From Reichenbachiella sp. (GTDB taxonomy: Bacteria > Bacteroidota > Bacteroidia > Cytophagales > Cyclobacteriaceae), in the NCBI RefSeq assembly GCF_033344935.1, contig NZ_JAWPMM010000001.1, positions 1,474,001 through 1,538,000 of the forward strand: a DNA stretch of 64,000 nt, in the 5' to 3' direction. Both the position numbers and the translations under genes were made by a program. Below, in pieces: positions 1 through 64,000 of this stretch. The notes beneath the pieces are model-generated. The model was given only the letters and a program-made list of their open reading frames with translations, searched no databases and was not told the origin of the DNA. Numbering within the stretch: position 1 is the stretch's first letter; each line of letters starts with the position of its first letter.

Positions 1-434
1 TTTAAAAGCTTTTCGCAATGTTTGAAAAAATAAGGGAGTCCATCCAGCTTTCCGGCCAGACCCAATCCGTTCATGAGCAATAGAAGTGTGTCGTATTTTC
101 CCTTATGAGCGAAAAAATCTTCTTCTACGATTTTTACCATGCCTGAGTGACGTAGCGTTTCTATACATCCAGGTGAATTTTCTAACGCTGTAGCATCCAT
201 TTCGAATGCCTGCATGAAAAGCGCGTGGGCTCCTGCGCCTGCGCCTACATCTAGTATTTTGCCTTCACACGAAGTAATGGCCAAATTTTCCAGATCGGTA
301 AAGTCTTGATGATCTCTGAAGAATACCTCTACCGGCATTTCTTCAGGCTCACCGTAAGAGTTGTAGGTTTTCAGGACTACCGAATGGTCTCCTTTATAAA
401 AGTCAAATATGGCTTCGCCGTGTACGTCTTTCAA
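1..434 (-). CDS. Class I SAM-dependent methyltransferase (partial, runs off left edge)
   Basis: The reading frame is open from a TTG at 434 to the window edge, giving about 144 residues. It contains the SAM-binding glycine-rich motif DVGAGAGAHAL, followed by an acidic residue at the next strand end (ALENSP) and a conserved-looking LLLLMNGLGLAG segment. These are typical of a Rossmann-fold methyltransferase; the substrate cannot be told. The first ATG lies about 30 residues in, downstream of conserved-looking sequence, so TTG is the likely start. It sits one codon after the ffh stop and in the same frame as ffh, suggesting translational coupling. The C-terminus lies outside the window. Confidence 0.72.
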   Translation of the reverse strand, partial: MKDVHGEAIFDFYKGDHSVVLKTYNSYGEPEEMPVEVFFRDHQDFTDLENLAITSCEGKILDVGAGAGAHALFMQAFEMDATALENSPGCIETLRHSGMVKIVEEDFFAHKGKYDTLLLLMNGLGLAGKLDGLPYFFKHCEKLL

Positions 435-437
435 TGT

Positions 438-1766
438 CTATTTGAACATGTTCATTCCAGATAGCGCTCTTTTGGCTCCGCCCATTTTGTTCATGGTCTT
501 CATCATTTTACGCATCTGATCAAACTGTTTGAGTAATTGATTGACTTCCTGAATAGAAGTGCCACTGCCTTTAGCGATTCGCTGCTTTCTACTGCCATTG
601 AGCAAATCCGGCTCTTCTCTTTCCTTTATGGTCATTGATTTAATGATCGCTTCAATAGGCTTCAAAGAATCATCGTCAATGTCAATATCTTTAATGGCTT
701 TCCCTACGCCGGGTATCATACCCATCAAATCCTTAAGGTTACCCATTTTCTTGATTTGCTCTAACTGCGAGAGGAAATCATCAAACCCGAATTGGTTCTT
801 TCGGATTTTTTTCTGAATTCTTTTAGCTTCTTCTTCGTCGAATGTGTTTTGTGCTTTCTCTACCAAAGAAACCACATCACCCATACCCAGGATTCTGTTG
901 GCCATCCTATCCGGGTGGAATACATCCAAGGCATCCATCTTTTCACCAGAACTGATGAATTTGATTGGCTTGTCAACAACCTTTCGAATCGTTAGAGCAG
1001 CTCCACCACGTGTATCACCATCTAACTTGGTCAATACCACACCATTGAAGTCCAGGCGGTCGTTGAAAGTCTTTGCTGTGTTTACAGCATCCTGACCTGT
1101 CATCGAATCCACTACAAATAGGGTCTCCGCAGGATTCAGGGCTTTCTTCAGTGCCTCTATTTCATTCATCATCTGTTCATCTACTGCGAGACGACCGGCT
1201 GTATCGACGATGATGGTTTTTTTATTGTTTTCCTTCGCGTATTTCAGCGCGTTTTTAGCAATCTTAAGTGCGTCCTTGTTTTCAGGTTCTGCATATACGT
1301 CGACCTCGATTTGCTCACCCAGTACTTTCAGCTGATCTATCGCAGCTGGTCTGTAAATATCACAGGCTACAAGTAATACGTTTCTATTTTGTGTCTTAAG
1401 GTGACGAGCAAGTTTTCCAGAGAAGGTGGTTTTACCCGATCCTTGTAGTCCTGAAATCAAAATAACATTAGGGTCGCCTTTGAGGTTGATTTCCTCACTG
1501 CGACCACCCATTAATTCTGTTAATTCTTCAGAAACAATTTTTGTCAATAATTGTCCTGGAGAAACTGCTATTAATACATCCTGGCCCAGTGCTTTTTCTT
1601 TGATGGAATCGGTGACTTCCTTTGCCACTTTAAAGTTAACATCGGCGTCAATTAATGCCCGTCTAATTTCTTTGACGGTAGCTGCCACGTTAATTTCAGT
1701 TATCCTTCCCTGTCCCTTCAGTGTCTTGAAGGCCTTATCGAGCTTTACACTAAGATTATCAAACAT
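438..1766 (-). CDS. ffh: Signal recognition particle protein Ffh (SRP54 GTPase)
   Basis: A 442-residue protein of normal Ffh length. The N-terminal helical bundle (about 1-90) is followed by the NG GTPase domain with P-loop GLQGSGKTT (106-114), DTAGR (from 188) and TKLDGDTRGG (about 247). A methionine-rich M domain (about 300-442, with a run such as MRKMMKTMNKMGG) binds signal peptides and 4.5S RNA. It directs nascent membrane proteins to FtsY and the Sec translocon. The methyltransferase follows it on the same strand with almost no gap. The ATG start is unambiguous. Confidence 0.98.
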   Translation of the reverse strand: MFDNLSVKLDKAFKTLKGQGRITEINVAATVKEIRRALIDADVNFKVAKEVTDSIKEKALGQDVLIAVSPGQLLTKIVSEELTELMGGRSEEINLKGDPNVILISGLQGSGKTTFSGKLARHLKTQNRNVLLVACDIYRPAAIDQLKVLGEQIEVDVYAEPENKDALKIAKNALKYAKENNKKTIIVDTAGRLAVDEQMMNEIEALKKALNPAETLFVVDSMTGQDAVNTAKTFNDRLDFNGVVLTKLDGDTRGGAALTIRKVVDKPIKFISSGEKMDALDVFHPDRMANRILGMGDVVSLVEKAQNTFDEEEAKRIQKKIRKNQFGFDDFLSQLEQIKKMGNLKDLMGMIPGVGKAIKDIDIDDDSLKPIEAIIKSMTIKEREEPDLLNGSRKQRIAKGSGTSIQEVNQLLKQFDQMRKMMKTMNKMGGAKRALSGMNMFK

Positions 1767-1963
1767 AATTCTTGAATCGTATTAATTATTCCGCAAAGCT
1801 AATGATTCCCTTGCAATGATCGAAAGGGAATGATTGAATGTTCTCCTTTCCTCAACAGGAAATTAATTTTTCATGGCGTTGTAACTTTTTATCTCTTCAT
1901 TCAGTATTATACTAAAGACTGTACCTTGTATAACATAATACTGAAACCAAAAATCAAAAACTC

Positions 1964-2431
1964 ATGAATAAACTCATTATACTAATTGGCTTGTTGATAG
2001 GATTTCAATCAGCTGATGCGCAAAACGGCAGAGTACGCGAACGAGACCTTGAAGGCGTATGGAAAATGAAAATATCTTTGGATGAAGATGTTTTCGAACA
2101 GGAATTGGACGATGAAGACAATGCCTTTGCCAGGTTAATTCTAAGGGCAACCGGTAATCTGGTAGAGGGAATACTTGATGAAATAGACATTGAACTGGAG
2201 TTCAGAGATAATCACGAATGTAGAATTTATGTTTCTGCCTTTGGGGAAGAAGAGGTAGAGTACTCTGAATGGTACATCAATGGGAGAGGAGAATTATATA
2301 TAGACGATTCCGATTCTTTTCAAATGGGGGATGATGAATACTGGATATTCGAAGATGGTGTATTGGTGGCTTATGAAGATGGGAGGCCGCTCGACGATGA
2401 TGCTGCGGTGTATATGGTAAAAATAGAATAG
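1964..2431 (+). CDS. Secreted acidic protein of unknown function
   Basis: 155 residues beginning with a clear signal peptide (NKLIILIGLLIGFQSADAQ) cleaved near residue 20. The mature part opens with LEGVWKMKIS, the kind of start seen in lipocalin-like beta-barrel proteins, and then alternates strand-like and acidic stretches (for example DDDAAVYMVKIE at the end). Aspartate and glutamate are strikingly frequent. No catalytic motif or named domain is recognisable. It is a single gene closed by its own terminator, and probably exported to the periplasm or outside. Confidence 0.7.
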   Translation: MNKLIILIGLLIGFQSADAQNGRVRERDLEGVWKMKISLDEDVFEQELDDEDNAFARLILRATGNLVEGILDEIDIELEFRDNHECRIYVSAFGEEEVEYSEWYINGRGELYIDDSDSFQMGDDEYWIFEDGVLVAYEDGRPLDDDAAVYMVKIE

Positions 2432-2452
2432 TGAAATAAATTGATATATGAA

Positions 2453-2480
2453 AAACCGAGGTGAGAGCTTCGGTTTTTTT
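2453..2480 (+). terminator. Rho-independent terminator of the acidic secreted protein gene
   Basis: AACCGA and TCGGTT form a stem followed directly by a run of seven T, 20 bases after the stop codon at 2431. Confidence 0.75.
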
Positions 2481-2494
2481 GTTTTTGGTGTAAC

Positions 2495-2522
2495 GAAAGA
2501 AAGCCACTCATTTGAGTGGTTT
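2495..2522 (-). terminator. Terminator downstream of the tRNA-Pro-like copy
   Basis: On the minus strand ACCACTCA and TGAGTGGC pair around AA and lead into a T-rich tail. It occupies the same place relative to the tRNA-Pro-like copy (2531-2660) as the terminator at 2737-2764 does to the intact tRNA-Pro, consistent with duplication of the transcription-unit end. Confidence 0.55.
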
Positions 2523-2530
2523 TCTTGTGT

Positions 2531-2660
2531 CGGGATACGAGGCGCGCGGCTAGCGGATTCGAAGCGGGACGCCGCACCGCTGGGACCCCCTGGTCCCAAA
2601 CCAGACGGACGGTGAGTCGTGCACTACCGGACTGTGCCCGTCATGGAATGATACATTCCG
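2531..2660 (-). pseudogene. Expanded tRNA-Pro(TGG)-like copy with four ~15-nt insertions
   Basis: Read on the minus strand this is a second copy of the neighbouring tRNA-Pro. The anticodon arm and anticodon TGG are retained (25 bases at 2580-2604 identical to the intact gene). The D-loop, the T-loop core TTCGAAT and most of the acceptor stem are recognisable. Each junction between arms carries an extra GC-rich block of about 14-16 bases (around 2539-2554, 2564-2579, 2605-2620 and 2635-2654). The D stem has changed from GCGC/GCGC to GCAC/GTGC, a compensatory pair, and the blocks flanking the D arm contain GACGG and CCGTC, which can pair. The normal T stem is lost. About 40 bases of flanking DNA upstream of the tRNA (to about 2700) are duplicated too. 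It is unlikely to be a working tRNA; it may be a relic or a tRNA-derived structured RNA. Confidence 0.6.
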
Positions 2661-2736
2661 AACTTTAAATCGTCACCGGTATTATTTAAGCCTTTGTGAT
2701 CAAATAGATGGTGGAAAACTGAAATGGCTGTAAACG

Positions 2737-2764
2737 AAAAAAGCCCAGCAAAATGCTGAGCTTT
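2737..2764 (-). terminator. Terminator of the Ser-Arg-Pro tRNA array
   Basis: On the minus strand AAGCTCAGCA and TGCTGGGCTT pair (one G-T wobble) and are followed by a T run, seven bases after the 3' end of tRNA-Pro. Confidence 0.75.
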
Positions 2765-2770
2765 TAGAAG

Positions 2771-2844
2771 TCGGGATACCAGGATTCGAACCTGGGACCC
2801 CCTGGTCCCAAACCAGGTGCGCTACCGGACTGCGCTACATCCCG
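2771..2844 (-). tRNA. tRNA-Pro (anticodon TGG)
   Basis: 74 bases. The acceptor stem CGGGATG pairs with TATCCCG, the D stem is GCGC/GCGC, the anticodon stem is CCTGG/CCAGG around TTTGGGA (anticodon TGG), and the T arm is CCAGG-TTCGAAT-CCTGG. CCA is not encoded. It is the last gene of a minus-strand array with tRNA-Arg and tRNA-Ser. Confidence 0.96.
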
Positions 2845-2881
2845 AACTATAAACTGTCACCGGTATTATTGACAGCCTTTG

Positions 2882-2955
2882 TGATCCGCTCAGGACTCGA
2901 ACCTGAAACCTACTGCTTAGAAGGCAGTTGCTCTATCCAGTTGAGCTAGCAGACC
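2882..2955 (-). tRNA. tRNA-Arg (anticodon TCT)
   Basis: 74 bases, beginning GGTCTGC and ending GCGGATC plus discriminator A; the acceptor stem includes G-T wobbles. The anticodon loop CTTCTAA gives TCT, reading AGA. The T arm has GGTTCGAGTCC. It lies 37 bases upstream of tRNA-Pro in transcript order. Confidence 0.95.
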
Positions 2956-2988
2956 ATCAATATTCTGGAAGACTTCTTCTTCCTTCTT

Positions 2989-3005
2989 GCGGAGAGAGGG
3001 GGATT
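2989..3005. repeat. Direct repeat of the tRNA-Ser 3' end (att-like)
   Basis: Seventeen bases (GCGGAGAGAGGGGGATT on the plus strand) are identical to 3105-3121, the 3' end of the intact tRNA-Ser. A second copy of a tRNA 3' terminus about 116 bases downstream of the gene is the usual form of an integrase attachment site or its scar. No integrase lies nearby, so any element has gone or this is part of the local duplications. Confidence 0.5.
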
Positions 3006-3104
3006 ACTCATATGCACCTCCCTGCGCTTTGCCTCTCGTGATCCCATCGATCATTTGTGGCATTTCAAGACATTCAGGAAATAAATCCTTTCTGCCTTCA
3101 TGAT

Positions 3105-3192
<88 letters not shown>

Positions 3193-3400
3193 AGTGGATA
3201 CCAAACTACTAGAAATGGACCGAAATCTCATCTCTGCGGAACGTTTTTCCCCTCGTTTTTTTGGTGCTCCTCAAAAACGAGATGCAAATATAGCATAACA
3301 TATTTTAGAACTCCAACGGGTATTTAAAAAAAGCCTGAGAAATTTGAAATAATTTCAATTTCGGCGGGAATGTGCTCAGGAAGTGGCTTTTTATAACGAT

Positions 3401-3742
3401 TTATAGGATCTCAATTACGTTTTCAATCGGGCGACCGATGGCGGCTTTTCCATTTTTTACCACTATGGGGCGTTCAATCAGAATGGGATAAGAAACCATG
3501 GCTTCTATCCATGCCTCATCGCTCAGTTCTTTGCCTTTAAATTCTTCCTTGTAAATTTTTTCCCCCTTGCGTATCAACTCAAGGGGTTTGATGCCTAGCA
3601 TACTCACAAGTTCAGTGACCTCCTGTTTAGTTGGATTGGATTTGAGGTACTCAACAATTTCAATCTCTTCATTTTTTTCTTCCAGAAGGGCCAACGATTG
3701 CCTGCTCTTAGTACATCTTGGGTTATGATATATTTTGGTCAT
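3401..3742 (-). CDS. arsC: Arsenate reductase-like protein (ArsC/Spx thioredoxin fold)
   Basis: 113 residues, the usual size of the glutaredoxin-dependent ArsC family. The N-terminus MTKIYHNPRCTKSRQSL carries the catalytic Cys10 in the N-P-R-C-T-K-S-R motif. The C-terminal RPIVV and IGRP segments match the arginine-bearing region that holds the oxyanion. The family reduces arsenate with glutaredoxin, but many Bacteroidota members outside ars operons may act on other substrates. There is no ars regulator or efflux pump nearby. It follows the acyltransferase by 4 bases and probably belongs to the same three-gene transcript. Confidence 0.85.
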   Translation of the reverse strand: MTKIYHNPRCTKSRQSLALLEEKNEEIEIVEYLKSNPTKQEVTELVSMLGIKPLELIRKGEKIYKEEFKGKELSDEAWIEAMVSYPILIERPIVVKNGKAAIGRPIENVIEIL

Positions 3743-3746
3743 TGCA

Positions 3747-5090
3747 TTACAGTCTTTTTAAATAAATGTCTCTGGCTTGATCCAGTTCTTCAAAAATAGA
3801 AACTTTCAATTCTTCTAGTTCCTTTAATAAGTCCTTTTTCGGGTCGATGAAATTGTGGATTTTTAAAAATGAAAGACCTGATCGGAAGAAATTGTAGTAG
3901 TGAAGTACATAATAGCCGGATAGTGGGAGAGAAGCGAAGTACAAACTGAGAATAACAGGATCAACAGAAAAATTAGTATCGAATAGATAAAAGGATAGTG
4001 CATAGTAAGCTGGAAAGATGACGATACCCAAACTCATCATAATCGGGGCATAATATTCCACTTCTTTGGTGAATTTCTTGGCAAGCCAATAAGGCGCTCT
4101 GAAAGGAAGAAGATTTTGAATTAAACCATATAGGTAAATTGGAAAACCAGCGATCAAATAGAATGAGCCTGAGAGCAATATGCCAAATTTTTTCAATCTG
4201 CTTTGAAGTGGTCTTGTCCTATTGGCGGTGGTTTGAAATTCATCCAATAGCTGACTGCATCGATCAACTTTCTCTTTAATCGCATCAAATTTGTTAGGAA
4301 ACGTGACTTTGAAATACTGAATCGCATTGGCAATCTCTTTGGTTAGCTCAAATTCCTGCTCTTTGCTGTTGAGTTTTTTAACCAGTTGATCCTTGTAGAT
4401 TCTTTTGACTTTGAAGAAGAGATCTTCTTGTTCTTTGTCCTCGGTAGTAATTGTAAGACTTTCGAGTGACTCTCTTATTTTTTGTGTAAGTGCTTGCACC
4501 CCGGCGATTTCATCTTTTTCGTAAGCTTCTTTAAAATCTTTGACGTCTATGAGGTCTCCGGTGTTCACGTAGATTTTACTTCTGAACTTAGAAGGATTGC
4601 TATAGTAAAGGCCAATGGGGATGATCTTAACACCTAAATCAAAACCATTTTTCTGTTCTGCACTTAGTGCGATTCTAGCTCCACCAGTTTTGATCTTGCG
4701 TAGCTTTAATTCATGATAACTAGTTCCTTCAGGAAATAGCATCAATGAATTATTACCTTCCAGGAATTTATAACAATCTCGAAAGGTTTTTTCATTGTCT
4801 ATCTTCTCTCCTGGAGCCACGTCTTTGTCTCTATAAACCGGAATGACTCTAAAGTAGGCGAATATGGCATTCACTACAGAGTTGACAAAAATTGAAGCAT
4901 TGCCAAGAAAACCCACCCGTTGCTTGAAAAGCGTAGCCAAGATCAATGGGTCCATAAAAGTGTTAGGGTGATTGCCCACAATGATCAAAGGGCCTGATGT
5001 TGGTAGTTCGATGGCCTTATGAATAGATACCTTACGGAAAAATATCCGAAGGGCTACTTTGACTACTATTTTAAGGAAATTGTAAATCAA
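3747..5090 (-). CDS. PlsC-type lysophospholipid / glycerol-phosphate acyltransferase
   Basis: 447 residues. The acyltransferase block I is NHPNTFMDP (His41, Asp47; five residues between them as in the NHP subgroup) and the FPEGT block III lies near residue 120. The C-terminal half adds two or three hydrophobic segments (about 290-385), so the protein is anchored in the inner membrane. It should transfer an acyl chain to a lysophospholipid or glycerol phosphate; the exact acceptor is unknown. Its start overlaps the MFS transporter stop by four bases (ATGA type), indicating translational coupling. Confidence 0.85.
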   Translation of the reverse strand: MIYNFLKIVVKVALRIFFRKVSIHKAIELPTSGPLIIVGNHPNTFMDPLILATLFKQRVGFLGNASIFVNSVVNAIFAYFRVIPVYRDKDVAPGEKIDNEKTFRDCYKFLEGNNSLMLFPEGTSYHELKLRKIKTGGARIALSAEQKNGFDLGVKIIPIGLYYSNPSKFRSKIYVNTGDLIDVKDFKEAYEKDEIAGVQALTQKIRESLESLTITTEDKEQEDLFFKVKRIYKDQLVKKLNSKEQEFELTKEIANAIQYFKVTFPNKFDAIKEKVDRCSQLLDEFQTTANRTRPLQSRLKKFGILLSGSFYLIAGFPIYLYGLIQNLLPFRAPYWLAKKFTKEVEYYAPIMMSLGIVIFPAYYALSFYLFDTNFSVDPVILSLYFASLPLSGYYVLHYYNFFRSGLSFLKIHNFIDPKKDLLKELEELKVSIFEELDQARDIYLKRL

Positions 5091-6376
5091 GCTGTGCCTT
5101 TGTTCAGTTTTGCTCTTGACAAGATGATAAAGCCAATGACGAAAAACAAGCCCATGAAAAGCATGGAATTGCGCATGGTGCCAGTGAGCTGAAGGATGTA
5201 TCCGAAGCCCATGGTCCCCAATACGATGGCAAATTTTTCTGTTACATCATAGAAACTAAAATACGAAGCGGTGTCTTTAGTTCCTTCTGGGATCAGCTTA
5301 GAATAAGTAGATCTAGAGATGGATTGTATACCTCCCATGACCAAACCTAATAATCCAGCGAGTCCATAAAACACGGTTTTGTCAGCAATAAAATAAGCCA
5401 GGATGCAAATAGAAAACCAGATGACTATCGCTAGAGATATAGATGCTTTATTTCCTTTTTTGTTAGAGATGGCGGCAAACAAGTAAGCCCCACCTACGGC
5501 AACCAACTGAATGATTAATATTACAATTATCATTTCGCTGGATTCCATACCAATTTCTTCTGCTGCAAATAGAGGAGCCAATAGCATGACGGTTTGTACC
5601 CCCATACTGTAGAAAAAGAACGAATACAAGAAGCGGATTGAGTTGATGTTTTCTTTGAGGCTTCTGAATACCTTTTTAAGTTCATTAAATCCTGAGCGTA
5701 ATACTTCTCCTGTTATTTTTCCATGGGTGCGATTGTCTTTGAGTGCGGCGAATGCAATATGTGCAAAGCCAAACCACCATACCCCCACTAATAAAAACAC
5801 GAATCTTGTAGCACTTCCAGCGCCGTCAAACCCAAATGTCTCAGGAATTGAGACTAGTACTAAACTGACAATCAAGAGTAAAACGCTACCAATATATCCC
5901 ATTGAAAAACCTCGGGCACTCACACTGTCCATTTGATCTTCTGAAGCAATTTCGGGTAGGAAGGCATTGTAAAAAACAACAGAAGAGGCATAACCTAAAC
6001 TTGCCGTAATGGCCAATAAAATACCATATTCAATATTGCTTCCCTCAAAGAAGTATAAGCCAATACAAGCTAAAGAGCCGAGGTAAGTGAAGAACCTCAT
6101 GAATGCCTTTTTTGAGCCCCTATAATCAGCTACACCTGAAAGAATAGGATAGAGGATGACTGCTATCAAAAAAGAGAAAGAAATAGCATAAGAGTAAAGT
6201 ACGGAGCTATTGATAGAGAAGCCGAAAAAAGTAACCACGTCGCCATCAAAAGCTGCTTTAGTCGCACCGTTATAATAAATGGGGAAAATCGCTGTGGTTA
6301 CAATAAGGTTATACACCGAATTGGCCCAGTCATAAGAACACCAGGCGTTGATCGTCTTTTTGTCATTTAGAATCAT
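5087..6376 (-). CDS. MFS transporter, UMF1/Atg22-like family
   Basis: 429 residues with about twelve hydrophobic segments. The opening (INAWCSYDWANSVYNLIVTT) is characteristic of the UMF1 (Atg22-like) branch of the major facilitator superfamily, whose bacterial substrates are mostly unknown. It is an inner-membrane protein. It is the first gene of a probable operon with the acyltransferase and arsC-like gene (overlap of four bases, then a 4-base gap). Confidence 0.88.
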   Translation of the reverse strand: MILNDKKTINAWCSYDWANSVYNLIVTTAIFPIYYNGATKAAFDGDVVTFFGFSINSSVLYSYAISFSFLIAVILYPILSGVADYRGSKKAFMRFFTYLGSLACIGLYFFEGSNIEYGILLAITASLGYASSVVFYNAFLPEIASEDQMDSVSARGFSMGYIGSVLLLIVSLVLVSIPETFGFDGAGSATRFVFLLVGVWWFGFAHIAFAALKDNRTHGKITGEVLRSGFNELKKVFRSLKENINSIRFLYSFFFYSMGVQTVMLLAPLFAAEEIGMESSEMIIVILIIQLVAVGGAYLFAAISNKKGNKASISLAIVIWFSICILAYFIADKTVFYGLAGLLGLVMGGIQSISRSTYSKLIPEGTKDTASYFSFYDVTEKFAIVLGTMGFGYILQLTGTMRNSMLFMGLFFVIGFIILSRAKLNKGTA

Positions 6377-6396
6377 GGCCTGAAGATAAGAAAAAA

Positions 6397-9174
6397 TTAA
6401 GCGTTCTTGGCCATCATTTCTTCAATACTGCGGTTAAATCTTTTATGGAATTGTTTCTTAAAATTGGTCACGTTTTTCATGCCTATGGCTTTAGCGGCTT
6501 CCGTAGGATTTTTGAGGCTCTTACTCTTGATTAGGTTTTCTAGATAGTGCCATCTGATCTCTTTGATGTATTCATGAGGAGTCAAATCGGTCAGTTTCTT
6601 GATCATACGATACACCTTACGCTCACTAGCAGCCATCGCATCGGCCAACACCAAGACGGTGAGGTCTGGATTGTCAATTTGCTCGATAACCAATTTCTTT
6701 ACTTTTTCAAGTAGTTCCTTTTCAATGTCATTGATCAATGGTTTGTCATTCACAAGGATCGTATTGCCACTTTCCTTAATCCAACGTTCTTTCTGATTGA
6801 GTAGATTCTTGATTCTTAGCAAAATGTCTTCCTTGCTAAAGGGCTTTTGAAGGATGTTGTTGATACCGCGTGTCAGCACTTGTAGCTGATCATCTGCGGT
6901 GTTTCTGGCTGAGACCACAAGCACTGGAATAGACTTCCAGTGTTCGTTTTCTTGCATTTTCTCCAATAGCTCAAAACCATCCATCCAAGGCATCATCAAG
7001 TCTGTAATGACTAAGTCAATCGACTCGTTTTTAAGTACTTTGAGTGCCATTACACCATTTTCTGCTTCGGTAACCTGATAATCTGAGTGAATGAGTTTGG
7101 CAATAAACTCTCGTACTTCTGGGTGATCATCTACCAACAATAATTTTGGTTTGTCGGTGCCATTTGTGGATAATGCTATGTTCGAATCAGGATTATAAGT
7201 TTTTTCCCACAACTCACTCCAAAGTTTATTTTTGGTTTGAATGTAATCTGAGGTCTCTGGAATTTGAGATTCCAGGTGTTCGAGCATCATGAAAGGCATA
7301 GAAAGAATAAAGGTAGATCCTTCTCCCTCTTTTGATTTGACCTGAATATTTCCGCCATGTACATCCACCAATTCTTTTACAAGAGAAAGTCCAATCCCCA
7401 ATCCTTCATAGACATGATAATTGTTCTTCGGTGATTGGTAGTATCGATCGAATAAATACGGTAAACTGCTTTCTGGAATGCCTTCACCAGAATCTGTGAT
7501 GCTTATAGTCAAATCATTGGATTGGGTTTCAACTTTGACCCTAACTGAATCTCCTTTATGCGTGTGCTTCAAGGCGTTGGTAATCAGATTGAAAATGATT
7601 TTTTCAAACTGATTAGGGTCAATTGAAATGGCTACATGCTCTGGTATGGTAGATTCGAAACTCAAGTCTACCGATTTGAATTCGGCAGAAGATTTAAACA
7701 AAGCGACCAGAGTCGAAAGATATGAGTTGACTGGCACATCTTTCAGGTCTAACTTTATTTTACCTTCTTCTAATTTGGTTAACTCATTGATTTCGTCCGT
7801 AAGGAAAAGTAAACGTTGAGCGTTTTTGTTTGCTACTTCTAGATTTTGCTTGGAGTCAGAGGTTAAGTAGCTCTCTCCATCTTGTTTTATCTGCTCATAG
7901 TTCCCTAATATCAAGCTCAAAGGGCTTCTTAAATCATGTGAGATATTGGCAAAGAATCTGGACTTGGCGAAATCCAATTCTTCTAGTTTTCTGGCTTGAG
8001 CCGATATTTGTTGGTTTAATCTTCTTCTTTCTACTGCTCTCATATATATAATGATCGCGATGATGAGTAGTAAAACTGAGGCGGCAGCAGCGAGGATGAT
8101 AATGGTCTGTTGGCGCTCTACGATCTCTCGTAGAAACATAGTCTCAGCTTCCTTTTTTTCAGCTTCATATTGTGATTTCAAGCTTTCAATGGTACGAGTT
8201 GTCTGTTCATTGAAAATGGAGTCTTCGTTTTCCTGATTCAGTTTGAAATAATGTAATGCTTTTTTGAAATCCCCTCTTCCTTCGGCTATGATCGACAAGT
8301 TTTCATGAATCTTGCGAATGTCATTTTTAAGGTTGTTGGCTTTGGCTACTTCCAGACTTTTCCTTGAGTAAAACTCTGCAGAATCCAAATTTCCTTTTTG
8401 TCGATGGATTACAGCAATGTTGTACAAGCTAAATGCCAATGCCCCTTTGTTTTTGATTTGATTTATGGCATTGGTGGATTCATGAAAGTATTCCAAAGAC
8501 CTGTCCAAATCTCCTTTTCTCATAGTCAGTTCAGCCAGATCCACGGCAATAGTCACTAACCCTTCCTGGTCATTTAACTTTCTACGGATGTCCCGAGTTT
8601 TAAGGTAGTTGTCTTCTGCTCGGCTATATTCGTCCATTCGGGAATAGGTACGTCCAAGGTTCAGGTACACATAAGCTAGCATGTTTTGGTCATTGAGCTC
8701 CTGAGCAGGAATCAATGCTTTTTCAAAATACTCCAGAGCGCCTACATAGTTGGTTTGATAGATGTATATGTTCCCAATATTGATATTAGAATAACCAATC
8801 TGTTCTAAGTTTTGGGCATCTTCTGCTGCTTTCAGTGCCTCGACAAAATATTTGAATGCGTTGGAATAGTCACTCTTATTTCGGTAAGCCACCCCTTGGA
8901 AATTGAGACTTTTGATAATACCACTTTCGTAGTTGAAGTTTTTCGAAAGTTCGTAAGCTTGTTGACCAAAATAGAGTGCTGAGTCTGAATTCACATTTCG
9001 GTATTGCCAACTTAATTGTGCTAATATTTCGGCTCGCTGGATGCCAGAGGATATGTTGAGAGAGTCCTTGAGGCTGTCAATACTTCTTTTGGATTGGGCA
9101 GTACCTGCCAACGATGCGTTTGTCCATAGACAAAGCAGTACCATCCATCCAAATATGACCAGAGACCTCTTCAT
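6397..9174 (-). CDS. Hybrid two-component sensor: TPR - TM - histidine kinase - REC - AraC HTH
   Basis: 925 residues. A signal peptide (1-23) precedes periplasmic tetratricopeptide repeats (about 60-330) and one membrane helix (about 355-377). Then come the HisKA dimerisation domain with the phospho-acceptor in ISHDLRSPLS (about 410), an HATPase domain (about 515-630; N-box NLITNALKH, G-boxes GEGIPESS and GLGIGLSLV), a receiver domain (LLLVDDHPEV, phospho-Asp in DLVITDLMMPWMDG, about 680-795) and a C-terminal AraC-type helix-turn-helix (about 815-920). Such one-protein systems sense a signal and bind DNA while membrane-anchored. TPRs in place of the more usual Reg_prop beta-propeller mark a different input. 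The divergent small membrane gene at 9323 and the permease at 9647 are possible targets. Confidence 0.93.
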   Translation of the reverse strand: MKRSLVIFGWMVLLCLWTNASLAGTAQSKRSIDSLKDSLNISSGIQRAEILAQLSWQYRNVNSDSALYFGQQAYELSKNFNYESGIIKSLNFQGVAYRNKSDYSNAFKYFVEALKAAEDAQNLEQIGYSNINIGNIYIYQTNYVGALEYFEKALIPAQELNDQNMLAYVYLNLGRTYSRMDEYSRAEDNYLKTRDIRRKLNDQEGLVTIAVDLAELTMRKGDLDRSLEYFHESTNAINQIKNKGALAFSLYNIAVIHRQKGNLDSAEFYSRKSLEVAKANNLKNDIRKIHENLSIIAEGRGDFKKALHYFKLNQENEDSIFNEQTTRTIESLKSQYEAEKKEAETMFLREIVERQQTIIILAAAASVLLLIIAIIIYMRAVERRRLNQQISAQARKLEELDFAKSRFFANISHDLRSPLSLILGNYEQIKQDGESYLTSDSKQNLEVANKNAQRLLFLTDEINELTKLEEGKIKLDLKDVPVNSYLSTLVALFKSSAEFKSVDLSFESTIPEHVAISIDPNQFEKIIFNLITNALKHTHKGDSVRVKVETQSNDLTISITDSGEGIPESSLPYLFDRYYQSPKNNYHVYEGLGIGLSLVKELVDVHGGNIQVKSKEGEGSTFILSMPFMMLEHLESQIPETSDYIQTKNKLWSELWEKTYNPDSNIALSTNGTDKPKLLLVDDHPEVREFIAKLIHSDYQVTEAENGVMALKVLKNESIDLVITDLMMPWMDGFELLEKMQENEHWKSIPVLVVSARNTADDQLQVLTRGINNILQKPFSKEDILLRIKNLLNQKERWIKESGNTILVNDKPLINDIEKELLEKVKKLVIEQIDNPDLTVLVLADAMAASERKVYRMIKKLTDLTPHEYIKEIRWHYLENLIKSKSLKNPTEAAKAIGMKNVTNFKKQFHKRFNRSIEEMMAKNA

Positions 9175-9322
9175 TTCAACCTTGAATTTTTCTCAATTGC
9201 AACCTCGAATTTAGTGTATTTTGGATAAAAAATGATAAGAGTTCAAGGTCTTGGTCAAGACGGATTTTATTATTCTCAAAAAGTCATTAACATTGGTGTT
9301 CAATTCTAAAAAATCAATCAGT

Positions 9323-9481
9323 ATGAGTGCAAGTACTAAGTCTACTTTAAAATTAATTGCCATTGTAATCGTATTGCTTATGGTAGCGATGCAACTCAAT
9401 TTTATTATCATTCCTTTTTTGGCAGCCTACAAATTTTGGTTAATGGTGATAGCTGCCGTGTTGTTATTGCTAGCGAGCTGA
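9323..9481 (+). CDS. Small two-helix membrane protein
   Basis: An ATG at 9323 opens a 52-residue frame: a short polar start (MSASTKSTLK) followed by two hydrophobic helices, roughly residues 10-30 and 33-51. An upstream in-frame ATG at 9251 exists but would add residues unlike the rest; the 9323 start puts the polar N-terminus at the front. It is divergent from the hybrid kinase and precedes the FtsX permease. No family recognised. Confidence 0.5.
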   Translation: MSASTKSTLKLIAIVIVLLMVAMQLNFIIIPFLAAYKFWLMVIAAVLLLLAS

Positions 9482-9646
9482 TAAGCCTCCTCGTTTTATT
9501 CTGTAGGATTTCTGTGTGTTAGAACCGGTTATCTGGCAGTTCCTTGATTAAGGAGAAAAAAGTTTTGATTATTTTTTGTTTGGATACAACTTTTTTGGGT
9601 TGGATATCATCATTAATAAAAAACCAAAAGTCAAAACTCAATTCTC

Positions 9647-12046
9647 ATGTTCAAAAATTATCTCAAGGTCACCCTTCGTAACCTTCTAAAAAACAAAGTT
9701 TTTGTTTCAATCAACATCGTAGGGCTGGGGTTAGCTCTGGCCTGTTGTATTGTGGCGTACATCAATTCCAAATTCAATTGGTCCTTCGATGAATGCCATG
9801 CGCAAATTGATAATATCTACAAAGTCCACAGCGTCAGAGACGACAAAGGTGATATCAGAGAGTATGGAAGGGTACCCTTTCCTATCGCAGACAATGTGAT
9901 GAATGATGTTGTCGGAGTGGACCGTGTCTTTAGATATGAAAGTCACGTCTTTACTGCAAGAGATGTTCAATTGGATAAAGTATTCAATACCAGCGTCACT
10001 TATGTAGACCCTGGATTTCTGGAATCTTTCACTTTTAACCTGATAAGTGGCGATCTGGATGCCTATCATAAATTGGAAAACGCCATTGTTACTCAAGAAT
10101 ATGCCAGCAAGTTTTATGGCGATGAAGATCCCATAGGAAAAGTGCTGACTGTTTTTGATGATACAGGAATGAGTTTCAATTTCACCATTGCTGGGGTGGT
10201 CGAAAAGGCTCCTCAAAATTCATCTGTTCATTTTGAATTGCTGCTTAACTTCGAGAATAGATATCGAATGTACGATGATGGAGTAAAAGGCAGCTGGGAG
10301 GCCATGGCTCAAAACACTTTTGTCTATCTCAATGATCCGTCGCAAGCTTCATCTATTGAATCTCAGCTGAATAAGTATATACCTATTCAGAATCAAGCCA
10401 ATCCTGGTTTTACTGTTACTAAGTTTGTGTTGAGCCCAATGAATAACCATGCACAGATTTCTCAAGAAATTAGATGGGACAACCTTAGAAATGCAGCTCC
10501 AGCCGCAGCTACTCTTACTCCACAGCTGATGGCTCTTTTAATTTTATTGGTTGCCTGTTTCAATTTTACCAATACAGCCATTGCTACTTCCAATAGGAGA
10601 TTAAAAGAGATTGGCGTAAGAAAAGTGCTCGGAGGCAACAGAAGACAATTGATTCTTCAGTTTTTGGCTGAAAATCTCACCATATGTTTTCTGGCCATTG
10701 TCATGTCCTTGCTTATAGCTCAGTATTTGGTGCCGGCTTATAGTGCCATGTGGGAAGGGATGGATCTGGAAATGAACTTCTCAGAGGATTATATGTTGTA
10801 CATTTTCTTAGTGGGTTTATTGATTTTTACCACTCTGCTAGCTGGTTTTTATCCTTCGTTATATGTCAGTAAATATGATCCTGTAAGTATCCTTAGAGGC
10901 ACGTTGAGCATTGGGGGGTCTGGAAAACTGACTAAGATACTTTTGGCTTGCCAATACACTTTTACCGTAATTGCCATGTTTGCTAGTGTCGCGTTTGTAC
11001 AAAATGCCCGCTATCAGGATACTTTAGATATGGGATATGATCGTGCCCAGGTGCTAGGTGTAAGTGTATTGAATGACAATGAGTACCAAAAAACTATGGC
11101 ATCCATGCTGGCTAATCCAGACATTGAAGCAGTAGCTAGTGCCAAAAATCATATTGGAAGAGGTAATTATGGAGCCACCCTACTGAATGAAGATATCGAG
11201 GTTGATGCCAACATGATTGATGTTGGGATTGGTTATCTGGAGGTTATGGGATTGGAAATATTACAAGGACGATCTTTCTTAAAAGAATTGGAAGCTTCGG
11301 ATAGTGATGCATCCATCATTCTAAACGAAAAAGCTGTGGAAGCCTTTGGCTGGACTGATCCTGTAGGAAAAAGAGTAGCGATTAATGATACGACGACACT
11401 AACTGTGGTTGGGGTAATTAAAAACTTCTACATGTATGGGTTTTGGGCGCCGATTGAGCCAGTGGGGATCACGTTGAAAAGCTTACGTTTTGAAGATGAT
11501 GGAACGAATAGCTTTGTTGTGGCTCGTACTAGTGTAGATAAGATAAGAAATGTCTACGATGATTTGGAGTCTGATTGGAATGACCGAATACAAACCAAAA
11601 TATTTAATGGGTTCTTTCAAGACGATTTTCTTCGTCAGGCCAGAGAAATCAATGATAATATCACTATGATTTTTGGTTTCTTGGGTGTTGTAGCCTTCAT
11701 TCTCTCATGTCTGGGATTATACACCTTGGTGTCAATCAATTTGATGAAACGAGTTAAAGAGATTGGAGTAAGGAAAGTACTAGGTAGTAGTATTGGTCGT
11801 ATTGTGTACTTAATCAACAAGGACTATTTCCTCCTTTTGGTTATTTCCTCATCACTAGGGGTGACATTCGGATATTATTTAATTGATGGACTCATAGCCG
11901 AGATATTTACTCACTATAAATCCATGGATGTGATCACTTTCTCCACTCCAATTTTGATGATCGTACTAATCTCATTGACTATAGCCAGTTTAAGAACATT
12001 CAAATTCGCCCAAGTAAACCCTGTGACTGCATTACGATATGAATAA
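9647..12046 (+). CDS. ABC transporter permease, MacB/FtsX type
   Basis: 799 residues. An N-terminal membrane helix (about 20-42) is followed by a MacB periplasmic core domain (about 45-270), three helices with the FtsX signature (RRLKEIGVRKVLGG near 325), a second periplasmic domain, and a second FtsX block (MKRVKEIGVRKVLGSS near 700). This double layout is the usual Bacteroidota form in which one polypeptide holds two FtsX units. The partner ATPase is not adjacent. The family acts in mechanotransmission or lipoprotein/peptide export rather than import. A paralogue lies at 18743. Confidence 0.92.
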   Translation: MFKNYLKVTLRNLLKNKVFVSINIVGLGLALACCIVAYINSKFNWSFDECHAQIDNIYKVHSVRDDKGDIREYGRVPFPIADNVMNDVVGVDRVFRYESHVFTARDVQLDKVFNTSVTYVDPGFLESFTFNLISGDLDAYHKLENAIVTQEYASKFYGDEDPIGKVLTVFDDTGMSFNFTIAGVVEKAPQNSSVHFELLLNFENRYRMYDDGVKGSWEAMAQNTFVYLNDPSQASSIESQLNKYIPIQNQANPGFTVTKFVLSPMNNHAQISQEIRWDNLRNAAPAAATLTPQLMALLILLVACFNFTNTAIATSNRRLKEIGVRKVLGGNRRQLILQFLAENLTICFLAIVMSLLIAQYLVPAYSAMWEGMDLEMNFSEDYMLYIFLVGLLIFTTLLAGFYPSLYVSKYDPVSILRGTLSIGGSGKLTKILLACQYTFTVIAMFASVAFVQNARYQDTLDMGYDRAQVLGVSVLNDNEYQKTMASMLANPDIEAVASAKNHIGRGNYGATLLNEDIEVDANMIDVGIGYLEVMGLEILQGRSFLKELEASDSDASIILNEKAVEAFGWTDPVGKRVAINDTTTLTVVGVIKNFYMYGFWAPIEPVGITLKSLRFEDDGTNSFVVARTSVDKIRNVYDDLESDWNDRIQTKIFNGFFQDDFLRQAREINDNITMIFGFLGVVAFILSCLGLYTLVSINLMKRVKEIGVRKVLGSSIGRIVYLINKDYFLLLVISSSLGVTFGYYLIDGLIAEIFTHYKSMDVITFSTPILMIVLISLTIASLRTFKFAQVNPVTALRYE

Positions 12047-12070
12047 AGAAAAATGATTGATGAGCAAATT

Positions 12071-12097
12071 AAGGTCTGGAATTTACCAGGCCTTTTT
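12071..12097 (+). terminator. Rho-independent terminator of the FtsX-type permease gene
   Basis: AAGGTCTGG and CCAGGCCTT pair (one wobble) around a 6-base loop and are followed by TTTT, 25 bases after the stop. Confidence 0.8.
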
Positions 12098-12106
12098 TGT
12101 ATAAAA

Positions 12107-12134
12107 AAGGTTCCAAGCGTTAGCTCGAAACCTT
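12107..12134 (-). terminator. Terminator of the minus-strand DUF4382 genes
   Basis: On the minus strand AAGGTTTCGAGC pairs with GCTTGGAACCTT (two G-T wobbles), followed by six T. It is placed to end transcripts coming from 13109 or 14621 and sits back to back with the plus-strand terminator at 12071. Confidence 0.65.
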
Positions 12135-12246
12135 CATGTTTACACCTAATAATGTTCAATTACCTGATTAATTTCAGTATCTCAGTTTAGCTGATTGCAA
12201 GACCCTGTTCGGAGATTAGTAGGTAGATGCTTCATTTAGAATCTTA

Positions 12247-12274
12247 AAGTTGGGGATTGTCGAATCCCCAACTT
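12247..12274. repeat. Perfect 12-bp inverted repeat
   Basis: AAGTTGGGGATT and AATCCCCAACTT are perfectly complementary around GTCG. It lies 47 bases beyond the DUF4382 stop. There is no T run, so it may stabilise the mRNA 3' end or be a binding site. The rest of 12047-12320 holds only the two terminators. Confidence 0.6.
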
Positions 12275-12320
12275 AATCAACGCCGACTGCGTTGAATGTT
12301 TGCTGCTCAGGCAAATATTT

Positions 12321-13109
12321 TTAGTTGGTAAACGCTATGGTGCCAGCCTCAGCTGTTTCTCCAATAGTTACCACAATATCTTCAACGTCTACTGTTGTAA
12401 AACCGCTTTCTTCTGCAGGTACCGCACTTATGGTATAGGTGCCAGCATCCAACGCACGGATTAAAAATTCTCCCTCTTCATCAGGGTAAGAAGAAATACT
12501 GTCTTCCCCCACAATCGCATATACTACCGTTGCTGTCTCAGCAGGACTGATGGTTCCGTGGATCGCACCAGTTGTAGCTTCCATTTGTGCTCTGATTACT
12601 GGCTTCAAGTTGTATTTCCCCGAATTGCCCGCTTTTACCACTGACTTGGCCGCATCAAAATCAAGTACAAGCTTATATGTGATGCCTGCTTGGATATCTG
12701 CATCAACGTTTATTTTTAATCCACTTTGGGACCCAGATGGTACCGTTAGTGGTGTTTCTTGACCATCTACAGTGAGTATGTTTCCATCTCCAAGAATGAG
12801 TCTAACTTGACCCAATTTCCCTTCTGGCAGCTCAATTTCACCCAAAAATTGTTCTTCACCGTTAGTCAGCAACAATAAGTCATACACACCAGGTTCGGCA
12901 CTTTCTAAAGACTGCCATCCGCCTTCATCATCCGCTTTTGAGCTGACATTTATCTGAACATCTTGGAAGTCAATATTTACTGCGTCGTAGTTAGCCGGTG
13001 CATCGACCAAGGCCACCTGAATTTTGGCCATCCCACCGTTGTCGCTGCAACTTGAAAGAATAATAATTGGCAAGAGTGCTAGTAAATAAAGATTTTTTAT
13101 TGTGTTCAT
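12321..13109 (-). CDS. DUF4382 lipoprotein with C-terminal prealbumin-like domain
   Basis: 262 residues. A lipoprotein signal ends at the lipobox LSSC (Cys near 21). Residues about 28-170 match the DUF4382 pattern (KIQVALVDAPANYDAVNIDFQDV at the start, GLKINVDADIQAG, LVLDFDAAKSVV), a beta-rich domain of unknown function common in Bacteroidota lipoproteins. The end (about 180-262) looks like a carboxypeptidase-regulatory or SpaA-type beta sandwich (GAIHGTISP, AGTYTISAVP). It is probably tethered to the outer membrane. The related gene at 13155 is upstream on the same strand, 45 bases away. Confidence 0.82.
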   Translation of the reverse strand: MNTIKNLYLLALLPIIILSSCSDNGGMAKIQVALVDAPANYDAVNIDFQDVQINVSSKADDEGGWQSLESAEPGVYDLLLLTNGEEQFLGEIELPEGKLGQVRLILGDGNILTVDGQETPLTVPSGSQSGLKINVDADIQAGITYKLVLDFDAAKSVVKAGNSGKYNLKPVIRAQMEATTGAIHGTISPAETATVVYAIVGEDSISSYPDEEGEFLIRALDAGTYTISAVPAEESGFTTVDVEDIVVTIGETAEAGTIAFTN

Positions 13110-13154
13110 ATTTTTTGTTTCAACTAAATTTCCAATAGCTGTTTATGTGATTTT

Positions 13155-14621
13155 TTATTCAAGTATCAATTCAATATCGACCTTGGTTTTCTCTCCAATT
13201 TGTATGTCAATGTTTTCTACTGTTTCAGCTAGGTAGTCATTTTGTTCTGCGGTAATGGAGTACGTGCCGGGTAAAAGCCCCATAACTGTGTAATTACCGT
13301 CTGAATCCGTGAAGGTTGATGTATTTAATGTATCAGCAGCGAAGACAGAAAGCTGCACACCTTCAATAGCAAGAGAACTGGATATATCGGTAACTTGTCC
13401 TGTTAATTCGCCAGATTCTTTTGGCTGCGTGGCTTTAATGACTGGAGTGAAAATGAACCCCTTGATAGACGATATGTTTTTCACATTTCCTTGTGCCTTA
13501 AAGGATCGGCTGACATCAAAATCCAACAATAATTCGCTATCCTCTCCTTCTGCTATTTCTAGCGCAGAAGGAAATTTCACTTTAATGCCAGATTGTTCTC
13601 CACTAGGAATTTTTAGATCAAATATTCTGTCATCAGTGAGTAAGACGCTAGACTTAATCACCCTCATTCGAATTTGGTCATAAGACCCAGTAGGAATTTC
13701 CATGTCTACAAGCGTAGTTGTGATCCCATTGGTCAAGTCAAGAAGATTGAAGGACATTTCTTCTTCTGATAGAAGAATGAACTCCTCTTCTTTGTTCACT
13801 GTCTTAAGTTCTATTTTGTCAATAGTAACGTTCGCCTCTACAACAAATTCAAAAGGAAATGGCGCATCGGTCATTTTCACTCTTAAGGTAGAAGTATTAA
13901 ATACAAAGTCTTCAGGCTGATAGTATTTTTCGTCCCCTTCGTCGCACAATGAAATGGCAGAAGAGAGTAGGTTTTCTAGTTCTAAGTTGGATGAGATGGA
14001 TTGTACTTCACCTTCGCTGGAAGTAAGGCTGATTGGATAGGACAAAGAGGCGAGATGGTCAGCACTCAGTCTATTAAATACTTGATATAATTCCTGATCA
14101 CTATCAACGCCGGTAGTACTAGATCTTTGATTCTGGGTGTCGTAGATAGCAATAGAAAGAGGAAAATTGAATCTATAGCATTCGATGTCTTCGTCGTCAC
14201 CACCTTCCACAGATCGTGCAACAACCGCTTCAAGTTCGTTGATGTCATTTAAGATCACCTCACGGTAGTCAGACAAATATCCTCTGACGGGATATACCAA
14301 CTGAATGCTGTCTGGTAAGTACCTTTCTTGGTTATAGATGGTCTGTATATTTTCAAAATCAGCTTCAGACGAAATCGTAAGAGCTTGTCCGTTTGCGATG
14401 ACATCAACAGGAAGTTGTAGCGAAAGCGCACTAGTATTGTCTAGAATGTTGTCGTATGAGCCGTCCTTTAGAGTGGCAGAAGAGATTAGACCAGACAGAT
14501 CAGAAGCAAAAGAGATGTTGCTCTCTGCAGATTGATTGACTTCATGTAAGTCCTCCTGGCAGGCCAAAATGGCCAGCATCAAGGTCAGAATTGAAATTAA
14601 TACTCGAATCTTTGAAATCAT
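13155..14621 (-). CDS. Large DUF4382 lipoprotein with carboxypeptidase-like domain
   Basis: 488 residues with a lipobox at LAILACQ (Cys near 21). The first about 230 residues are of unknown type and include an acidic GGDDEDIECYRFNFP stretch. A DUF4382 module follows at about 245-395 (LRVKMTDAPFPFEF, PSGEQSGIKVKF, LLLDFDVSRSF). A carboxypeptidase regulatory-like domain ends the protein (about 400-488; GELTGQVTD, GTYSITAEQ). It shares its last two domains with the downstream 12321 gene. It is divergent from the ECF sigma gene at 14702. Confidence 0.8.
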   Translation of the reverse strand: MISKIRVLISILTLMLAILACQEDLHEVNQSAESNISFASDLSGLISSATLKDGSYDNILDNTSALSLQLPVDVIANGQALTISSEADFENIQTIYNQERYLPDSIQLVYPVRGYLSDYREVILNDINELEAVVARSVEGGDDEDIECYRFNFPLSIAIYDTQNQRSSTTGVDSDQELYQVFNRLSADHLASLSYPISLTSSEGEVQSISSNLELENLLSSAISLCDEGDEKYYQPEDFVFNTSTLRVKMTDAPFPFEFVVEANVTIDKIELKTVNKEEEFILLSEEEMSFNLLDLTNGITTTLVDMEIPTGSYDQIRMRVIKSSVLLTDDRIFDLKIPSGEQSGIKVKFPSALEIAEGEDSELLLDFDVSRSFKAQGNVKNISSIKGFIFTPVIKATQPKESGELTGQVTDISSSLAIEGVQLSVFAADTLNTSTFTDSDGNYTVMGLLPGTYSITAEQNDYLAETVENIDIQIGEKTKVDIELILE

Positions 14622-14660
14622 ACGATTGTTGTCATCTTTGTGACTCGGATATAAAACAGA

Positions 14661-14695
14661 CGACTGGGTAAAATTCCTACCAGTCGTAGATAATT
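14661..14695 (+). promoter_or_regulatory. Hairpin just upstream of the ECF sigma gene
   Basis: CGACTGG (14661-14667) pairs with CCAGTCG (14680-14686), and a T run follows at about 14693. The structure ends only about 7 bases before the sigma ATG, so it could attenuate or mask translation. Its 10-mer AATTCCTACC (14672-14681) recurs inverted after the sigma gene. Confidence 0.45.
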
Positions 14696-14701
14696 TTTTC
14701 G

Positions 14702-15220
14702 ATGAAAGTCACAAAGTCAGATTGCATATGTAATGAGGAGCTATTTCATTCTCTGTTTAAGAAATATGCTAAGGACTTGCATGACTTTTTGTATTACAAG
14801 TATGGACCCGACTGTCATCCTAAGGACTTAGTTCAGGAAGCTTTCTTAAAATTATGGGATAATTGCAAGAATGTTCAGGAAGAAAAGGCGAAATCCTATC
14901 TTTTTACTGTAGCTAATAACCTCACACTCAATGTAATCTCAAAACAAAAGACTATCTTGAAGTATAAAAACGAGGGTAAAAGCAGCAATACATCCGAATC
15001 TCCTCAGTTCCTTCTTGAAGAAAAAGAATATCTAGATCGTTTACAGGATGCATTGAATAGCCTAACCGAGGATCAGCGCGTGACCTTCATGCTCAATAGA
15101 GTGGAAGGTAAAAAACATAAGGAGATAGCAGAAATGTTGGGTATCTCTAGAAAAGCAGTAGAGAAAAGAATCTATAAGGCTCTTGCGATTTTGAAAACCA
15201 AGGTAGAAGGCATAAAATGA
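14702..15220 (+). CDS. ECF RNA polymerase sigma factor (FecI-like)
   Basis: 172 residues with sigma-70 region 2 (about 10-80; DFLYYKYGPDCHPKDLVQEAFLKLW) and region 4 (about 115-165; LTEDQRVTFMLNRVEGKKHKEIAEMLGISRKAVEKRI). It lacks other regions, as expected for group 4 factors. It heads a sigma - FecR - TonB receptor set: signal at the outer-membrane receptor passes through the anti-sigma to free this factor. Confidence 0.95.
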   Translation: MKVTKSDCICNEELFHSLFKKYAKDLHDFLYYKYGPDCHPKDLVQEAFLKLWDNCKNVQEEKAKSYLFTVANNLTLNVISKQKTILKYKNEGKSSNTSESPQFLLEEKEYLDRLQDALNSLTEDQRVTFMLNRVEGKKHKEIAEMLGISRKAVEKRIYKALAILKTKVEGIK

Positions 15221-15222
15221 AA

Positions 15223-15240
15223 CTACCGGTAGGAATTTTT
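15223..15240. promoter_or_regulatory. CTACCGGTAG palindrome plus T-run between sigma and anti-sigma genes
   Basis: A perfect 10-bp palindrome at 15223-15232 followed by AATTTTTTA. GGTAGGAATT is the reverse complement of AATTCCTACC before the sigma gene (14672-14681). It could be a weak terminator that sets the sigma/anti-sigma ratio, or a shared operator. Confidence 0.4.
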
Positions 15241-15275
15241 TATATACACCTGTTATATCTCATGTAAGTCTAAGC

Positions 15276-16187
15276 ATGAAAGAGGAAGATTACATAAAAA
15301 AATGGCTGGACAGCTCTTTGTCTGATGAAGAAAAAAGATTGTTTGCTCAACCGAAAAAATTTGAGGTTGATGTGAGTATGTCTGAGGCTTTGTCTCGGTT
15401 TAGAGCTGAGGAATACGATGTAGACAAGGAATACGATTTTTTTAGAGATAAAAAATCTGATTCAAAAAAGTCTCCCGTCAATCGTTCGTTTGTATGGCTC
15501 AAAATAGCGGCCATTTTCATCATGGTATTAGGGTTTGTTGCGTATATCACTTCTAGTTTTTACTCTTCGGATGTGGATCTGTTAGCCACCAAGATGGAAT
15601 TATCCCTACCTGATGACACCAAAGTAATTCTCAATGCGGAATCTAAGCTTTCCTACGATGAAGACAGTTGGAGTGAAAAAAGACAGGCAATTTTAGAAGG
15701 AGAGGTTTTTTTCTCCGTGACCAAAGGATCTCGTTTTGATATTGTGAGTCAGTCGGGTAAGGTAAGCGTTCTGGGTACTTCTTTTAATGTAAAAGATAGA
15801 GAAGGTTTTTTCGAAGTAAAATGCTATGAAGGTTTGGTGAAGGTAGAAGTAGATGGTGAAGAATTTTTGCTTACCGCTCAGCAGGCTTATCGAATGATAG
15901 ATGGTCGAGGCCAAAAAATAGCGTTTTATGAAAAAACACGTCCATCCTGGACGAAAGGGGCAAGTTCATTTGAAAAGGAGCCCTATATACAGGTAATTAA
16001 AGAGTTGGAACGTCAGTATGGTGTTTCGATTTCTTATCAAAATATCAACACTCAACGAAGTTTTAGTGGGAAATTCACCCATTCTGATCTTACTTTAGCA
16101 CTAGAGTCCATTACCAAACCATTGAATATTGGTTTTAAGGTAGCTGGACAGGAAGTAAGATTATCTAGTGACATCAAGCAAAACTAA
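15276..16187 (+). CDS. FecR-family anti-sigma factor
   Basis: 303 residues. A cytoplasmic N-terminal segment (1-70) is followed by one membrane helix (about 75-97; LKIAAIFIMVLGFVAYITS), the FecR periplasmic domain (about 110-205; LPDDTKVILNAESKLSYD, GEVFFSV) and a C-terminal STN-like DUF4974 domain (about 235-300). It holds the sigma factor at the membrane until the partner receptor signals. Its 3' end overlaps the receptor gene by 20 bases. Confidence 0.95.
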   Translation: MKEEDYIKKWLDSSLSDEEKRLFAQPKKFEVDVSMSEALSRFRAEEYDVDKEYDFFRDKKSDSKKSPVNRSFVWLKIAAIFIMVLGFVAYITSSFYSSDVDLLATKMELSLPDDTKVILNAESKLSYDEDSWSEKRQAILEGEVFFSVTKGSRFDIVSQSGKVSVLGTSFNVKDREGFFEVKCYEGLVKVEVDGEEFLLTAQQAYRMIDGRGQKIAFYEKTRPSWTKGASSFEKEPYIQVIKELERQYGVSISYQNINTQRSFSGKFTHSDLTLALESITKPLNIGFKVAGQEVRLSSDIKQN

Positions 16188-18690
16188 AGTTCTCATTGTC
16201 TTTCTTATTGGGTTGATGAATTACAATTCGTTGGCGCAATCGATGGATGCATCGGTCAGTTTGATTGAAGAACTGAAACGTCTGGAGAATAAGTTCGGTA
16301 TCACCTTTTCTTATCTTGATGAAAATATCCTGGGTGTAACTATTGACCCTGTCTCAAATGAGCAATCGCTTAATGAAAGTCTGCAATGGCTAGAAAGCCA
16401 AACTTCATTGAAGTTTCACCAAATTGATGAGCAATTTTATGCCATTAGCCAACGCATTGAAGTAGTCACAAAATTTTGTGCCTATCTAAAAGATGCTGAA
16501 TCCAAAGAACCTATCTCACAAGCATTGGTAATTGCTGACACATTAAGGGCTGTAAGTAATGAACTGGGTTACTTTGAGATTTTAGGAAGCGTATCTCAAA
16601 ACCTTGAAATCAGCCATATTGGTTACAATAGCTCTATTCTAGAAATTGAGAAAGCAAGCACGACGGATTGTGAGATTTTACTGTTGCAACCCAAAATTGC
16701 TACTTTAGAAGAGGTAACTGTGTTCAACTACATGGCCAAAGGCATCGAAAAAAATGTTAAAGGCGAATACGCTATCCATAGTCCGCAGTTGCAGGTTTTG
16801 CCTGGTTTGATTGATGCCGATGCATTTCAAAGCTTACAGTTCTTACCTGGAATTTTTAGTGCAGCTGAGTCAGTGTCAGACATCAACGTCCGTGGTGGCA
16901 CGAATGATCAAAATCTAATGCTGTGGGATGGTATTCGTATGTATCAAACGGGGCACTTCTTTGGTTTGATATCTATTTTTAACCCGTACTTCGTAGATCA
17001 TGTCACTCTTACGAAAAACGGAACTACCGCCCGGCTGGGAGAGGCTGTGTCCGGAACAATTGCTGTGGATACTGATGATGAGGTGCCCGAAAATCTATCA
17101 ATTTCGGGAGGGTTCAATTTACTGAACGCAGATATGGTTGCCTATATTCCAGTTTCTCAGAGGACCTCTGTGTCCATGTCTGTCCGAAGATCAATTTCAA
17201 GTTTGCTGCAGACACCGACTTATGATAAATACTTTGATAGAGCTTTCAGTGCTATTGAATCGTCTATTAATGCTCAAGCGGATTCTCTTGTTGGCGAAGT
17301 ACAGAATTTTGATTACTATGATATAGGCTTGAAAATCAATACCCAAATAAGTGATAGAGATGAAGTTAGTTTTAGCCTGCTAAATGTATCAGATGATTTG
17401 ACTTATCAAGAGTCAATAGTTTCAAGTGCTATGCAAACTAAATCAAGCGCTATCAATCAGCAGAGTACAGCGACGGGTTTTGCTTATCGCAAAATATGGA
17501 CAGAAAAGGTAAATACACTTTTATCGGGATACTTATCTAAGTATCAATTATCAGCTCAAAATTCGGATCTTGTCAATAATCAAAGGTTGGAGCAGGAAAA
17601 TACAGTGTTGGACTGGGGAGTTAAACTTGATCTACAGGCCTCTTTTTCTGACAAAATCCGACTAAGCACAGGCTATCACTTTGATGAGATCGGTGCAACG
17701 AATCAGGATGAAATTGATAACCCCAATTTTTCAAGAAAAATTAAAGAAGTACTGCACAGCCATGTGTTGTACGTAGAAAGCAATTTAGTATCCGACTCAA
17801 AAGAAACGAGTCTCACAGCAGGACTAAGGACTAATTACTATCAGCAATTGGATCGGTTTTACTTAGAGCCGCGCTTGACTTTAAACTATAAACTAACAGA
17901 AAAATGGTCTGTGGATCTGGCCGGCGAATATAAAAGCCAGACCACCACTCAGATAATAGATTTGCAGAATGACTTCCTCGGGGTGGAAAAGCGAAGGTGG
18001 GTTTTGGCGAACAATGATGATATTCCCATAGTCCGGAGTAAACAAGCTTCTGTAGGAATTCAATACGCCTACAATAAAATATTGATGAGTTTGGAGGGCT
18101 ATCAAAAATATGTGGATGGTATTGTGACCTCGAGTCAATCTTTTCAAAATCAGTTTGAGTTGATTCGATCACCAGGAGCGTATGAGGTGACAGGAATGGA
18201 TGCCTTGATCAACGTTACGTTTGATAACCTATCCACTTGGGTGAGTTATACATTGTCTAGAAACTATAGTGAGTTTAAGGAACTGCTTACCGAGAAGTTT
18301 CCTAGCAACATAGATATTCGACATTTTGTAAGTAGCGGTATCAACTACTCCAGTAAAAGATTCGAGTGCTCTGTCGGGTTTAATTGGCATACAGGCGCTC
18401 CATATACAGCACCGGAGGAGGCTGTGCCTGTGGTAAATGGTGTGCTCAACTATCAGTTTCCGAATAGCTCTAATCTGAGCGATTATTTTCGGCTTGATTG
18501 GTCTGCCAAGTACAAGTTTGACTTGGGAAAGAAAGCGAAGGGACTATTGGGTTTTTCCTTATGGAATATAACCAATCATAATAATGAGGTGAATGCCTAT
18601 TATTTGTTGGATGAAGACGATCATCCAGTTCAAATTATTGAGAGAGGTCTAGGTTTTACTCCCAATGTGAGTGCTAGAATAACCTTCTAA
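16168..18690 (+). CDS. TonB-dependent receptor with STN domain (signal-transducing)
   Basis: 840 residues from a GTG start at 16168. The signal peptide ends near LNSLAQ-S (about 24). An STN secretin/TonB domain (about 30-105) suits contact with FecR. A carboxypeptidase-like domain (about 110-180) precedes the plug (about 215-320; DADAFQSLQFLPGI, INVRGGTNDQNLMLWDGI) and the beta-barrel to the terminal aromatic (SARITF). No SusD partner follows, so the substrate is unlikely to be a Sus-type glycan. The overlapping start within fecR implies translational coupling. The ligand is unknown. Confidence 0.93.
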   Translation: MTSSKTKVLIVFLIGLMNYNSLAQSMDASVSLIEELKRLENKFGITFSYLDENILGVTIDPVSNEQSLNESLQWLESQTSLKFHQIDEQFYAISQRIEVVTKFCAYLKDAESKEPISQALVIADTLRAVSNELGYFEILGSVSQNLEISHIGYNSSILEIEKASTTDCEILLLQPKIATLEEVTVFNYMAKGIEKNVKGEYAIHSPQLQVLPGLIDADAFQSLQFLPGIFSAAESVSDINVRGGTNDQNLMLWDGIRMYQTGHFFGLISIFNPYFVDHVTLTKNGTTARLGEAVSGTIAVDTDDEVPENLSISGGFNLLNADMVAYIPVSQRTSVSMSVRRSISSLLQTPTYDKYFDRAFSAIESSINAQADSLVGEVQNFDYYDIGLKINTQISDRDEVSFSLLNVSDDLTYQESIVSSAMQTKSSAINQQSTATGFAYRKIWTEKVNTLLSGYLSKYQLSAQNSDLVNNQRLEQENTVLDWGVKLDLQASFSDKIRLSTGYHFDEIGATNQDEIDNPNFSRKIKEVLHSHVLYVESNLVSDSKETSLTAGLRTNYYQQLDRFYLEPRLTLNYKLTEKWSVDLAGEYKSQTTTQIIDLQNDFLGVEKRRWVLANNDDIPIVRSKQASVGIQYAYNKILMSLEGYQKYVDGIVTSSQSFQNQFELIRSPGAYEVTGMDALINVTFDNLSTWVSYTLSRNYSEFKELLTEKFPSNIDIRHFVSSGINYSSKRFECSVGFNWHTGAPYTAPEEAVPVVNGVLNYQFPNSSNLSDYFRLDWSAKYKFDLGKKAKGLLGFSLWNITNHNNEVNAYYLLDEDDHPVQIIERGLGFTPNVSARITF

Positions 18691-18742
18691 CAGAATCTTA
18701 ATTATTGATTAGTTTTAGGTTTAAACCAAAAACCAATCAATC

Positions 18743-21181
18743 ATGCTCAGCCACTACCTCAAAGTTGCCCTACGCAATCTCTCTCGTAACAAGGTCTTTT
18801 CTTTTATTAACATCCTAGGTTTAGCCGTCAGCATGGGTGTTTGCCTGCTGATCTATCAATACATTCATTTTGAAATGAGTTTTGATGATTTTCATGAGAA
18901 GAGTATTTATCGATTGACACGAGAGGATTTTAGAGGAGGTGAAATCATAGACCGAGGCATTAGTGTGCAAGAAAACTTAGGTCCGTTAGGGTTGGATGCA
19001 ATTCCAGAAATTAGAAATATGGTACGTGTCCATGATTCATTTGAGGATTTGGTGTTTACTACAAAGGGAAAGAAGAAAGTTTTTCAAGGAGCCAACTACT
19101 GGTATGTGGACTCCACCTTTTTTGACGTCTTTACCTTCCTTCTTAAATACGGCAACGCAAAAAATGCACTTACTGAATCTCATCATATAGTCATAACTGA
19201 AGAGATAGCTGTGAGATATTTTGGAAACGTAGACCCCATAGGTAAGGAGATCGAAATTCATGGAGGGTCGTTAAGTGGCTCATTTACAGTAAGTTCTGTT
19301 CTATCATCCATTCCAACCAATAGCCATTTGCAGTTTGATTTTTTGATGCCCATGGAATTCCTGACAACGAATTGGCGAATGTATCGAGAAGGAAATGGCT
19401 GGGATCAGTACAGCTTTGCTACATACATTGAGCTCGATGGTAAATCCAATCTATCATCAGTGGAGTCCAAATTTGATCAAATTATTTTGGACCAAGTTGG
19501 CGAAGAGTTGTTGCAGCACGAGGAGCAAGTGAAGATTTATTTGCAGGCCGTATCTGATATACATCTGTATTCTGATTTTCCTGACGAACTGGTGCATAAT
19601 GGTGGGAACAAACAACAAATACAATTTTACGCCTTGATTGCGATTTTTATTCTGGTTATCGCTTGGGTCAATTATATTAATTTGTCCACCGCTCAATCTT
19701 TGAAAAGAATTAAGGAAATAGGCGTACGCAAATCCATTGGGGCTTTTAAAAGACAATTGGTAATGCAATTCATGACCGAAAGTCTAGTGCACAATCTGAT
19801 AGGCGGTTTGGTAGCGTTAGGTTTGGCTCATTTATGCTTGCCAGTTCTCAACGAGTTCATTGGCCAGACCTTATCATTTAGCTTGTTCTATTCCATTGAG
19901 TTTTGGTTGATTTATGCTTTGGTGATTATACTGGGGGCATTGTTGGCTGGGGCGTATCCTGCTTTTGTGGTGGCAGGGTTTCAGTCGATTGGTTTGATGG
20001 GATCTAAAAATAATTCCTCTGTAGGAAGCGCAAGTTTCCGAAAGGGGTTGATTGTTTTTCAATTCATGATTTCCATTTTGCTGGTATCTGGAACTTACGT
20101 GGTTCATCGTCAAACGAGCTATATGATGAATCAAGATTTAGGAGTGAACATGGAGGAGGTCTTGGTGGTGAATGGACCTCGAGTGGTGCTCAAATTGGAT
20201 CGTGACATTCAATTGTCAAAATTTAAAAATTTCAGAAATCAGCTGACAGCTCATCATTCTATCATGGATGTTTCAGGTTCGAGTCATACTCCTGGGCAAA
20301 AATTTAGCTGGGTAGGAGAAATCAGAAAACTCGGAACACCTCGAGAGGCGTATAAAAATGGCTACGTGGTTTTTACGGACTCGCACTTTGCAAATACCTA
20401 CGACCTGCAATTTGTATCGGGAGGCGGATATGAATCGCACATGACCTCCTATGAAGATGGTTTGATTATCAACGAAGCGGCAGTTCGAGCTTTTGATTTA
20501 GGGACTGCGGAGCAAGCTTTGAAAGAGCAATTGATTGTGAGCATAGGAGATACATTAAGGATTTTAGGTGTGGTAGCGGACGTTCACTGGCAATCGCTAA
20601 AAGATGCGCATTACCCCATGGTATTCGCGTTGCATCAATTTGATAATGTGGTTTTTTCAGCCAACGTGAAAACTAATGACATGCAGGAGACACTTGCGAT
20701 GGTTCAGACAGCTTATCAAGAGAATTTTCCCAATGATCCGTTCAGCTATCATTTTTTAGACGAATCATTCAATCGCCAATACCAAGCCGACCTTCAATTC
20801 GGAAATCTGTTTGCTGCTTTTTCTGCACTAGCCATCTTCATTGCCTGTCTAGGCTTGTTTGCCTTGGTGTCATTCTCAGCCACATTGAGAATGAAAGAAA
20901 TCGGCATCAGAAAAGTACTGGGAGCGAAAATCGGCCATTTGATGATGCTATTGTCGAAAGAATATCTGTACCTGCTACTGATTGCGAATGTACTTGCACT
21001 CCCTGCGGTCTGGTACTGGGGTAGCGACTGGCTCAACAACTATGCATTCAAAATTGACATGAATATCGACCTGTTTGTTATTCCTGGTCTGATGCTTCTC
21101 GTTATTTCCACTTTCACCGTCAGCTATCAAACCTTCTCCACAGCCAAGGCGAATCCAGTGGATTCGTTGCGGTCGGAATAG
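18743..21181 (+). CDS. ABC transporter permease, MacB/FtsX type (second copy)
   Basis: 812 residues with the same architecture as the 9647 protein: an N-terminal helix after LKVALRNLSRNKVFSFINILGLAV, a MacB core (about 45-280), FtsX helices with RIKEIGVRKSIGAFKR (about 330), a second periplasmic domain and a second FtsX block (LRMKEIGIRKVLGAKIG, about 715). It follows the TonB receptor by 52 bases and may be its last operon member. No ATPase is adjacent. Confidence 0.92.
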   Translation: MLSHYLKVALRNLSRNKVFSFINILGLAVSMGVCLLIYQYIHFEMSFDDFHEKSIYRLTREDFRGGEIIDRGISVQENLGPLGLDAIPEIRNMVRVHDSFEDLVFTTKGKKKVFQGANYWYVDSTFFDVFTFLLKYGNAKNALTESHHIVITEEIAVRYFGNVDPIGKEIEIHGGSLSGSFTVSSVLSSIPTNSHLQFDFLMPMEFLTTNWRMYREGNGWDQYSFATYIELDGKSNLSSVESKFDQIILDQVGEELLQHEEQVKIYLQAVSDIHLYSDFPDELVHNGGNKQQIQFYALIAIFILVIAWVNYINLSTAQSLKRIKEIGVRKSIGAFKRQLVMQFMTESLVHNLIGGLVALGLAHLCLPVLNEFIGQTLSFSLFYSIEFWLIYALVIILGALLAGAYPAFVVAGFQSIGLMGSKNNSSVGSASFRKGLIVFQFMISILLVSGTYVVHRQTSYMMNQDLGVNMEEVLVVNGPRVVLKLDRDIQLSKFKNFRNQLTAHHSIMDVSGSSHTPGQKFSWVGEIRKLGTPREAYKNGYVVFTDSHFANTYDLQFVSGGGYESHMTSYEDGLIINEAAVRAFDLGTAEQALKEQLIVSIGDTLRILGVVADVHWQSLKDAHYPMVFALHQFDNVVFSANVKTNDMQETLAMVQTAYQENFPNDPFSYHFLDESFNRQYQADLQFGNLFAAFSALAIFIACLGLFALVSFSATLRMKEIGIRKVLGAKIGHLMMLLSKEYLYLLLIANVLALPAVWYWGSDWLNNYAFKIDMNIDLFVIPGLMLLVISTFTVSYQTFSTAKANPVDSLRSE

Positions 21182-21187
21182 AAACGA

Positions 21188-21222
21188 AAAACCCCATAGG
21201 TTTTGAAAACCTATGGGGTTTA
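21188..21222. terminator. Bidirectional terminator between the permease gene and ilvC
   Basis: AAACCCCATAGGTTTT and AAAACCTATGGGGTTT form a perfect stem with A/T tracts on both sides. It separates the two convergent genes. Confidence 0.85.
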
Positions 21223-21244
21223 ATACTAATTTTTTAGCGAAAGC

Positions 21245-22726
21245 TTATCCTAAAGCAATCTGCTTCATGGCAGTCATCGCGCCTCTTAGCTCACCGCCTA
21301 CGTACTCGATGTCGTGGCTTCTCAATATTTCGTTGATCTGAATCAACGTCACATTGTCCACGCCATTGTCGATACCGTCGTTGTAGTCTTTACCGATGAT
21401 GTTGGTAGAAACTGTTTTCATGAAGTCAGCCAACAAAGGCTTACAAGCATGATCGAACAAGTAACAGCCGTACTCAGCCGTATCAGAAATCACTCGGTTC
21501 ATTTCGAATAATTTCTTTCTAGCAATCGTGTTGGCGATTAATGGCGTTTCGTGAAGCGACTCGTAGTATGCAGAAGCACCTTGGATACCCGCTTCAGTCA
21601 TGGTTTCGTAAGCCAACTCAACACCAGCTCTCACCATAGCTACCATCAACAAGCCTTTGTCATAGTACTCTTGCTCGGAGATGTCGATGTCTGCAGGAGC
21701 AGTTTTTTCGAAAGCAGTTTCGCCAGTAGCTGCTCTCCAGCCTAGGAGGTTTTTGTCATCGTTAGCCCAGTCAGCCATCATTGTAGAAGAAAACTCTCCA
21801 GACATGATGTCGTCCTGATGTTTCTGAAACAATGGTCTCATGATGTCCTTCAACTCTTCAGAAATCTCGAAACACTTAACTTTTGCCGGGTTCGAAAGTC
21901 TGTCTAGCATACCAGACACACCACCGTGCTTCAAAGATTCTGTGATTACTTCCCATCCGTACTGGATGAATTTAGCAGCCCATCCAGCGTCAACACCTTC
22001 AGCTACCATTTTGTCGAAGCAAAGGATAGATCCAGTTTGCAACAATCCACAAAGGATCGTTTGCTCACCCATCAAATCCGACTTTACTTCAGCTACGAAA
22101 GACGATTTTAAACATCCTGCTCTGTGTCCGCCAGTAGCAGCAGCATAAGCCTTAGCTTCTGCCCACCCTTTACCCTGAGGGTCATTTTCTGGGTGTACAG
22201 CGATCAAGGTTGGTACGCCAAATCCTCTTAAATATTCTTGTCTTACTTCTGACCCTGGAGACTTAGGTGCCACCATGATCACGGTCAAATCTTCTCTGAT
22301 TTGCATGCCTTCTTCCACGATGTTGAATCCGTGAGAGTAAGAAAGCGTAGCGCCTTTTTTCATCAAAGGCATCACAGCAGATACCACGTTGGTGTGTTGC
22401 TTGTCTGGCGTCAGGTTGATCACCAAATCAGCCGAAGGAATCAATTCTTCGTAAGTGCCTACAGTGAAACCAGCCTCTGTTGTATTCACGTAAGATGCTC
22501 TTTTCTCATCGATAGCTGCTTGTCTCAAAGCATAAGAGATATCCAATCCAGAATCTCTCATGTTCAATCCCTGATTTAATCCCTGTGCACCAGCACCAAC
22601 AATTACAATTTTCTTTCCTTTTAGCGCTTCTACGCCGTCTGCAAATTCAGACCCATCCATAAATTCCGCCTGACCCAATTGATTCAATTGCTCTCTTAGC
22701 GGTAATGTGTTAAAATAATTTCCCAT
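21245..22726 (-). CDS. ilvC: Ketol-acid reductoisomerase, class II (long form)
   Basis: 493 residues, the length of the class II enzyme with a duplicated knotted C-terminal domain (about 210-350 and 355-490), as in plants and E. coli. The Rossmann domain carries the NADPH-binding [12 protein letters not shown] (about 42-53), and the acidic Mg-binding segment [12 protein letters not shown] is present near 215. It converts acetohydroxy acids to dihydroxy acids in valine/isoleucine synthesis. It stands alone: no ilvB/ilvD neighbours. A palindromic repeat lies in its upstream region. Confidence 0.97.
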
Positions 22727-22763
22727 ATCTTTTTTTGTTTTTTAATGCTTTATTTGGTCTTTA

Positions 22764-22865
22764 GTCATCCCGTAGCGACAAGGCTTGCGAAGGGATCTTC
22801 TTAGCTTCTTGCAGTCTGCTGATAACTAAGGAGATTTCTCCAGTCGTTCCTCCTTGCGAAATGAC
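22764..22865. repeat. Palindromic intergenic repeat (REP/MITE-like)
   Basis: The left end GTCATCCCGTAGCGAC and the right end (reverse complement GTCATTTCGCAAGGAGGAAC) are similar inverted termini beginning GTCAT, with internal GAAGGGATCTT and GGAGATTTCTCC. This is the form of the short dispersed GTCAT...ATGAC repeats common between Bacteroidota genes. It sits in the ilvC upstream region and carries no gene. Confidence 0.6.
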
Positions 22866-22944
22866 AGTACTAATTCTCACAATACAAAGATGATGGGGCT
22901 TTCGCCAACTATTGTGGTGGAAAAATGAAAAGTTTAGGTACTTT

Positions 22945-23808
22945 TCAACGATTCTCTCGATAGTTCAGTGGTGTGATGCCTTCAGATTTCTTGAAAAACT
23001 TAGTGAAATACGACTGATCTTTGAAATTGAGATGATCGGCTATTTGTGTAATGGAATAGTCCGAATACTTCAATAACCGCTTGATTTCAATGATTTGTTT
23101 TTCCCGGATCAGCTCCTTTGAGGTTTTAGAAGTCCGTTCTTTGACTAGATGCGTCAGATGGTTTTCACTGACGTTGAGCAAATCTGCGTAGTCTTTGATG
23201 CTGAGATTCTGTTGGTATTTTTCCTCGATCAATTCACGAAAACGTTTGACCAGCACATGTCCCTTTTGCTTTACGCCTTCGAGGTGCTCCGGTGGGTATA
23301 GCCTTTCACACGAACACAGGATCAATTCTAACAGCGCATGAGAAAGCTCATAGCTTCCTTGATCCGGCTTGCTCATTTCTTCACAGCCTTTTTTGAACAG
23401 AGACTCTAAAAAGGCCTGATCCGACGGGTCTTTGATCAAAAGGGGAGGGTTGTCCTGTTTTACATTGAAAAAGAAAGGGTATTCCAAAAGTTTATTCTGA
23501 TTGCTCTTGTCGAGCAAATAATACTCACCCGTAAATAGAAAAATATATCCAGCTACATCTTCAGACAATTCCAACTTGTGCGCCTGTCCCGGACTGAGAA
23601 AGAAAATGCAGGGCGGTTGAATGTCGTAGCTGTTGTTGTCGATGATATGCACGCCAGAGCCACGTGTGAGGAATAGCACCTCAAAAAAATCATGGCAATG
23701 CGGATATTCTACCTCAAAGTGGCGATTGGCATCGAATACTTCCACCTGGTAGGGTTTTTCTCCACCTGCTTTAAATTTTTCAATACTATAAACGGGTATG
23801 CCTTTCAT
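22945..23808 (-). CDS. AraC-family transcriptional regulator with cupin sensor domain
   Basis: 287 residues. The N-terminal half (about 15-140) has a cupin/AraC-binding pattern (YPHCHDFFEVLFLTRGSG, FLSPGQAHKLEL). The C-terminal 100 residues hold two helix-turn-helix motifs (SIKDYADLLNVSENHLTHLVKE and SITQIADHLNFKDQSYFTKFFKK). It binds a small molecule and controls nearby or distant genes; the ligand is unknown. It is oriented like ilvC but separated by 218 bases containing the palindromic repeat. Confidence 0.92.
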   Translation of the reverse strand: MKGIPVYSIEKFKAGGEKPYQVEVFDANRHFEVEYPHCHDFFEVLFLTRGSGVHIIDNNSYDIQPPCIFFLSPGQAHKLELSEDVAGYIFLFTGEYYLLDKSNQNKLLEYPFFFNVKQDNPPLLIKDPSDQAFLESLFKKGCEEMSKPDQGSYELSHALLELILCSCERLYPPEHLEGVKQKGHVLVKRFRELIEEKYQQNLSIKDYADLLNVSENHLTHLVKERTSKTSKELIREKQIIEIKRLLKYSDYSITQIADHLNFKDQSYFTKFFKKSEGITPLNYRENR

Positions 23809-23845
23809 GTGGGGTAAAGATAGTCACCACACCTAAATCCTCTCC

Positions 23846-24250
23846 TCAAGGTGAGGACTTTTCTTGCTTCTCCGATGGAGAAGCGTCGTGATTGAGTTGC
23901 TGCAAAATCTTAAGTTTCACCCATTCCAGTTCGTTCATTACATCTTCATTTTTGAACCTGATGACCTTTATTCCTAGCTCTTCAAGTTCGTGTGTTCTTC
24001 CTTTGTCTATTTCTGCTTGTTCCTGTCCAGAGTGATAGCCGCCATCTACTTCAACAATGAGTTTGAATTCATGACAATAAAAATCGGCGATAAACTGAGA
24101 AATGGGATGTTGTCTCCTGAATTTGTGTCCTTCCAGCTTTCGATTCCGAAGTGCATCCCATAGTATCTTTTCGGCTGGCGTCTGTTTTTTTCGATTGGCC
24201 TTCGCAAACTCAAAAAGTTTGCTACTTGCTCCTTTGTGTAGATTGTTCAT
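23846..24250 (-). CDS. DUF559 endonuclease-like protein
   Basis: 134 residues matching the DUF559 family of small PD-(D/E)XK/Vsr-like proteins: TPAEKILWDALRNRKLEGHKFRRQHPI, then FIADFYCHEFKLIVEVDGGYH (the conserved D and E-V-D) and IKVIRFKNEDV. The function is unproven. The C-terminus (ASPSEKQEKSSP) is read out of the flanking palindromic DNA, and an inverted repeat of the same kind lies just upstream, as is typical of DUF559 genes carried in repeat units. Confidence 0.8.
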   Translation of the reverse strand: MNNLHKGASSKLFEFAKANRKKQTPAEKILWDALRNRKLEGHKFRRQHPISQFIADFYCHEFKLIVEVDGGYHSGQEQAEIDKGRTHELEELGIKVIRFKNEDVMNELEWVKLKILQQLNHDASPSEKQEKSSP

Positions 24251-24267
24251 TTTAAGTTGGTTAGTGT

Positions 24268-24292
24268 TCCCTTCTCCCGGGGAGAAGGGCTA
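24268..24292. repeat. Inverted repeat flanking the DUF559 gene (upstream side)
   Basis: CCCTTCTCC and GGAGAAGGG are perfect inverted arms with a 3-base centre. A related shorter palindrome (CTTCTCC-GAT-GGAGAAG, about 23868-23884) lies inside the 3' end of the gene, so the DUF559 gene is bracketed by kindred palindromes. Confidence 0.6.
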
Positions 24293-24352
24293 GGGTTGAG
24301 GAATTTACCAATCAAAAATGAAAAAGGCAATTTGACAATTGAAATGCTGAAA

Positions 24353-25627
24353 TTAGATTTCCCTCATCAATCCAGTCGACCCTTCCTCCCCCGGAATCAA
24401 CTCAAAACTATTGGTAGGCGTGAGGCCGGGCTCCAGTCTGTGAGATACATAGATGATGGTGGTTTCACCCTCATGAGCGATGCGATTGATCAGATCGGTC
24501 ATTTGAGCGGCACTTTCGTCGTCCAGGTCTACCGAGGCTTCGTCTAGGATGAGCAGCGGCGGATGCTTCACCATGGCTCTGGCAATCATGATCATGCGCT
24601 GGTGGCACATGGACAAATCAATAAACGGTTTCTCATTCAGATGAGCCAGTCCGATAAAGTCTAACCAAGCATTGGCTAACTTGATTTGCTGATCGGAGGC
24701 AATATGATAGAGGCCGACCGAATCAAAAAAACCGGAGATAATCATATCACGAACCGTTTGCCTTCTTTTGAATTGAAAGGTCATGTTGGTGGTGAAGTAG
24801 CCCACTTTTTGCTTGATCTCCCAGATGGTTTCGCCTGTGCCTTTTTGCTTGCCGAAGAGTTTGATGTCTTGCCCGTAGGCCTTCGGGTTGTCGCCCGTGA
24901 TCATGGTGAGCAGGGTCGTTTTGCCACTGCCATTTGGGCCGTATAGATGCCAGAATTGGCCTTTGTTGATTACCCAACTGATGTTGCTCAGGATGCATTT
25001 ATCCAGGTAGGATACGCTCACTTGGTTAAATGCCACCAATGGATTGTCATGCTCAGACACGGCATGCAGTGGAGGCGGTAGCGGATGCTCGTTTTTAGTC
25101 GTATTTGATCTTTGTGTTTGTTTTTCCTTTTTTGAAATAGCACCATTTTCATAAAGAAAAGAATCTTTCAAAAAGCCTAAATGATCATCGTCGCGTGAGT
25201 AAATGTTGATGATGCTGAAGTTCTTCGATTGCGCTTCCAGTTGGTTTGTAATTCTTTCTCGGGCAGCCATATCTAGATTGTCCAACAAGTGATCCAGTAC
25301 CAATACTTCAGGCTTCAACGAAAGTGTGTATTGTAGAAATGCTTGCTTGCGTTCTCCAGAAGACATCGAGTGTAGAAATTGTCCACTCTGTTTCAGAATG
25401 GCGTCATTGTCATGGATCAGTTCTTCATCTATAAACCTAAGAATGGTCTTAGGAGAAAGTATTTCGACTTTTTTACCATCTAGCCACTGCAAGTTTTCTA
25501 TGTATCTTTTATCAAGCAGTCCTGCGATCAAAGGTTGGCGTTCAGGCGCTTTCGAAAGTTTTATATTCCAGAGGTGATTGATTTGCTGCATAGTAAAGTC
25601 AGACATTTGTCTGATGCAAATATGCAT
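24353..25627 (-). CDS. Tandem ABC ATPase, ModF/PhrA-like
   Basis: 424 residues with two ABC cassettes. The second half is complete: Walker A GPNGSGKTT (about 235), signature-region LSMCHQRMI and Walker B LLILDEASVDLD. The first half keeps a signature (MSSGERKQ, about 89) and Walker B (VLVLDHLLDNLD) but has no Walker A, so it is catalytically degenerate. E. coli ModF has the same tandem layout, and its function is unclear. No membrane partner is adjacent. The true start may be the ATG at residue 8 (MSDFTM). Confidence 0.82.
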   Translation of the reverse strand: MHICIRQMSDFTMQQINHLWNIKLSKAPERQPLIAGLLDKRYIENLQWLDGKKVEILSPKTILRFIDEELIHDNDAILKQSGQFLHSMSSGERKQAFLQYTLSLKPEVLVLDHLLDNLDMAARERITNQLEAQSKNFSIINIYSRDDDHLGFLKDSFLYENGAISKKEKQTQRSNTTKNEHPLPPPLHAVSEHDNPLVAFNQVSVSYLDKCILSNISWVINKGQFWHLYGPNGSGKTTLLTMITGDNPKAYGQDIKLFGKQKGTGETIWEIKQKVGYFTTNMTFQFKRRQTVRDMIISGFFDSVGLYHIASDQQIKLANAWLDFIGLAHLNEKPFIDLSMCHQRMIMIARAMVKHPPLLILDEASVDLDDESAAQMTDLINRIAHEGETTIIYVSHRLEPGLTPTNSFELIPGEEGSTGLMREI

Positions 25628-25646
25628 GGATCATGGAAAATTCTCC

Positions 25647-26054
25647 CTACGCTTTGATTTTGATCCCAATGATTTGTGGTAAAATACCTTCTACGCCTTT
25701 TAATTGGATCAGAATAGTATCTCCCGCACGCAAGGAAGAATAAATGTTTTGAATTTTTAGTGTTTGGTTAGATAGGACATCGTCGAATCGATGAGCATAA
25801 ATGCTGACCCCACTTCTCACAAGGTTGATTTCTACTTTAGTATTTCGATACCCAAGTTCCTCAATCAAGTCTTTACGAATGACATATCGCAATGTATTTG
25901 CATTATTGGGTTGATTGATTTCAGTAAGGCTTACACCCGATGTGTACGCGATCTCTTTTTCGCCCCAATAAAATTTTAATCTATCCTCGCTTCGAAAGCC
26001 TGTGCATAAAACAAAGAGAACTAATGGAATTAAAACGCTTTTAATATTTTTCAT
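25647..26054 (-). CDS. Secreted protein of unknown function
   Basis: 135 residues with a signal peptide (NIKSVLIPLVLFVLCTGF) followed by a strand-rich body (IAYTSGVSLTEINQP, VEINLVRSGVSIYAHRFDD, GDTILIQLKGVEGILPQIIGIKIKA). The pattern resembles a single Ig-like or GldM-C-type domain, but no family is firmly recognised. It lies 19 bases upstream of the ABC ATPase on the same strand and could share its transcript. Confidence 0.6.
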   Translation of the reverse strand: MKNIKSVLIPLVLFVLCTGFRSEDRLKFYWGEKEIAYTSGVSLTEINQPNNANTLRYVIRKDLIEELGYRNTKVEINLVRSGVSIYAHRFDDVLSNQTLKIQNIYSSLRAGDTILIQLKGVEGILPQIIGIKIKA

Positions 26055-26308
26055 TTCTTTCGAATAGTTGGACTTTCAATGTATGGAATAATTTGGTCCT
26101 AAATAAGGGTTGACGGACGGATAACCGCTATCAAGTGACAAACAATAATATAGTCTGACTGTGGAGCATATTCCCCAATTGAGTCGAGAATGGAACACAC
26201 TGGTTTATAGAAATCTGTTGAAAATGCTAGTAGGGGCCTATTTGCCTCTTGGATTGATTTTTTCTTTAATAGACGTACACTGCGAAGTACAGCATTAAAG
26301 ACACAATC

Positions 26309-27160
26309 ATGAAAGACATAAAAAACTTATTAGTTCCCATAGATTTTACCAAAGAATCAGTGGCAGGTTTAAAGGCTGCCAATCAGTTTGCGACAAAATT
26401 TAAAGGCAAGGTACACGTTGTGCATTTCCTTCCTTATCATCCAGTGGTTACACCGGTATATCCTGGAGACAATTCTATGAGTGTCAATAAAGTAGTGCAG
26501 GAACAGCAAATGGAACGCGAAAAGATCCATGTGCTAAGAAAGCTGAAAACGGAAATGGATCTCTATTTGAGTGAAGACTTGAGAGGTCAGATCTATATAG
26601 TAAGTGATACGCTCAATTCAGGGATGAATGACTTATTAGACGATATTAAAGTAGACTTGATTGTATCGGGTACTTCTGGGAGTAGCAATTTAATTGAGAA
26701 ATTCTCTGGAAACAATACCGAAAAAATGATACGAAAGTCAGGTATTCCAGTACTGGCAGTATCTAATTATGCAGACGTTTCATTAGACGATGTGTTGATT
26801 GCTACTGACTTAAGTACAGAATTACCCACCCGTTTGTACGACATGTGTCGATTATTGGAAAATCACGGAGCGACCATTCATTTTGTAAATGTCAATACTA
26901 CCGAACTGCTCAACGAGGCAGATATTTTGCCTAAAATGTCAGCTTTGGTTAAAGCATTAAAGATCAGAAATTTTAGAATCCATATAGTTTCAAACAAAGG
27001 AGAGGTAAACGGCATTATGAAAGTTGTCGATAAAATCCACCCAGGTTTGATCTTGATGAAAACGTATCAAAAATCCAGTTTCTGGACCTTCTTCGAGGGA
27101 AGCCTGGCAGAAAAGGTCATCCACGAAACAGAAGTACCAGTCCTGGTAGAACAGGTCTGA
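26309..27160 (+). CDS. Tandem universal stress protein (UspA family)
   Basis: 283 residues with two USP domains: 1-150 (IKNLLVPIDFTKESVAGLKAA, DLIVSGTSGSSN) and about 158-283 (DDVLIATDLSTELPT, LILMKTYQKSSF). The ATP-binding G-x2-G-x9-G/S pattern is partly kept in the first domain. It is cytoplasmic. It opens a block of stress and signalling genes that runs to MscS at 33706. Confidence 0.92.
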   Translation: MKDIKNLLVPIDFTKESVAGLKAANQFATKFKGKVHVVHFLPYHPVVTPVYPGDNSMSVNKVVQEQQMEREKIHVLRKLKTEMDLYLSEDLRGQIYIVSDTLNSGMNDLLDDIKVDLIVSGTSGSSNLIEKFSGNNTEKMIRKSGIPVLAVSNYADVSLDDVLIATDLSTELPTRLYDMCRLLENHGATIHFVNVNTTELLNEADILPKMSALVKALKIRNFRIHIVSNKGEVNGIMKVVDKIHPGLILMKTYQKSSFWTFFEGSLAEKVIHETEVPVLVEQV

Positions 27161-27264
27161 TCTAGTGTGGAAAAATATCCCCACCCATTACGATATTGTT
27201 GAAATTCATTCTCTTTTAATTAGTCGATTTAAGGTTTAGAGCTATTTGGAGGCTGTTTTATCAA

Positions 27265-27281
27265 AAGGAATGATTTTGGCA
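27265..27281 (+). promoter_or_regulatory. Possible sigma-54 promoter
   Basis: AAGGAATGATTTTGGCA has the invariant GG and GC separated by exactly ten bases plus several other consensus positions. It would start transcription near 27292, ahead of the lipoprotein gene at 27349. Weaker than the 31779 site. Confidence 0.35.
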
Positions 27282-27348
27282 ACTCATTAATCAAATTGTA
27301 GGAAAGAGGAGAGTCCTCTTGATTGAAGTTTTAAATACAACATAGAAT

Positions 27349-27780
27349 ATGAATTTTAGAAATAGTAATAATTACACTCATCTTTTAACATTAGTGCTGA
27401 TCATCACATTGGCCAGTTGCTCTTCGAACAACAACAAATCTGAAGCTGCAGAGGCTGTGGAAGAAGTGAAAGAAGAAGCGTTGGCAGCCAAGAAAAAGCT
27501 AAAAGGCGAATACAACGATGCGATTGAGGCTTTGGATAAGAAAATATCCAGTTTGGACAATGAGTTGGAAGGCGCAACAGATGAGACGAAAGAAGAACTA
27601 ACGGCCACGCTGGATAAACTTAAAAAACAAAGAACTCATATGGCTAATGAACTCGTAGAGATCTCGGAATCAACATCAGAAAGCTGGGATGAGATTAAAC
27701 AGGAGTCAGAGGAAGTGTTGATTGTCTATCAAGCAAAAATTGATAGCCTGACACTTGAAGCTGAAGAATTGATCAATTAA
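27349..27780 (+). CDS. Coiled-coil lipoprotein of unknown function
   Basis: 143 residues. A lipobox (LASC, Cys near 24) follows a hydrophobic signal; the rest is a long, charged helix (EAVEEVKEEALAAKKKLKGEYN and on) predicted as a coiled coil. It is likely anchored in the outer or inner membrane facing the periplasm. Its place between a universal stress protein and response regulators suggests an envelope-stress role; that is inference. Confidence 0.7.
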   Translation: MNFRNSNNYTHLLTLVLIITLASCSSNNNKSEAAEAVEEVKEEALAAKKKLKGEYNDAIEALDKKISSLDNELEGATDETKEELTATLDKLKKQRTHMANELVEISESTSESWDEIKQESEEVLIVYQAKIDSLTLEAEELIN

Positions 27781-27796
27781 GCCAGCAGTGAAGAGG

Positions 27797-27829
27797 ACCA
27801 AGCAAGCATTTGGTGAGCTTGGTTCTTTG
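27797..27829 (+). terminator. Terminator after the coiled-coil lipoprotein gene
   Basis: ACCAAGC and GCTTGGT pair around a 13-base loop and are followed by a T-rich stretch. Confidence 0.6.
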
Positions 27830-27856
27830 ATTTATTTAAAAGTGAATTAATAAAGA

Positions 27857-28330
27857 ATGACAAAAATGGATATTAGAATCAAACAACTCATCGGAGAACT
27901 AAAATTGGCAGAAATTACCTACCGCATGTCTTCATTGCGCATGTCTGATCAACCCGCAAAAGATCAATTGATCACTTTGGCAGAACGGAAAATGAAATTC
28001 ATCAAAGGGATCATAGACCAGCATGACGAAACTTTCGAAAGACTAATGTTAGAGGTTTTGGTCATGGTCAAACCGGAGCACGACAAATTAGAAATTGAAC
28101 TAGATCATTTGCTTTTGCAAGGCTGGGAAACTGAAATCTTGGATTATTGTTTAGATAGAGAGAGTAAGATTGAAAAACTATACAAGCAGTTGATCACAGA
28201 CGCCCAATATGATGAGTTTCTCAAAGCATTATTAATGAGTCAGCTTACTGATACAACCGACATCATTAATGAGTTGGAAGATACCAAAGCCGTTTTTGAA
28301 TCTATATTTTCATTAGAATCTGCGATCTAG
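27857..28330 (+). CDS. Helical protein of unknown function
   Basis: 157 residues, almost entirely helical by eye and without membrane segments. ITYRMSSLRMSDQPAKDQLITLAERKMKF and repeated leucine-rich amphipathic stretches resemble a four-helix bundle. No named family is recognised. An alternative start is the internal ATG at codon 4 (MDIRIK). It is 79 bases upstream of the response regulator. Confidence 0.6.
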   Translation: MTKMDIRIKQLIGELKLAEITYRMSSLRMSDQPAKDQLITLAERKMKFIKGIIDQHDETFERLMLEVLVMVKPEHDKLEIELDHLLLQGWETEILDYCLDRESKIEKLYKQLITDAQYDEFLKALLMSQLTDTTDIINELEDTKAVFESIFSLESAI

Positions 28331-28409
28331 CTGTTGCGGTTTTACTTTGGCTTCCATCAATATTGAGCTAACTTGAGAAATATATTACACATGACCAAAA
28401 TAAACTGAG

Positions 28410-28772
28410 ATGCAGGCCAGAGCCCTCATTGTAGATGATGAAGACGACATTGGATTGATGGTTTCTCGAATCCTGACTAAAGAAGGGTTGGAAGCTGAAC
28501 ATGTCAATAGAATAACTGCAGCCAGGGTCAAAGTGCAGGAAGAAAAGTATCAGGCATACTTGCTTGATTTAAACCTTCCGGATGGAACCGGTTTTGACCT
28601 GATCCCACTCATTCGCGCTCAATCGCCTCATGCGCGTGTAATCGTGATTAGCGCGCATGATGGAGCTTATGAAATGCAGCGAGTAGAAGAGGAAAAGGTG
28701 CATTCATTCATCAAAAAACCATTTACCAAAAGCCAGATTATAGAAGCCATACAAGGGCTAGAATCGAGATAA
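28410..28772 (+). CDS. Single-domain response regulator
   Basis: 120 residues that are a bare receiver domain: acidic DDEDD near the N-terminus (10-14), phospho-acceptor Asp in LLDLNLPDG (about 54), conserved Ser/Thr in VISAHD and Lys in IKKPF. With no output domain it probably acts by protein contact in a phosphorelay. It lies 6 bases upstream of the NtrC-type regulator, so the two are co-transcribed. Confidence 0.92.
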   Translation: MQARALIVDDEDDIGLMVSRILTKEGLEAEHVNRITAARVKVQEEKYQAYLLDLNLPDGTGFDLIPLIRAQSPHARVIVISAHDGAYEMQRVEEEKVHSFIKKPFTKSQIIEAIQGLESR

Positions 28773-28778
28773 ACCTAT

Positions 28779-30170
28779 ATGAAAAAAATTCTCATAGTTG
28801 ATGATGAGCCTGATATTTGCCTATTGCTCAAAAAGTATTTTACAAAGAAGGGCTACGAGGCCTTTAGCCAACCCAACGGCGAAGATGCTATCAAATGGCT
28901 AAAGGCTAATGAGGTGGATTTGGTAATCTGTGATTTCAAGTTGCCTGATTACACAGGACTAGAGATTCTCCAAAAAATCAAGATAATTAGTCCGGACATT
29001 CAGGTGATCATTATTACGGGATATTCGGATGTGAGAGTGGCAGTTGATGCACTTAAAAAAGGAGCATATGACTATGTAACCAAGCCGCTTTATCCAGATG
29101 AAATATTGGTCACTGTCGAGCAAGCTTTGAGTACAAAAACTCAACAATCGACTACTCAAACAGAATCAAATACAGCGTCAGAAAATCCTAAAAAACAAGT
29201 AGTCTCGCCCACAGACTACATAGCCGGAGTCAGTCATCAAGCGAAGGCTGTCATCAAGCATATTGACTTGATCGCAGCTACCGATATGTCTGTGGTGATT
29301 GAAGGCGAAACGGGAACCGGAAAAGAATATGTGGCTAAAGCGATACACGAAAAAAGCCATAGAGATAAAAAGCCCTTCGTGGCAGTAGACTGTGGTGCTT
29401 TGCCCATGGAATTAGCTGCCAGCGAATTATTTGGCCACGTGAAAGGTGCATTTACTGGAGCTGTGCAGGATAAAAAAGGCTGTTTCGAAAGAGCCAATGG
29501 TGGTACGCTATTTCTGGATGAAATAGGAAACTTGAGCTATGAAAATCAACTCAACCTGCTGCGGGTGCTGCAAGAACGTGTCGTGCGAAAAGTGGGAGGT
29601 GCAGAAGAGAAAGCAGTGGATGTGCGTGTCTTGGTGGCCACCAATGAAAACCTAAGAGAAAAAGTAAAGTCTGGCGAATTTCGTGAGGACATTTACTTTC
29701 GACTCAATGAATTTAAAATTGAACTGTCTGGACTCAAAGAGCGCCCCGATGATATTGAAGTATTCGCTCAGCACTTTTTGACATTGGCCAATCAGCAATT
29801 AAATAAAGATATAAAAGGATTTGCTCCTGATGTCATTCAGATATTCAGAACCTATAGCTGGCCAGGCAATTTGCGAGAGCTGAAAAATGTCATTAAACGT
29901 GGTGTTTTACTTTGCACAACAGATAAAATAGGTGCAGAGTGCTTACCCCAAGAGATCCTTACACCTATGGCTGCAGATGATGAAATGGATATGGTGTTCA
30001 GCGGTGGTATCCCATCAAGTTTGAAAGCCGTGGCCGAACAAGCCGAAAAGCAAGCCATCCTATTGGTGCTGGAAAAAACTAACAAGAATAAAAGTAAAAC
30101 AGCCGAACTGCTCGGTGTGGATAGAAAAACGCTCTACAATAAAATGAGAGCCTACGGTATTGATGCTTAG
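28779..30170 (+). CDS. NtrC-family sigma-54-dependent response regulator
   Basis: 463 residues. The receiver domain (1-120; DLVICDFKLPD holds the phospho-Asp) leads to an AAA+ sigma-54 activator domain (about 148-385) with Walker A GETGTGKEY, the sigma-54 contact loop GAFTGA and Walker B GGTLFLDEIG. A Fis-type HTH ends the protein (NKSKTAELLGVDRKTLYNKMRAYG). It is phosphorylated, oligomerises and drives sigma-54 promoters. The kinase at 30242 is its likely partner, and the sigma-54 site upstream of dps a likely target. Confidence 0.95.
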   Translation: MKKILIVDDEPDICLLLKKYFTKKGYEAFSQPNGEDAIKWLKANEVDLVICDFKLPDYTGLEILQKIKIISPDIQVIIITGYSDVRVAVDALKKGAYDYVTKPLYPDEILVTVEQALSTKTQQSTTQTESNTASENPKKQVVSPTDYIAGVSHQAKAVIKHIDLIAATDMSVVIEGETGTGKEYVAKAIHEKSHRDKKPFVAVDCGALPMELAASELFGHVKGAFTGAVQDKKGCFERANGGTLFLDEIGNLSYENQLNLLRVLQERVVRKVGGAEEKAVDVRVLVATNENLREKVKSGEFREDIYFRLNEFKIELSGLKERPDDIEVFAQHFLTLANQQLNKDIKGFAPDVIQIFRTYSWPGNLRELKNVIKRGVLLCTTDKIGAECLPQEILTPMAADDEMDMVFSGGIPSSLKAVAEQAEKQAILLVLEKTNKNKSKTAELLGVDRKTLYNKMRAYGIDA

Positions 30171-30241
30171 TACAATGGACGTTGTTTTCTTAAATTACTG
30201 TCAAGATGAAATTTATCTTTTAGACATCTAACTTAAAAGCA

Positions 30242-31693
30242 TTGGAACAGATCGAAGGATTGAATGAAGGCGCTGTAGAAAGACTACTCAAAAGTATTCT
30301 CGATAGCGCCTTTAATGGTATCATGACGCTCAAGGCGGTAAGAAACAATGAGGAAATCACTGATTTTGAGTGGCAGTTTGTCAACGATGTAGCCGAAGAA
30401 ATTCTAGGATTTGATTCTAAGCAATTGTTGGACCATAAGCTGCTGGATGTATTGCCTCACAATAAAACCGATGGCCTGTTTGATAGCTACAAGCAAGTCG
30501 TTGAATCTGGTGAGCTAAAGACCTTCGAACAACATTATTCAGGAAACAATACGGATAAGTGGTACAAAATCGCCATTGTAAAAATGGGAGATGGTGTTAC
30601 GGTTACTTTTCAGGATGTTTCTGATCTGAAAGAGGCTATTTTAGAAGTTGAGGCTAGGGAGAAAAAGTACCAAAAGTTATTTGAAGAATCGATTGATGCC
30701 ATTTTCCAGGCCGATGCCAAATTTCGATTTTTAGATGTCAATAGTTCGCTGTTGGAGCTATTTAGATATAATGAAGAAGCTTTGCTCAAGCTTACGTTGA
30801 AAGACTTGATATTGGATCCTCAGGAATACAAAGGATTCAAAAAGACCTTGACCAATGACAAACGACTGGAGGAGTACGAACTCGAAATGCACGATGCAGA
30901 GGGTAATAAGAAGATTTGTATTGTCAACTGTGTCTTGCTGATCGATCCAGAGAGCAAAGAGAAAAGTTACATCGGAGTGATCAGGGATATGACCAAAAGA
31001 CGACTGGCGGATAAAGAACTCGTACAAGCAGAAAAGCTTTCGATGACAGGAAAAATCGCCAGAACTATTGCGCATGAAGTTCGAAACCCACTCACCAATT
31101 TGACGCTGGCGTTAGAGCAACTTAGGGATGAAGTCACTGAAGAGATAGAAGATGCAGATCTTTATTTTTCCATTATCAAAAGAAATTCCGAACGAATTGG
31201 ACAACTCATTACAGATCTACTTAATTCTTCAAAACCCAAAGATTTGAAGTTGGTAAAGCAGTCTGTAAATGCCGTTATTAATCAATCCATTGGCCTGGTT
31301 AGAGATAGACTGAACTTGCAAAACATGGTGCTGCATGAGGATCTACAAGAAGATCTGCCTGATATTGCATTGGATGCCGATCAAATGAATATTGCTTTGC
31401 TTAATCTCTTTATCAATGCGATCGAAGCCATGAAGCCGGATCATGGGGAACTACATGTATCTAGTTCGCTAGACGGAGATCGGGTAGTGGTAAAAGTACG
31501 AGACAATGGTAAGGGACTGAGCAAAGAGGACATGAGCAAGTTGTTCGAGCCATTCTTTACCGGTAAAACAGAAGGAACTGGATTGGGACTGACGACTGTT
31601 CAAAATATTGTGCGAAGTCACAAAGGAAACATCCAGGCCGAAAGTGAAGTCGGAAAAGGCACAATTTTCACCATTAGTTTTTCGACAGAGTGA
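30242..31693 (+). CDS. PAS-domain sensor histidine kinase (NtrB-like)
   Basis: 483 residues from a TTG at 30242; the next ATG is 27 codons in and would cut the first PAS domain. Two PAS domains (about 10-125 and 140-255; FEESIDAIFQADAKFRFLDVNSS) precede HisKA (phospho-His in IARTIAHEVRNPLTNL, about 280) and HATPase (NLFINAIEAM, DNGKGLS, GTGLGLTTV; about 380-483). There are no membrane segments, so it is a cytoplasmic sensor. It is the NtrB-type partner of the adjacent NtrC-type regulator. Confidence 0.92.
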   Translation: MEQIEGLNEGAVERLLKSILDSAFNGIMTLKAVRNNEEITDFEWQFVNDVAEEILGFDSKQLLDHKLLDVLPHNKTDGLFDSYKQVVESGELKTFEQHYSGNNTDKWYKIAIVKMGDGVTVTFQDVSDLKEAILEVEAREKKYQKLFEESIDAIFQADAKFRFLDVNSSLLELFRYNEEALLKLTLKDLILDPQEYKGFKKTLTNDKRLEEYELEMHDAEGNKKICIVNCVLLIDPESKEKSYIGVIRDMTKRRLADKELVQAEKLSMTGKIARTIAHEVRNPLTNLTLALEQLRDEVTEEIEDADLYFSIIKRNSERIGQLITDLLNSSKPKDLKLVKQSVNAVINQSIGLVRDRLNLQNMVLHEDLQEDLPDIALDADQMNIALLNLFINAIEAMKPDHGELHVSSSLDGDRVVVKVRDNGKGLSKEDMSKLFEPFFTGKTEGTGLGLTTVQNIVRSHKGNIQAESEVGKGTIFTISFSTE

Positions 31694-31754
31694 GGAAAAT
31701 ATTTCCCAAATTCTTATTGATCTCCTCATAAATCTCCAAGAAAATGAATAAAAA

Positions 31755-31770
31755 GACGCCATAGAGCGTC
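31755..31770 (-). terminator. Short hairpin oriented against the dps operon
   Basis: GACGC and GCGTC pair around CATAGA. On the minus strand it is followed by TTTTTATT, the form of a terminator for antisense transcription. It lies just upstream of the sigma-54 site and might instead be a protein-binding palindrome. Confidence 0.35.
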
Positions 31771-31778
31771 ATGCGGTC

Positions 31779-31795
31779 TTGGTACGTTATTCGCA
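31779..31795 (+). promoter_or_regulatory. Sigma-54 promoter of dps
   Basis: TTGGTACGTTATTCGCA matches the consensus TTGGCACGNNNNTTGCA at all but two fixed positions and keeps the invariant GG and GC with ten bases between. Transcription would start near 31806, 23 bases before the dps ATG. The NtrC-type activator is encoded 1.6 kb upstream. Confidence 0.65.
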
Positions 31796-31828
31796 ACTCT
31801 TCTGGTAAATCAATAAAATCAGAAGATT

Positions 31829-32344
31829 ATGGATAACAATATATTAGATATACAAAAACCGAAAAAGAAATCATACGCCTCACTTGGATATTCAAAGCTC
31901 GAAACCGCAGAGCTTGTAGATGTCATGAATAAGCTGTTGGCCAACTATGCGGTGCATTATCAGAAACTCAGAAATTTTCATTGGAATGTACGAGGTGGGG
32001 ACTTCTTCGATATCCATGAGAAGTTTGAAGTTCAGTACAAAACGGCAAGTGTGATAATCGATGAGATCGCCGAAAGAATAAGGATTTTTGGTCAGATGCC
32101 GCTGAGTACGTTGAGAGAATTTCTTGACACCTCTGAAATTAAAGAATCAGGGACAGACCTCACCGGTCTGGAAATGGTAAGGGAGATAATCAAAGATTAC
32201 CATATTCTATTGGAACATTTGTTTGCTACAATAGAAGTAGCTATTGAAAATGGTGACAGCGGTACCGAAGAAATGATGAAAGGCTATGTGAAACAAGTGG
32301 AGAAAGACCATTGGATGCTCACCGCCTTTGCTCACCAGGGATAA
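31829..32344 (+). CDS. dps: Dps-family ferritin-like DNA protection protein
   Basis: 171 residues with the Dps signature NFHWNVRGGDFFDIHEKFE, including ferroxidase ligands His51, His63 and a nearby Glu, and the helical continuation IIDEIAERIRIFGQMPLSTLREFL. Dps dodecamers oxidise and store iron and protect DNA from peroxide. It is the first gene after a sigma-54 promoter and is followed by ytxH-like and mscS genes. Confidence 0.93.
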   Translation: MDNNILDIQKPKKKSYASLGYSKLETAELVDVMNKLLANYAVHYQKLRNFHWNVRGGDFFDIHEKFEVQYKTASVIIDEIAERIRIFGQMPLSTLREFLDTSEIKESGTDLTGLEMVREIIKDYHILLEHLFATIEVAIENGDSGTEEMMKGYVKQVEKDHWMLTAFAHQG

Positions 32345-32370
32345 CCCAAAACAAGAAACTTAATATAAAT

Positions 32371-32392
32371 GCCTCAAAGGTTTTGGGGCTAT
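32371..32392 (+). terminator. Weak hairpin between dps and the YtxH gene
   Basis: GCCTCAAA and TTTTGGGGC pair with a wobble around GG. The T tract is poor, so it may attenuate rather than stop the transcript. Confidence 0.4.
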
Positions 32393-32411
32393 TCACTAAA
32401 AATAGATAAAC

Positions 32412-32672
32412 ATGAAAGCGTTAAAATTTATAGCATCATTTGTAATAGGAGCAGGAGCAGGATTAGCAGCAGGATATTTGACAGCGCCAAGGAGTGGCAA
32501 AGAATCAAGAGAGAAGTTGGTAGATGAGTCTAAAGAATACAAAGATGCTTTGGAGAAGGCGGCGACTCAGAAATTGGCCGAAGCCAAAACAATATTGAAC
32601 AAAACCATTAAGGAAAAATCAGCGCAAGGCAAACAGATCCTTGATCAAGTGGCTGAAAAAGCAACGATGTAA
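32412..32672 (+). CDS. YtxH-domain protein
   Basis: 86 residues. A glycine/alanine-rich membrane helix (about 4-24; FIASFVIGAGAGLAAGYLTAPRSGKE) leads into a charged amphipathic helix, exactly the YtxH/GvpP-like layout with its APRSGKE motif. The family is associated with general stress but its activity is unknown. It lies 67 bases after dps. Confidence 0.85.
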   Translation: MKALKFIASFVIGAGAGLAAGYLTAPRSGKESREKLVDESKEYKDALEKAATQKLAEAKTILNKTIKEKSAQGKQILDQVAEKATM

Positions 32673-32689
32673 GCTGAAAAAAATTAAGT

Positions 32690-32747
32690 AGCGAGGATAA
32701 ACCCAGAGCGTATTTCAGGCCATGGAGCTATCCTCGCTGCCATTTTT
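32690..32747 (+). terminator. Hairpin terminator after the YtxH gene
   Basis: AGCGAGGATA (32690-32699) and TATCCTCGCT (32729-32738) are perfectly complementary, followed by GCCATTTTTTAG. Confidence 0.7.
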
Positions 32748-32770
32748 TAGTTTATTAAACCCTCATTATA

Positions 32771-33706
32771 ATGGAATTCAATTTGAACAAAGCAATAGAA
32801 ATTTTAAGTGGAAAACTATCCAGCTGGCTAGAGGCGCTCACCGCCTTGCTGCCCAATATGGTAGTGGCAGTATTTGTACTCGTAGTGTCATATATCGTCG
32901 CACGAATGTTGAAGATGGCGGTCAACAGACTGATGGCTCGGTTTTCAGCCAAAGAAGCAATCAATAGTCTGTTTACTACACTGGTTTATTTAACCACCCT
33001 AGCTATTGGTTTGATGGTAGCGCTAAATGTGTTGCACTTAGAGCAGACGGTGACCTCGCTATTGGCTGGTGCTGGTATTATTGGTTTGGCACTTGGTTTT
33101 GCCTTTCAGGACATTGCCGCCAATTTTATTTCAGGCGTTTTGATAGCATTCAGAAAGCCTATTCAATTGGGTGACATTATTGAGACCAAATCTTTTATGG
33201 GGACGGTGGAGAAAATAGATCTCCGAGTGACTATGTTAAGAACTTTTCAAGGCCTGCATGTGATCATTCCAAATAAAGATGTGTTCCAATCGCCTGTAAC
33301 GAATTATACTAAAACCTCTGATCGAAGGATTGATTTAGAGGTGGGCGTTTCTTATGCCGACGATCTGGAGAAGGTAAAACAGGTAGCCATTGAAGCGGTA
33401 TCAGAATTGCCCTACTTATTGCCCAACAAAGAAGTCGAACTACACTACACGGCGTTTGGTGATAGCTCTATCAATTTCAAATTGATGATTTGGGTTCATT
33501 ATCCAAATGAACCTGGTTATTTAAAAGCTCAAAGTGATGCCATTATTGCCGTGAAAAAAGCATTTGATGCCAATGATATTACCATACCATTCCCAATCCG
33601 TACGATGGATTTTGGAATTAGAGGAGGGAAGACCTTGTCGGAAATGACTGTGAATACAGGAAGCTTGACAAGAAATGGTAAGGCCAAGGAGTTACAAGAA
33701 AATTAA
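32771..33706 (+). CDS. mscS: Small-conductance mechanosensitive channel MscS
   Basis: 311 residues. Three hydrophobic helices lie at about 25-125. The pore helix is LLAGAGIIGLALGFAFQDIAANFISGVLI, a close match to the MscS TM3 pattern of Gly and Ala, followed by the IQLGDIIE beta domain (FMGTVEKIDLRVTMLRTFQG, VIIPNKD) and a C-terminal alpha-beta domain. It releases solutes on hypo-osmotic shock. It probably shares the stress regulation of dps, although a terminator intervenes. Confidence 0.95.
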   Translation: MEFNLNKAIEILSGKLSSWLEALTALLPNMVVAVFVLVVSYIVARMLKMAVNRLMARFSAKEAINSLFTTLVYLTTLAIGLMVALNVLHLEQTVTSLLAGAGIIGLALGFAFQDIAANFISGVLIAFRKPIQLGDIIETKSFMGTVEKIDLRVTMLRTFQGLHVIIPNKDVFQSPVTNYTKTSDRRIDLEVGVSYADDLEKVKQVAIEAVSELPYLLPNKEVELHYTAFGDSSINFKLMIWVHYPNEPGYLKAQSDAIIAVKKAFDANDITIPFPIRTMDFGIRGGKTLSEMTVNTGSLTRNGKAKELQEN

Positions 33707-33731
33707 AGGATTATACAGGTGATGAAAATGG

Positions 33732-33762
33732 AACCCTGATCGGACTAAGATTGGGGTTTTCT
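33732..33762 (+). terminator. Terminator after mscS
   Basis: AACCC and GGGTT pair around a 17-base loop with TTTTC following; it separates mscS from the convergent kinase. Confidence 0.45.
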
Positions 33763-33775
33763 ATTTGTTATCCCT

Positions 33776-35716
33776 TCAGGAGTAGTCTTTTTCAGAGACG
33801 AGTTCTGTGGCGAATTTCAATTTGAAAGAGAATTTGGATCCTTTACCCGGCTTACTTTTCAATTTGATTTCACTTCCGAAAAGCTTCAATATGTGTTTGG
33901 TTATTGATAGACCAAGTCCAGTGCCGCTATGTTTACGGGTAGTCTCAGAATCGACTTGAATGAATTTGTCGAATATTATTCGTTGTTTTTCTGGCTCTAT
34001 TCCTATGCCTGTGTCTTCTACTGTAAATTTCAGTTTGATTTTTTTACTGTCTTTTTTGATGGTCTGAATACTCAATTTGACCATTCCTGTTTCGGTAAAT
34101 TTGACGCTATTGCTCAATAGGTTGTTCAGCACCTGAGACAGCCTGCCGGGATCGCCTACCAGTTGATGTGGAACATCCTTATCTATATCCAGTTTCAGTT
34201 CAATGCCTTTTTTCTTAGCGGCTTCACCAAACCCATCACGAATACCTCTGACGAGCATGTTGATATCAAATGAAGTTGATTCCAATGCTAATTTTCCCGA
34301 TTCCAGTTTATTCAAATCAAGGATGTCGTTGAGTAGTGTGAGTAAGTTTTCTGCAGAAAACTTGAGCATGTTGAGCGTCTCAATCTGATGTGGTTTGGGC
34401 TTGTCTTCCAGCAATAAATGAATGGAGCCAATGACCACATTCATGGGGGTCCGAATTTCGTGGCTCATCACCGATAAAAAGTCAGCTTTGGCCTTTGCCG
34501 CAATCAATGCGTTTTGTTTCTCTTTTTCGATGATCTCATTCTTACGCATGATTTCCTCGTTTTTATCGGCCAAAACTTCCATCGTTCTGGCTTTAGACAT
34601 ATACGCCCAATACAACAATAAAAGTAGACATGCGATCACAAGCAATACACCTATGGCTATGTTTCTTATGATGGTTTGATAGGCGTTTTCCTTATTCAAC
34701 AAGGCTATTTCCTGCTGCTGTCGTTCAAAATTGTAGTTGGACTCTATTTCTTTGATGTTGCTCGTCATTTCACTTTTTCGAATTTGACCTTCCAATCTGG
34801 AGTAATCTTCGTGATAACTAAGAGCTGCTTCATAGTTGCTTAAGGCCTTGTACAATTCGGTGAGGCTCAGCAGGCATTCTAAGGTTACATTTTGAGTGCC
34901 GAGGTCTTGACTGAGAGCAAATGCTTTGAGCAGGTATTCTTCAGCTTGAATGATTTGATTTTCATTTAAATAGGTTTTACCCACAATCAATGAAGTTTCA
35001 GACATGCCTTTCTTATTTTCTTCATTTTCAAAATAAGAAAAGGCTTCTTTCGCATGTGTATGGGCTAATTTGTATTCGCCCGTTTCCATATACAATTCAC
35101 CCAAACCCCAATGGGCATAAGCTAAGCCTTGGATGTCATTTTGAGATTGAAGTATGCTCAATGCTGATAAATAGAGCGGAAGAGATCGCTCATAATCCTT
35201 CATCTGCAGGTGCAAGGCGGCCACCTGAGTCATGGAGTAGGCAATACCCAAAGAGTCTCCCAGTTCCTTTTCAATTTGAAGTGATCGTTTGTGAAAATCA
35301 AGCGAGTTGGCTGTGTCTCCCAGACTCTGATAGACCATACCACAGTTGTTATATATTCTGGCCATGCCATCTTCGGCTTTCAAAGATTGGTAAATATCCA
35401 GCGCCATCAAGAAGTAGGTGATGGCCACTTCGTGATTACCTTCTATATCATAGGAAATAGCAAGGTTATTCAGTGCATCTGCTTTGCCTCTGCTGAAATT
35501 GATCTCATCTGCGAGATGGATGGCTTGCTCAGAAAATTGTCTGGAGGAATCAAGATGAATGAAAGCGTACTCGAACCCTAATTTGGCAAGTAATTTGACC
35601 TTGTTCGTATCTGATGTGCTCTGTTTGAGTTTAATTAATAATGAATCGGACTGATCTATGAACCCATATCCTGAGCATAGTATAGCAATGAGGATATGAA
35701 TCACCAGTTTCTTCAT
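33776..35716 (-). CDS. TPR-containing membrane sensor histidine kinase
   Basis: 646 residues. A signal peptide precedes periplasmic tetratricopeptide repeats (about 40-310), a membrane helix (about 352-374; IAIGVLLVIACLLLLLYWAYM), a short coiled coil, HisKA (DFLSVMSHEIRTPMNVVIGS, about 420) and HATPase (NLLSNSVKFTETG, EDTGIGIEPE, GTGLGLSITKHI, ending at 640). It has no receiver domain, so the phosphate passes to a separate regulator not adjacent here. It resembles the N-terminal two-thirds of the 1531-residue kinase at 38939. Confidence 0.93.
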   Translation of the reverse strand: MKKLVIHILIAILCSGYGFIDQSDSLLIKLKQSTSDTNKVKLLAKLGFEYAFIHLDSSRQFSEQAIHLADEINFSRGKADALNNLAISYDIEGNHEVAITYFLMALDIYQSLKAEDGMARIYNNCGMVYQSLGDTANSLDFHKRSLQIEKELGDSLGIAYSMTQVAALHLQMKDYERSLPLYLSALSILQSQNDIQGLAYAHWGLGELYMETGEYKLAHTHAKEAFSYFENEENKKGMSETSLIVGKTYLNENQIIQAEEYLLKAFALSQDLGTQNVTLECLLSLTELYKALSNYEAALSYHEDYSRLEGQIRKSEMTSNIKEIESNYNFERQQQEIALLNKENAYQTIIRNIAIGVLLVIACLLLLLYWAYMSKARTMEVLADKNEEIMRKNEIIEKEKQNALIAAKAKADFLSVMSHEIRTPMNVVIGSIHLLLEDKPKPHQIETLNMLKFSAENLLTLLNDILDLNKLESGKLALESTSFDINMLVRGIRDGFGEAAKKKGIELKLDIDKDVPHQLVGDPGRLSQVLNNLLSNSVKFTETGMVKLSIQTIKKDSKKIKLKFTVEDTGIGIEPEKQRIIFDKFIQVDSETTRKHSGTGLGLSITKHILKLFGSEIKLKSKPGKGSKFSFKLKFATELVSEKDYS

Positions 35717-35997
35717 AGGTTGTTTTTCAGGAAAATGAGCAAGAGTAAATTCTTAAAGATTTGTCATTTGAAAAAGCATTCCGGTACTTATTCCAAAAAC
35801 TACTGTGAATTGTACTAATACGTCCTCTTGTCGTCCAATTCTTTGTTTAGTCAAATTATAAAATACGCCAACAAGAGTCTGAAAGAATGAGAATCGAATA
35901 ATGAGAGATTTTAATTCAATGTCTTTAATGTCTAAGAAAATAATTAAAAAGCTGAACAAAAAAATATTTCATGCGTTAGTTTGAAAAAACTTAACAA

Positions 35998-36696
35998 ATG
36001 AAAAATATTTTGATCATCGGTGGAACTTCAGGAATCGGTTTGGCGGCGAGTCGGCTACTGGCAGATTCTGGCCACACTATTTTCAGTACATATAACAGCA
36101 ACGAGAAGCTGGATTCTATTGAGAATGTATCCAGGTTTAGGTTGAATGTGTTGGAAGATGAATTGGATTTTTCTTGGTTACCAGATCAGTTGGATGGCTT
36201 GGTCTATTGTCCTGGTGCTGTCAATGTAGGCCCGTTCAACCGTCTTTCTCCTCAGAGCTTTCGAGAGGATTTCGAATTGCAAGTCATTGGAGCAATAAAA
36301 GTGATTCAAGCAGTTTTAGCACGTTTACAAAAATCTGATCATTCAAGCATTGTATTGTTTTCGAGTGTAGCAGCATCTTTGGGATTCAATTTTCATAGTC
36401 AGGTATCCACATCAAAGTCAGCATTGGAAGGCTTGGCTGTTTCCTTGGCTGCTGAATTTGCACCGAAAATCCGCGTGAATGTCATTGCTCCTTCCATCAC
36501 CCATACGCCTTTGACTGAAAAGTTTTTGAATTCGGCAGAGAAAGTTAGAAATAATGAAAAACGGCATCCACTTCAAACTATCGGACAGGCTGAAGATATA
36601 GCGAAAAGTGTCGGTTTTCTGCTTTCAGATGACAGTAGTTGGGTGACTGGGCAGGTTTTGTCTGTAGATGGCGGATTGTCAAAAATTAAATTATAA
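35998..36696 (+). CDS. Short-chain dehydrogenase/reductase (SDR)
   Basis: 232 residues. The NAD(P)-binding motif is IIGGTSGIGLAAS (about 6-18). The catalytic serine is in VLFSSVAAS. The usual Y-x3-K is replaced by a region reading SQVSTSKSALEGL, where Ser takes the Tyr place before the conserved Lys; the C-terminal GQVLSVDGGLS is typical. The missing catalytic Tyr makes ordinary dehydrogenase activity doubtful. It lies 17 bases before the Lacal_2735 gene, with the cryptochrome-like gene next. Confidence 0.88.
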   Translation: MKNILIIGGTSGIGLAASRLLADSGHTIFSTYNSNEKLDSIENVSRFRLNVLEDELDFSWLPDQLDGLVYCPGAVNVGPFNRLSPQSFREDFELQVIGAIKVIQAVLARLQKSDHSSIVLFSSVAASLGFNFHSQVSTSKSALEGLAVSLAAEFAPKIRVNVIAPSITHTPLTEKFLNSAEKVRNNEKRHPLQTIGQAEDIAKSVGFLLSDDSSWVTGQVLSVDGGLSKIKL

Positions 36697-36713
36697 ACTA
36701 AACCACTATAAAA

Positions 36714-36860
36714 ATGTTTGGATTTTTTAAGAGTAAAAAAGAGAAATTAGAAGAGAAATATGCGCAGTTGCTGAACGAGTCGCATAGGCTTTCGATTATT
36801 AATCGATCAAGAAGTGATCAAAAATATGCAGAAGCACAAAAAGTGCTTTTTACTATTGAA
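36714..36860 (+). pseudogene. Lacal_2735-family small protein with a homopolymer frameshift
   Basis: The ATG at 36714 begins MFGFFKSKKEKLEEKYAQLL and continues as a typical Lacal_2735-like protein (ESHRLSIINRSRSDQKYAEAQK). At a run of six A (36838-36843) the frame slips: as given it ends after SAFYY at 36860. With one A fewer it would read on as VLFTIENLDKDQ to a stop at 36882, which fits the family's end. Either a one-base insertion mutation or a sequencing error. The family has no known activity but often sits with photolyase-related genes in Bacteroidota. Confidence 0.65.
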
Positions 36861-36924
36861 AATTTAGACAAAGATCAATGAACATGCTTTGAATCCTATT
36901 AGAAAGACATAACCCTACTGCCAT

Positions 36925-38067
36925 ATGAAAAAGTCACTTGTATTATTCAGTAATGATCTAAGGTTGAGTGATCATCCTGTTTTAGATTATGTAACCGCAC
37001 AAGGCAAAGACTACGTTCCGGTGTATTTGGATTACAACGATTCATTTTATTCCTGCGAGTTTTTTGAAATCAACTTAACCAAAAGAAAATTTATCTCGAG
37101 TGGCATTGAATACTTAAAGAGAAAACTCTATTTGGTGGATAAAGAGTTAATCATTATCAATCAAGATCATAGGCAGGCTTTGGTGGATGTATTGGTAAGT
37201 CACGGATGTAAGCAAATTCTTATATCTCGAAATACAACATCTCCATTAAATAATCTACTAGAGTCAATGGAATTGATGCTGTTAAAGAATAACATATTCA
37301 TCCATTATTTTGATTCAAACTATTTGATTGATCTTCAGGATTTAAGCTTCCCTATTCGAAACTTGCCATATAGTTTTAATGAGTTTTGTACTAAAATCAA
37401 GGGTGTGAAGTTACGGTCAGCCGAAACAGACCCCCTGGTTCCAGAAGGCGTTTTGGAAATTTTGGATGATGTGAAAAAGGAGTCTGTTCCTGTATTACAT
37501 CCTTATAAAACCAGATTGAATAATCACTTCTCTAAGTTTCTACCTTATTTATCGAGTGGGGTAGTTTCACCTGCTGAACTCATAGAAGCAGTAAAGCATC
37601 AAGCCTCAATAAGTACTGTTTTCGATGCAAAAGCCCTTAAGATTCTAACCAAGCAGCTGGTCAATTTGGATTTTATCAGGGCTAGTATTCGAAACCTTAT
37701 GCCTGTTACATTTGATGAAGTTGATTTATCATCTAATCAAGTGGCTCAAGTTGAAAATTGGATAGAAGGAAATACAGACAATGACATGATTAATGCCATC
37801 ATGCATAAGCTTAAAGAAACTTCTGTGATATCATTGACTTCTAAAAAATTAACCATGCTCTATTATCTGAAAGTGTTAAATCTTCCAGCATATTTTGGTT
37901 ACGAGTATTTTCAATCTCAATTATTAGAATTTGATAGTAGCTTAAATATGTATCTGTGGAAACAATACGATGCTGCTCAATTAGATCACGAAGATTTAAT
38001 AGAAGAAATTGCTACTCGAAAAAAGCAATTAGATCCAGAGCATTCCTTTGTTGAATTCTGGGCTTAG
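36925..38067 (+). CDS. Divergent cryptochrome/photolyase-like protein
   Basis: 380 residues. The N-terminus KKSLVLFSNDLRLSDHPVLDYV is the photolyase alpha/beta domain start. The C-terminal half can be aligned to the FAD domain of the CRY-DASH branch (FSKFLPYLSSGVVSPAEL; NWIEGNTDNDMINAIMHKLKET; FEYFQSQLLEF-like YEYFQSQLLEF; LWKQY). Key positions differ: the MSNRGRQ flavin-contact motif is replaced by SLTSKKLTM, the G-N-W is changed, and the protein is about 100 residues shorter than typical photolyases. It probably does not repair DNA with the usual mechanism; a sensory or structural role, or decay, are possible. Confidence 0.75.
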   Translation: MKKSLVLFSNDLRLSDHPVLDYVTAQGKDYVPVYLDYNDSFYSCEFFEINLTKRKFISSGIEYLKRKLYLVDKELIIINQDHRQALVDVLVSHGCKQILISRNTTSPLNNLLESMELMLLKNNIFIHYFDSNYLIDLQDLSFPIRNLPYSFNEFCTKIKGVKLRSAETDPLVPEGVLEILDDVKKESVPVLHPYKTRLNNHFSKFLPYLSSGVVSPAELIEAVKHQASISTVFDAKALKILTKQLVNLDFIRASIRNLMPVTFDEVDLSSNQVAQVENWIEGNTDNDMINAIMHKLKETSVISLTSKKLTMLYYLKVLNLPAYFGYEYFQSQLLEFDSSLNMYLWKQYDAAQLDHEDLIEEIATRKKQLDPEHSFVEFWA

Positions 38068-38165
38068 GTTTTATCCTTATTTCCAAGTTCAACATTCGCG
38101 GCGTAAACGCATAGGCTAAAAACTACAACACCCACTATAAATATAAATTCGCTAGTGATAATCAT
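38064..38165 (-). CDS. Tiny single-helix membrane protein
   Basis: 33 residues: a hydrophobic helix (FIFIVGVVVFSLCVYAA) followed by a polar tail NVELGNKDKT. Its ATG overlaps the stop of the next gene upstream by one frame-shifted ATGA, a strong sign of coupled translation. Its 3' end overlaps the cryptochrome-like gene tail to tail by 4 bases. Confidence 0.45.
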   Translation of the reverse strand: MIITSEFIFIVGVVVFSLCVYAANVELGNKDKT

Positions 38166-38338
38166 GTGTCGTCAGCGTTTTTTCCAATGAGTTTGATGTA
38201 ATTGGCGCAGCATATAATAGAGGGCACCCAAAGGCCTACGAAAATCCCAGCCTCATTCTGACCGTTGAACCATAAAGAAACGGAAAGGAGAAAAGAGACA
38301 AATGCTGCAATAAGAAATATTCTATCCGACTTTTTCAT
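38162..38338 (-). CDS. Small two-helix membrane protein
   Basis: 58 residues with two hydrophobic helices (IFLIAAFVSFLLSVSLWF and AGIFVGLWVPSIICCANYI) and charged ends. It is translationally coupled to the 33-residue protein at 38064 (ATGA overlap). It fills the otherwise geneless stretch between the cryptochrome-like gene and the DUF2200 gene. Family unknown. Confidence 0.5.
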   Translation of the reverse strand: MKKSDRIFLIAAFVSFLLSVSLWFNGQNEAGIFVGLWVPSIICCANYIKLIGKNADDT

Positions 38339-38474
38339 GCCTCAAAATAATAAAGATTTGTATTACGTCTACTTGATTTGCTCTTCTTCAATAGAAGATG
38401 CTTTGATTTAAGACATTGTTTAGCTGATAAATCCTTACTAAGTTTAATCATCTATAAGTCGAGTTATCAGCTAA

Positions 38475-38825
38475 ATGACCAAACACCGCATCTATACTAT
38501 GAGCTTTGCTGGAGTCTATCCGCACTATGTGACCAAAGCAGAAAAAAAAGGGCGTACAAAAGCAGAAGTAGATGAAATTATCTACTGGCTAACCGGATAT
38601 GATCAGGAGGGCCTGGAAAAGGTGCTCGAGAGTAAAACGAATTTCGAAACTTTCTTCGCCGAAGCTCCAAAGCTCCATCCCAATAGAAAACTAATCAAAG
38701 GGGTAGTCTGCGGTATCCGAGTAGAAGACATCGAAGAGCCGCTCATGCAAGAAGTCCGCTACCTCGACAAACTCATCGATGAATTGGCCAGAGGCAAGAA
38801 GATGGAGAAGATTTTGAGGGTATAA
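38475..38825 (+). CDS. DUF2200 domain protein
   Basis: 116 residues covering the whole DUF2200 family: [25 protein letters not shown] near the start, IIYWLTGY and [31 protein letters not shown] at the end. The family is widespread, cytoplasmic and without known function. It is a single gene here. Confidence 0.9.
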
Positions 38826-38938
38826 CCCCATTAAATAGATCCTGTTTTATAGAAACACATTCAAGTTTTAAAACACATTCCGGAGCTTTTTACTTTGGAG
38901 CAATGTGAAATTTTTAGGGAGAATAATTTTGTATATTA

Positions 38939-41900
38939 GTGCTAATGCTTAGCATCAAGAGAAAATTATGTAGGCTTATTATAATATTTCTTTCACTATT
39001 TAATCTATTGGGTAGCGGCAGAATCTTGATGGCTAAGCAAGTCAATGCCATCTCTGAGGAAGTTGGATATTTGGACAGCTTGGCATGGAATTTCAGGAAG
39101 ATTTATCCTGATAGCACCCTCTATTTTACTCGATTGATTATTCAAAAGTTGTCAGAAACTGCTGATAGCAATCGAATTGCGAAGTATTACAATTATTTAG
39201 GTATTGCCTACCATTACAAAGGAGACGGTCTGGCTTCTTTCGATTATTACGAAAAGGCAAGACAGTATGCCCAGAGTCATAAGGATACGATTCAACTTGG
39301 TCATTCAATGAACAATTTAGGCCGATTTTTTTCCAATCAGGGCGATTATACTAGAGCCATAGACTATGGCAAACAAGCATTGGAAATTTTCGAGTCTCTC
39401 AACGATCAAGACGGCATCGCATATGGATTAAAAAGGCTCAGCGAAATGTATTCTGCTCAAGGATATTATCGAGAGGCTCTTGTGGCGACAAAGCGAGGGT
39501 TGGATATTCGTATTAAATATTTTGATAAAAAATCTCAAGCAAATGCGCACGTAGACCTGGCGCAAATCTATGCTACCCTAGATAGCATGGATCAAGCTTT
39601 TAGTCATTATGATTTAGCTAAGCAAAAAGCACTGGAGTCTCAAGATGTTACAACTACAGTAAATACGTATAGAGGGCTTTCAGCTTTGTATATCAGAGCT
39701 GGACAATACCAGAAGGCGGTCGATCAAGCATGGCTTTCAAAGGAAGAAGCGATGAAATATGCAAATCAAGACTTGATCAATCGTGCCTTGTTACAGTATG
39801 GTAAAGCGCTTTTTTATAATGATATGTATAAGGACGCGGAAGAGCAATTGAAGGAGTTTATTTCCCGTTCACAACATTCAAATCTATTAGAATTTCAAAA
39901 GGAGGCCTATTTCTACTTGGCTGAAATTCACGCGGATCAAGGCGAAGGTATGGAGGCGTATGCTTACCAGCGGAAATACATAGACATTGGCAATCAATTA
40001 AATAATTCTGAAGCAATTAGAGCCTTAGATAGCCTGTTGTATGTCGTTCAATTAGAAAGACAAAATCAGGAGAATAGAGTACTAAAGATAAATGAGGAGA
40101 AAAACGAAGTGTTGATTGCTGCTCAAAAAGTGCAATCGTATGCTCTTATGGCGGTTCTTACTTTGATGCTGATTTTTCTGTTTTCCTTTTGGAGAACCTC
40201 GAAAAGGCGTAAACAACTCAATGAAGAGCTGAAAGAAAAGAACCAAGGGATAAAGTCATTGAACGAAGATCTGGTTGAGCAGATTTCCAAAAGCAAAGCC
40301 CTGGAAAACGAGCTGATCATTTCTAATGAAAAGACTCAATCTATTTTAAATTCTAGTTTAGTTTCTACAATCGCTATAGATCTGGATGGCATCATCACCG
40401 ATTTTAGTAAAGGTGCTGAGATTTTACTTGGATATAAGGCAGAAGAGGTCGTTGGGAAAGAAACACCAGCTATCATTCACGATAGGCAAGAAGTAATTCG
40501 AAGAGGAAAGGAATTGTCCAAAGAGTTAGGGAGGAAAATAGAAGGAATTGATGTCTTCATTGAAAAAGCGTCAAGAGGTGGATTTGAAACCCGAGAATGG
40601 ACTTATATAAGAAAGGATGGATCGAAATTTCCGGTACAATTAACAGTCAGTGGCTTAAGAGGTAGTGAAAACACACTTAATGGATATATCGGTGTGGCTA
40701 CAGATATTACCAGACTCAAGGAAGTAGAACAGTCACTTCGAGAGGCGAATATAAACAACGCTCATTACAAGAATATTTTCGAAAATGTAGAAGATATTAT
40801 TTACGAACTCGATCATCAGGCAAGGTATCTATATGTCAATCCCCCTACTTTGGCGCTTTCTGGATATAGCAATGAAGAACTACTTGGAAAGAAATATCTG
40901 AATCTAGTGTATGAAGAAGATAATGATGCTGTAAAGCGTTTTTATGCTCGGCAAGAGAATGAAAGGACGGATGTCACCAGATATGAATTTAGAATAAAGT
41001 CAAAATCTGATCCCATTTGGATAAGGCAAACTACCAAGATGTTTTTTGATGAGAATGGAATGTATCGAGTGTTAGCGGTAGCACAAAACATATCAGAGAT
41101 TAAAAATCTACAGGATCAATTGAGACATCAGGCTGAATTGTTTGAGCTAGTATCAGAAAACTCGAAAGATTTGATTGGTCTTCATCATTTGGACGGGTCA
41201 TTCGAGTACATTTCTCCTTCCGTAAAGTCTGCGCTGGGCTATGATCAAGAAGAATTGATTGGGAAAAACCCAGAAGTGTTTATCCACAAAGACGATTTGG
41301 ATGAATTGAAAAAAGGTGCCTATAAAATGGCTCGAGCTGGAAAATCTATTTCAAATTTAGAATATCGATTCCGAAAAAAGAGTGGTGATTATTTATGGTT
41401 TGAGGCGCATGCTTCTCCCATTCTAAACGACAACAAAGAGGTGATTTCTTTTCAGACCTCTTCTCGTAATGTTACATCTAAAAAGGAAGAAGAAGCTAAG
41501 GTAAAAAGATATCAGATGGGTCTCCAATTGATCAATGATTTGGCCTCTGAGACAAGTTTGAATTATGATCAATTACTAGAAAAAGGAATCGAAGTAGTTT
41601 GCCAATATTTGGACTTGCCTATAGGAATTATAAGCAAGATCGAAGGGGATAATTATACGGTAAAACATTTTTATGCTCCATCAGAAGCTGGTCTTAAGAA
41701 AGGACAAGTTTTCAAATTCAAAGAGACCTATTGCAATATCACCTATCAAAATGATGGCGTAACGTACATTTCAGATATGAGTAGGTCCAAGTACAAAACG
41801 CACCCATGTTATGAGCAATTCAAACTTGAATCCTATATTGGAAACCATATTCAGGTAAACAATGAGAAATATGGGACTGTTAATTTTTCGGCCCCAGACA

Positions 41901-43534
41901 AAAGAAGACAAAATTTCGATTCTCTAGATGAGGATTTTATTTTACTTTTTGCCAATTGGGTAGAGTCGGTAATATCTCGCCAAAGGATTACCAGTAATTT
42001 GATCAATGAGAAAGAGAAGGCAGAAAAAGCATCACAAGCCAAGGTCGAATTCTTATCCGTGATGAGTCACGAAATTCGAACACCTCTTAATGGCATAATT
42101 GGACTGACCAATTTGCTTTTGAACGAAAACCCACGAGCGGATCAGATTAAAAATCTGAACCTTTTAAAATTTTCAGGAGACAATTTATTGGTTATCATCA
42201 ATGACGTGCTCGATTACAATAAAATTGAGGCTGGAAAAATAACCCTTGAAAAAACAGATTTTAATTTGTTTAGCCTGATGTCGAGTATCCATCAAACAAA
42301 TCTGCTGAAGACAAAGGAGAAAGGTTTCGATCTAATATTAGACTATGACAAACAACTACCAAAAGTTTTTCAAGGAGATCCAGTGCGAATTGGTCAGGTA
42401 ATCAATAACCTGGTTTCTAATGCTATCAAATTTACACAAAAGGGTCATGTCAAGCTTGCTGCCAGATTCATCAAATCCCGAAAGAAAGAAGTCGACCTGA
42501 ATATCAGCATATCAGATACCGGAAAGGGAATAGCAAAAGAAAATTTCGAAAAGATATTTGAAAGGTTTTCTCAAGAGGAGGAAAGCACCACCCGAAACTA
42601 TGGAGGTACAGGTCTGGGACTTTCTATCACTAATAAGCTATTAAGTTTAATGGATAGCCAAATAGTGCTTACCAGTCAATTAGGGGAAGGATCTACTTTT
42701 TCTTTCAACATCAACCTGCCTATAGGGGACGAAAAACAAACGAAGCAAATTGACTCTACTAATAATGAGCTTAGAAATTTGGAAGCCTTTAATATAAAGG
42801 TGCTCGTCGCTGATGATAATGATCTAAATTTTATGATTGCTCAAAAATATCTGGCACAATGGGGTGTGGTAGCCGAGCAGGCGCCGGATGGATTGATTGC
42901 TGTGGAGAAGGCTTTGAACAATCACTACGATCTAGTGCTCATGGATTTACAGATGCCAAATTTAGACGGATACGATGCAGCTAAAAAGATCAAATCCAAA
43001 AAGAAATCTTTACCTGTTCTTGCTTTGACAGCATCTGTACTGGAAGAGGTCCGAATAAAAGCCAAAAAAGTGGGAATGGATGATTTTATAACCAAACCAG
43101 TTACTCCGCAGGAGTTGTTCTCAAAGTTAGTCGAGCACATTGCATTAGACTTGGAATCTCAAGATGCAATTCCACTTGCGCCTTTAGAAAATAAGACCCC
43201 CAAGAATATTAGAGATGCATTTGAGCAAATCTCTCTAGGAGACAAGATTTTTAAGAGTAAGTTGATGCAGTTGTCAGCAGATAGCATGAATGAGTTTCAG
43301 AATGAGTTTGTTGAAGCATACAAATCTATGGATGTAAAAAGGGCAGAAACCATAGTCCATAAAATGCAGGTCACCTTTTCAACTATGCAAGTAGATGAAT
43401 TCAAGCAGATGGTTGATCAGGGAGTTGACCTAATCTCATCAGGAGAGGCGAGTAGCAAAAGTGCGTTTCTCAAGAAGATTGAAAAAGAGTGCCAATCAAT
43501 TTTAAAGGAGCTCCAAGAAGCGCAAGAATCGTAA
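38939..43534 (+). CDS. Large hybrid histidine kinase: TPR - TM - PAS x3 - GAF - HK - REC
   Basis: 1531 residues from GTG 38939 (an ATG two codons later is equally likely). An N-terminal hydrophobic segment precedes periplasmic TPRs (about 50-350), a membrane helix (about 398-418), three PAS/PAC units (about 460-600, 605-725, 730-865), a GAF domain (about 870-1025), HisKA (VEFLSVMSHEIRTPLNGIIGL, about 1037), HATPase (to about 1265) and a receiver domain (LVADDNDLNF, phospho-Asp in DLVLMDLQMPNLDG; about 1283-1400). The last about 130 residues are helical and carry VHKMQVTFSTMQVDEF, suggesting a degenerate HPt domain. No adjacent output gene, so it probably feeds a phosphorelay. Confidence 0.93.
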   Translation: MLMLSIKRKLCRLIIIFLSLFNLLGSGRILMAKQVNAISEEVGYLDSLAWNFRKIYPDSTLYFTRLIIQKLSETADSNRIAKYYNYLGIAYHYKGDGLASFDYYEKARQYAQSHKDTIQLGHSMNNLGRFFSNQGDYTRAIDYGKQALEIFESLNDQDGIAYGLKRLSEMYSAQGYYREALVATKRGLDIRIKYFDKKSQANAHVDLAQIYATLDSMDQAFSHYDLAKQKALESQDVTTTVNTYRGLSALYIRAGQYQKAVDQAWLSKEEAMKYANQDLINRALLQYGKALFYNDMYKDAEEQLKEFISRSQHSNLLEFQKEAYFYLAEIHADQGEGMEAYAYQRKYIDIGNQLNNSEAIRALDSLLYVVQLERQNQENRVLKINEEKNEVLIAAQKVQSYALMAVLTLMLIFLFSFWRTSKRRKQLNEELKEKNQGIKSLNEDLVEQISKSKALENELIISNEKTQSILNSSLVSTIAIDLDGIITDFSKGAEILLGYKAEEVVGKETPAIIHDRQEVIRRGKELSKELGRKIEGIDVFIEKASRGGFETREWTYIRKDGSKFPVQLTVSGLRGSENTLNGYIGVATDITRLKEVEQSLREANINNAHYKNIFENVEDIIYELDHQARYLYVNPPTLALSGYSNEELLGKKYLNLVYEEDNDAVKRFYARQENERTDVTRYEFRIKSKSDPIWIRQTTKMFFDENGMYRVLAVAQNISEIKNLQDQLRHQAELFELVSENSKDLIGLHHLDGSFEYISPSVKSALGYDQEELIGKNPEVFIHKDDLDELKKGAYKMARAGKSISNLEYRFRKKSGDYLWFEAHASPILNDNKEVISFQTSSRNVTSKKEEEAKVKRYQMGLQLINDLASETSLNYDQLLEKGIEVVCQYLDLPIGIISKIEGDNYTVKHFYAPSEAGLKKGQVFKFKETYCNITYQNDGVTYISDMSRSKYKTHPCYEQFKLESYIGNHIQVNNEKYGTVNFSAPDKRRQNFDSLDEDFILLFANWVESVISRQRITSNLINEKEKAEKASQAKVEFLSVMSHEIRTPLNGIIGLTNLLLNENPRADQIKNLNLLKFSGDNLLVIINDVLDYNKIEAGKITLEKTDFNLFSLMSSIHQTNLLKTKEKGFDLILDYDKQLPKVFQGDPVRIGQVINNLVSNAIKFTQKGHVKLAARFIKSRKKEVDLNISISDTGKGIAKENFEKIFERFSQEEESTTRNYGGTGLGLSITNKLLSLMDSQIVLTSQLGEGSTFSFNINLPIGDEKQTKQIDSTNNELRNLEAFNIKVLVADDNDLNFMIAQKYLAQWGVVAEQAPDGLIAVEKALNNHYDLVLMDLQMPNLDGYDAAKKIKSKKKSLPVLALTASVLEEVRIKAKKVGMDDFITKPVTPQELFSKLVEHIALDLESQDAIPLAPLENKTPKNIRDAFEQISLGDKIFKSKLMQLSADSMNEFQNEFVEAYKSMDVKRAETIVHKMQVTFSTMQVDEFKQMVDQGVDLISSGEASSKSAFLKKIEKECQSILKELQEAQES

Positions 43535-43691
43535 GCTTTAAATCTCTTAATTCATAATTAAAAAGGGTTTTGCTCATCATTATCTAAAGTGGTTCTCTCT
43601 TCAATAAAACCCTGTTGATTTTAAAATTGTATAATATTTAGATTAGATTGTCGTTAGCCAAGAAAATTATTTACATCAACCTCTATTAATT

Positions 43692-44441
43692 ATGAAAAAC
43701 ACCATCGTATTATTCGCATTTCTTATCGCTTCCTGCAGCACCCCACTATTTGCTCAACAGGAAGTAGAGAGAGCATTAGGAGAATTTAAAGCCGTGTCCG
43801 TAGACTATGGTATCCAGGCAGAGTTGCTCAAGGGTACTTCCAATAAAGTGGTCCTGGTCATTAATGGAACTAAGGAGAATAATGTCACCTCTGAGATGGT
43901 AGACGGCGAGCTGCTTTTGACATTTAAAAACACCAAGAAGCTAGAAGGGGTATCTGTTAGCGCCGAAATATATACTGCGAGTGCTATAGAAGGAATTACC
44001 GTCAGCAATAAGTCCTCTCTCAGTGTGAAGGATGTACCAGCGGCCAGTAGTTTGAAATTAGTAGCAACGACAGGTGCTAAGCTAGATATGACCGCTAAAA
44101 CCCAATCGGCAATCGTGTCCGTAGGTAGATCAGCAAAAGTACAACTGGCCATGGAAGCGACTAAATTAGACGTCACCACCTCCGGAAAAGGAAAACTAGA
44201 GATTACGGGTAAAGCAGAAACGCTAAAAGTAAATTCGAATACATCGGGCGTGTACAAAGGCTACGGTCTACAATGCAAAACCCTAACAGCGCAAGCGCAT
44301 GGCAATGGCCGCGCCGAGGTTTCTGTTTCTGATTTGATAGTAGCCAATGTTGTAAGTGGTGGAAAAGTGATTTATAAGGGAGATCCGAAGCTGAAAGTAA
44401 ATGCCACCAGCTCTGGCACCGTCGAAAAAGCGGAGCAATGA
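43692..44441 (+). CDS. Head-GIN-domain (DUF2807) secreted protein
   Basis: 249 residues with a signal peptide (TIVLFAFLIASCSTPLFAQ; the internal Cys is not in a clean lipobox). The body is a repetitive beta-helix-like series (EGITVSNKSSLSVKDVPAASSLKL, ATTGAKLDMTAK, VTTSGKGKLEITGK, GYGLQCKTLTAQAHGNGRAEV), the hallmark of DUF2807 auto-adhesin-like proteins. It is likely on the cell surface. A decayed copy of its last 22 codons lies at 57335. Confidence 0.85.
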   Translation: MKNTIVLFAFLIASCSTPLFAQQEVERALGEFKAVSVDYGIQAELLKGTSNKVVLVINGTKENNVTSEMVDGELLLTFKNTKKLEGVSVSAEIYTASAIEGITVSNKSSLSVKDVPAASSLKLVATTGAKLDMTAKTQSAIVSVGRSAKVQLAMEATKLDVTTSGKGKLEITGKAETLKVNSNTSGVYKGYGLQCKTLTAQAHGNGRAEVSVSDLIVANVVSGGKVIYKGDPKLKVNATSSGTVEKAEQ

Positions 44442-44459
44442 CATTAGTACAGGAGGAGT

Positions 44460-44594
44460 AAAGAGGCTGTCTCAAAAGCCCAATGCTCCCAAATTTTGTC
44501 ACATTGAGGCACTCGAAATGTCCACCTGCGGTCAGCAGCAAGGCTTCGAGGACCTCAGCCTGACAGTTTCCTTGGCTTTTGAGACAGCCTCTTT
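44460..44594. mobile_element. 135-bp MITE with perfect 21-bp terminal inverted repeats
   Basis: The left arm 44460-44480 (AAAGAGGCTGTCTCAAAAGCC) is exactly complementary to 44574-44594. The interior has no gene. It lies just after the GIN-domain gene. GAGGCTGTCTCAAAAG termini are seen on short Bacteroidota elements that need a transposase encoded elsewhere. It could also act as a strong transcription stop. Confidence 0.7.
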
Positions 44595-44734
44595 AATTTC
44601 ACACCCATTCTTGAACCTGTTTCGTGATCTACTTCTATGGGCAGATTTGTCAATAGTAACTTATTGGCCTCCACTTCACGAGGAAGTTGGTTTCGCGCAG
44701 CCAGGAAAGGTCTTGACGAAAAGTAATTTTTGTG

Positions 44735-45373
44735 CTAATCCAACCCGGAAAATCGATAGATGGGTTCTAGCTGATCGATACTTTCATATTTGCAATTCAG
44801 ATCCTTAATCTTACCGTTGTGCAAAGAATATACCCAGCCATGGATTTCGAGCTCTCTGTTTTTCCATGCTTTTTGAATAAAGGATGTTTTTGCCAGATTA
44901 TGAACTTGCTCAATGACGTTGAGTTCTACCATCCTATTTTCACGCTCGTTTGCATCCGGTATTTCATCCAGTATATGCTTGTTGTTCTGATAGATGTCCT
45001 TCAGGTGAGCCAGCCAACGGCCTACTAAGCCCACGTAAGAATGATCCATAGCTGCTTTCACTCCACCACATCCATAATGTCCACACACGATTACGTGCTT
45101 GACGTGGAGGTACTCAACTGCATATTGCAACACGCTGAGCATATTGATGTCAGTGTGTATTACCTGATTGGCAATGTTTCGATGCACAAAGACTTCACCA
45201 GATTCGGTCTTGGTGATTTCATTGGCGGGCACTCGGCTGTCCGAACATCCAATCCATAAGAATTCAGGCTTTTGACCTTTAGCCAGGTTGGAAAAATAAT
45301 TAGGGTCCAGGGATAGTTTTTCTTTCACCCATTGTTCATTTCCTTTGATCAATTTTTCATACGAGGCTTTCAT
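44735..45373 (-). CDS. can: Beta-class carbonic anhydrase
   Basis: 212 residues with all zinc and catalytic residues of the beta class: Cys43, Asp45 and Arg47 in WIGCSDSRVPA, and His99 and Cys102 in IVCGHYGCGGV. It hydrates CO2 to bicarbonate in the cytoplasm, supplying carboxylases. It is preceded by a degenerate paralogue with a 3-base gap, so the two are one operon, divergent from a Crp/Fnr regulator. Confidence 0.95.
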   Translation of the reverse strand: MKASYEKLIKGNEQWVKEKLSLDPNYFSNLAKGQKPEFLWIGCSDSRVPANEITKTESGEVFVHRNIANQVIHTDINMLSVLQYAVEYLHVKHVIVCGHYGCGGVKAAMDHSYVGLVGRWLAHLKDIYQNNKHILDEIPDANERENRMVELNVIEQVHNLAKTSFIQKAWKNRELEIHGWVYSLHNGKIKDLNCKYESIDQLEPIYRFSGLD

Positions 45374-45376
45374 GGT

Positions 45377-45889
45377 TTAGATACGTTTAGATGAAGTAGT
45401 TAATAAATCTATTGGAGTCAATTCTTTATGCTCATCGATAAAAATGCCATCACATTGTAGTTCGCCGGATTCGATCTTTGAGCCCAGAAACGGAGAATTT
45501 AGCAGTCTCTGGCCTTGAGTTTTCATGAATAGCTCAGATAGTACTCGAATCCTTTCTGAGTGCTCTTCGATAGGTAGTAAATCTTCTATGTGATCAAAAT
45601 AAAGGTTGTTCAGCGTTTGTTCAACCGGTGTATCCTTGAAGTGATTGCCTGAGATCACGGCGTCCAAAAAAGTACAGCCACAAGAATTGACTATGTAAAC
45701 CTGATTGACGTTTTCTTGGTCTATCAACTGTGAAACCTCTTCATATTCTTCAATGGAGCCATATAAATACTCTCCTCCCAGCGCACTGAGGAAAAGAATG
45801 TCATGACCGAATTCTTTCTTTATTAAGTGCTCAATATGACATTCAGGGCATACAATAAAAAGTGGCTTCTTTAATTTTGGCAATTCCAT
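45377..45889 (-). CDS. Degenerate beta-carbonic-anhydrase-like protein
   Basis: 170 residues. By eye it can be laid over the neighbouring enzyme: FIVCPECHIE over WIGCSDSRVP, ILFLSALGGE over VFVHRNIANQ, and VYIVNSCGCTFLDAVI over VIVCGHYGCGGVKAAM. The Asp-Arg dyad is lost (C-P-E-C-H), and the zinc His becomes Ser69, while Cys14 and Cys72 remain. It could be a non-catalytic partner, a different metal protein (extra Cys17 and Cys70) or a sensor. No signal peptide. First gene of the pair with can. Confidence 0.6.
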   Translation of the reverse strand: MELPKLKKPLFIVCPECHIEHLIKKEFGHDILFLSALGGEYLYGSIEEYEEVSQLIDQENVNQVYIVNSCGCTFLDAVISGNHFKDTPVEQTLNNLYFDHIEDLLPIEEHSERIRVLSELFMKTQGQRLLNSPFLGSKIESGELQCDGIFIDEHKELTPIDLLTTSSKRI

Positions 45890-45967
45890 ATCGGACTATA
45901 TTAAAGATTGGATCCGCACATGGGCAATGTGTATTCGGATCCAATGCTAAATGAGAAATAATACAAC

Positions 45968-45981
45968 GTGATATATGTCAC
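45968..45981. promoter_or_regulatory. Crp/Fnr-type operator between the carbonic anhydrase pair and the regulator
   Basis: GTGATATATGTCAC is a near-perfect palindrome of the GTGA-N6-TCAC form. A related half (GATATATATC, 45991-46000) follows. It lies in the divergent promoter region, upstream of the regulator's likely start at 46070. Confidence 0.5.
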
Positions 45982-46069
45982 AAATATACGGATATATATC
46001 ACTACAATACTAGGTCTGATATTTTTTTCCGTTCTTCATATTCCGTTTGTTTGTAAGAAATTCTTCGAT

Positions 46070-46774
46070 ATGAAAAAATTGCTTGTAAAATTTGATTTCA
46101 AGAGTGATTTCTTACTTCGTGGCTTGACTAAACCTCAAAAGGAAAAGGTGATCGAATGTTTTGAAACCATCACGTTCAAACGAGGAGACCTGTTGTTTTA
46201 TGAGGATGGTATCCCAACCGGTGCATTTTATATCACAGAAGGAAAGGCCAAGAAGTACAAGAAGGTGATAGACAACCAGGAGCAAATTTTTTACATCTAT
46301 AAGAAAGGCGATTTTTTGGGCTATCATGCCCTATTATCCGATGAACGGTACCAGGATTCTTGTGAGGCACTAGAGCCGCTGACTGCCCGGTTTATAAGCA
46401 AAGAAAACCTACTTCAGTTAATGGAGGACATCCCGTCTATGAAATCAGCCATGATCCAAAACATGGCGCATGAGTTTGGGGTATTGGCGAATACCATTGC
46501 GGTGCTGGCGCAAAAAGCACAAATGCCTCGTTTGGCACTTTTTCTTTTGATATTAGACAATCGCTATGATGGGCAAGGAATTGAATTGTCGCGTCAGGAT
46601 TTATCCAATTTGATAGGAGCTACCCGAGAGAGTGTAGGAAGAATGCTGAAGGAGTTTAGGGATGCAGGCCTGATTAATATAAGAGATAAAAAAATTTTCT
46701 TGTCTGATCTGTCCGGCCTCATCGATAAAATCGAAATGCCCATGAAAATCAATAAACATCTGCTTGGCGAATAG
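46070..46774 (+). CDS. Crp/Fnr-family transcriptional regulator
   Basis: 234 residues from ATG 46070; a longer frame from GTG 45968 would add an improbable hydrophobic leader and overlap the palindromic operator. A cyclic-nucleotide-binding-like barrel (about 15-130; FKRGDLLFYEDGIPTGAFYITEG, YKKGDFLGY) is followed by a winged HTH (IELSRQDLSNLIGATRESVGRMLKEF). It lacks the N-terminal Fnr cysteine cluster, so it is not an iron-sulfur oxygen sensor. Divergent from the carbonic anhydrase operon, its likely target. Confidence 0.9.
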   Translation: MKKLLVKFDFKSDFLLRGLTKPQKEKVIECFETITFKRGDLLFYEDGIPTGAFYITEGKAKKYKKVIDNQEQIFYIYKKGDFLGYHALLSDERYQDSCEALEPLTARFISKENLLQLMEDIPSMKSAMIQNMAHEFGVLANTIAVLAQKAQMPRLALFLLILDNRYDGQGIELSRQDLSNLIGATRESVGRMLKEFRDAGLINIRDKKIFLSDLSGLIDKIEMPMKINKHLLGE

Positions 46775-46822
46775 TCCCGTCCGCCTAGGCTTGCAGGGAG
46801 GGGCATAGGCTGGAAGTAAAGA

Positions 46823-48205
46823 AGTAAAGAGGTTACTCGAAGTCAATCCTGTCCAAGTGGTTTTGAATATGTAGTAATGCGGGCCTTAGCCTCCGATATT
46901 CAGCCACTTTCTTGAGGTATCTCCCTTATAAAATTGAATGATAGTTGTTGACTGGCATCTGGGCATGTAAACCCTTCTGGGATGAAAGGCTGATTGAGCC
47001 ATTTGAACAAGTCTATTTTAGATAGGATTGCGATTCTGATAAAGCTGATCAGATTAGCTAGTGACCAGTTATATTTTGCCTTGATTTTAAGGTATTTCAG
47101 GATCAGCATGGCCAGCATTGCGGTCCATAGCTGGATCAATACTGCATTTGGGCTTGTACCAATAAAGGTTTTGACTTTCAGATGAGTTTTGATATCTCGA
47201 AAGAATATTTCTATTGACCATCTCTGTTTATAAAGCTCAGAGATGGTTTGTGCTGTCCAAGTCTTTTGATTGGTTAAGAGTCTGATAATTTTCTGATTCA
47301 CCTCATCCCAGATCTCTACAAGGCGCAGTGGCCTTTGATACACTTTTCTTGAATTTGGGCTCAAATTTATCTTGGCGTCTTTCATAATTGGCATTTTTGT
47401 TTTGCTACAACTGGCAATTGTTTCCAAAGACACATCGTCTCTACAACGGACTACAAAATTCAGTCCCTGCTCATGCCAGTGTTGCAGGAGTTTAAAGTCA
47501 AGAAAACCCCTGTCTGCCACTACTACACTGCCTTTGGGCATGCTAAATTGCCTGGCAGCAGGAGCTTCATGCTTTCTTCCATCAGTGAAATACATATATT
47601 GAGGCCGGCAGTTGTCGTAATCCAAGAGCATGTGCAATTTCATCGCACCCTTACATTGTCTGTAATGTGCCCAGTCAAATACTTTAAGGCAGACACCTAT
47701 CAAACTGGCATCTAACATAAATATCTTCGCCTTTATCCTGCTTAACTTCCTGCGGTCTTTACGATTACCCTGTTCAAACAGCCTTTCCTTACATTTGAGA
47801 TAAAAATCTCTGAATAGCTCCCAACTACGATGTGTATTTTGATAGCTCAAAGTAGATCGTTTTACTAGGTGACTGATGCCCAGGTGATTTAAATTTCCTT
47901 GTGCCGACATTAGTCCATTGCAAATATCACGAAGCCCTTCACACTTGGTAAATTGACAAAATACCATTGCAATTAGCTGATGCCAGCTATCCAGACCTTT
48001 GCTATGCTTATTGGAATTATGCTGTCCAACTAATTTATCGAAATCTTCTCGTGGAAGTAGCCCAACTATTTGAGCAAAAAGTGTCATATTCATATCGGCA
48101 ATTGATTTTATTTATCGCTAAATAAATCTAACCCACTTCGGTGGGTTTGCCACTTTTTCTGAAAATCCGTCTTGGACAGGATTGACTTCAAGTAACCTCT
48201 TTACT
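46823..48205 (-). mobile_element. IS4-family insertion sequence (complete)
   Basis: The element is bounded by inverted repeats of about 35 bases: 46823-46857 and 48172-48205 (one mismatch and one-base gap). It holds one transposase gene (46900-48093) and a hairpin (AACCCAC-TTCG-GTGGGTT, 48131-48148) ahead of it, which probably blocks impinging transcription. I found no clear target duplication. The right end carries the last codons and stop of lacI. Confidence 0.85.
46900..48093 (-). CDS. IS4-family transposase (DUF4372 + DDE)
   Basis: 397 residues. The N-terminal DUF4372 region (FAQIVGLLPREDFDKLV, HSKGLDSWHQLIAMVFCQFTKC) precedes the DDE domain with Asp in FMLDASLIGVC, Asp in VVADRGFLDF and Glu in the exact IS4 signature Y-x2-R-x3-E-x6-K (YKQRWSIEIFFRDIK). 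Full length and intact, so probably active. It cuts and pastes the element. Confidence 0.95.
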   Translation of the reverse strand: MNMTLFAQIVGLLPREDFDKLVGQHNSNKHSKGLDSWHQLIAMVFCQFTKCEGLRDICNGLMSAQGNLNHLGISHLVKRSTLSYQNTHRSWELFRDFYLKCKERLFEQGNRKDRRKLSRIKAKIFMLDASLIGVCLKVFDWAHYRQCKGAMKLHMLLDYDNCRPQYMYFTDGRKHEAPAARQFSMPKGSVVVADRGFLDFKLLQHWHEQGLNFVVRCRDDVSLETIASCSKTKMPIMKDAKINLSPNSRKVYQRPLRLVEIWDEVNQKIIRLLTNQKTWTAQTISELYKQRWSIEIFFRDIKTHLKVKTFIGTSPNAVLIQLWTAMLAMLILKYLKIKAKYNWSLANLISFIRIAILSKIDLFKWLNQPFIPEGFTCPDASQQLSFNFIREIPQESG

Positions 48206-49252
48206 AGTTTGTTGTATTGAATTAAGGGTTTTGACTGATGACTTTCTAATGATTAATTCAGTGTCTAGCGTTTGAGTCATATGGATAATTGTTTTACCAT
48301 TTTCAATCTTATCAATTTGATCGAATAAGGTTTGAGCAGCTAACACACCCATATCAAACCCCGGTTGTCGTACTGAAGTGAGGGGTGGCTCTACCGCAGC
48401 CGCCATTCTCCAATCACTAAATCCAACCACAGCTATATCACCTGGTATTTTTAGTCCTTTTTCTTTGATGGCTTGCATAACACCTATGGCTACATTGTCG
48501 GTAGCCGCAAAGATGCTATCAGGAAGAGTTTTTTGATTGAGCAAATCAATGGTAAACTCATATCCTTCTTCTTGGGATACTTTTTTACAGACTCGTATAA
48601 AGTCTGCATTGTATGGTAAACCAGCATCTTGAAGCGCTTGTCTAAAACCATTAAACCTTTGGATTGAATTCAATGGTTTGAGTGGCCCTCTGATGTAGGC
48701 GATGTTGGTATTGCCCTGATCTATCAAATGTCGGGTGGCGTCATAGCCTCCTTTAAAATCATCAACGACCACTTTAGAACCTTTCGCTTCTGCCAGGACT
48801 TTGTCAAAATAAATGATTGGCACATCATTTTTTTCAAATTCTGATAAATGATCTAGGTTTTGAGTTTCATTCGAAAGTGAAATAAGCAAACCATCTACTC
48901 GGCCGTTGAGCATGACTTTGGCATCTCTTGACTCTCTTTCCAGAGATTCGTTAGATTGAAAGAGCATTACACTATATCCTTTTTCATCTGCCACTTCCAT
49001 AATGCCACTGATCACCGTCGAAAAAAAGTGATGTACTATCTCAGGTATCAGTACGCCAATGGTGAACGATTTATTTTTTCTTAGGCTAAGTGCAAATTGA
49101 TTTGGTGTGTAGTTAAGCTCTTTTACCAGGTTTAGCACTTTCTGCTTGGTTTCTTTACTAATGTCAGGATAGTCTTTCAGTGCTCTAGAGACTGTCGGTA
49201 CACTTACACCCAACATTTTTGCTATGTCTTTTAAAGTAACCTGGCTTCTCAT
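48188..49252 (-). CDS. LacI-family transcriptional repressor of the sucrose locus
   Basis: 354 residues from ATG 49252 (MRSQVTLKDIAKMLGVSVPTVSRAL; a further in-frame ATG six codons earlier is less likely). The N-terminal HTH with hinge (KNKSFTIGVLIPEI) is followed by a periplasmic-binding-protein-like effector domain to about 340. The last codons, about TSKEVT and the TGA, fall inside the inverted repeat of the adjoining IS4 element, so the original tail was replaced. It should repress the divergent sucrose genes and respond to a sugar. Confidence 0.92.
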   Translation of the reverse strand: MRSQVTLKDIAKMLGVSVPTVSRALKDYPDISKETKQKVLNLVKELNYTPNQFALSLRKNKSFTIGVLIPEIVHHFFSTVISGIMEVADEKGYSVMLFQSNESLERESRDAKVMLNGRVDGLLISLSNETQNLDHLSEFEKNDVPIIYFDKVLAEAKGSKVVVDDFKGGYDATRHLIDQGNTNIAYIRGPLKPLNSIQRFNGFRQALQDAGLPYNADFIRVCKKVSQEEGYEFTIDLLNQKTLPDSIFAATDNVAIGVMQAIKEKGLKIPGDIAVVGFSDWRMAAAVEPPLTSVRQPGFDMGVLAAQTLFDQIDKIENGKTIIHMTQTLDTELIIRKSSVKTLNSIQQTSKEVT

Positions 49253-49336
49253 GAGAGTCAAGTAACACAATTATAGGGAGTTTAACAAATTTAGTAATCA
49301 CTATTTAGAATGATTATAAATTAAAATTTTATTCGC

Positions 49337-49367
49337 TTACGAAATCGGTTACGTAATCGTTTACGTT
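49337..49367. promoter_or_regulatory. Three TTACG repeats at exact 12-bp spacing (LacI operator)
   Basis: TTACGAAATCGG, TTACGTAATCGT and TTACGTTGG start at 49337, 49349 and 49361. The middle one includes the perfect palindrome TTACGTAA, typical of LacI-family half-sites around a central CG. It lies 85 bases upstream of lacI and about 225 upstream of the receptor gene. The rest of the 338-base region (49253-49590) shows no gene. Confidence 0.55.
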
Positions 49368-49590
49368 GGCCTGGCTTCATTTTAAGGCTTGTTTTAGTCA
49401 ATAATTACCCATTCTTTTGGCTTGTGATTTAATCGTAAGTGCACCTAGATTTTAGATGATTTGATCACTTCATGGAACGCCCAAGGCCAGACTTTTAGGC
49501 AAAGTAAAAATGAAAAAAGATGTTGCAGAAGTGTTGGGTTATGCAATGAAAATGGAATGAATTTTTAAATAAAAAGTAAAAGCTAAAATC

Positions 49591-52269
49591 ATGAAACTAA
49601 ATCTACTTTATAAGACGATCCGATATTCAGCGCTAATTGCTATTATGCTTTTGGCGGTTCAAAGTACAACTTTGGCTCAAGGAATTATCGCAGGTAAAGT
49701 AAGCGACCCCAATGGGGAAGCAGTAATTGGTGCCAGTGTAAGGATACAAGGCACAACTCAGGGGTCTCCTACGGACATTGAAGGGGCTTACAGTATTACA
49801 GATGTTGAAGCAGGTAGTTACACGCTTGAAATTACTTCCATCGGTTATTCAAGTCAGGAAGCACAAGTGTCAGTTACAGATGGACAGACAACAACCATAG
49901 ATTTTATCCTTGTGGATGATATTCTTGAGTTGGACGCTGTAGTCGTTACAGGTGTGGTTAATCCAAAATCGAAACTAGAATCTAGTGTATCAATTACTAC
50001 GCTAAATGCAGAGCAAATTTCTCAATCGGCACCTAGGACAACAGCTGAAATATTTAGAACTATACCAGGTTTTAAAGTGGAAGCATCTGCGGGTGATGGT
50101 AATACGAACATCACTGCTCGTGGGGTGCCAATATCTGCTGGTGGATCACGATATGTACAATTGCAAGAAGAAGGATTGCCAATCATGTTGTATGGCGATA
50201 TTGCTTTCAATACACAAGATCAATACCTCAGAGCAGACCAGACAATCAAAAGAGTAGAAGCTATTCGAGGTGGTTCGGCAGCAACTACTACAAGTAACGG
50301 CCCAGGCGGTATCATCAACTTCATATCAAAAGATGGTTCAACTCAGGGCGGAAGCTTCGGAACATCATTTGGATTGGATTACAATTCTTTCAGAACAGAC
50401 TTTGAATATGGAGCGCCTATAGGCAACGATGTAACCTTCCATGTAGGTGGATTTTTCAGACAAGGAGAAGGGCCTAGACACGCTAATCATACCGTGAATA
50501 AAGGCGGGCAATTGAAAGCAAGTGTTACCAAGAATTTTGAAAATGGCTATGCCAAAGTGTATTATAAAATGCTGAATGATAGAACAGCGGCCTATATGCC
50601 GATGCCGATCCAAGTTTCGGGAACAAATGCTGATCCTAGCTGGAGTTCTGTATCTGGATTTGATGCCGTGTCGAATGGTTTGCAAACACCATTTATGCAA
50701 CAAGATTTTGGACTAGGAGCGGACGGTAATGCTAGAAATGTAAGCGTATCGGATGGTATTCATTCTAAAACTAATGCCTTTGGAGCATCTTTCGGATTCG
50801 ACCTAGGGAACGGATGGAGTGTTTCTAGTAATACCAGAATGGCATTCAATGGTGGAAGATTTGTAGCGCCATTTACTGCGGAAGTAGGTGCTACTGATGA
50901 TGTAGTAAGCGGTATGTTAAGATCCAATGGAGATACCACTGCATTAGGAGCAGTGCTTCCTTATACTATCAATAGAGTCTCGAGTGGTACGACCATCACT
51001 GATACAGACAATGGGTTAGCACAAAGAATTCACATGTTTGATGTTGAGTTAGAAAACTTCAACAACATCATGAGCGATACTAAATTGACAAAGTCATTTG
51101 ATGGCGTAGAAGTTACAGCTGGATTCTTCAAGGCGAATCAAAACATAGAAATGGCTTGGTTGTGGAATACACACCTACTAGAAGTAAAAGAAGATGCCGA
51201 GTTACTTAATGTAAATGCAGGTGGAAATGATTTGACTTTTAACGGTCAAGTAAACTACGGTGTACCACTTTGGGGCAACTGTTGTACAGGAAAATACAAT
51301 ACCAACTATGACGTGTCTGCTCCTTATTTAAGTGTTGGTGTAGAGGCCACAGAAGCTTTGAGTTTGGACGCAAGTATCAGATATGATAAAGTAAAAGTGA
51401 GTGGTTTGGTGACACCAAGTCAGCAAATTGCCAATCTGGATGTAAATGGAAATGGTGTGATAGATGCACCAGAGAAAAGTGTGTCTAGAGTGGACAATGC
51501 CAATGCAAAAGTGGTGAACTACGACTACGACTACACTTCTTACTCTATCGGTGGTAACTATAAATTGTCTGACAACAGTGCTGCTTTTGCAAGAGTAAGT
51601 CAAGGCTATGTTGGTAATGGAGAAAGAGCTACTTGGCACCAAGGTGGTCCATATTTGGAAAACGGAGCTCCAAAAAACTCATTGTTGCAAATGGAAGCAG
51701 GTTACAAACAAAGATTTGATCGAGGAGGTATATTTCTGACTGCCTTCTATGCGAAGACAGAAGAAGAAGCTGGAGTAGAGGCTACTACCCAGAGAGTGTT
51801 GAGCAATGACTATAAATCTTTAGGTCTGGAATTAGAAGGAAACTACAGCACAGGCGGATTCGATCTACGAGGTATGGCCACTTTTGTGAAGGCAGAAATT
51901 GTAGACAACGATGGGGATACGAACATAGGCAATACGCCAAGAAGACAGCCGAAATTGATCTATAACTTGATACCATCTTATACAGTGAGCGGCGGACATT
52001 CAATAGGATTGAGTTTGATCGGTCAGACTAAGGCCTATGCTCAAGATGACAACATGCTCGTGATGCCTGGATATGCTATCCTAAATGCTTATGTGACTGC
52101 ACAGTTGTCTCAAGGATTGACGTTCTCAATCAATGCAAACAACTTAACCAACACCATGGGTATCACAGAGTCAGAAGAAGGTTCTATTACCGAAGGTCAA
52201 ACCAATTATGTAAGAGCACGATCGATCTCAGGAAGGTCTATTGTAGCTAGTTTGGTTTTCACCTTCTAA
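49591..52269 (+). CDS. TonB-dependent receptor, probably for sucrose
   Basis: 892 residues. A signal peptide ends at TTLAQ-G (about 30). A carboxypeptidase-like domain (about 32-115; GIIAGKVSDPNGEAVIGASV) precedes the plug (about 130-255; SAPRTTAEIFRTIPGFKVEAS, VRAIRGG-like VEAIRGGSAATT) and a 22-strand-type barrel ending in SLVFTF. No SusD partner follows, as in sux-type sucrose receptors. First gene of the sucrose operon; the substrate is inferred from neighbours. Confidence 0.9.
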   Translation: MKLNLLYKTIRYSALIAIMLLAVQSTTLAQGIIAGKVSDPNGEAVIGASVRIQGTTQGSPTDIEGAYSITDVEAGSYTLEITSIGYSSQEAQVSVTDGQTTTIDFILVDDILELDAVVVTGVVNPKSKLESSVSITTLNAEQISQSAPRTTAEIFRTIPGFKVEASAGDGNTNITARGVPISAGGSRYVQLQEEGLPIMLYGDIAFNTQDQYLRADQTIKRVEAIRGGSAATTTSNGPGGIINFISKDGSTQGGSFGTSFGLDYNSFRTDFEYGAPIGNDVTFHVGGFFRQGEGPRHANHTVNKGGQLKASVTKNFENGYAKVYYKMLNDRTAAYMPMPIQVSGTNADPSWSSVSGFDAVSNGLQTPFMQQDFGLGADGNARNVSVSDGIHSKTNAFGASFGFDLGNGWSVSSNTRMAFNGGRFVAPFTAEVGATDDVVSGMLRSNGDTTALGAVLPYTINRVSSGTTITDTDNGLAQRIHMFDVELENFNNIMSDTKLTKSFDGVEVTAGFFKANQNIEMAWLWNTHLLEVKEDAELLNVNAGGNDLTFNGQVNYGVPLWGNCCTGKYNTNYDVSAPYLSVGVEATEALSLDASIRYDKVKVSGLVTPSQQIANLDVNGNGVIDAPEKSVSRVDNANAKVVNYDYDYTSYSIGGNYKLSDNSAAFARVSQGYVGNGERATWHQGGPYLENGAPKNSLLQMEAGYKQRFDRGGIFLTAFYAKTEEEAGVEATTQRVLSNDYKSLGLELEGNYSTGGFDLRGMATFVKAEIVDNDGDTNIGNTPRRQPKLIYNLIPSYTVSGGHSIGLSLIGQTKAYAQDDNMLVMPGYAILNAYVTAQLSQGLTFSINANNLTNTMGITESEEGSITEGQTNYVRARSISGRSIVASLVFTF

Positions 52270-52324
52270 TAATACTATCCAACAGATTAGTGAGAGCGAG
52301 TAGTAATTTTTGAGTGACTACAAG

Positions 52325-52349
52325 GGGGAAGGTACATCCTTCCCCTTTT
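52325..52349 (+). terminator. Terminator/attenuator between receptor and sucrose phosphorylase
   Basis: GGGGAAGG and CCTTCCCC pair around TACAT and are followed by TTTT. Its place inside the operon would lower expression of the enzymes relative to the receptor. Confidence 0.7.
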
Positions 52350-52379
52350 CCCTTCAAGATTATATAAATAAGAAAAACG

Positions 52380-53843
52380 ATGAAAAATAAGGTTCAATTG
52401 ATCACATATATTGACCGATTGGGAAAAAGCGGTGTGTCTGATTTGCACAATTTTTTAAAAAGTAATCTGAGTGATGTTTTTGAAGGAGGAATGCATTTGT
52501 TGCCATTTTATTACCCCATAGATGGAGCAGACGCCGGCTATGACCCTATAGACCACAGCACGACTGATCAAAGAATAGGTACATGGTCTGACATCAACTT
52601 ACTATCACAAGATTTTGACATCATGGCTGATTTGATTGTCAATCATATATCAGCCGAATCCAAAGAATTTGAAGATGTGAAGTTGAATGGAAAGCAATCG
52701 GCCTACTATGATTTGTTTTTAACAAAGCAAAAGGTTTTTCCAAATGGAAACGCTGAAGGGGATATTAAAAAAATATATCGCCCTAGGCCTAATCTTCCGT
52801 TTACCGAAATTGAAATTGGAGATGGAGAGATAGAGTCGTTTTGGACGACCTTCACCAGCAATCAGCTGGATATAGATGTCAGACACGAATTGGGAGTGGC
52901 CTATTTGGATAAAATATTAAACACCTTCGAAGAAAATGGCATTAAATCTATTCGGCTAGATGCCGCAGGTTATGCCATCAAGAAACCTGGGACTTCTTGT
53001 TTTATGATTCCAGAAACCTTCGATTTTATTGATGAATTTTCGAAAAAGGCGAAAGCAAAAGGGATTAAGACGCTGGTTGAAATTCATGCTTACTACAAAC
53101 AACAAATTGAAATAGCCAAGCAGGTGGATTATGTCTATGATTTTGCATTGCCTCCATTGGTGTTACATGCCATTGCTACAGGCACAGCCGCGAAATTGAA
53201 AAAATGGTTGGATATGAGCCCAAGAAACTGCGTGACTGTACTCGATACACATGACGGAATCGGGATCATGGATGTGGCGCGTCAAGGTGATTTACCTGGA
53301 TTATTGGAAGATGATGAAGTTGATTTTCTTGTGGAATCGATTCATGAAAAATCCAATGATCAAAGTAGATTGGCCTCGGGAGAGGGTGGTTCAAACTTGG
53401 ATATTTATCAAGTCAATTGCTCTTTTTATGAGGCGCTCGGGAAAGATGATCAGGATTATTTGATCGCCAGGGCCATTCAGTTTTTCTCTCCAGGTATTCC
53501 TCAGGTCTACTATGGTGGTTTTTTGGCTGCCGAAAACGACATGGAGCTTATGACCGAGACTAATGTCCATAGAGACATCAATCGTCCTTATTTTAGTTTC
53601 GAAGAAATTGAAGAAGCGTTAGACAAGCAAGTAGTCAAGCGATTAATCAAACTGATCAATTTCAGAAATAATCATCCGTCTTTTGAAGGTGATTTTTCGA
53701 TACTGACTCCGAATGATGGTGAATTGGTTGTCAAGTGGGATGATGGAAGTACCTGGTCTCAACTACTGGTGAATCTGAAGAAAAAGCAAATGTCTATTTC
53801 CTTCGACAATAATGGGAAAGAAGACTTTTTACTCTTTGATTAA
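52380..53843 (+). CDS. Sucrose phosphorylase (GH13_18)
   Basis: 487 residues matching the family from end to end: VQLITYIDRLGKSGVSDL, DGADAGYDPIDHSTTDQRIGTW, then the nucleophile Asp194 (IRLDAAGY), acid/base Glu234 (LVEIHAYY) and stabiliser Asp292 (DTHDGIG). These fall two residues on from the well-studied Bifidobacterium enzyme. It splits sucrose with phosphate to alpha-glucose-1-phosphate and fructose in the cytoplasm. No signal peptide. It works with the transporter and kinase that follow. Confidence 0.95.
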   Translation: MKNKVQLITYIDRLGKSGVSDLHNFLKSNLSDVFEGGMHLLPFYYPIDGADAGYDPIDHSTTDQRIGTWSDINLLSQDFDIMADLIVNHISAESKEFEDVKLNGKQSAYYDLFLTKQKVFPNGNAEGDIKKIYRPRPNLPFTEIEIGDGEIESFWTTFTSNQLDIDVRHELGVAYLDKILNTFEENGIKSIRLDAAGYAIKKPGTSCFMIPETFDFIDEFSKKAKAKGIKTLVEIHAYYKQQIEIAKQVDYVYDFALPPLVLHAIATGTAAKLKKWLDMSPRNCVTVLDTHDGIGIMDVARQGDLPGLLEDDEVDFLVESIHEKSNDQSRLASGEGGSNLDIYQVNCSFYEALGKDDQDYLIARAIQFFSPGIPQVYYGGFLAAENDMELMTETNVHRDINRPYFSFEEIEEALDKQVVKRLIKLINFRNNHPSFEGDFSILTPNDGELVVKWDDGSTWSQLLVNLKKKQMSISFDNNGKEDFLLFD

Positions 53844-53863
53844 GTAAATTATTCAACCAAAAA

Positions 53864-55258
53864 ATGATCACTATGGAAATCCAAAATAAACCAAAGCTGT
53901 CATTCGGAAATATCTGGAATATGAATTTTGGATTTTTTGGAATCCAATTCAGCTTTGGACTGCAGCAAAGTAATATGAGTGCCATCTATAGCTACTTAGG
54001 CGCCAATCCAGAGGATTTGGCCGCCTTGTGGCTGGCAGGCCCTGTGACAGGGTTGGTCGTACAGCCTATCATAGGTGCAATCAGTGATGGTACTTGGTCA
54101 CCCAAATTTGGTAGAAGAAAACCTTTCTTTCTCATAGGTGCTATTTTGGCAAGTATAGCTTTGATTGCTATGCCCTTTTCTTCTACCATTTGGATGGCGG
54201 CAGGATTGCTGTGGATTTTAGATGCTGCCAACAATATAGCTATGGAGCCCTATAGGGCATTTATTTCTGACAAACTTCCTAAACAGCAGCACTCTTTGGG
54301 ATTTCTCATGCAAAGCTTCTTTACAGGTCTTGGCACTACGATGGCTAATTTTATGCCTGCTATTTTGGTATCTGTTGGTATTCTGACCTTGTCAGACAAA
54401 ATGGGCAATGGTATTCCTGTATTCACCTATTGGGCTTTTGGAATAGGTGCTTTTGCTTCCATCGCTACCGTGCTTTTTTCTGTTTTGACCACTAAAGAAT
54501 ACCCACCTTCAGAAGAAGAGCTTAAGAAAATTGAGGAAGAAAAAGGTAAAGGTAACTTGCTGGGTCGCACCTTGATTGAAATAGTTGAGGCCATGAAGGA
54601 GATGCCTGCCACTATGAAACAGTTAATTCCAGTTCAGTTTTTGACTTGGTTCGGGATGTTTTGCTATTGGCAGTACATCACGTTGGCGCTTTCTAAATCT
54701 TTATATGGCACGATGGATCACAGCACAGATGCATTTGCCTCAGCCCAGCTTCTTACAGGAGAAATCAACGGTACTTACAATATCATCTGCTTTTCTGTCG
54801 CATTTTTATTAGTACCACTTGCGCGCTATATGGGTGCGAAGCGAGTGCATTTCTTGTGCCTGGCTATCGGCGGATTGGGATTAATCGCTATGCCGTTTCT
54901 TAACGATACCGCGGTTTTGTTCTACATATGGAACCCATTTGGTGAGACAGTAGCATTTACGCAGATATACCTTTTGTCTATTGGATTAGGGCTCACTTGG
55001 GCATCTGCCATGGCTATGCCTTACAAGTTATTAGTAGGAGCGATTCCTGCGAATAAGACGGGCGTATATATGGGGATTTTCAATATGTTCATTGTGATAC
55101 CTATGGCCATTCAAATCTTTATGATGCAGTTCTTTTTGTTTGATCTGCTTGGTGGAGATCCGATCAAAGTGATTTCCCTGGCTGGTATATGTCTGATAGG
55201 CGGTGGAATCTTTGCTTTGTTTATCAAAGATTCACCAAAAGTTAATATCGATGGATGA
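53864..55258 (+). CDS. Sugar transporter of the SLC45-like MFS/GPH group (sucrose)
   Basis: 464 residues with twelve hydrophobic segments. The opening (FGNIWNMNFGFFGIQFSFGLQQSNMSAIYSYLGA) and SDGTWSPKFGRRKPFFLIGA loop are characteristic of the SLC45-like sucrose/maltose:proton symporters. It carries sucrose across the inner membrane. A second possible start is the ATG three codons in. The 3' end overlaps the kinase gene by 8 bases. Confidence 0.9.
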   Translation: MITMEIQNKPKLSFGNIWNMNFGFFGIQFSFGLQQSNMSAIYSYLGANPEDLAALWLAGPVTGLVVQPIIGAISDGTWSPKFGRRKPFFLIGAILASIALIAMPFSSTIWMAAGLLWILDAANNIAMEPYRAFISDKLPKQQHSLGFLMQSFFTGLGTTMANFMPAILVSVGILTLSDKMGNGIPVFTYWAFGIGAFASIATVLFSVLTTKEYPPSEEELKKIEEEKGKGNLLGRTLIEIVEAMKEMPATMKQLIPVQFLTWFGMFCYWQYITLALSKSLYGTMDHSTDAFASAQLLTGEINGTYNIICFSVAFLLVPLARYMGAKRVHFLCLAIGGLGLIAMPFLNDTAVLFYIWNPFGETVAFTQIYLLSIGLGLTWASAMAMPYKLLVGAIPANKTGVYMGIFNMFIVIPMAIQIFMMQFFLFDLLGGDPIKVISLAGICLIGGGIFALFIKDSPKVNIDG

Positions 55259-56141
55259 TAAACTCAAAATTGTAGCATTTGGAGAAATCCTGTGGGATGT
55301 AATAGGAGAGCAGTATCATCTCGGCGGTGCGCCACTAAATTTTGCAGCCCATGCGGTTCAATGTGGGGCAGATGCTTCTATCATCTCATGCGTCGGTGAA
55401 GATGAATGGGGCAGAAAAGCCATCCAAGAAATTGAGGCTAAAAATGTTTCAATTAGTCAAATTCAAAGCTCAAAAGAAAAGCCTACTGGTACGGTAAAGG
55501 TTTCGTTATATCAAGGCCAACCTGAGTATAACATTGTAGAGGACGTAGCCTATGATTTTATTTCAGCAGAAGGTATTGATCATGAGGTGCTTAGTCATGC
55601 ATCGGCTTTTTATTTGGGGACTTTAGCCCAGCGCAGTGAGCGGTCAAGGTCAACATTAAGATACGTACTTGAAAATTTTAAATTCAAGACTGTTTTTTAC
55701 GATGTCAATTTGAGGAAAGGTACCTATAATAAAGAAATTATTGAAAGCTCTCTAGAATCAGCTACCATATTGAAGGTGAATGAGGTTGAAGTAGAGGTGC
55801 TGGGCTTTCTTTTATACCAGAAGCACATGGGTTTTGAAATATTCGCGAAGTTGATTCAATCCATTTATCCTCAAATTGAAGTAGTGATTATGACAGCAGG
55901 AAGTGGTGGCTGCTATGTTTTTAGTGAGGGGCAATCAATGCACGTCCCTTGCGAGCCTGTACTAGTAGCAGACGCTGTTGGTGCTGGTGATGCTTTCAGT
56001 GCTGCCTTTCTTACCACTTTTTTGAGAACTGGTCATGTTCATGAATCGATAGAGGTAGCCAATAAAGTAGGAGGTTTTGTGGCTTCATCCTCAGGAGCCA
56101 TTCCGAAGTATAGTGAGGAATTAGTTGATATTTTGAGTTGA
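55251..56141 (+). CDS. PfkB-family fructokinase
   Basis: 296 residues from ATG 55251 (MDDKLKIVAFGEILWDVI); a longer frame would run back into the transporter. The PfkB signature 1 is GGAPLNFAAHAVQCGADASIISCVG, and signature 2 with the catalytic base is DAVGAGDAFSAAFL. It would phosphorylate the fructose freed by sucrose phosphorylase. Overlap with the transporter gene indicates coupled translation. Confidence 0.9.
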   Translation: MDDKLKIVAFGEILWDVIGEQYHLGGAPLNFAAHAVQCGADASIISCVGEDEWGRKAIQEIEAKNVSISQIQSSKEKPTGTVKVSLYQGQPEYNIVEDVAYDFISAEGIDHEVLSHASAFYLGTLAQRSERSRSTLRYVLENFKFKTVFYDVNLRKGTYNKEIIESSLESATILKVNEVEVEVLGFLLYQKHMGFEIFAKLIQSIYPQIEVVIMTAGSGGCYVFSEGQSMHVPCEPVLVADAVGAGDAFSAAFLTTFLRTGHVHESIEVANKVGGFVASSSGAIPKYSEELVDILS

Positions 56142-56147
56142 GTTGAA

Positions 56148-57260
56148 ATGAGCGAGGTAGCTAGTAGAAATGTGATTGAAATGATGGATGTACCTTCACC
56201 GCATACTCATGTTTTTGAAAATGGCATCAATCATCCATTGCTTTACCTATGGGATGCTTGGTCATATATAGAAGGCGATACGATACATTTGTATTGTTTA
56301 TCTGTTTCTAGAATAAAGCCAGATGGAACACCCCTCCAACCAATTGAAAGGAATGATTTTCCTTTTCATATCAGACACTTTACTTCAAAAAACAATGGAA
56401 TCAGCTGGAAGGATGAGGGTTGTTTTTTAAATATTGATAGATGTGCTAAATTCTTCGACAGCCGTAATATTTGGAGTGGTTCAATATCTAGTTTACCTAC
56501 TGGGGAGAAGTTATTTGCGTTTACCATTCTTGAGCAAGTCGATGATAAACATCAATTTCTTCAAAACATAGCTTTAGCAAGTTCAAAGGACGGTTATGTG
56601 GTAGATGAGATTTTAAATTTTGAACTGTCATCTCCTCGAAAAGATTGGAAAAAGATAACCAGTAAAGGGTATTATCTAGGTAAGCCAAATCTATTGGGGA
56701 GTAATGACGGCGATGAAAATGGCCCAATTATGGCCTGGAGAGATCCTTTTATTTTTCTGAATAAGAATGCTGAGGTTAATCTGTTTTGGGGCGGTAAGAT
56801 AGCTCCTGCAAAAAGTGCGTTGGTCCGTGCGGAGCTTTATAAAAAAGGGACTTCTTATGTGATTTCTAAGCTTCATAAGCCAATGATAGTTCCAGATGGA
56901 AATGAATTCACACAGCTTGAGTTGCCTAAAGTCGTACATGATGAGGAAGGCGGTTTATTTTATCTAATGATCTCAACTTGTAACCGTATATATGAAGGGC
57001 AATCTGATGGCGAAGTTGATAAAGGAGTTAGAATGTATAAGTCTGAATCGCTAGATGGGCCATGGATTTCATTAGGTAAAAAAATCCTTGGGTCAGAGCA
57101 TTTGTTTGGGGCAACTGTACTAAGAACAGATTTCCAAAACAACCGATTATTGTGTGTTGCGCCCTATACAGATGCAGCTGAAGATAGGCTTAGCCTAACA
57201 TTTTCCTCTGTGTTTTACTTGTATCTTGATGACCTTAGGGTGGAGTTTTTGGAGTCTTGA
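56148..57260 (+). CDS. GH68-like glycoside hydrolase (clan GH-J)
   Basis: 370 residues. The three GH-J acidic residues are visible: Asp36 in LYLWDAWSY, Asp199 in the RDP motif AWRDPF, and Glu258 in LELPKV; NIWSGS is the second conserved block. There is no signal peptide, so it acts inside the cell. Most GH68 enzymes are secreted levan- or inulosucrases of 400-500 residues; this short cytoplasmic form probably hydrolyses or transfructosylates sucrose-derived sugars. It ends the operon, 6 bases after the kinase gene. Confidence 0.8.
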   Translation: MSEVASRNVIEMMDVPSPHTHVFENGINHPLLYLWDAWSYIEGDTIHLYCLSVSRIKPDGTPLQPIERNDFPFHIRHFTSKNNGISWKDEGCFLNIDRCAKFFDSRNIWSGSISSLPTGEKLFAFTILEQVDDKHQFLQNIALASSKDGYVVDEILNFELSSPRKDWKKITSKGYYLGKPNLLGSNDGDENGPIMAWRDPFIFLNKNAEVNLFWGGKIAPAKSALVRAELYKKGTSYVISKLHKPMIVPDGNEFTQLELPKVVHDEEGGLFYLMISTCNRIYEGQSDGEVDKGVRMYKSESLDGPWISLGKKILGSEHLFGATVLRTDFQNNRLLCVAPYTDAAEDRLSLTFSSVFYLYLDDLRVEFLES

Positions 57261-57334
57261 TATTTTAACCTTTTCGAGTATTGAATTATTCACCTGTTAA
57301 AAGTAAAAATTTGGGTGGCTAAAAAAGGGTTCGG

Positions 57335-57406
57335 ATTTATAAAGGAAATCCGATCTTGAAAGTAAATACCACAAGCTCCGGCATCTTGGAGAAGGCAGAG
57401 GATTGA
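57335..57406 (+). pseudogene. Decayed 3' fragment of a GIN-domain gene
   Basis: In one frame this reads YKGNPILKVNTTSSGILEKAED and a stop, nearly identical to the last residues of the intact protein at 43692 (YKGDPKLKVNATSSGTVEKAEQ and stop). The frame upstream is broken by a stop, and only GG remains of the preceding segment. A truncated second copy therefore lies at the edge of the transposon region. The remainder of 57261-57612 shows only the repeats noted below. Confidence 0.75.
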
Positions 57407-57519
57407 TGAGTAAAATTAGAGTCCACCACATTACCCCACCATTTTTTACTTTTTAGGATTTGGTTGAGATTTTAGACCAAAATCGCTCGATTTCAAGAAA
57501 AACATGTAACGGAGATTTG

Positions 57520-57563
57520 AAAATGTTATATATAATGAATTTGACGAAATAAAAATGTTATAT
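57520..57563. repeat. Direct repeats AAAATGTTATAT
   Basis: AAAATGTTATAT occurs at about 57520 and again at about 57552, each preceded by ATTTGA within 20 bases. Spacing about 32 bases. Reiterated short sites at a transposon edge are often transposase-binding sites; this is a suggestion only. Confidence 0.35.
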
Positions 57564-57612
57564 GATAAAAAAAACACATTTGGTACTCCAATAGTAATGA
57601 TGGCAGAGCAAG

Positions 57613-58575
57613 TTAGAATTTGCCAAGATTTAGATTAAAAAAATGATCGATGTGATCTTTCTGTCTTTTTCTTACACTTCTGGGATCTTTGACAATACAT
57701 ACCCTGAAATCTGCTAATCTCTTTATTAACTCTTCTTGATTGTTTATACCAATATATTGTAAATGTTCTGCAGGGAAATGACCACTTTTGGAATAGAAAT
57801 TATCAATGAAATTAAAATTTAGTGTTTCACTTGTAATGCGACTTGCAACTCCATCAAATAATAAAAGCGAATTAATAAAATATACTAAGTATTGAGTTTT
57901 CATGAATTTCCAGGTGTAATTCTTTTTGTAGTTACGAAATGCTCTAATTCTCCAAAGAGTCTGAATGAAAACTACAGATTCAGGGCAAAGATTTATTTTA
58001 TATTGAAGGCTAAGCGGAACAGTGGAATTGAAATGATAAATAGAAAACTTATTAAGTAACGTCATTGGATATCCATCATTAAATACAAGAGAAAACGCTA
58101 GCAAGGTTTCAAAAATGGGTTCAATTTGAGTTTTGAAATTATCATCAAAAATATAATCCCATGGATAATGAATGTATTTATTGAAGAATCTCTTAATTTC
58201 AGATCTGCATAATAGAGTTTTTCCAAATTTGGAAAAGTGGTTGTTTTTAGTTTTGCTTAATCTCACCTTTTTAAAGTACTCAATTAGCAAAGTTGGAGGA
58301 ATGTCGGGTTCTGAATCAGGAGCAATTTTCAAATTCCATGATGAATAAAGGCCTCTGTAAAATTCCAGCCACCATTTTGTTTGAAATTGCTCAACTCTGT
58401 CTAGAATATGAACCTTAAGTTCTAAATTTTTATTCTCAGCTCGAGTAATGAATTTGTTAATGTTGATGTAATTGTACTTAAGCTCCTTAGGAACAGATGA
58501 ATTCATGCTCAGTCCAATGTACAGTGGCCTTTCTGTAATTGGGTCATATACTTCAATTATGTTAACCTTAATCAA
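57613..58575 (-). CDS. Transposition-operon protein with GIY-YIG-like N-terminus
   Basis: 320 residues. The first about 85 fit the GIY-YIG nuclease layout: VY (9-10) and YIG (19-21) separated by nine residues, a helix-strand unit (NLELKVHILDRVE), then WWLEFYRGLYSSWN with the metal-ligand Glu (71) and terminal Asn (81). The helix arginine is not evident. The remaining 235 residues are of no family I know, aromatic-rich and basic at the end (RSVRKRQKDH). Its ATG overlaps the ATPase stop by 4 bases, so it belongs to the transposition machinery. It may supply second-strand cleavage, as TnsA does, or target choice. Confidence 0.55.
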   Translation of the reverse strand: MIKVNIIEVYDPITERPLYIGLSMNSSVPKELKYNYININKFITRAENKNLELKVHILDRVEQFQTKWWLEFYRGLYSSWNLKIAPDSEPDIPPTLLIEYFKKVRLSKTKNNHFSKFGKTLLCRSEIKRFFNKYIHYPWDYIFDDNFKTQIEPIFETLLAFSLVFNDGYPMTLLNKFSIYHFNSTVPLSLQYKINLCPESVVFIQTLWRIRAFRNYKKNYTWKFMKTQYLVYFINSLLLFDGVASRITSETLNFNFIDNFYSKSGHFPAEHLQYIGINNQEELIKRLADFRVCIVKDPRSVRKRQKDHIDHFFNLNLGKF

Positions 58576-59252
58576 ATTTCTAATCTTCCATTCAAGTAGG
58601 CGATAATATAGTTTATTGCAGTTCGCATATTATCTGAATTACGATATATCCAATGCCAGACTTTTTTTCTAGAGATATTGTACGAAACACATAATTTTTG
58701 AATGTCGTCAAAAGAAGGTGAAAGAAATTCATGCGTGTAATTTATTCTCGTAAGGACTTCTGAAATACCTGGCACGCCTTTATTTGACCAATATAGGAGT
58801 CTATCTTTAAAGTCTGGAGGAGAAGCTAATATTATTCCGCATTTATGACTTATGTTATCACTTATTTGGCGTAAATAAGGAATGAATTGTCTTTTAAAAT
58901 TTCCAATTTCATCTATGATTAATAGCTTTATTTGAGTTTTTTCAAGTATTTCGAATGATGCTTCTTCTATGAAGTTGTGAATTCTTTTTTGAGAATTATT
59001 AAAAATTAAGCTGAAATCTTCTCCGGATATTTGACAAAGTAGTTTTGCATAAAAATAACTCGCAGGCTCGGCGGGTTTGATATTTGTTACAAGAGTATCT
59101 GGATGAGTCCTTTGATAGTAATTGAATATGGTAGTTTTTCCTATTCCGGTACCGCCTACAAAGTAGTATAATTTATTCTCTAGTTTTGCCTCATCTAGTA
59201 GTTCTATTCCTTTTTTTAGGTTGTTTGTTTGAATAAGTCTAGGATTTTCCAT
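58572..59252 (-). CDS. TniB/TnsC-like AAA ATPase of the transposition operon
   Basis: 226 residues. Walker A is GGTGIGKTT (33-41), Walker B LLIIDEIG (110-117), with a sensor-like GIILASPP (about 136-143). Small ATPases of this type (TniB, TnsC, MuB) bind target DNA and deliver the transposase to it. It lies 12 bases after the transposase gene and overlaps the GIY-YIG-like gene by 4 bases. Confidence 0.85.
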   Translation of the reverse strand: MENPRLIQTNNLKKGIELLDEAKLENKLYYFVGGTGIGKTTIFNYYQRTHPDTLVTNIKPAEPASYFYAKLLCQISGEDFSLIFNNSQKRIHNFIEEASFEILEKTQIKLLIIDEIGNFKRQFIPYLRQISDNISHKCGIILASPPDFKDRLLYWSNKGVPGISEVLTRINYTHEFLSPSFDDIQKLCVSYNISRKKVWHWIYRNSDNMRTAINYIIAYLNGRLEI

Positions 59253-59264
59253 GAGAGGTTTGCT

Positions 59265-61175
59265 TTAGTTATTTTTACATGTTACTAGCTTCATGGAGGC
59301 TGATTGAACATGTATATTTTCCTGAAAGGCTAAGCTTTTGTTTATAATCTGGTTGTATAACTCTGATTCTTCTTCTTTACTCGGATAAGAATTTAATTGC
59401 ATCTGAGGATAGTTGGATAATATTTTTCTTGCGTAATCAGAGTTAAGGGAAATTCGTTTTTGAATTTTCTGTTTGTCACTTTTATTTCTATTCTTAACAT
59501 CAAATATTTCTTTTCTGTCTTCTGAACTAAGATGTTTTGGATCATAGGTGTTTATCCGTTTTTTATAAACTTCACTAATGAATTTATTTTCTAAATTGAA
59601 TAGATAAGCAATTTCAGGATCCTCAGGATTATAATAAACTTGTACATATGACTGATTGTGAATGATTTTTTGGTCCAGGTTCTTTATTCTATACTCTACT
59701 CCTGAGAGTGTAATTTTGGACCGATCAAGAAACCTTGTTTCACTTTGCCAAAATAGGTATGCAAATTCCTCTTTCGAAATACTTCGAGCATCCAATAGTA
59801 TTCCATTTTCAAACACTTTATTAGGGCTTTCGGAGTCAAACTCTAAATTATTCCATTTAGCGATATAGGAACTTATAAGTTCATTAGCTTTAGAGAGAAG
59901 AGTTAGTTTATGTCTGTTCGAATAAATTTCATTCACAATTTCTTTTTTGAGTCGATGGAAATCTGATTTAGCACTATTGCCAAGACCAGCATAATATTTA
60001 TTTTGGTAACATATTTGAGAATGAAAATTTTTAAAAAAGACTTCGATTGTTCCTTTTCTTTGAGGTTCATTTGGTTCATGTACTAAGAACAGCGTGCCAT
60101 GACGTTCTGTGATTTTCATCATAAATGAAGAGAAATTATGGCCTATGTGGGAAGACGATTTATCAATTACTACTGATGAGGGAATTATTGAATGATTATC
60201 AATTAATTGTCTGAATGCTCCTATGATCATTTCTGAATTTTCAGTGTATCCATATGATCCTCCAACTATTTTATTTGAATAGACATCAATAATTACATAA
60301 AATTTAACGTAGACTACATTGTCATTTTCTTCATCGTAAAAGGGTATTTGAAATCTAGAACCATCAGCCTCTACAACTTGAAACTTGTAATTAGTTTTGC
60401 GTCTTAGGATGTAATCTTGAAAATGTTTCTTATACCAGTCTGCCCCATAAATAGCAATTCCATATAAGTTTCTGACTGATTTTGGTAAGTAAGATTGAAT
60501 TGTTGATTTATGAATTTTTCTTTTATTGTCAAAGAATTTTTGTTCTAAAAACTTTGCTATCTGTCTACAACTATGTCCTTGACCATGTAAGAAGTGAATG
60601 ACAGTTTCTATTTCTAAAGTGATTAATCTATTTGATCTAGCTTTTCCTTTTTTATTATGTCCAATTATTTTTTCAAAAGGAATATTTTTTTTTGCGGCAT
60701 CTTCTAAGCGGTTTAATATTCTTGAGAGAGATGATATATTACTGAAATACGAAATTTTAAAATTTCTGAGGTTTTTGAATAATTTGTCTAGTCGATAATT
60801 TTTTTTATATCTATAGTGCCATGTAGTATTGAGTATAGCATGTTTTCTGGAAATTTTTATTAAATCTGTCCCTGAATATTGAGGATATTTCGAGAAATTA
60901 AAATTGAAATCATTGTATGCTAGCTCCAAATCATTAATGAAAAGTAAGTCTTCATGATCTAAGGTGTCTGTATTAATTATGTTGATTTTACCAATCTGAT
61001 TAATTATCTGAGTTGGAATTGAGTCAATCTCTATGACAAATTCATTTGAAGTATGGTCTCTTTCAGCAATCCAGGAATTTGAGTTTTTCTCAAAGAACTC
61101 ATTTAATCCTTTTCTAACAATGTGCTCATCAATGCCGAAAGAGACAAGTTGAGAAACTGTATATCTACTCTCCAT
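59265..61175 (-). CDS. Mu/TnsB/TniA-type DDE transposase
   Basis: 636 residues from ATG 61175 (MESRYTVSQLVSFGIDEH; a start 13 codons earlier is possible). N-terminal DNA-binding HTH regions (about 5-45 and 170-240; SCRQIAKFLEQKFFDNKRKIHKSTIQSYL) precede the rve catalytic core: Asp271 (VVEADGSRF), Asp338 (VVIDKSSSH) and Glu378 (PQRKGTIEVFFKNF). A Mu-type C-terminal domain follows (SGVEYRIKNLDQKI). It is full length with all catalytic residues. It needs the ATPase encoded next. Confidence 0.9.
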   Translation of the reverse strand: MESRYTVSQLVSFGIDEHIVRKGLNEFFEKNSNSWIAERDHTSNEFVIEIDSIPTQIINQIGKINIINTDTLDHEDLLFINDLELAYNDFNFNFSKYPQYSGTDLIKISRKHAILNTTWHYRYKKNYRLDKLFKNLRNFKISYFSNISSLSRILNRLEDAAKKNIPFEKIIGHNKKGKARSNRLITLEIETVIHFLHGQGHSCRQIAKFLEQKFFDNKRKIHKSTIQSYLPKSVRNLYGIAIYGADWYKKHFQDYILRRKTNYKFQVVEADGSRFQIPFYDEENDNVVYVKFYVIIDVYSNKIVGGSYGYTENSEMIIGAFRQLIDNHSIIPSSVVIDKSSSHIGHNFSSFMMKITERHGTLFLVHEPNEPQRKGTIEVFFKNFHSQICYQNKYYAGLGNSAKSDFHRLKKEIVNEIYSNRHKLTLLSKANELISSYIAKWNNLEFDSESPNKVFENGILLDARSISKEEFAYLFWQSETRFLDRSKITLSGVEYRIKNLDQKIIHNQSYVQVYYNPEDPEIAYLFNLENKFISEVYKKRINTYDPKHLSSEDRKEIFDVKNRNKSDKQKIQKRISLNSDYARKILSNYPQMQLNSYPSKEEESELYNQIINKSLAFQENIHVQSASMKLVTCKNN

Positions 61176-61185
61176 GATTAATTTA

Positions 61186-61255
61186 ATTGTCTTAAAGGTA
61201 ATATATGTAAACAATAGGATAAATAAAAATTATATTATATGTCTTTTAAGACAAT
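61186..61255. repeat. Inverted repeat in the transposase/XRE intergenic region
   Basis: ATTGTCTTAAAG (61186-61197; first bases overlap the upstream side of the start) and CTTTTAAGACAAT (61243-61255) are inverted copies about 46 bases apart. Placed between divergent transposase and XRE genes, they are likely operators for the XRE regulator. Confidence 0.45.
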
Positions 61256-61369
61256 AAAATATTACTTTTATTTTTACGTAATTTGTAAATGTGAAATTTT
61301 ATTAATGCTAAACTGAACGAATAGATAAATTGGCTTTGATCAGCTATTTTTTTACCTTTATATATAGAT

Positions 61370-61741
61370 ATGAGTTTTGGATTGTTATTAAGAGAAGCGC
61401 GATCCTTGAAGAGGATTTCAAGAAAAGAATTGGCAGAAAGATCAGGGGTATCTTATGTACAATTGACTAAATATGAAGACGAAAAAGCTCAACCTACATA
61501 CCCAGTTATTGAGAAAATAATAAAAGCACTCGGGTTACCCAGAGGTTATTTTTTCTACAATAAAGAATATTATCAAGAGTTGGATGCAGTAATTGAATCC
61601 AAAGTTGGAAGGTGGCAACAGCTCAAACCTTACAAAAAGACTGAATTTTTATTATTGATTGACAGCTTTTTTGGCAATTGTGAAAAGACACATCTTATAG
61701 ATCAATTAAAAGAGTCAGAAGCCCCAAGTTGGGAGTATTAG
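61370..61741 (+). CDS. XRE-family transcriptional regulator
   Basis: 123 residues. An N-terminal HTH (about 3-60; LLLREARSLKRISRKELAERSGVSYVQLTKYEDEKAQPTYPVIEKIIKAL) is followed by a helical tail (LKPYKKTEFLLLIDSFFG) of unknown role. It is divergent from the transposase and probably controls it and itself through the inverted repeats between them. Confidence 0.88.
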   Translation: MSFGLLLREARSLKRISRKELAERSGVSYVQLTKYEDEKAQPTYPVIEKIIKALGLPRGYFFYNKEYYQELDAVIESKVGRWQQLKPYKKTEFLLLIDSFFGNCEKTHLIDQLKESEAPSWEY

Positions 61742-61818
61742 AATCGTAGTTATTTCATATTAACATAAATGCTTTCGGTATAGGAAATGAAAGCGTCTGA
61801 AAAAGTTTGTTGGTTAGT

Positions 61819-62445
61819 TCAAATATGGTTTGACTTTTGAAGAGTATTTTGCGCATCTCCCAAATAACTTAAAAGTAAGCCAATCAGGACTATAGTAAAG
61901 CCATAAGTGATATTTGTATAAAAACTTGTTCCAAAAATGAAAATTCCTAGCAGGGATCCAAAACATATCAAAAGAATCACCGCAATTATCATGTTCAGGG
62001 GAATCCACAATTTAAATGATCGTAACCTCTCAGGAAAAATATTAAATATACGCCAACTGAGAAAATGGCCTAGGTAACTTAGACCACAACCTAATATTAA
62101 TCCTAGCAACCAAAGTTGAGGAGATAGTAAACCCAATTTGATATTGATAGATGGAAGATAAGATCCAATGTGGTGCAGAGTAGATATGTTATAGGAATTC
62201 TGTTGATGGGTATATGTTAATGAAAAAAGTGCAATTGTTACTAAGGTGGTAAAAAAAGTAGGAAGCCAGAACATTGCTCGTCTTTGCCCCTGGTCAATTT
62301 TAAATGGAATTGGCAACTCCAACCTTTCTAAATAATAAAGATAAAGTCTGCTAATTCTCCTTCTTTTCAGGAAATAATAGTCAACAGTTAAATTAGAAAG
62401 TATTCCAAGTATATAAGCTAAAGCAATTTCTTCTAATGTGAACAT
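61819..62445 (-). CDS. Multi-pass membrane protein of unknown function
   Basis: 208 residues with about five hydrophobic segments (near 5-22, 60-78, 105-125, 150-172 and 175-195) and a basic stretch after the first (YFLKRRRISRLYLYYLERL). No family recognised. It may be cargo of the mobile region. It faces the XRE gene tail to tail. Confidence 0.55.
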   Translation of the reverse strand: MFTLEEIALAYILGILSNLTVDYYFLKRRRISRLYLYYLERLELPIPFKIDQGQRRAMFWLPTFFTTLVTIALFSLTYTHQQNSYNISTLHHIGSYLPSINIKLGLLSPQLWLLGLILGCGLSYLGHFLSWRIFNIFPERLRSFKLWIPLNMIIAVILLICFGSLLGIFIFGTSFYTNITYGFTIVLIGLLLSYLGDAQNTLQKSNHI

Positions 62446-62598
62446 GGTATTGTTAGATGGTCAAACCATAAGATAGCAAAAAAAAATGTGGAAAAGGTTG
62501 ACGTATAAAATTTCAGTACAAAACAATATATGAGTTGAATTTTCGAAGGGGAGTGATAATTTTCATCGAAGTTGGGGCATGTAATTCAATATGAATGA

Positions 62599-62760
62599 GA
62601 AGTATTCTTTATTGTATCACAATTCGGTCAATTCATAGAACCAAATGCAGTCCAATGGTTAGAAGGGCAAGCAATTGGGGACGGTCCCATCAAAAGCCTG
62701 TTTAATACGAAGAAAAGAGATATCCTCTATAGGTTAGCCTTTGTTAATAATATTTGCTGA
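62599..62760 (+). pseudogene. Possible coding relic
   Basis: A 53-codon open stretch between two stops, without a start codon, reads as plausible protein (QFIEPNAVQWLEGQAIGDG, then PIKSLFNTKKRDILYRLAF). Its base composition is richer in G and C than the surrounding DNA. It may be the 3' remnant of a lost gene. The rest of 62446-62726 holds nothing I can recognise. Confidence 0.25.
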
Positions 62761-63242
62761 TTATTAATAATACTTTGTTGTAACTCTTCAATCTCTTTTG
62801 ATCTATGAATGATGTCATTTAAAATTTCAATCCGTTGGTTTTGAATTTGAACAATAATCGAATCCCTTTCGCCTTTTAGCATTAATATGGTAGCACGTCT
62901 TATTTGTTGAATAGACACATTCACTGTATTTGAATCATCAGGATTGAAAAATTCTAATTTAATAGCAAGACTATCAGCCAAGGAATTGACGGCTAATATT
63001 GAATCTTGTAGACCATCGATATCTTCCTCATATTGCTTTTTGATTGCCTGTATTTTCGCAAGAGTATTTTTGCCTTGTGTTTCTTCTAACAACTCAATTT
63101 GAGAATTTAAATTTTCAATGGTGCTATTCTTGATAGTAGAATGGAGATTATACATCATGATCATGTAGGTAATCATAGTTGGCAAACCTAATATTATTAC
63201 AGCACGATAGATATTTTTCAGATGTTTCAGTTTGAATTTCAT
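62727..63242 (-). CDS. Membrane-anchored coiled-coil protein of unknown function
   Basis: 171 residues. One N-terminal membrane helix (about 12-31; IYRAVIILGLPTMITYMIMM) is followed by a long helical domain rich in Glu, Gln, Ile and Leu (LNSQIELLEETQGKNTLAKIQAIKKQYEEDIDGLQDSI and on), predicted to form coiled coils. No family recognised. It lies 301 bases from the RNase H-like gene, in divergent orientation. Confidence 0.55.
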   Translation of the reverse strand: MKFKLKHLKNIYRAVIILGLPTMITYMIMMYNLHSTIKNSTIENLNSQIELLEETQGKNTLAKIQAIKKQYEEDIDGLQDSILAVNSLADSLAIKLEFFNPDDSNTVNVSIQQIRRATILMLKGERDSIIVQIQNQRIEILNDIIHRSKEIEELQQSIINNQQILLTKANL

Positions 63243-63284
63243 ACTCTTAATTTAAAAAGGTAAAGTAATGTGAAATTTTTATTG

Positions 63285-63510
63285 TTTCGGAAAAACGATT
63301 ATTTGAGTTCCAGAATATTGTGATCTCATATATTAAACCGGAAAGTAATTCATCTTCTCAAACCTTTAAATAGAGTTTGAAAAAACATTGGAGTGTAATT
63401 AAATCAAACTTTGTTTTAACGAACTAGTTTTCCGAACTTAGCAGACTTAATCCGGACATTGGATATCTAATAAATTGATAGTTCGAAAAAAGGATCGTTA
63501 AATCGAACTC
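63285..63510. repeat. Three related ~27-bp repeats around TTCGGAAAA...CGTTA
   Basis: Copies lie at about 63286-63310 (plus), 63411-63438 (minus) and 63480-63508 (plus). Common elements are TTCG(G/A)AAAA followed after 4-6 bases by CGTTA or CGATTA. The second and third face each other. They lie upstream of the RNase H-like gene and could be regulator or transposase binding sites. Confidence 0.4.
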
Positions 63511-63544
63511 GAATCAGGCATGTTAGGATTAAACAATCTAAGTA

Positions 63545-64000
63545 ATGTCATATAACCCGTATGCTATATATGTGAGATGTGATGGTTCTATGAAACCTAA
63601 AGAAAAGGGCAATCCTGGAGGCATAGGCTTTTGGATTGAATTCCCGGAATCTAGCGGTTTAGAAATTATCGAGGAATATGAGGGTGTTTTTACAAAAACA
63701 TCAATTCATAGATTAGAGATTTATGCTATAATTCGAGCTATGGAAGGTGTAATAAATGCAGTAGAACAGAACCCAATAGTCCTTAAGGGTTGTCCAGTAA
63801 AGATTATTACAGATAGGTTTTCTCTTAAGGGAGACTCTTTGACCAATCCATATGCAATAAGAGATTGGCGTAGTAATGGATGGAAGAACTTTGAAGGGAA
63901 GCCGATTAAGGATAAGGACCTTCTTGATAAGCTTGACAAGACTCGGAAAAAATTGTCTGATGTAGTTTGCGGCAGGGTGGATATTGAATGGCGCAGAAGA
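63545..64000 (+). CDS. RNase H-like protein (partial, runs off right edge)
   Basis: 152 residues are visible. The RNase H fold motifs are present in order: Asp13 with glycines (VRCDGSMKP, GNPGGIGFW), Glu58 in IHRLEIYAIIRAM and Asp in IITDRFSL, the usual D-E-D arrangement, with a WKNFEGKPIKDKDLLDKLD segment typical of RNase HI. The final His/Asp lies beyond the edge. It may be a free RNase H-like nuclease in an accessory or defence cassette, or the N-terminus of a larger protein. Start chosen at the first ATG after the repeats. Confidence 0.7.
   Translation, partial: MSYNPYAIYVRCDGSMKPKEKGNPGGIGFWIEFPESSGLEIIEEYEGVFTKTSIHRLEIYAIIRAMEGVINAVEQNPIVLKGCPVKIITDRFSLKGDSLTNPYAIRDWRSNGWKNFEGKPIKDKDLLDKLDKTRKKLSDVVCGRVDIEWRRR

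What the first reader, a model, noticed from the sequence alone, without database searches (positions are those of the whole stretch)
57613..61741. Tn7/Mu-like transposition operon with a GIY-YIG-like protein in the third position
The sequence shows a tightly coupled operon of DDE transposase (D271, D338, E378), AAA ATPase (Walker A and B intact) and a 320-residue protein whose first 85 residues fit the GIY-YIG layout. Known relatives pair the first two with TnsA (a PD-(D/E)XK nuclease) and/or TniQ/TnsD; none is visible here. I infer that the GIY-YIG-like protein takes over donor-strand cleavage or target recognition, a transposon design I do not recall being described.
Basis: partly seen in the sequence, partly recalled or inferred. 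Interest (0 to 1): 0.72.

Follow-up and report, generated by a model that had tools for sequence, protein, structure and literature searches.

The report
Copy-in transposon carrying Gabija phage defence
The three genes belong to a complete 17.6-kilobase jumping element that carries an antiviral defence system; its first two genes are of a known kind, and the third is an orphan gene whose proposed nuclease role is not supported.

Summary
The operon is real. A Mu/TnsB-type DDE transposase, a TnsC/TniB-type ATPase and an orphan 320-aa protein (P3) sit at one end of a 17,582-bp transposon that the window cuts off (G000:C1:1531505-1549086, window 57505 onward). Its end sequence (TGTAACGG/TGTAGCGG...) occurs nowhere else in the genome, and a congener holds the empty site. 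Beyond the window lie a serine resolvase and a Gabija system. No TnsA plus a resolvase is the published prediction for replicative transposition, so P3 need not cut the donor strand. In 9 of 9 related transposon loci (transposase about 23-31% identical) the pair occurs without a P3-like gene. The GIY-YIG reading is unproven: no profile hit, profile comparison equalled by 3, 6 and 8 of 50 shuffles, poor models (pLDDT 40 and 44). I-TevI ranked first for one model, without significance, and not among the printed rows for the other. By my anchoring the catalytic Arg and Glu are missing. P3 is a genuine gene, overlapping the ATPase stop, with no detected relative. The element is a new variant of a known kind; a target-selecting or regulatory role for P3 stays open.

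The parts
57501..57504 (.). candidate target-site duplication AACA, left copy (right copy at G000:C1:1549087-1549090, outside the window); 5 or 6 bp (within AAACAT) if the ends are drawn one base further in
   Evidence: flanks match the empty site in congener G1008
57505..57530 (+). left terminal inverted repeat TGTAACGGAGATTTGAAAATGTTATA; right partner at G000:C1:1549061-1549086 (minus)
   Evidence: only two sites in the genome with up to 3 mismatches, none in 7 congeners
57520..57563 (+). two copies of AAAATGTTATAT (57520, 57552), candidate transposase-binding repeats; the right end has two near-copies as well
57613..58575 (-). P3, orphan 320-aa third protein, start overlapping the ATPase stop
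58572..59252 (-). TnsC/TniB/MuB-type AAA ATPase, 226 aa (Walker A GGTGIGKT, Walker B LLIIDE, read by eye)
59265..61175 (-). TnsB/MuA-type DDE transposase, 636 aa from ATG (649 aa from the TTG at 61214)
61370..61741 (+). Cro/C1-type HTH regulator, divergent from the operon; an HTH gene also sits upstream of the operon in L043 (Pfam) and, by eye only, in L044
61819..62445 (-). hydrophobic, probably membrane protein, 208 aa, cargo or unknown
62727..63242 (-). 171-aa protein with N-terminal hydrophobic stretch, cargo or unknown
63374..63509 (.). candidate res site: inverted pairs AGTTTGA..TCAAACT (63374-63410) and AGTTCGA..TCGAACT (63480-63509) upstream of the RNase H-resolvase genes
   Evidence: repeats, no chance control run; function inferred
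63545..64000 (+). RNase H-like gene, runs out of the window (273 aa, to G000:C1:1538366), followed directly by the serine resolvase 1538367-1538930 and by GajA 1539087-1540886 and GajB 1540864-1542657

Best explanation
The finding is the left-end transposition module of a 17.6-kb mobile element of the TnsA-less, resolvase-bearing grade of the Mu/Tn552/Tn5053/Tn7 superfamily. The DDE transposase binds the repeats at the TGTA...TACA ends, nicks the 3' ends and joins them to a target presented by the ATPase. Because nothing cuts the 5' strands, insertion gives a cointegrate, which the serine resolvase separates at a res site next to its gene. The cargo is a Gabija anti-phage system. P3 is an accessory protein made with the ATPase; most likely it modulates the ATPase or target choice, or is cargo, and it is not needed for the chemistry. 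Shown: gene content, ends, empty site, cargo. Inferred: the replicative route, the res site and every role of P3.
For: Ends and empty site. Resolvase (Pfam Resolvase 6.9e-41). Gabija (GajA 2.7e-165, GajB 7e-207). Nine related transposon loci with transposase plus ATPase, a serine recombinase of resolvase type beside the pair in 8 of 9 (the ninth, L048, is cut off by its contig end), and no P3-like ORF among 210 ORFs (best E 0.058). In L012 and L013 a candidate element end (TGTA[AG]NGG plus subterminal repeat) lies 72 and 50 bp after the ATPase stop, leaving no room for a third gene. Tree: the window lies in a 9-row group (94/96) with seven transposon-type rows and one phage-type row (L011), apart from five MuA prophage rows and two TnsB rows. 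Published rule that tnsA loss plus resolvase gain predicts replicative transposition, and that Gabija is a common cargo: PMC8649781, passages.
Against: The window transposase is far from every relative found (at most 31% over a segment, end branch 2.26, its group not starred and holding one Mu-like phage row), so shared mechanism is assumed. One copy only; no cointegrate or movement seen. The resolvase is about 3.2 kb from the transposase gene and could be cargo. The target duplication is ambiguous (4 to 6 bp). Left ends of L012 and L013 and both ends of L043, L044, L045 and L049 were not found. Some relatives are imperfect: L045 has a 152-aa ATPase frame, L046 a transposase in two frames, L047 and L048 begin inside the transposase.
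Confidence: 0.75

Rival explanations
1. One reading: P3 is a GIY-YIG nuclease that cuts the donor 5' strands in place of TnsA, giving cut-and-paste transposition.
For: YIG at residues 19-21; the secondary structure in both low-confidence models begins strand-strand-helix-strand-helix; I-TevI is rank 1 for the domain model, and several GIY-YIG or intron-endonuclease entries are among the 50 viral rows printed.
Against: No profile hit. Profile comparison to three GIY-YIG profiles was equalled by 3, 6 and 8 of 50 shuffles. Foldseek E 1.0 and TM 0.29 for I-TevI; the full-length model ranks APOBEC3H first, also not significant, and none of the 50 of 132 rows printed is I-TevI. Anchored on YIG and on W-[IL], the I-TevI Arg27 and Glu75 positions are Pro29 and Thr66. 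The element carries a resolvase and 9 of 9 relatives have no P3-like gene.
Confidence: 0.05
2. P3 is a new kind of target selector occupying the tniQ position: it binds a DNA feature, such as the terminator-like region upstream of mraZ, and recruits the ATPase.
For: Position after the ATPase gene and the TTGA overlap; the insertion lies in an intergenic gap next to a terminator-like hairpin (read by eye).
Against: One insertion only; relatives have no such gene; no DNA-binding domain was found by profiles.
Confidence: 0.3
3. P3 is a diverged TniQ or TnsA.
For: Operon position only.
Against: Pfam finds TnsA 2.3e-15, TniQ 1.4e-17 and TnsD 1.8e-69 in another locus of this genome but neither in P3; P3 has three cysteines, too few for a TniQ-type zinc finger (recalled feature). 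No profile-profile comparison with TniQ or TnsA was run.
Confidence: 0.07
4. P3 is simply cargo (for example part of a defence or addiction gene set) that sits behind the ATPase.
For: In relatives L046 and L048 the genes after the ATPase are unrelated cargo; P3 is an orphan in these searches.
Against: The overlapping start argues for co-translation with the ATPase.
Confidence: 0.3

Closest known systems
Tn552 / Tn5053-grade transposons (TnsB plus TnsC, resolvase, no TnsA; Tn5053 is in clade 3 of Benler et al. 2021, PMC8649781, passages)
   Same: DDE transposase, AAA ATPase, serine resolvase, subterminal repeats at both ends, TGT...ACA ends, no TnsA, defence cargo
   Different: No TniQ (73-97% of elements per clade have tnsD/tniQ in that survey); orphan P3 in its place; no close sequence relative found. 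Tn552 and Tn5053 themselves were not compared by sequence here
Bacteroidota/Ignavibacteria two-gene transposons found here (L012 Pedobacter plasmid, L013 Emticicia plasmid, L043 Fluviicola, L044 Ignavibacteriaceae)
   Same: Transposase, ATPase and serine resolvase; candidate ends of L012, L013, L046 and L048 begin TGTA(G/A)NGG with a repeat, as in the window
   Different: No P3; transposase about 23-31% identical; several have a 174-367-aa upstream protein, to which no ORF of the window element was matched by me
Tn7 (TnsABCDE), a copy of which is elsewhere in this genome (L103)
   Same: TnsB- and TnsC-like core
   Different: Has TnsA, TnsD/TniQ and TnsE; distant transposase
Tsy elements (tyrosine recombinase, HTH, TnsF, GIY-YIG nuclease; PMC10293859, passages read)
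   Same: A GIY-YIG protein as an accessory transposition gene
   Different: Not a DDE element; its GIY-YIG gene is reported as helpful but not essential

Membership tests
TnsA-less, resolvase-bearing Tn7-like (Tn552/Tn5053-grade) transposon | DDE transposase plus AAA ATPase in one operon | tested here: met
TnsA-less, resolvase-bearing Tn7-like (Tn552/Tn5053-grade) transposon | inverted ends with subterminal repeats | tested here: met
TnsA-less, resolvase-bearing Tn7-like (Tn552/Tn5053-grade) transposon | resolvase gene within the element, no TnsA | tested here: met
   resolvase. TnsA: no Pfam match in the operon and other element proteins scanned
TnsA-less, resolvase-bearing Tn7-like (Tn552/Tn5053-grade) transposon | TniQ (usual in Tn5053-type elements) | tested here: not met
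   the only TniQ match in this genome is in the Tn7 copy L103
TnsA-less, resolvase-bearing Tn7-like (Tn552/Tn5053-grade) transposon | 5-bp (or 6-7-bp, recalled) target duplication | tested here: inconclusive
   4 to 6 bp fit
TnsA-less, resolvase-bearing Tn7-like (Tn552/Tn5053-grade) transposon | replicative transposition through cointegrates | not testable with these tools
   needs an assay
TnsA-less, resolvase-bearing Tn7-like (Tn552/Tn5053-grade) transposon | sequence kinship to Tn552 or Tn5053 transposases | not tested
   neither reference sequence was fetched
GIY-YIG superfamily (P3) | significant profile match | tested here: not met
   Power is limited: of three true GIY-YIG proteins against I-TevI, SegB passes (z 6.6) and SegG and I-TevII fail
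GIY-YIG superfamily (P3) | strand-strand-helix-strand-helix fold | tested here: inconclusive
   right order in both models, pLDDT 40 and 44
GIY-YIG superfamily (P3) | catalytic Tyr, Arg and Glu | tested here: not met
   hand anchoring to I-TevI (sequence fetched; catalytic numbering recalled); YIG Tyr19 is kept, Arg27 and Glu75 sites are Pro29 and Thr66; conditional on the fold
TniQ / TnsA (P3) | Pfam match | tested here: not met
   positive control
Gabija | adjacent GajA (OLD/TOPRIM) and GajB (UvrD) genes | tested here: met
Mu-like prophage | MuB with N-terminal HTH followed by early phage genes | tested here: not met
   226-aa ATPase, P-loop at about residue 34; in the phage-type loci L025, L051 and L052 the ATPase has 276-291 aa and phage-like genes follow (read by eye)

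The most novel reading that the evidence does not exclude
P3 founds a new class of transposition accessory: a catalytically dead GIY-YIG-type DNA-binding domain fused to a helical domain that took the TniQ position, reads the target and recruits the TnsC-type ATPase in a TniQ-free copy-in transposon.
Probability: 0.12. Interest if true: 0.65.

Novelty: new variant of a known kind. Interest (0 to 1): 0.35.

Why it matters
The case gives a fully bounded, TnsA- and TniQ-free Bacteroidota transposon with an empty site and a defence cargo, and candidate end sequences for a group of two-gene elements seen here on plasmids and chromosomes. If P3 chose targets, it would add a selector unrelated to TniQ or CRISPR; as it stands it is one orphan gene. 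The lesson for the scan is that the third gene looked essential only because the resolvase lay outside the window.

Tried and rejected
RteC idea: I read an RteC-like pattern into the C-terminal half of P3. Profile comparison with four RteC proteins scored 14.7, and at least eight of 60 shuffles scored above that (one search prints its top eight), so I dropped it. The same comparison does not make the upstream proteins of the relatives RteC.

Weak P3 hits: 7 of 395 phylum genomes besides the own one at E 0.002 to 0.008. I read five of the seven loci and saw unrelated genes or antisense frames; L007 and L008 were not read. One hit of 251 order genomes (G407, E 6.4e-4, with an internal stop) was not read. 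Of 1070 ORFs of 58 fetched loci, two scored E 2e-4 and 0.004 with P3; both lie in loci that the P3 search itself had picked (L005, L003), and L005's is an unrelated gene by eye. A 101-aa frame in L052 (E 0.0047 in a tiny set) is treated as chance. Best family or PDB matches of P3 or its parts were E 0.025 (PDB, a reductoisomerase), 0.031 (a PHROG of unknown function) and 0.079 (Plexin_RBD), all taken as chance. Pair alignment of the P3 N-terminus to I-TevI gave z 0.45, and 19 of 70 unrelated N-termini scored as high.

Searches with the transposase in viral contigs found nothing, P3 likewise. Locus L050 (meant for G717) showed no transposase frame and was dropped. Gene order was not read for the seven search loci L036-L042, for L023 (cut from the output), for the third plasmid or for the phage records. 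Inverted ends of L043, L044, L045 and L049 were not found; L047 was not tested there. The tree is weakly resolved around the window. The candidate res repeats had no chance control.

Full report
What is there. On the minus strand at 57613-61214 lie a DDE transposase, an AAA ATPase and a 320-aa protein, P3. Pfam names the second TniB/AAA and gives the first a Mu-transposase C-terminal domain; PHROGs gives transposase (5e-38) and DNA transposition protein (1e-16). P3 begins with TTG overlapping the ATPase stop, has the codon use of its neighbours (above 200 of 200 mononucleotide shuffles) and an open length with chance 9e-12. It is a real gene.

Where the element ends. GC falls from about 38-40% to about 31-33% at window 57000-58000 and stays low (29-35%, with one kilobase at 38.5%) to genome position 1549000, about 11 kb past the window. 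Comparing both edges gives an imperfect inverted repeat, TGTAACGGAGATTTGAAAATGTTATA at 57505 and its partner ending at G000:C1:1549086, each end with two AAAATGTTATA copies. With up to three mismatches the sequence occurs twice in this genome and in none of 7 congeners, and the backward-read control pattern has no match. In congener G1008 the left flank (82% identical) and the right flank (91%) meet in one stretch: the empty site. The flanks share AAACAT, so the target duplication is AACA with TGT...ACA ends, or 5 to 6 bp with shifted ends. The element is 17,582 bp. The neighbouring genes look like mraZ and rsmH of the division cluster on the right and a sugar-use operon on the left; these names are recalled from the protein sequences, not taken from a call.

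What it carries. From left: the operon; a divergent HTH regulator; two small proteins, the first probably in the membrane; an RNase H-like protein; a serine resolvase (6.9e-41); GajA (2.7e-165) and GajB (7e-207), a Gabija system; two small proteins, one with a weak PADLOC match (LmuB, 2.4e-5); and a 1347-aa protein without Pfam or PADLOC match. Upstream of the RNase H gene are inverted pairs that look like resolvase subsites; that they are a res site is inference.

Relatives of the pair. One transposase copy is in the genome. Besides the own genome it matches 2 of 394 phylum genomes at 1e-10, 6 of 290 order genomes at 1e-5 and, as a four-row profile, 12 of 394 class genomes at 1e-15; the genome-contig scan gave six loci, the plasmids three. 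I read the gene order of nine transposon-type loci: L012, L013, L043, L044, L045 (the same contig as L010/L024), L046, L047, L048 and L049. All nine have the ATPase next to the transposase (ATPases 22-31% identical to the window's). A serine recombinase of resolvase type follows the ATPase in five (L043, L044, L045, L047, L049), sits divergently upstream of the transposase in three (L012, L013, L046), and could not be seen in L048, whose contig begins inside the transposase. None of the 210 ORFs around them resembles P3 (best E 0.058). In L012 and L013 a candidate right end comes 72 and 50 bp after the ATPase stop. The end rule TGTA[AG]NGG plus an internal repeat flagged 8 of 41 motif matches: the window's two ends, a read-through of its right end, and one or two candidate ends each in L012, L013, L046 and L048. 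Eight other loci that I read are Mu-like prophages by eye (L020, L021, L022, L026, L027; L025, L051, L052). In the tree the window sits with seven transposon-type rows and one phage-type row (94/96, not starred), apart from five MuA rows and two TnsB rows.

P3. Searches gave no credible match: whole protein in Pfam, NCBIfam, PHROGs, PADLOC and plasmids, first 95 residues in Pfam, PHROGs, PDB, phages and plasmids, and six-peptide scans for close relatives in 84,980 species genomes and IMG/VR. Genome searches gave only chance-level hits. Two AlphaFold models without alignment have pLDDT 40 and 44; both show strand, strand, helix, strand, helix in the first 80 residues, the GIY-YIG order. Foldseek with the domain model put I-TevI first, fourth and twelfth in PDB, with E 1.0 to 3.7 and TM 0.29-0.30; with viral models some GIY-YIG or intron-endonuclease entries appear among many others, none first; the full-length model put APOBEC3H first (E 0.34), and no I-TevI chain is among the 50 of 132 rows printed. 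None is significant. Profile comparison of the first 95 residues to 23 Bacteroidota GIY-YIG proteins, to two T4 ones and to both together was equalled by 3, 6 and 8 of 50 shuffles. In pair alignment P3 does not stand out against I-TevI (613 of 2000 shuffles as high); of three true GIY-YIG proteins SegB does (z 6.6) and SegG and I-TevII do not. If the fold is right, anchoring on YIG and on the W-[IL] of the second helix puts Pro29 at the Arg27 site and Thr66 at the Glu75 site of I-TevI, and Ile or a shifted Tyr at the first Tyr (catalytic numbering recalled). So the evidence allows a GIY-YIG-like fold, but does not point to a nuclease.

Mechanism. TnsA-less elements with a resolvase are predicted to move replicatively (PMC8649781, passages); the same survey found tnsA in only 28% of its clade 3, tnsD/tniQ in 73-97% of elements per clade, and the Gabija nuclease in 338 elements. 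The window element fits this with TniQ absent. The chemistry would need transposase, ATPase and resolvase; P3 is extra. Its overlap with the ATPase gene suggests a link with the ATPase or target choice, which is not tested.

Literature. Searching for Tn7-like with GIY-YIG gave three papers, one relevant (PMC10293859, passages): Tsy elements, moved by tyrosine recombinases, have a GIY-YIG gene that helps but is not essential. A search with TnsB, TnsC, transposon and GIY-YIG (three of four terms) found 99 papers, of which I saw ten listed; three of these hold the word GIY-YIG. Searches with resolvase, Tn552 and TniQ terms gave few or no papers. I saw no DDE element with a GIY-YIG third gene in these listings; only open-licence papers were searchable.

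Verdict.

Noticed in passing
G000:C1:4687653-4695469 (L103): A separate TnsA-TnsB-TnsC-TnsD/TniQ-TnsE gene set with no cargo gene between it and two flanking RidA-like genes (RidA recalled from sequence); its ends were not found; ridA may be its attachment site.
   Followed up: partly
G000:C1:1548734-1548860 (right end of the element, beyond the window): Repeats GGGGAAGTGTACAT and GGGAAAGTGTACGT inside the right end resemble the GTGGAGGAAAGTGG repeat before the mraZ-like gene about 330 bp further on; whether they bind MraZ is unknown.
   Followed up: no
G000:C1:1544013-1548056: A 1347-aa cargo protein without Pfam or PADLOC match next to Gabija; possible unrecognised defence gene.
   Followed up: no
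L043:8348-8872, L044:2093-3196, L010:206-1159, L049:3365-4363: A poorly conserved 174-367-aa protein upstream of the transposase recurs in related transposons; no Pfam match above cut-off; P3 does not resemble it.
   Followed up: partly
window 44369-44441 and 57334-57406: A 73-bp stretch just outside the element is repeated at 78% identity elsewhere in the window.
   Followed up: no
window 63545-64000 onward: An RNase H-like gene ends at the base before the resolvase gene starts, an unusual partner for a resolvase.
   Followed up: no
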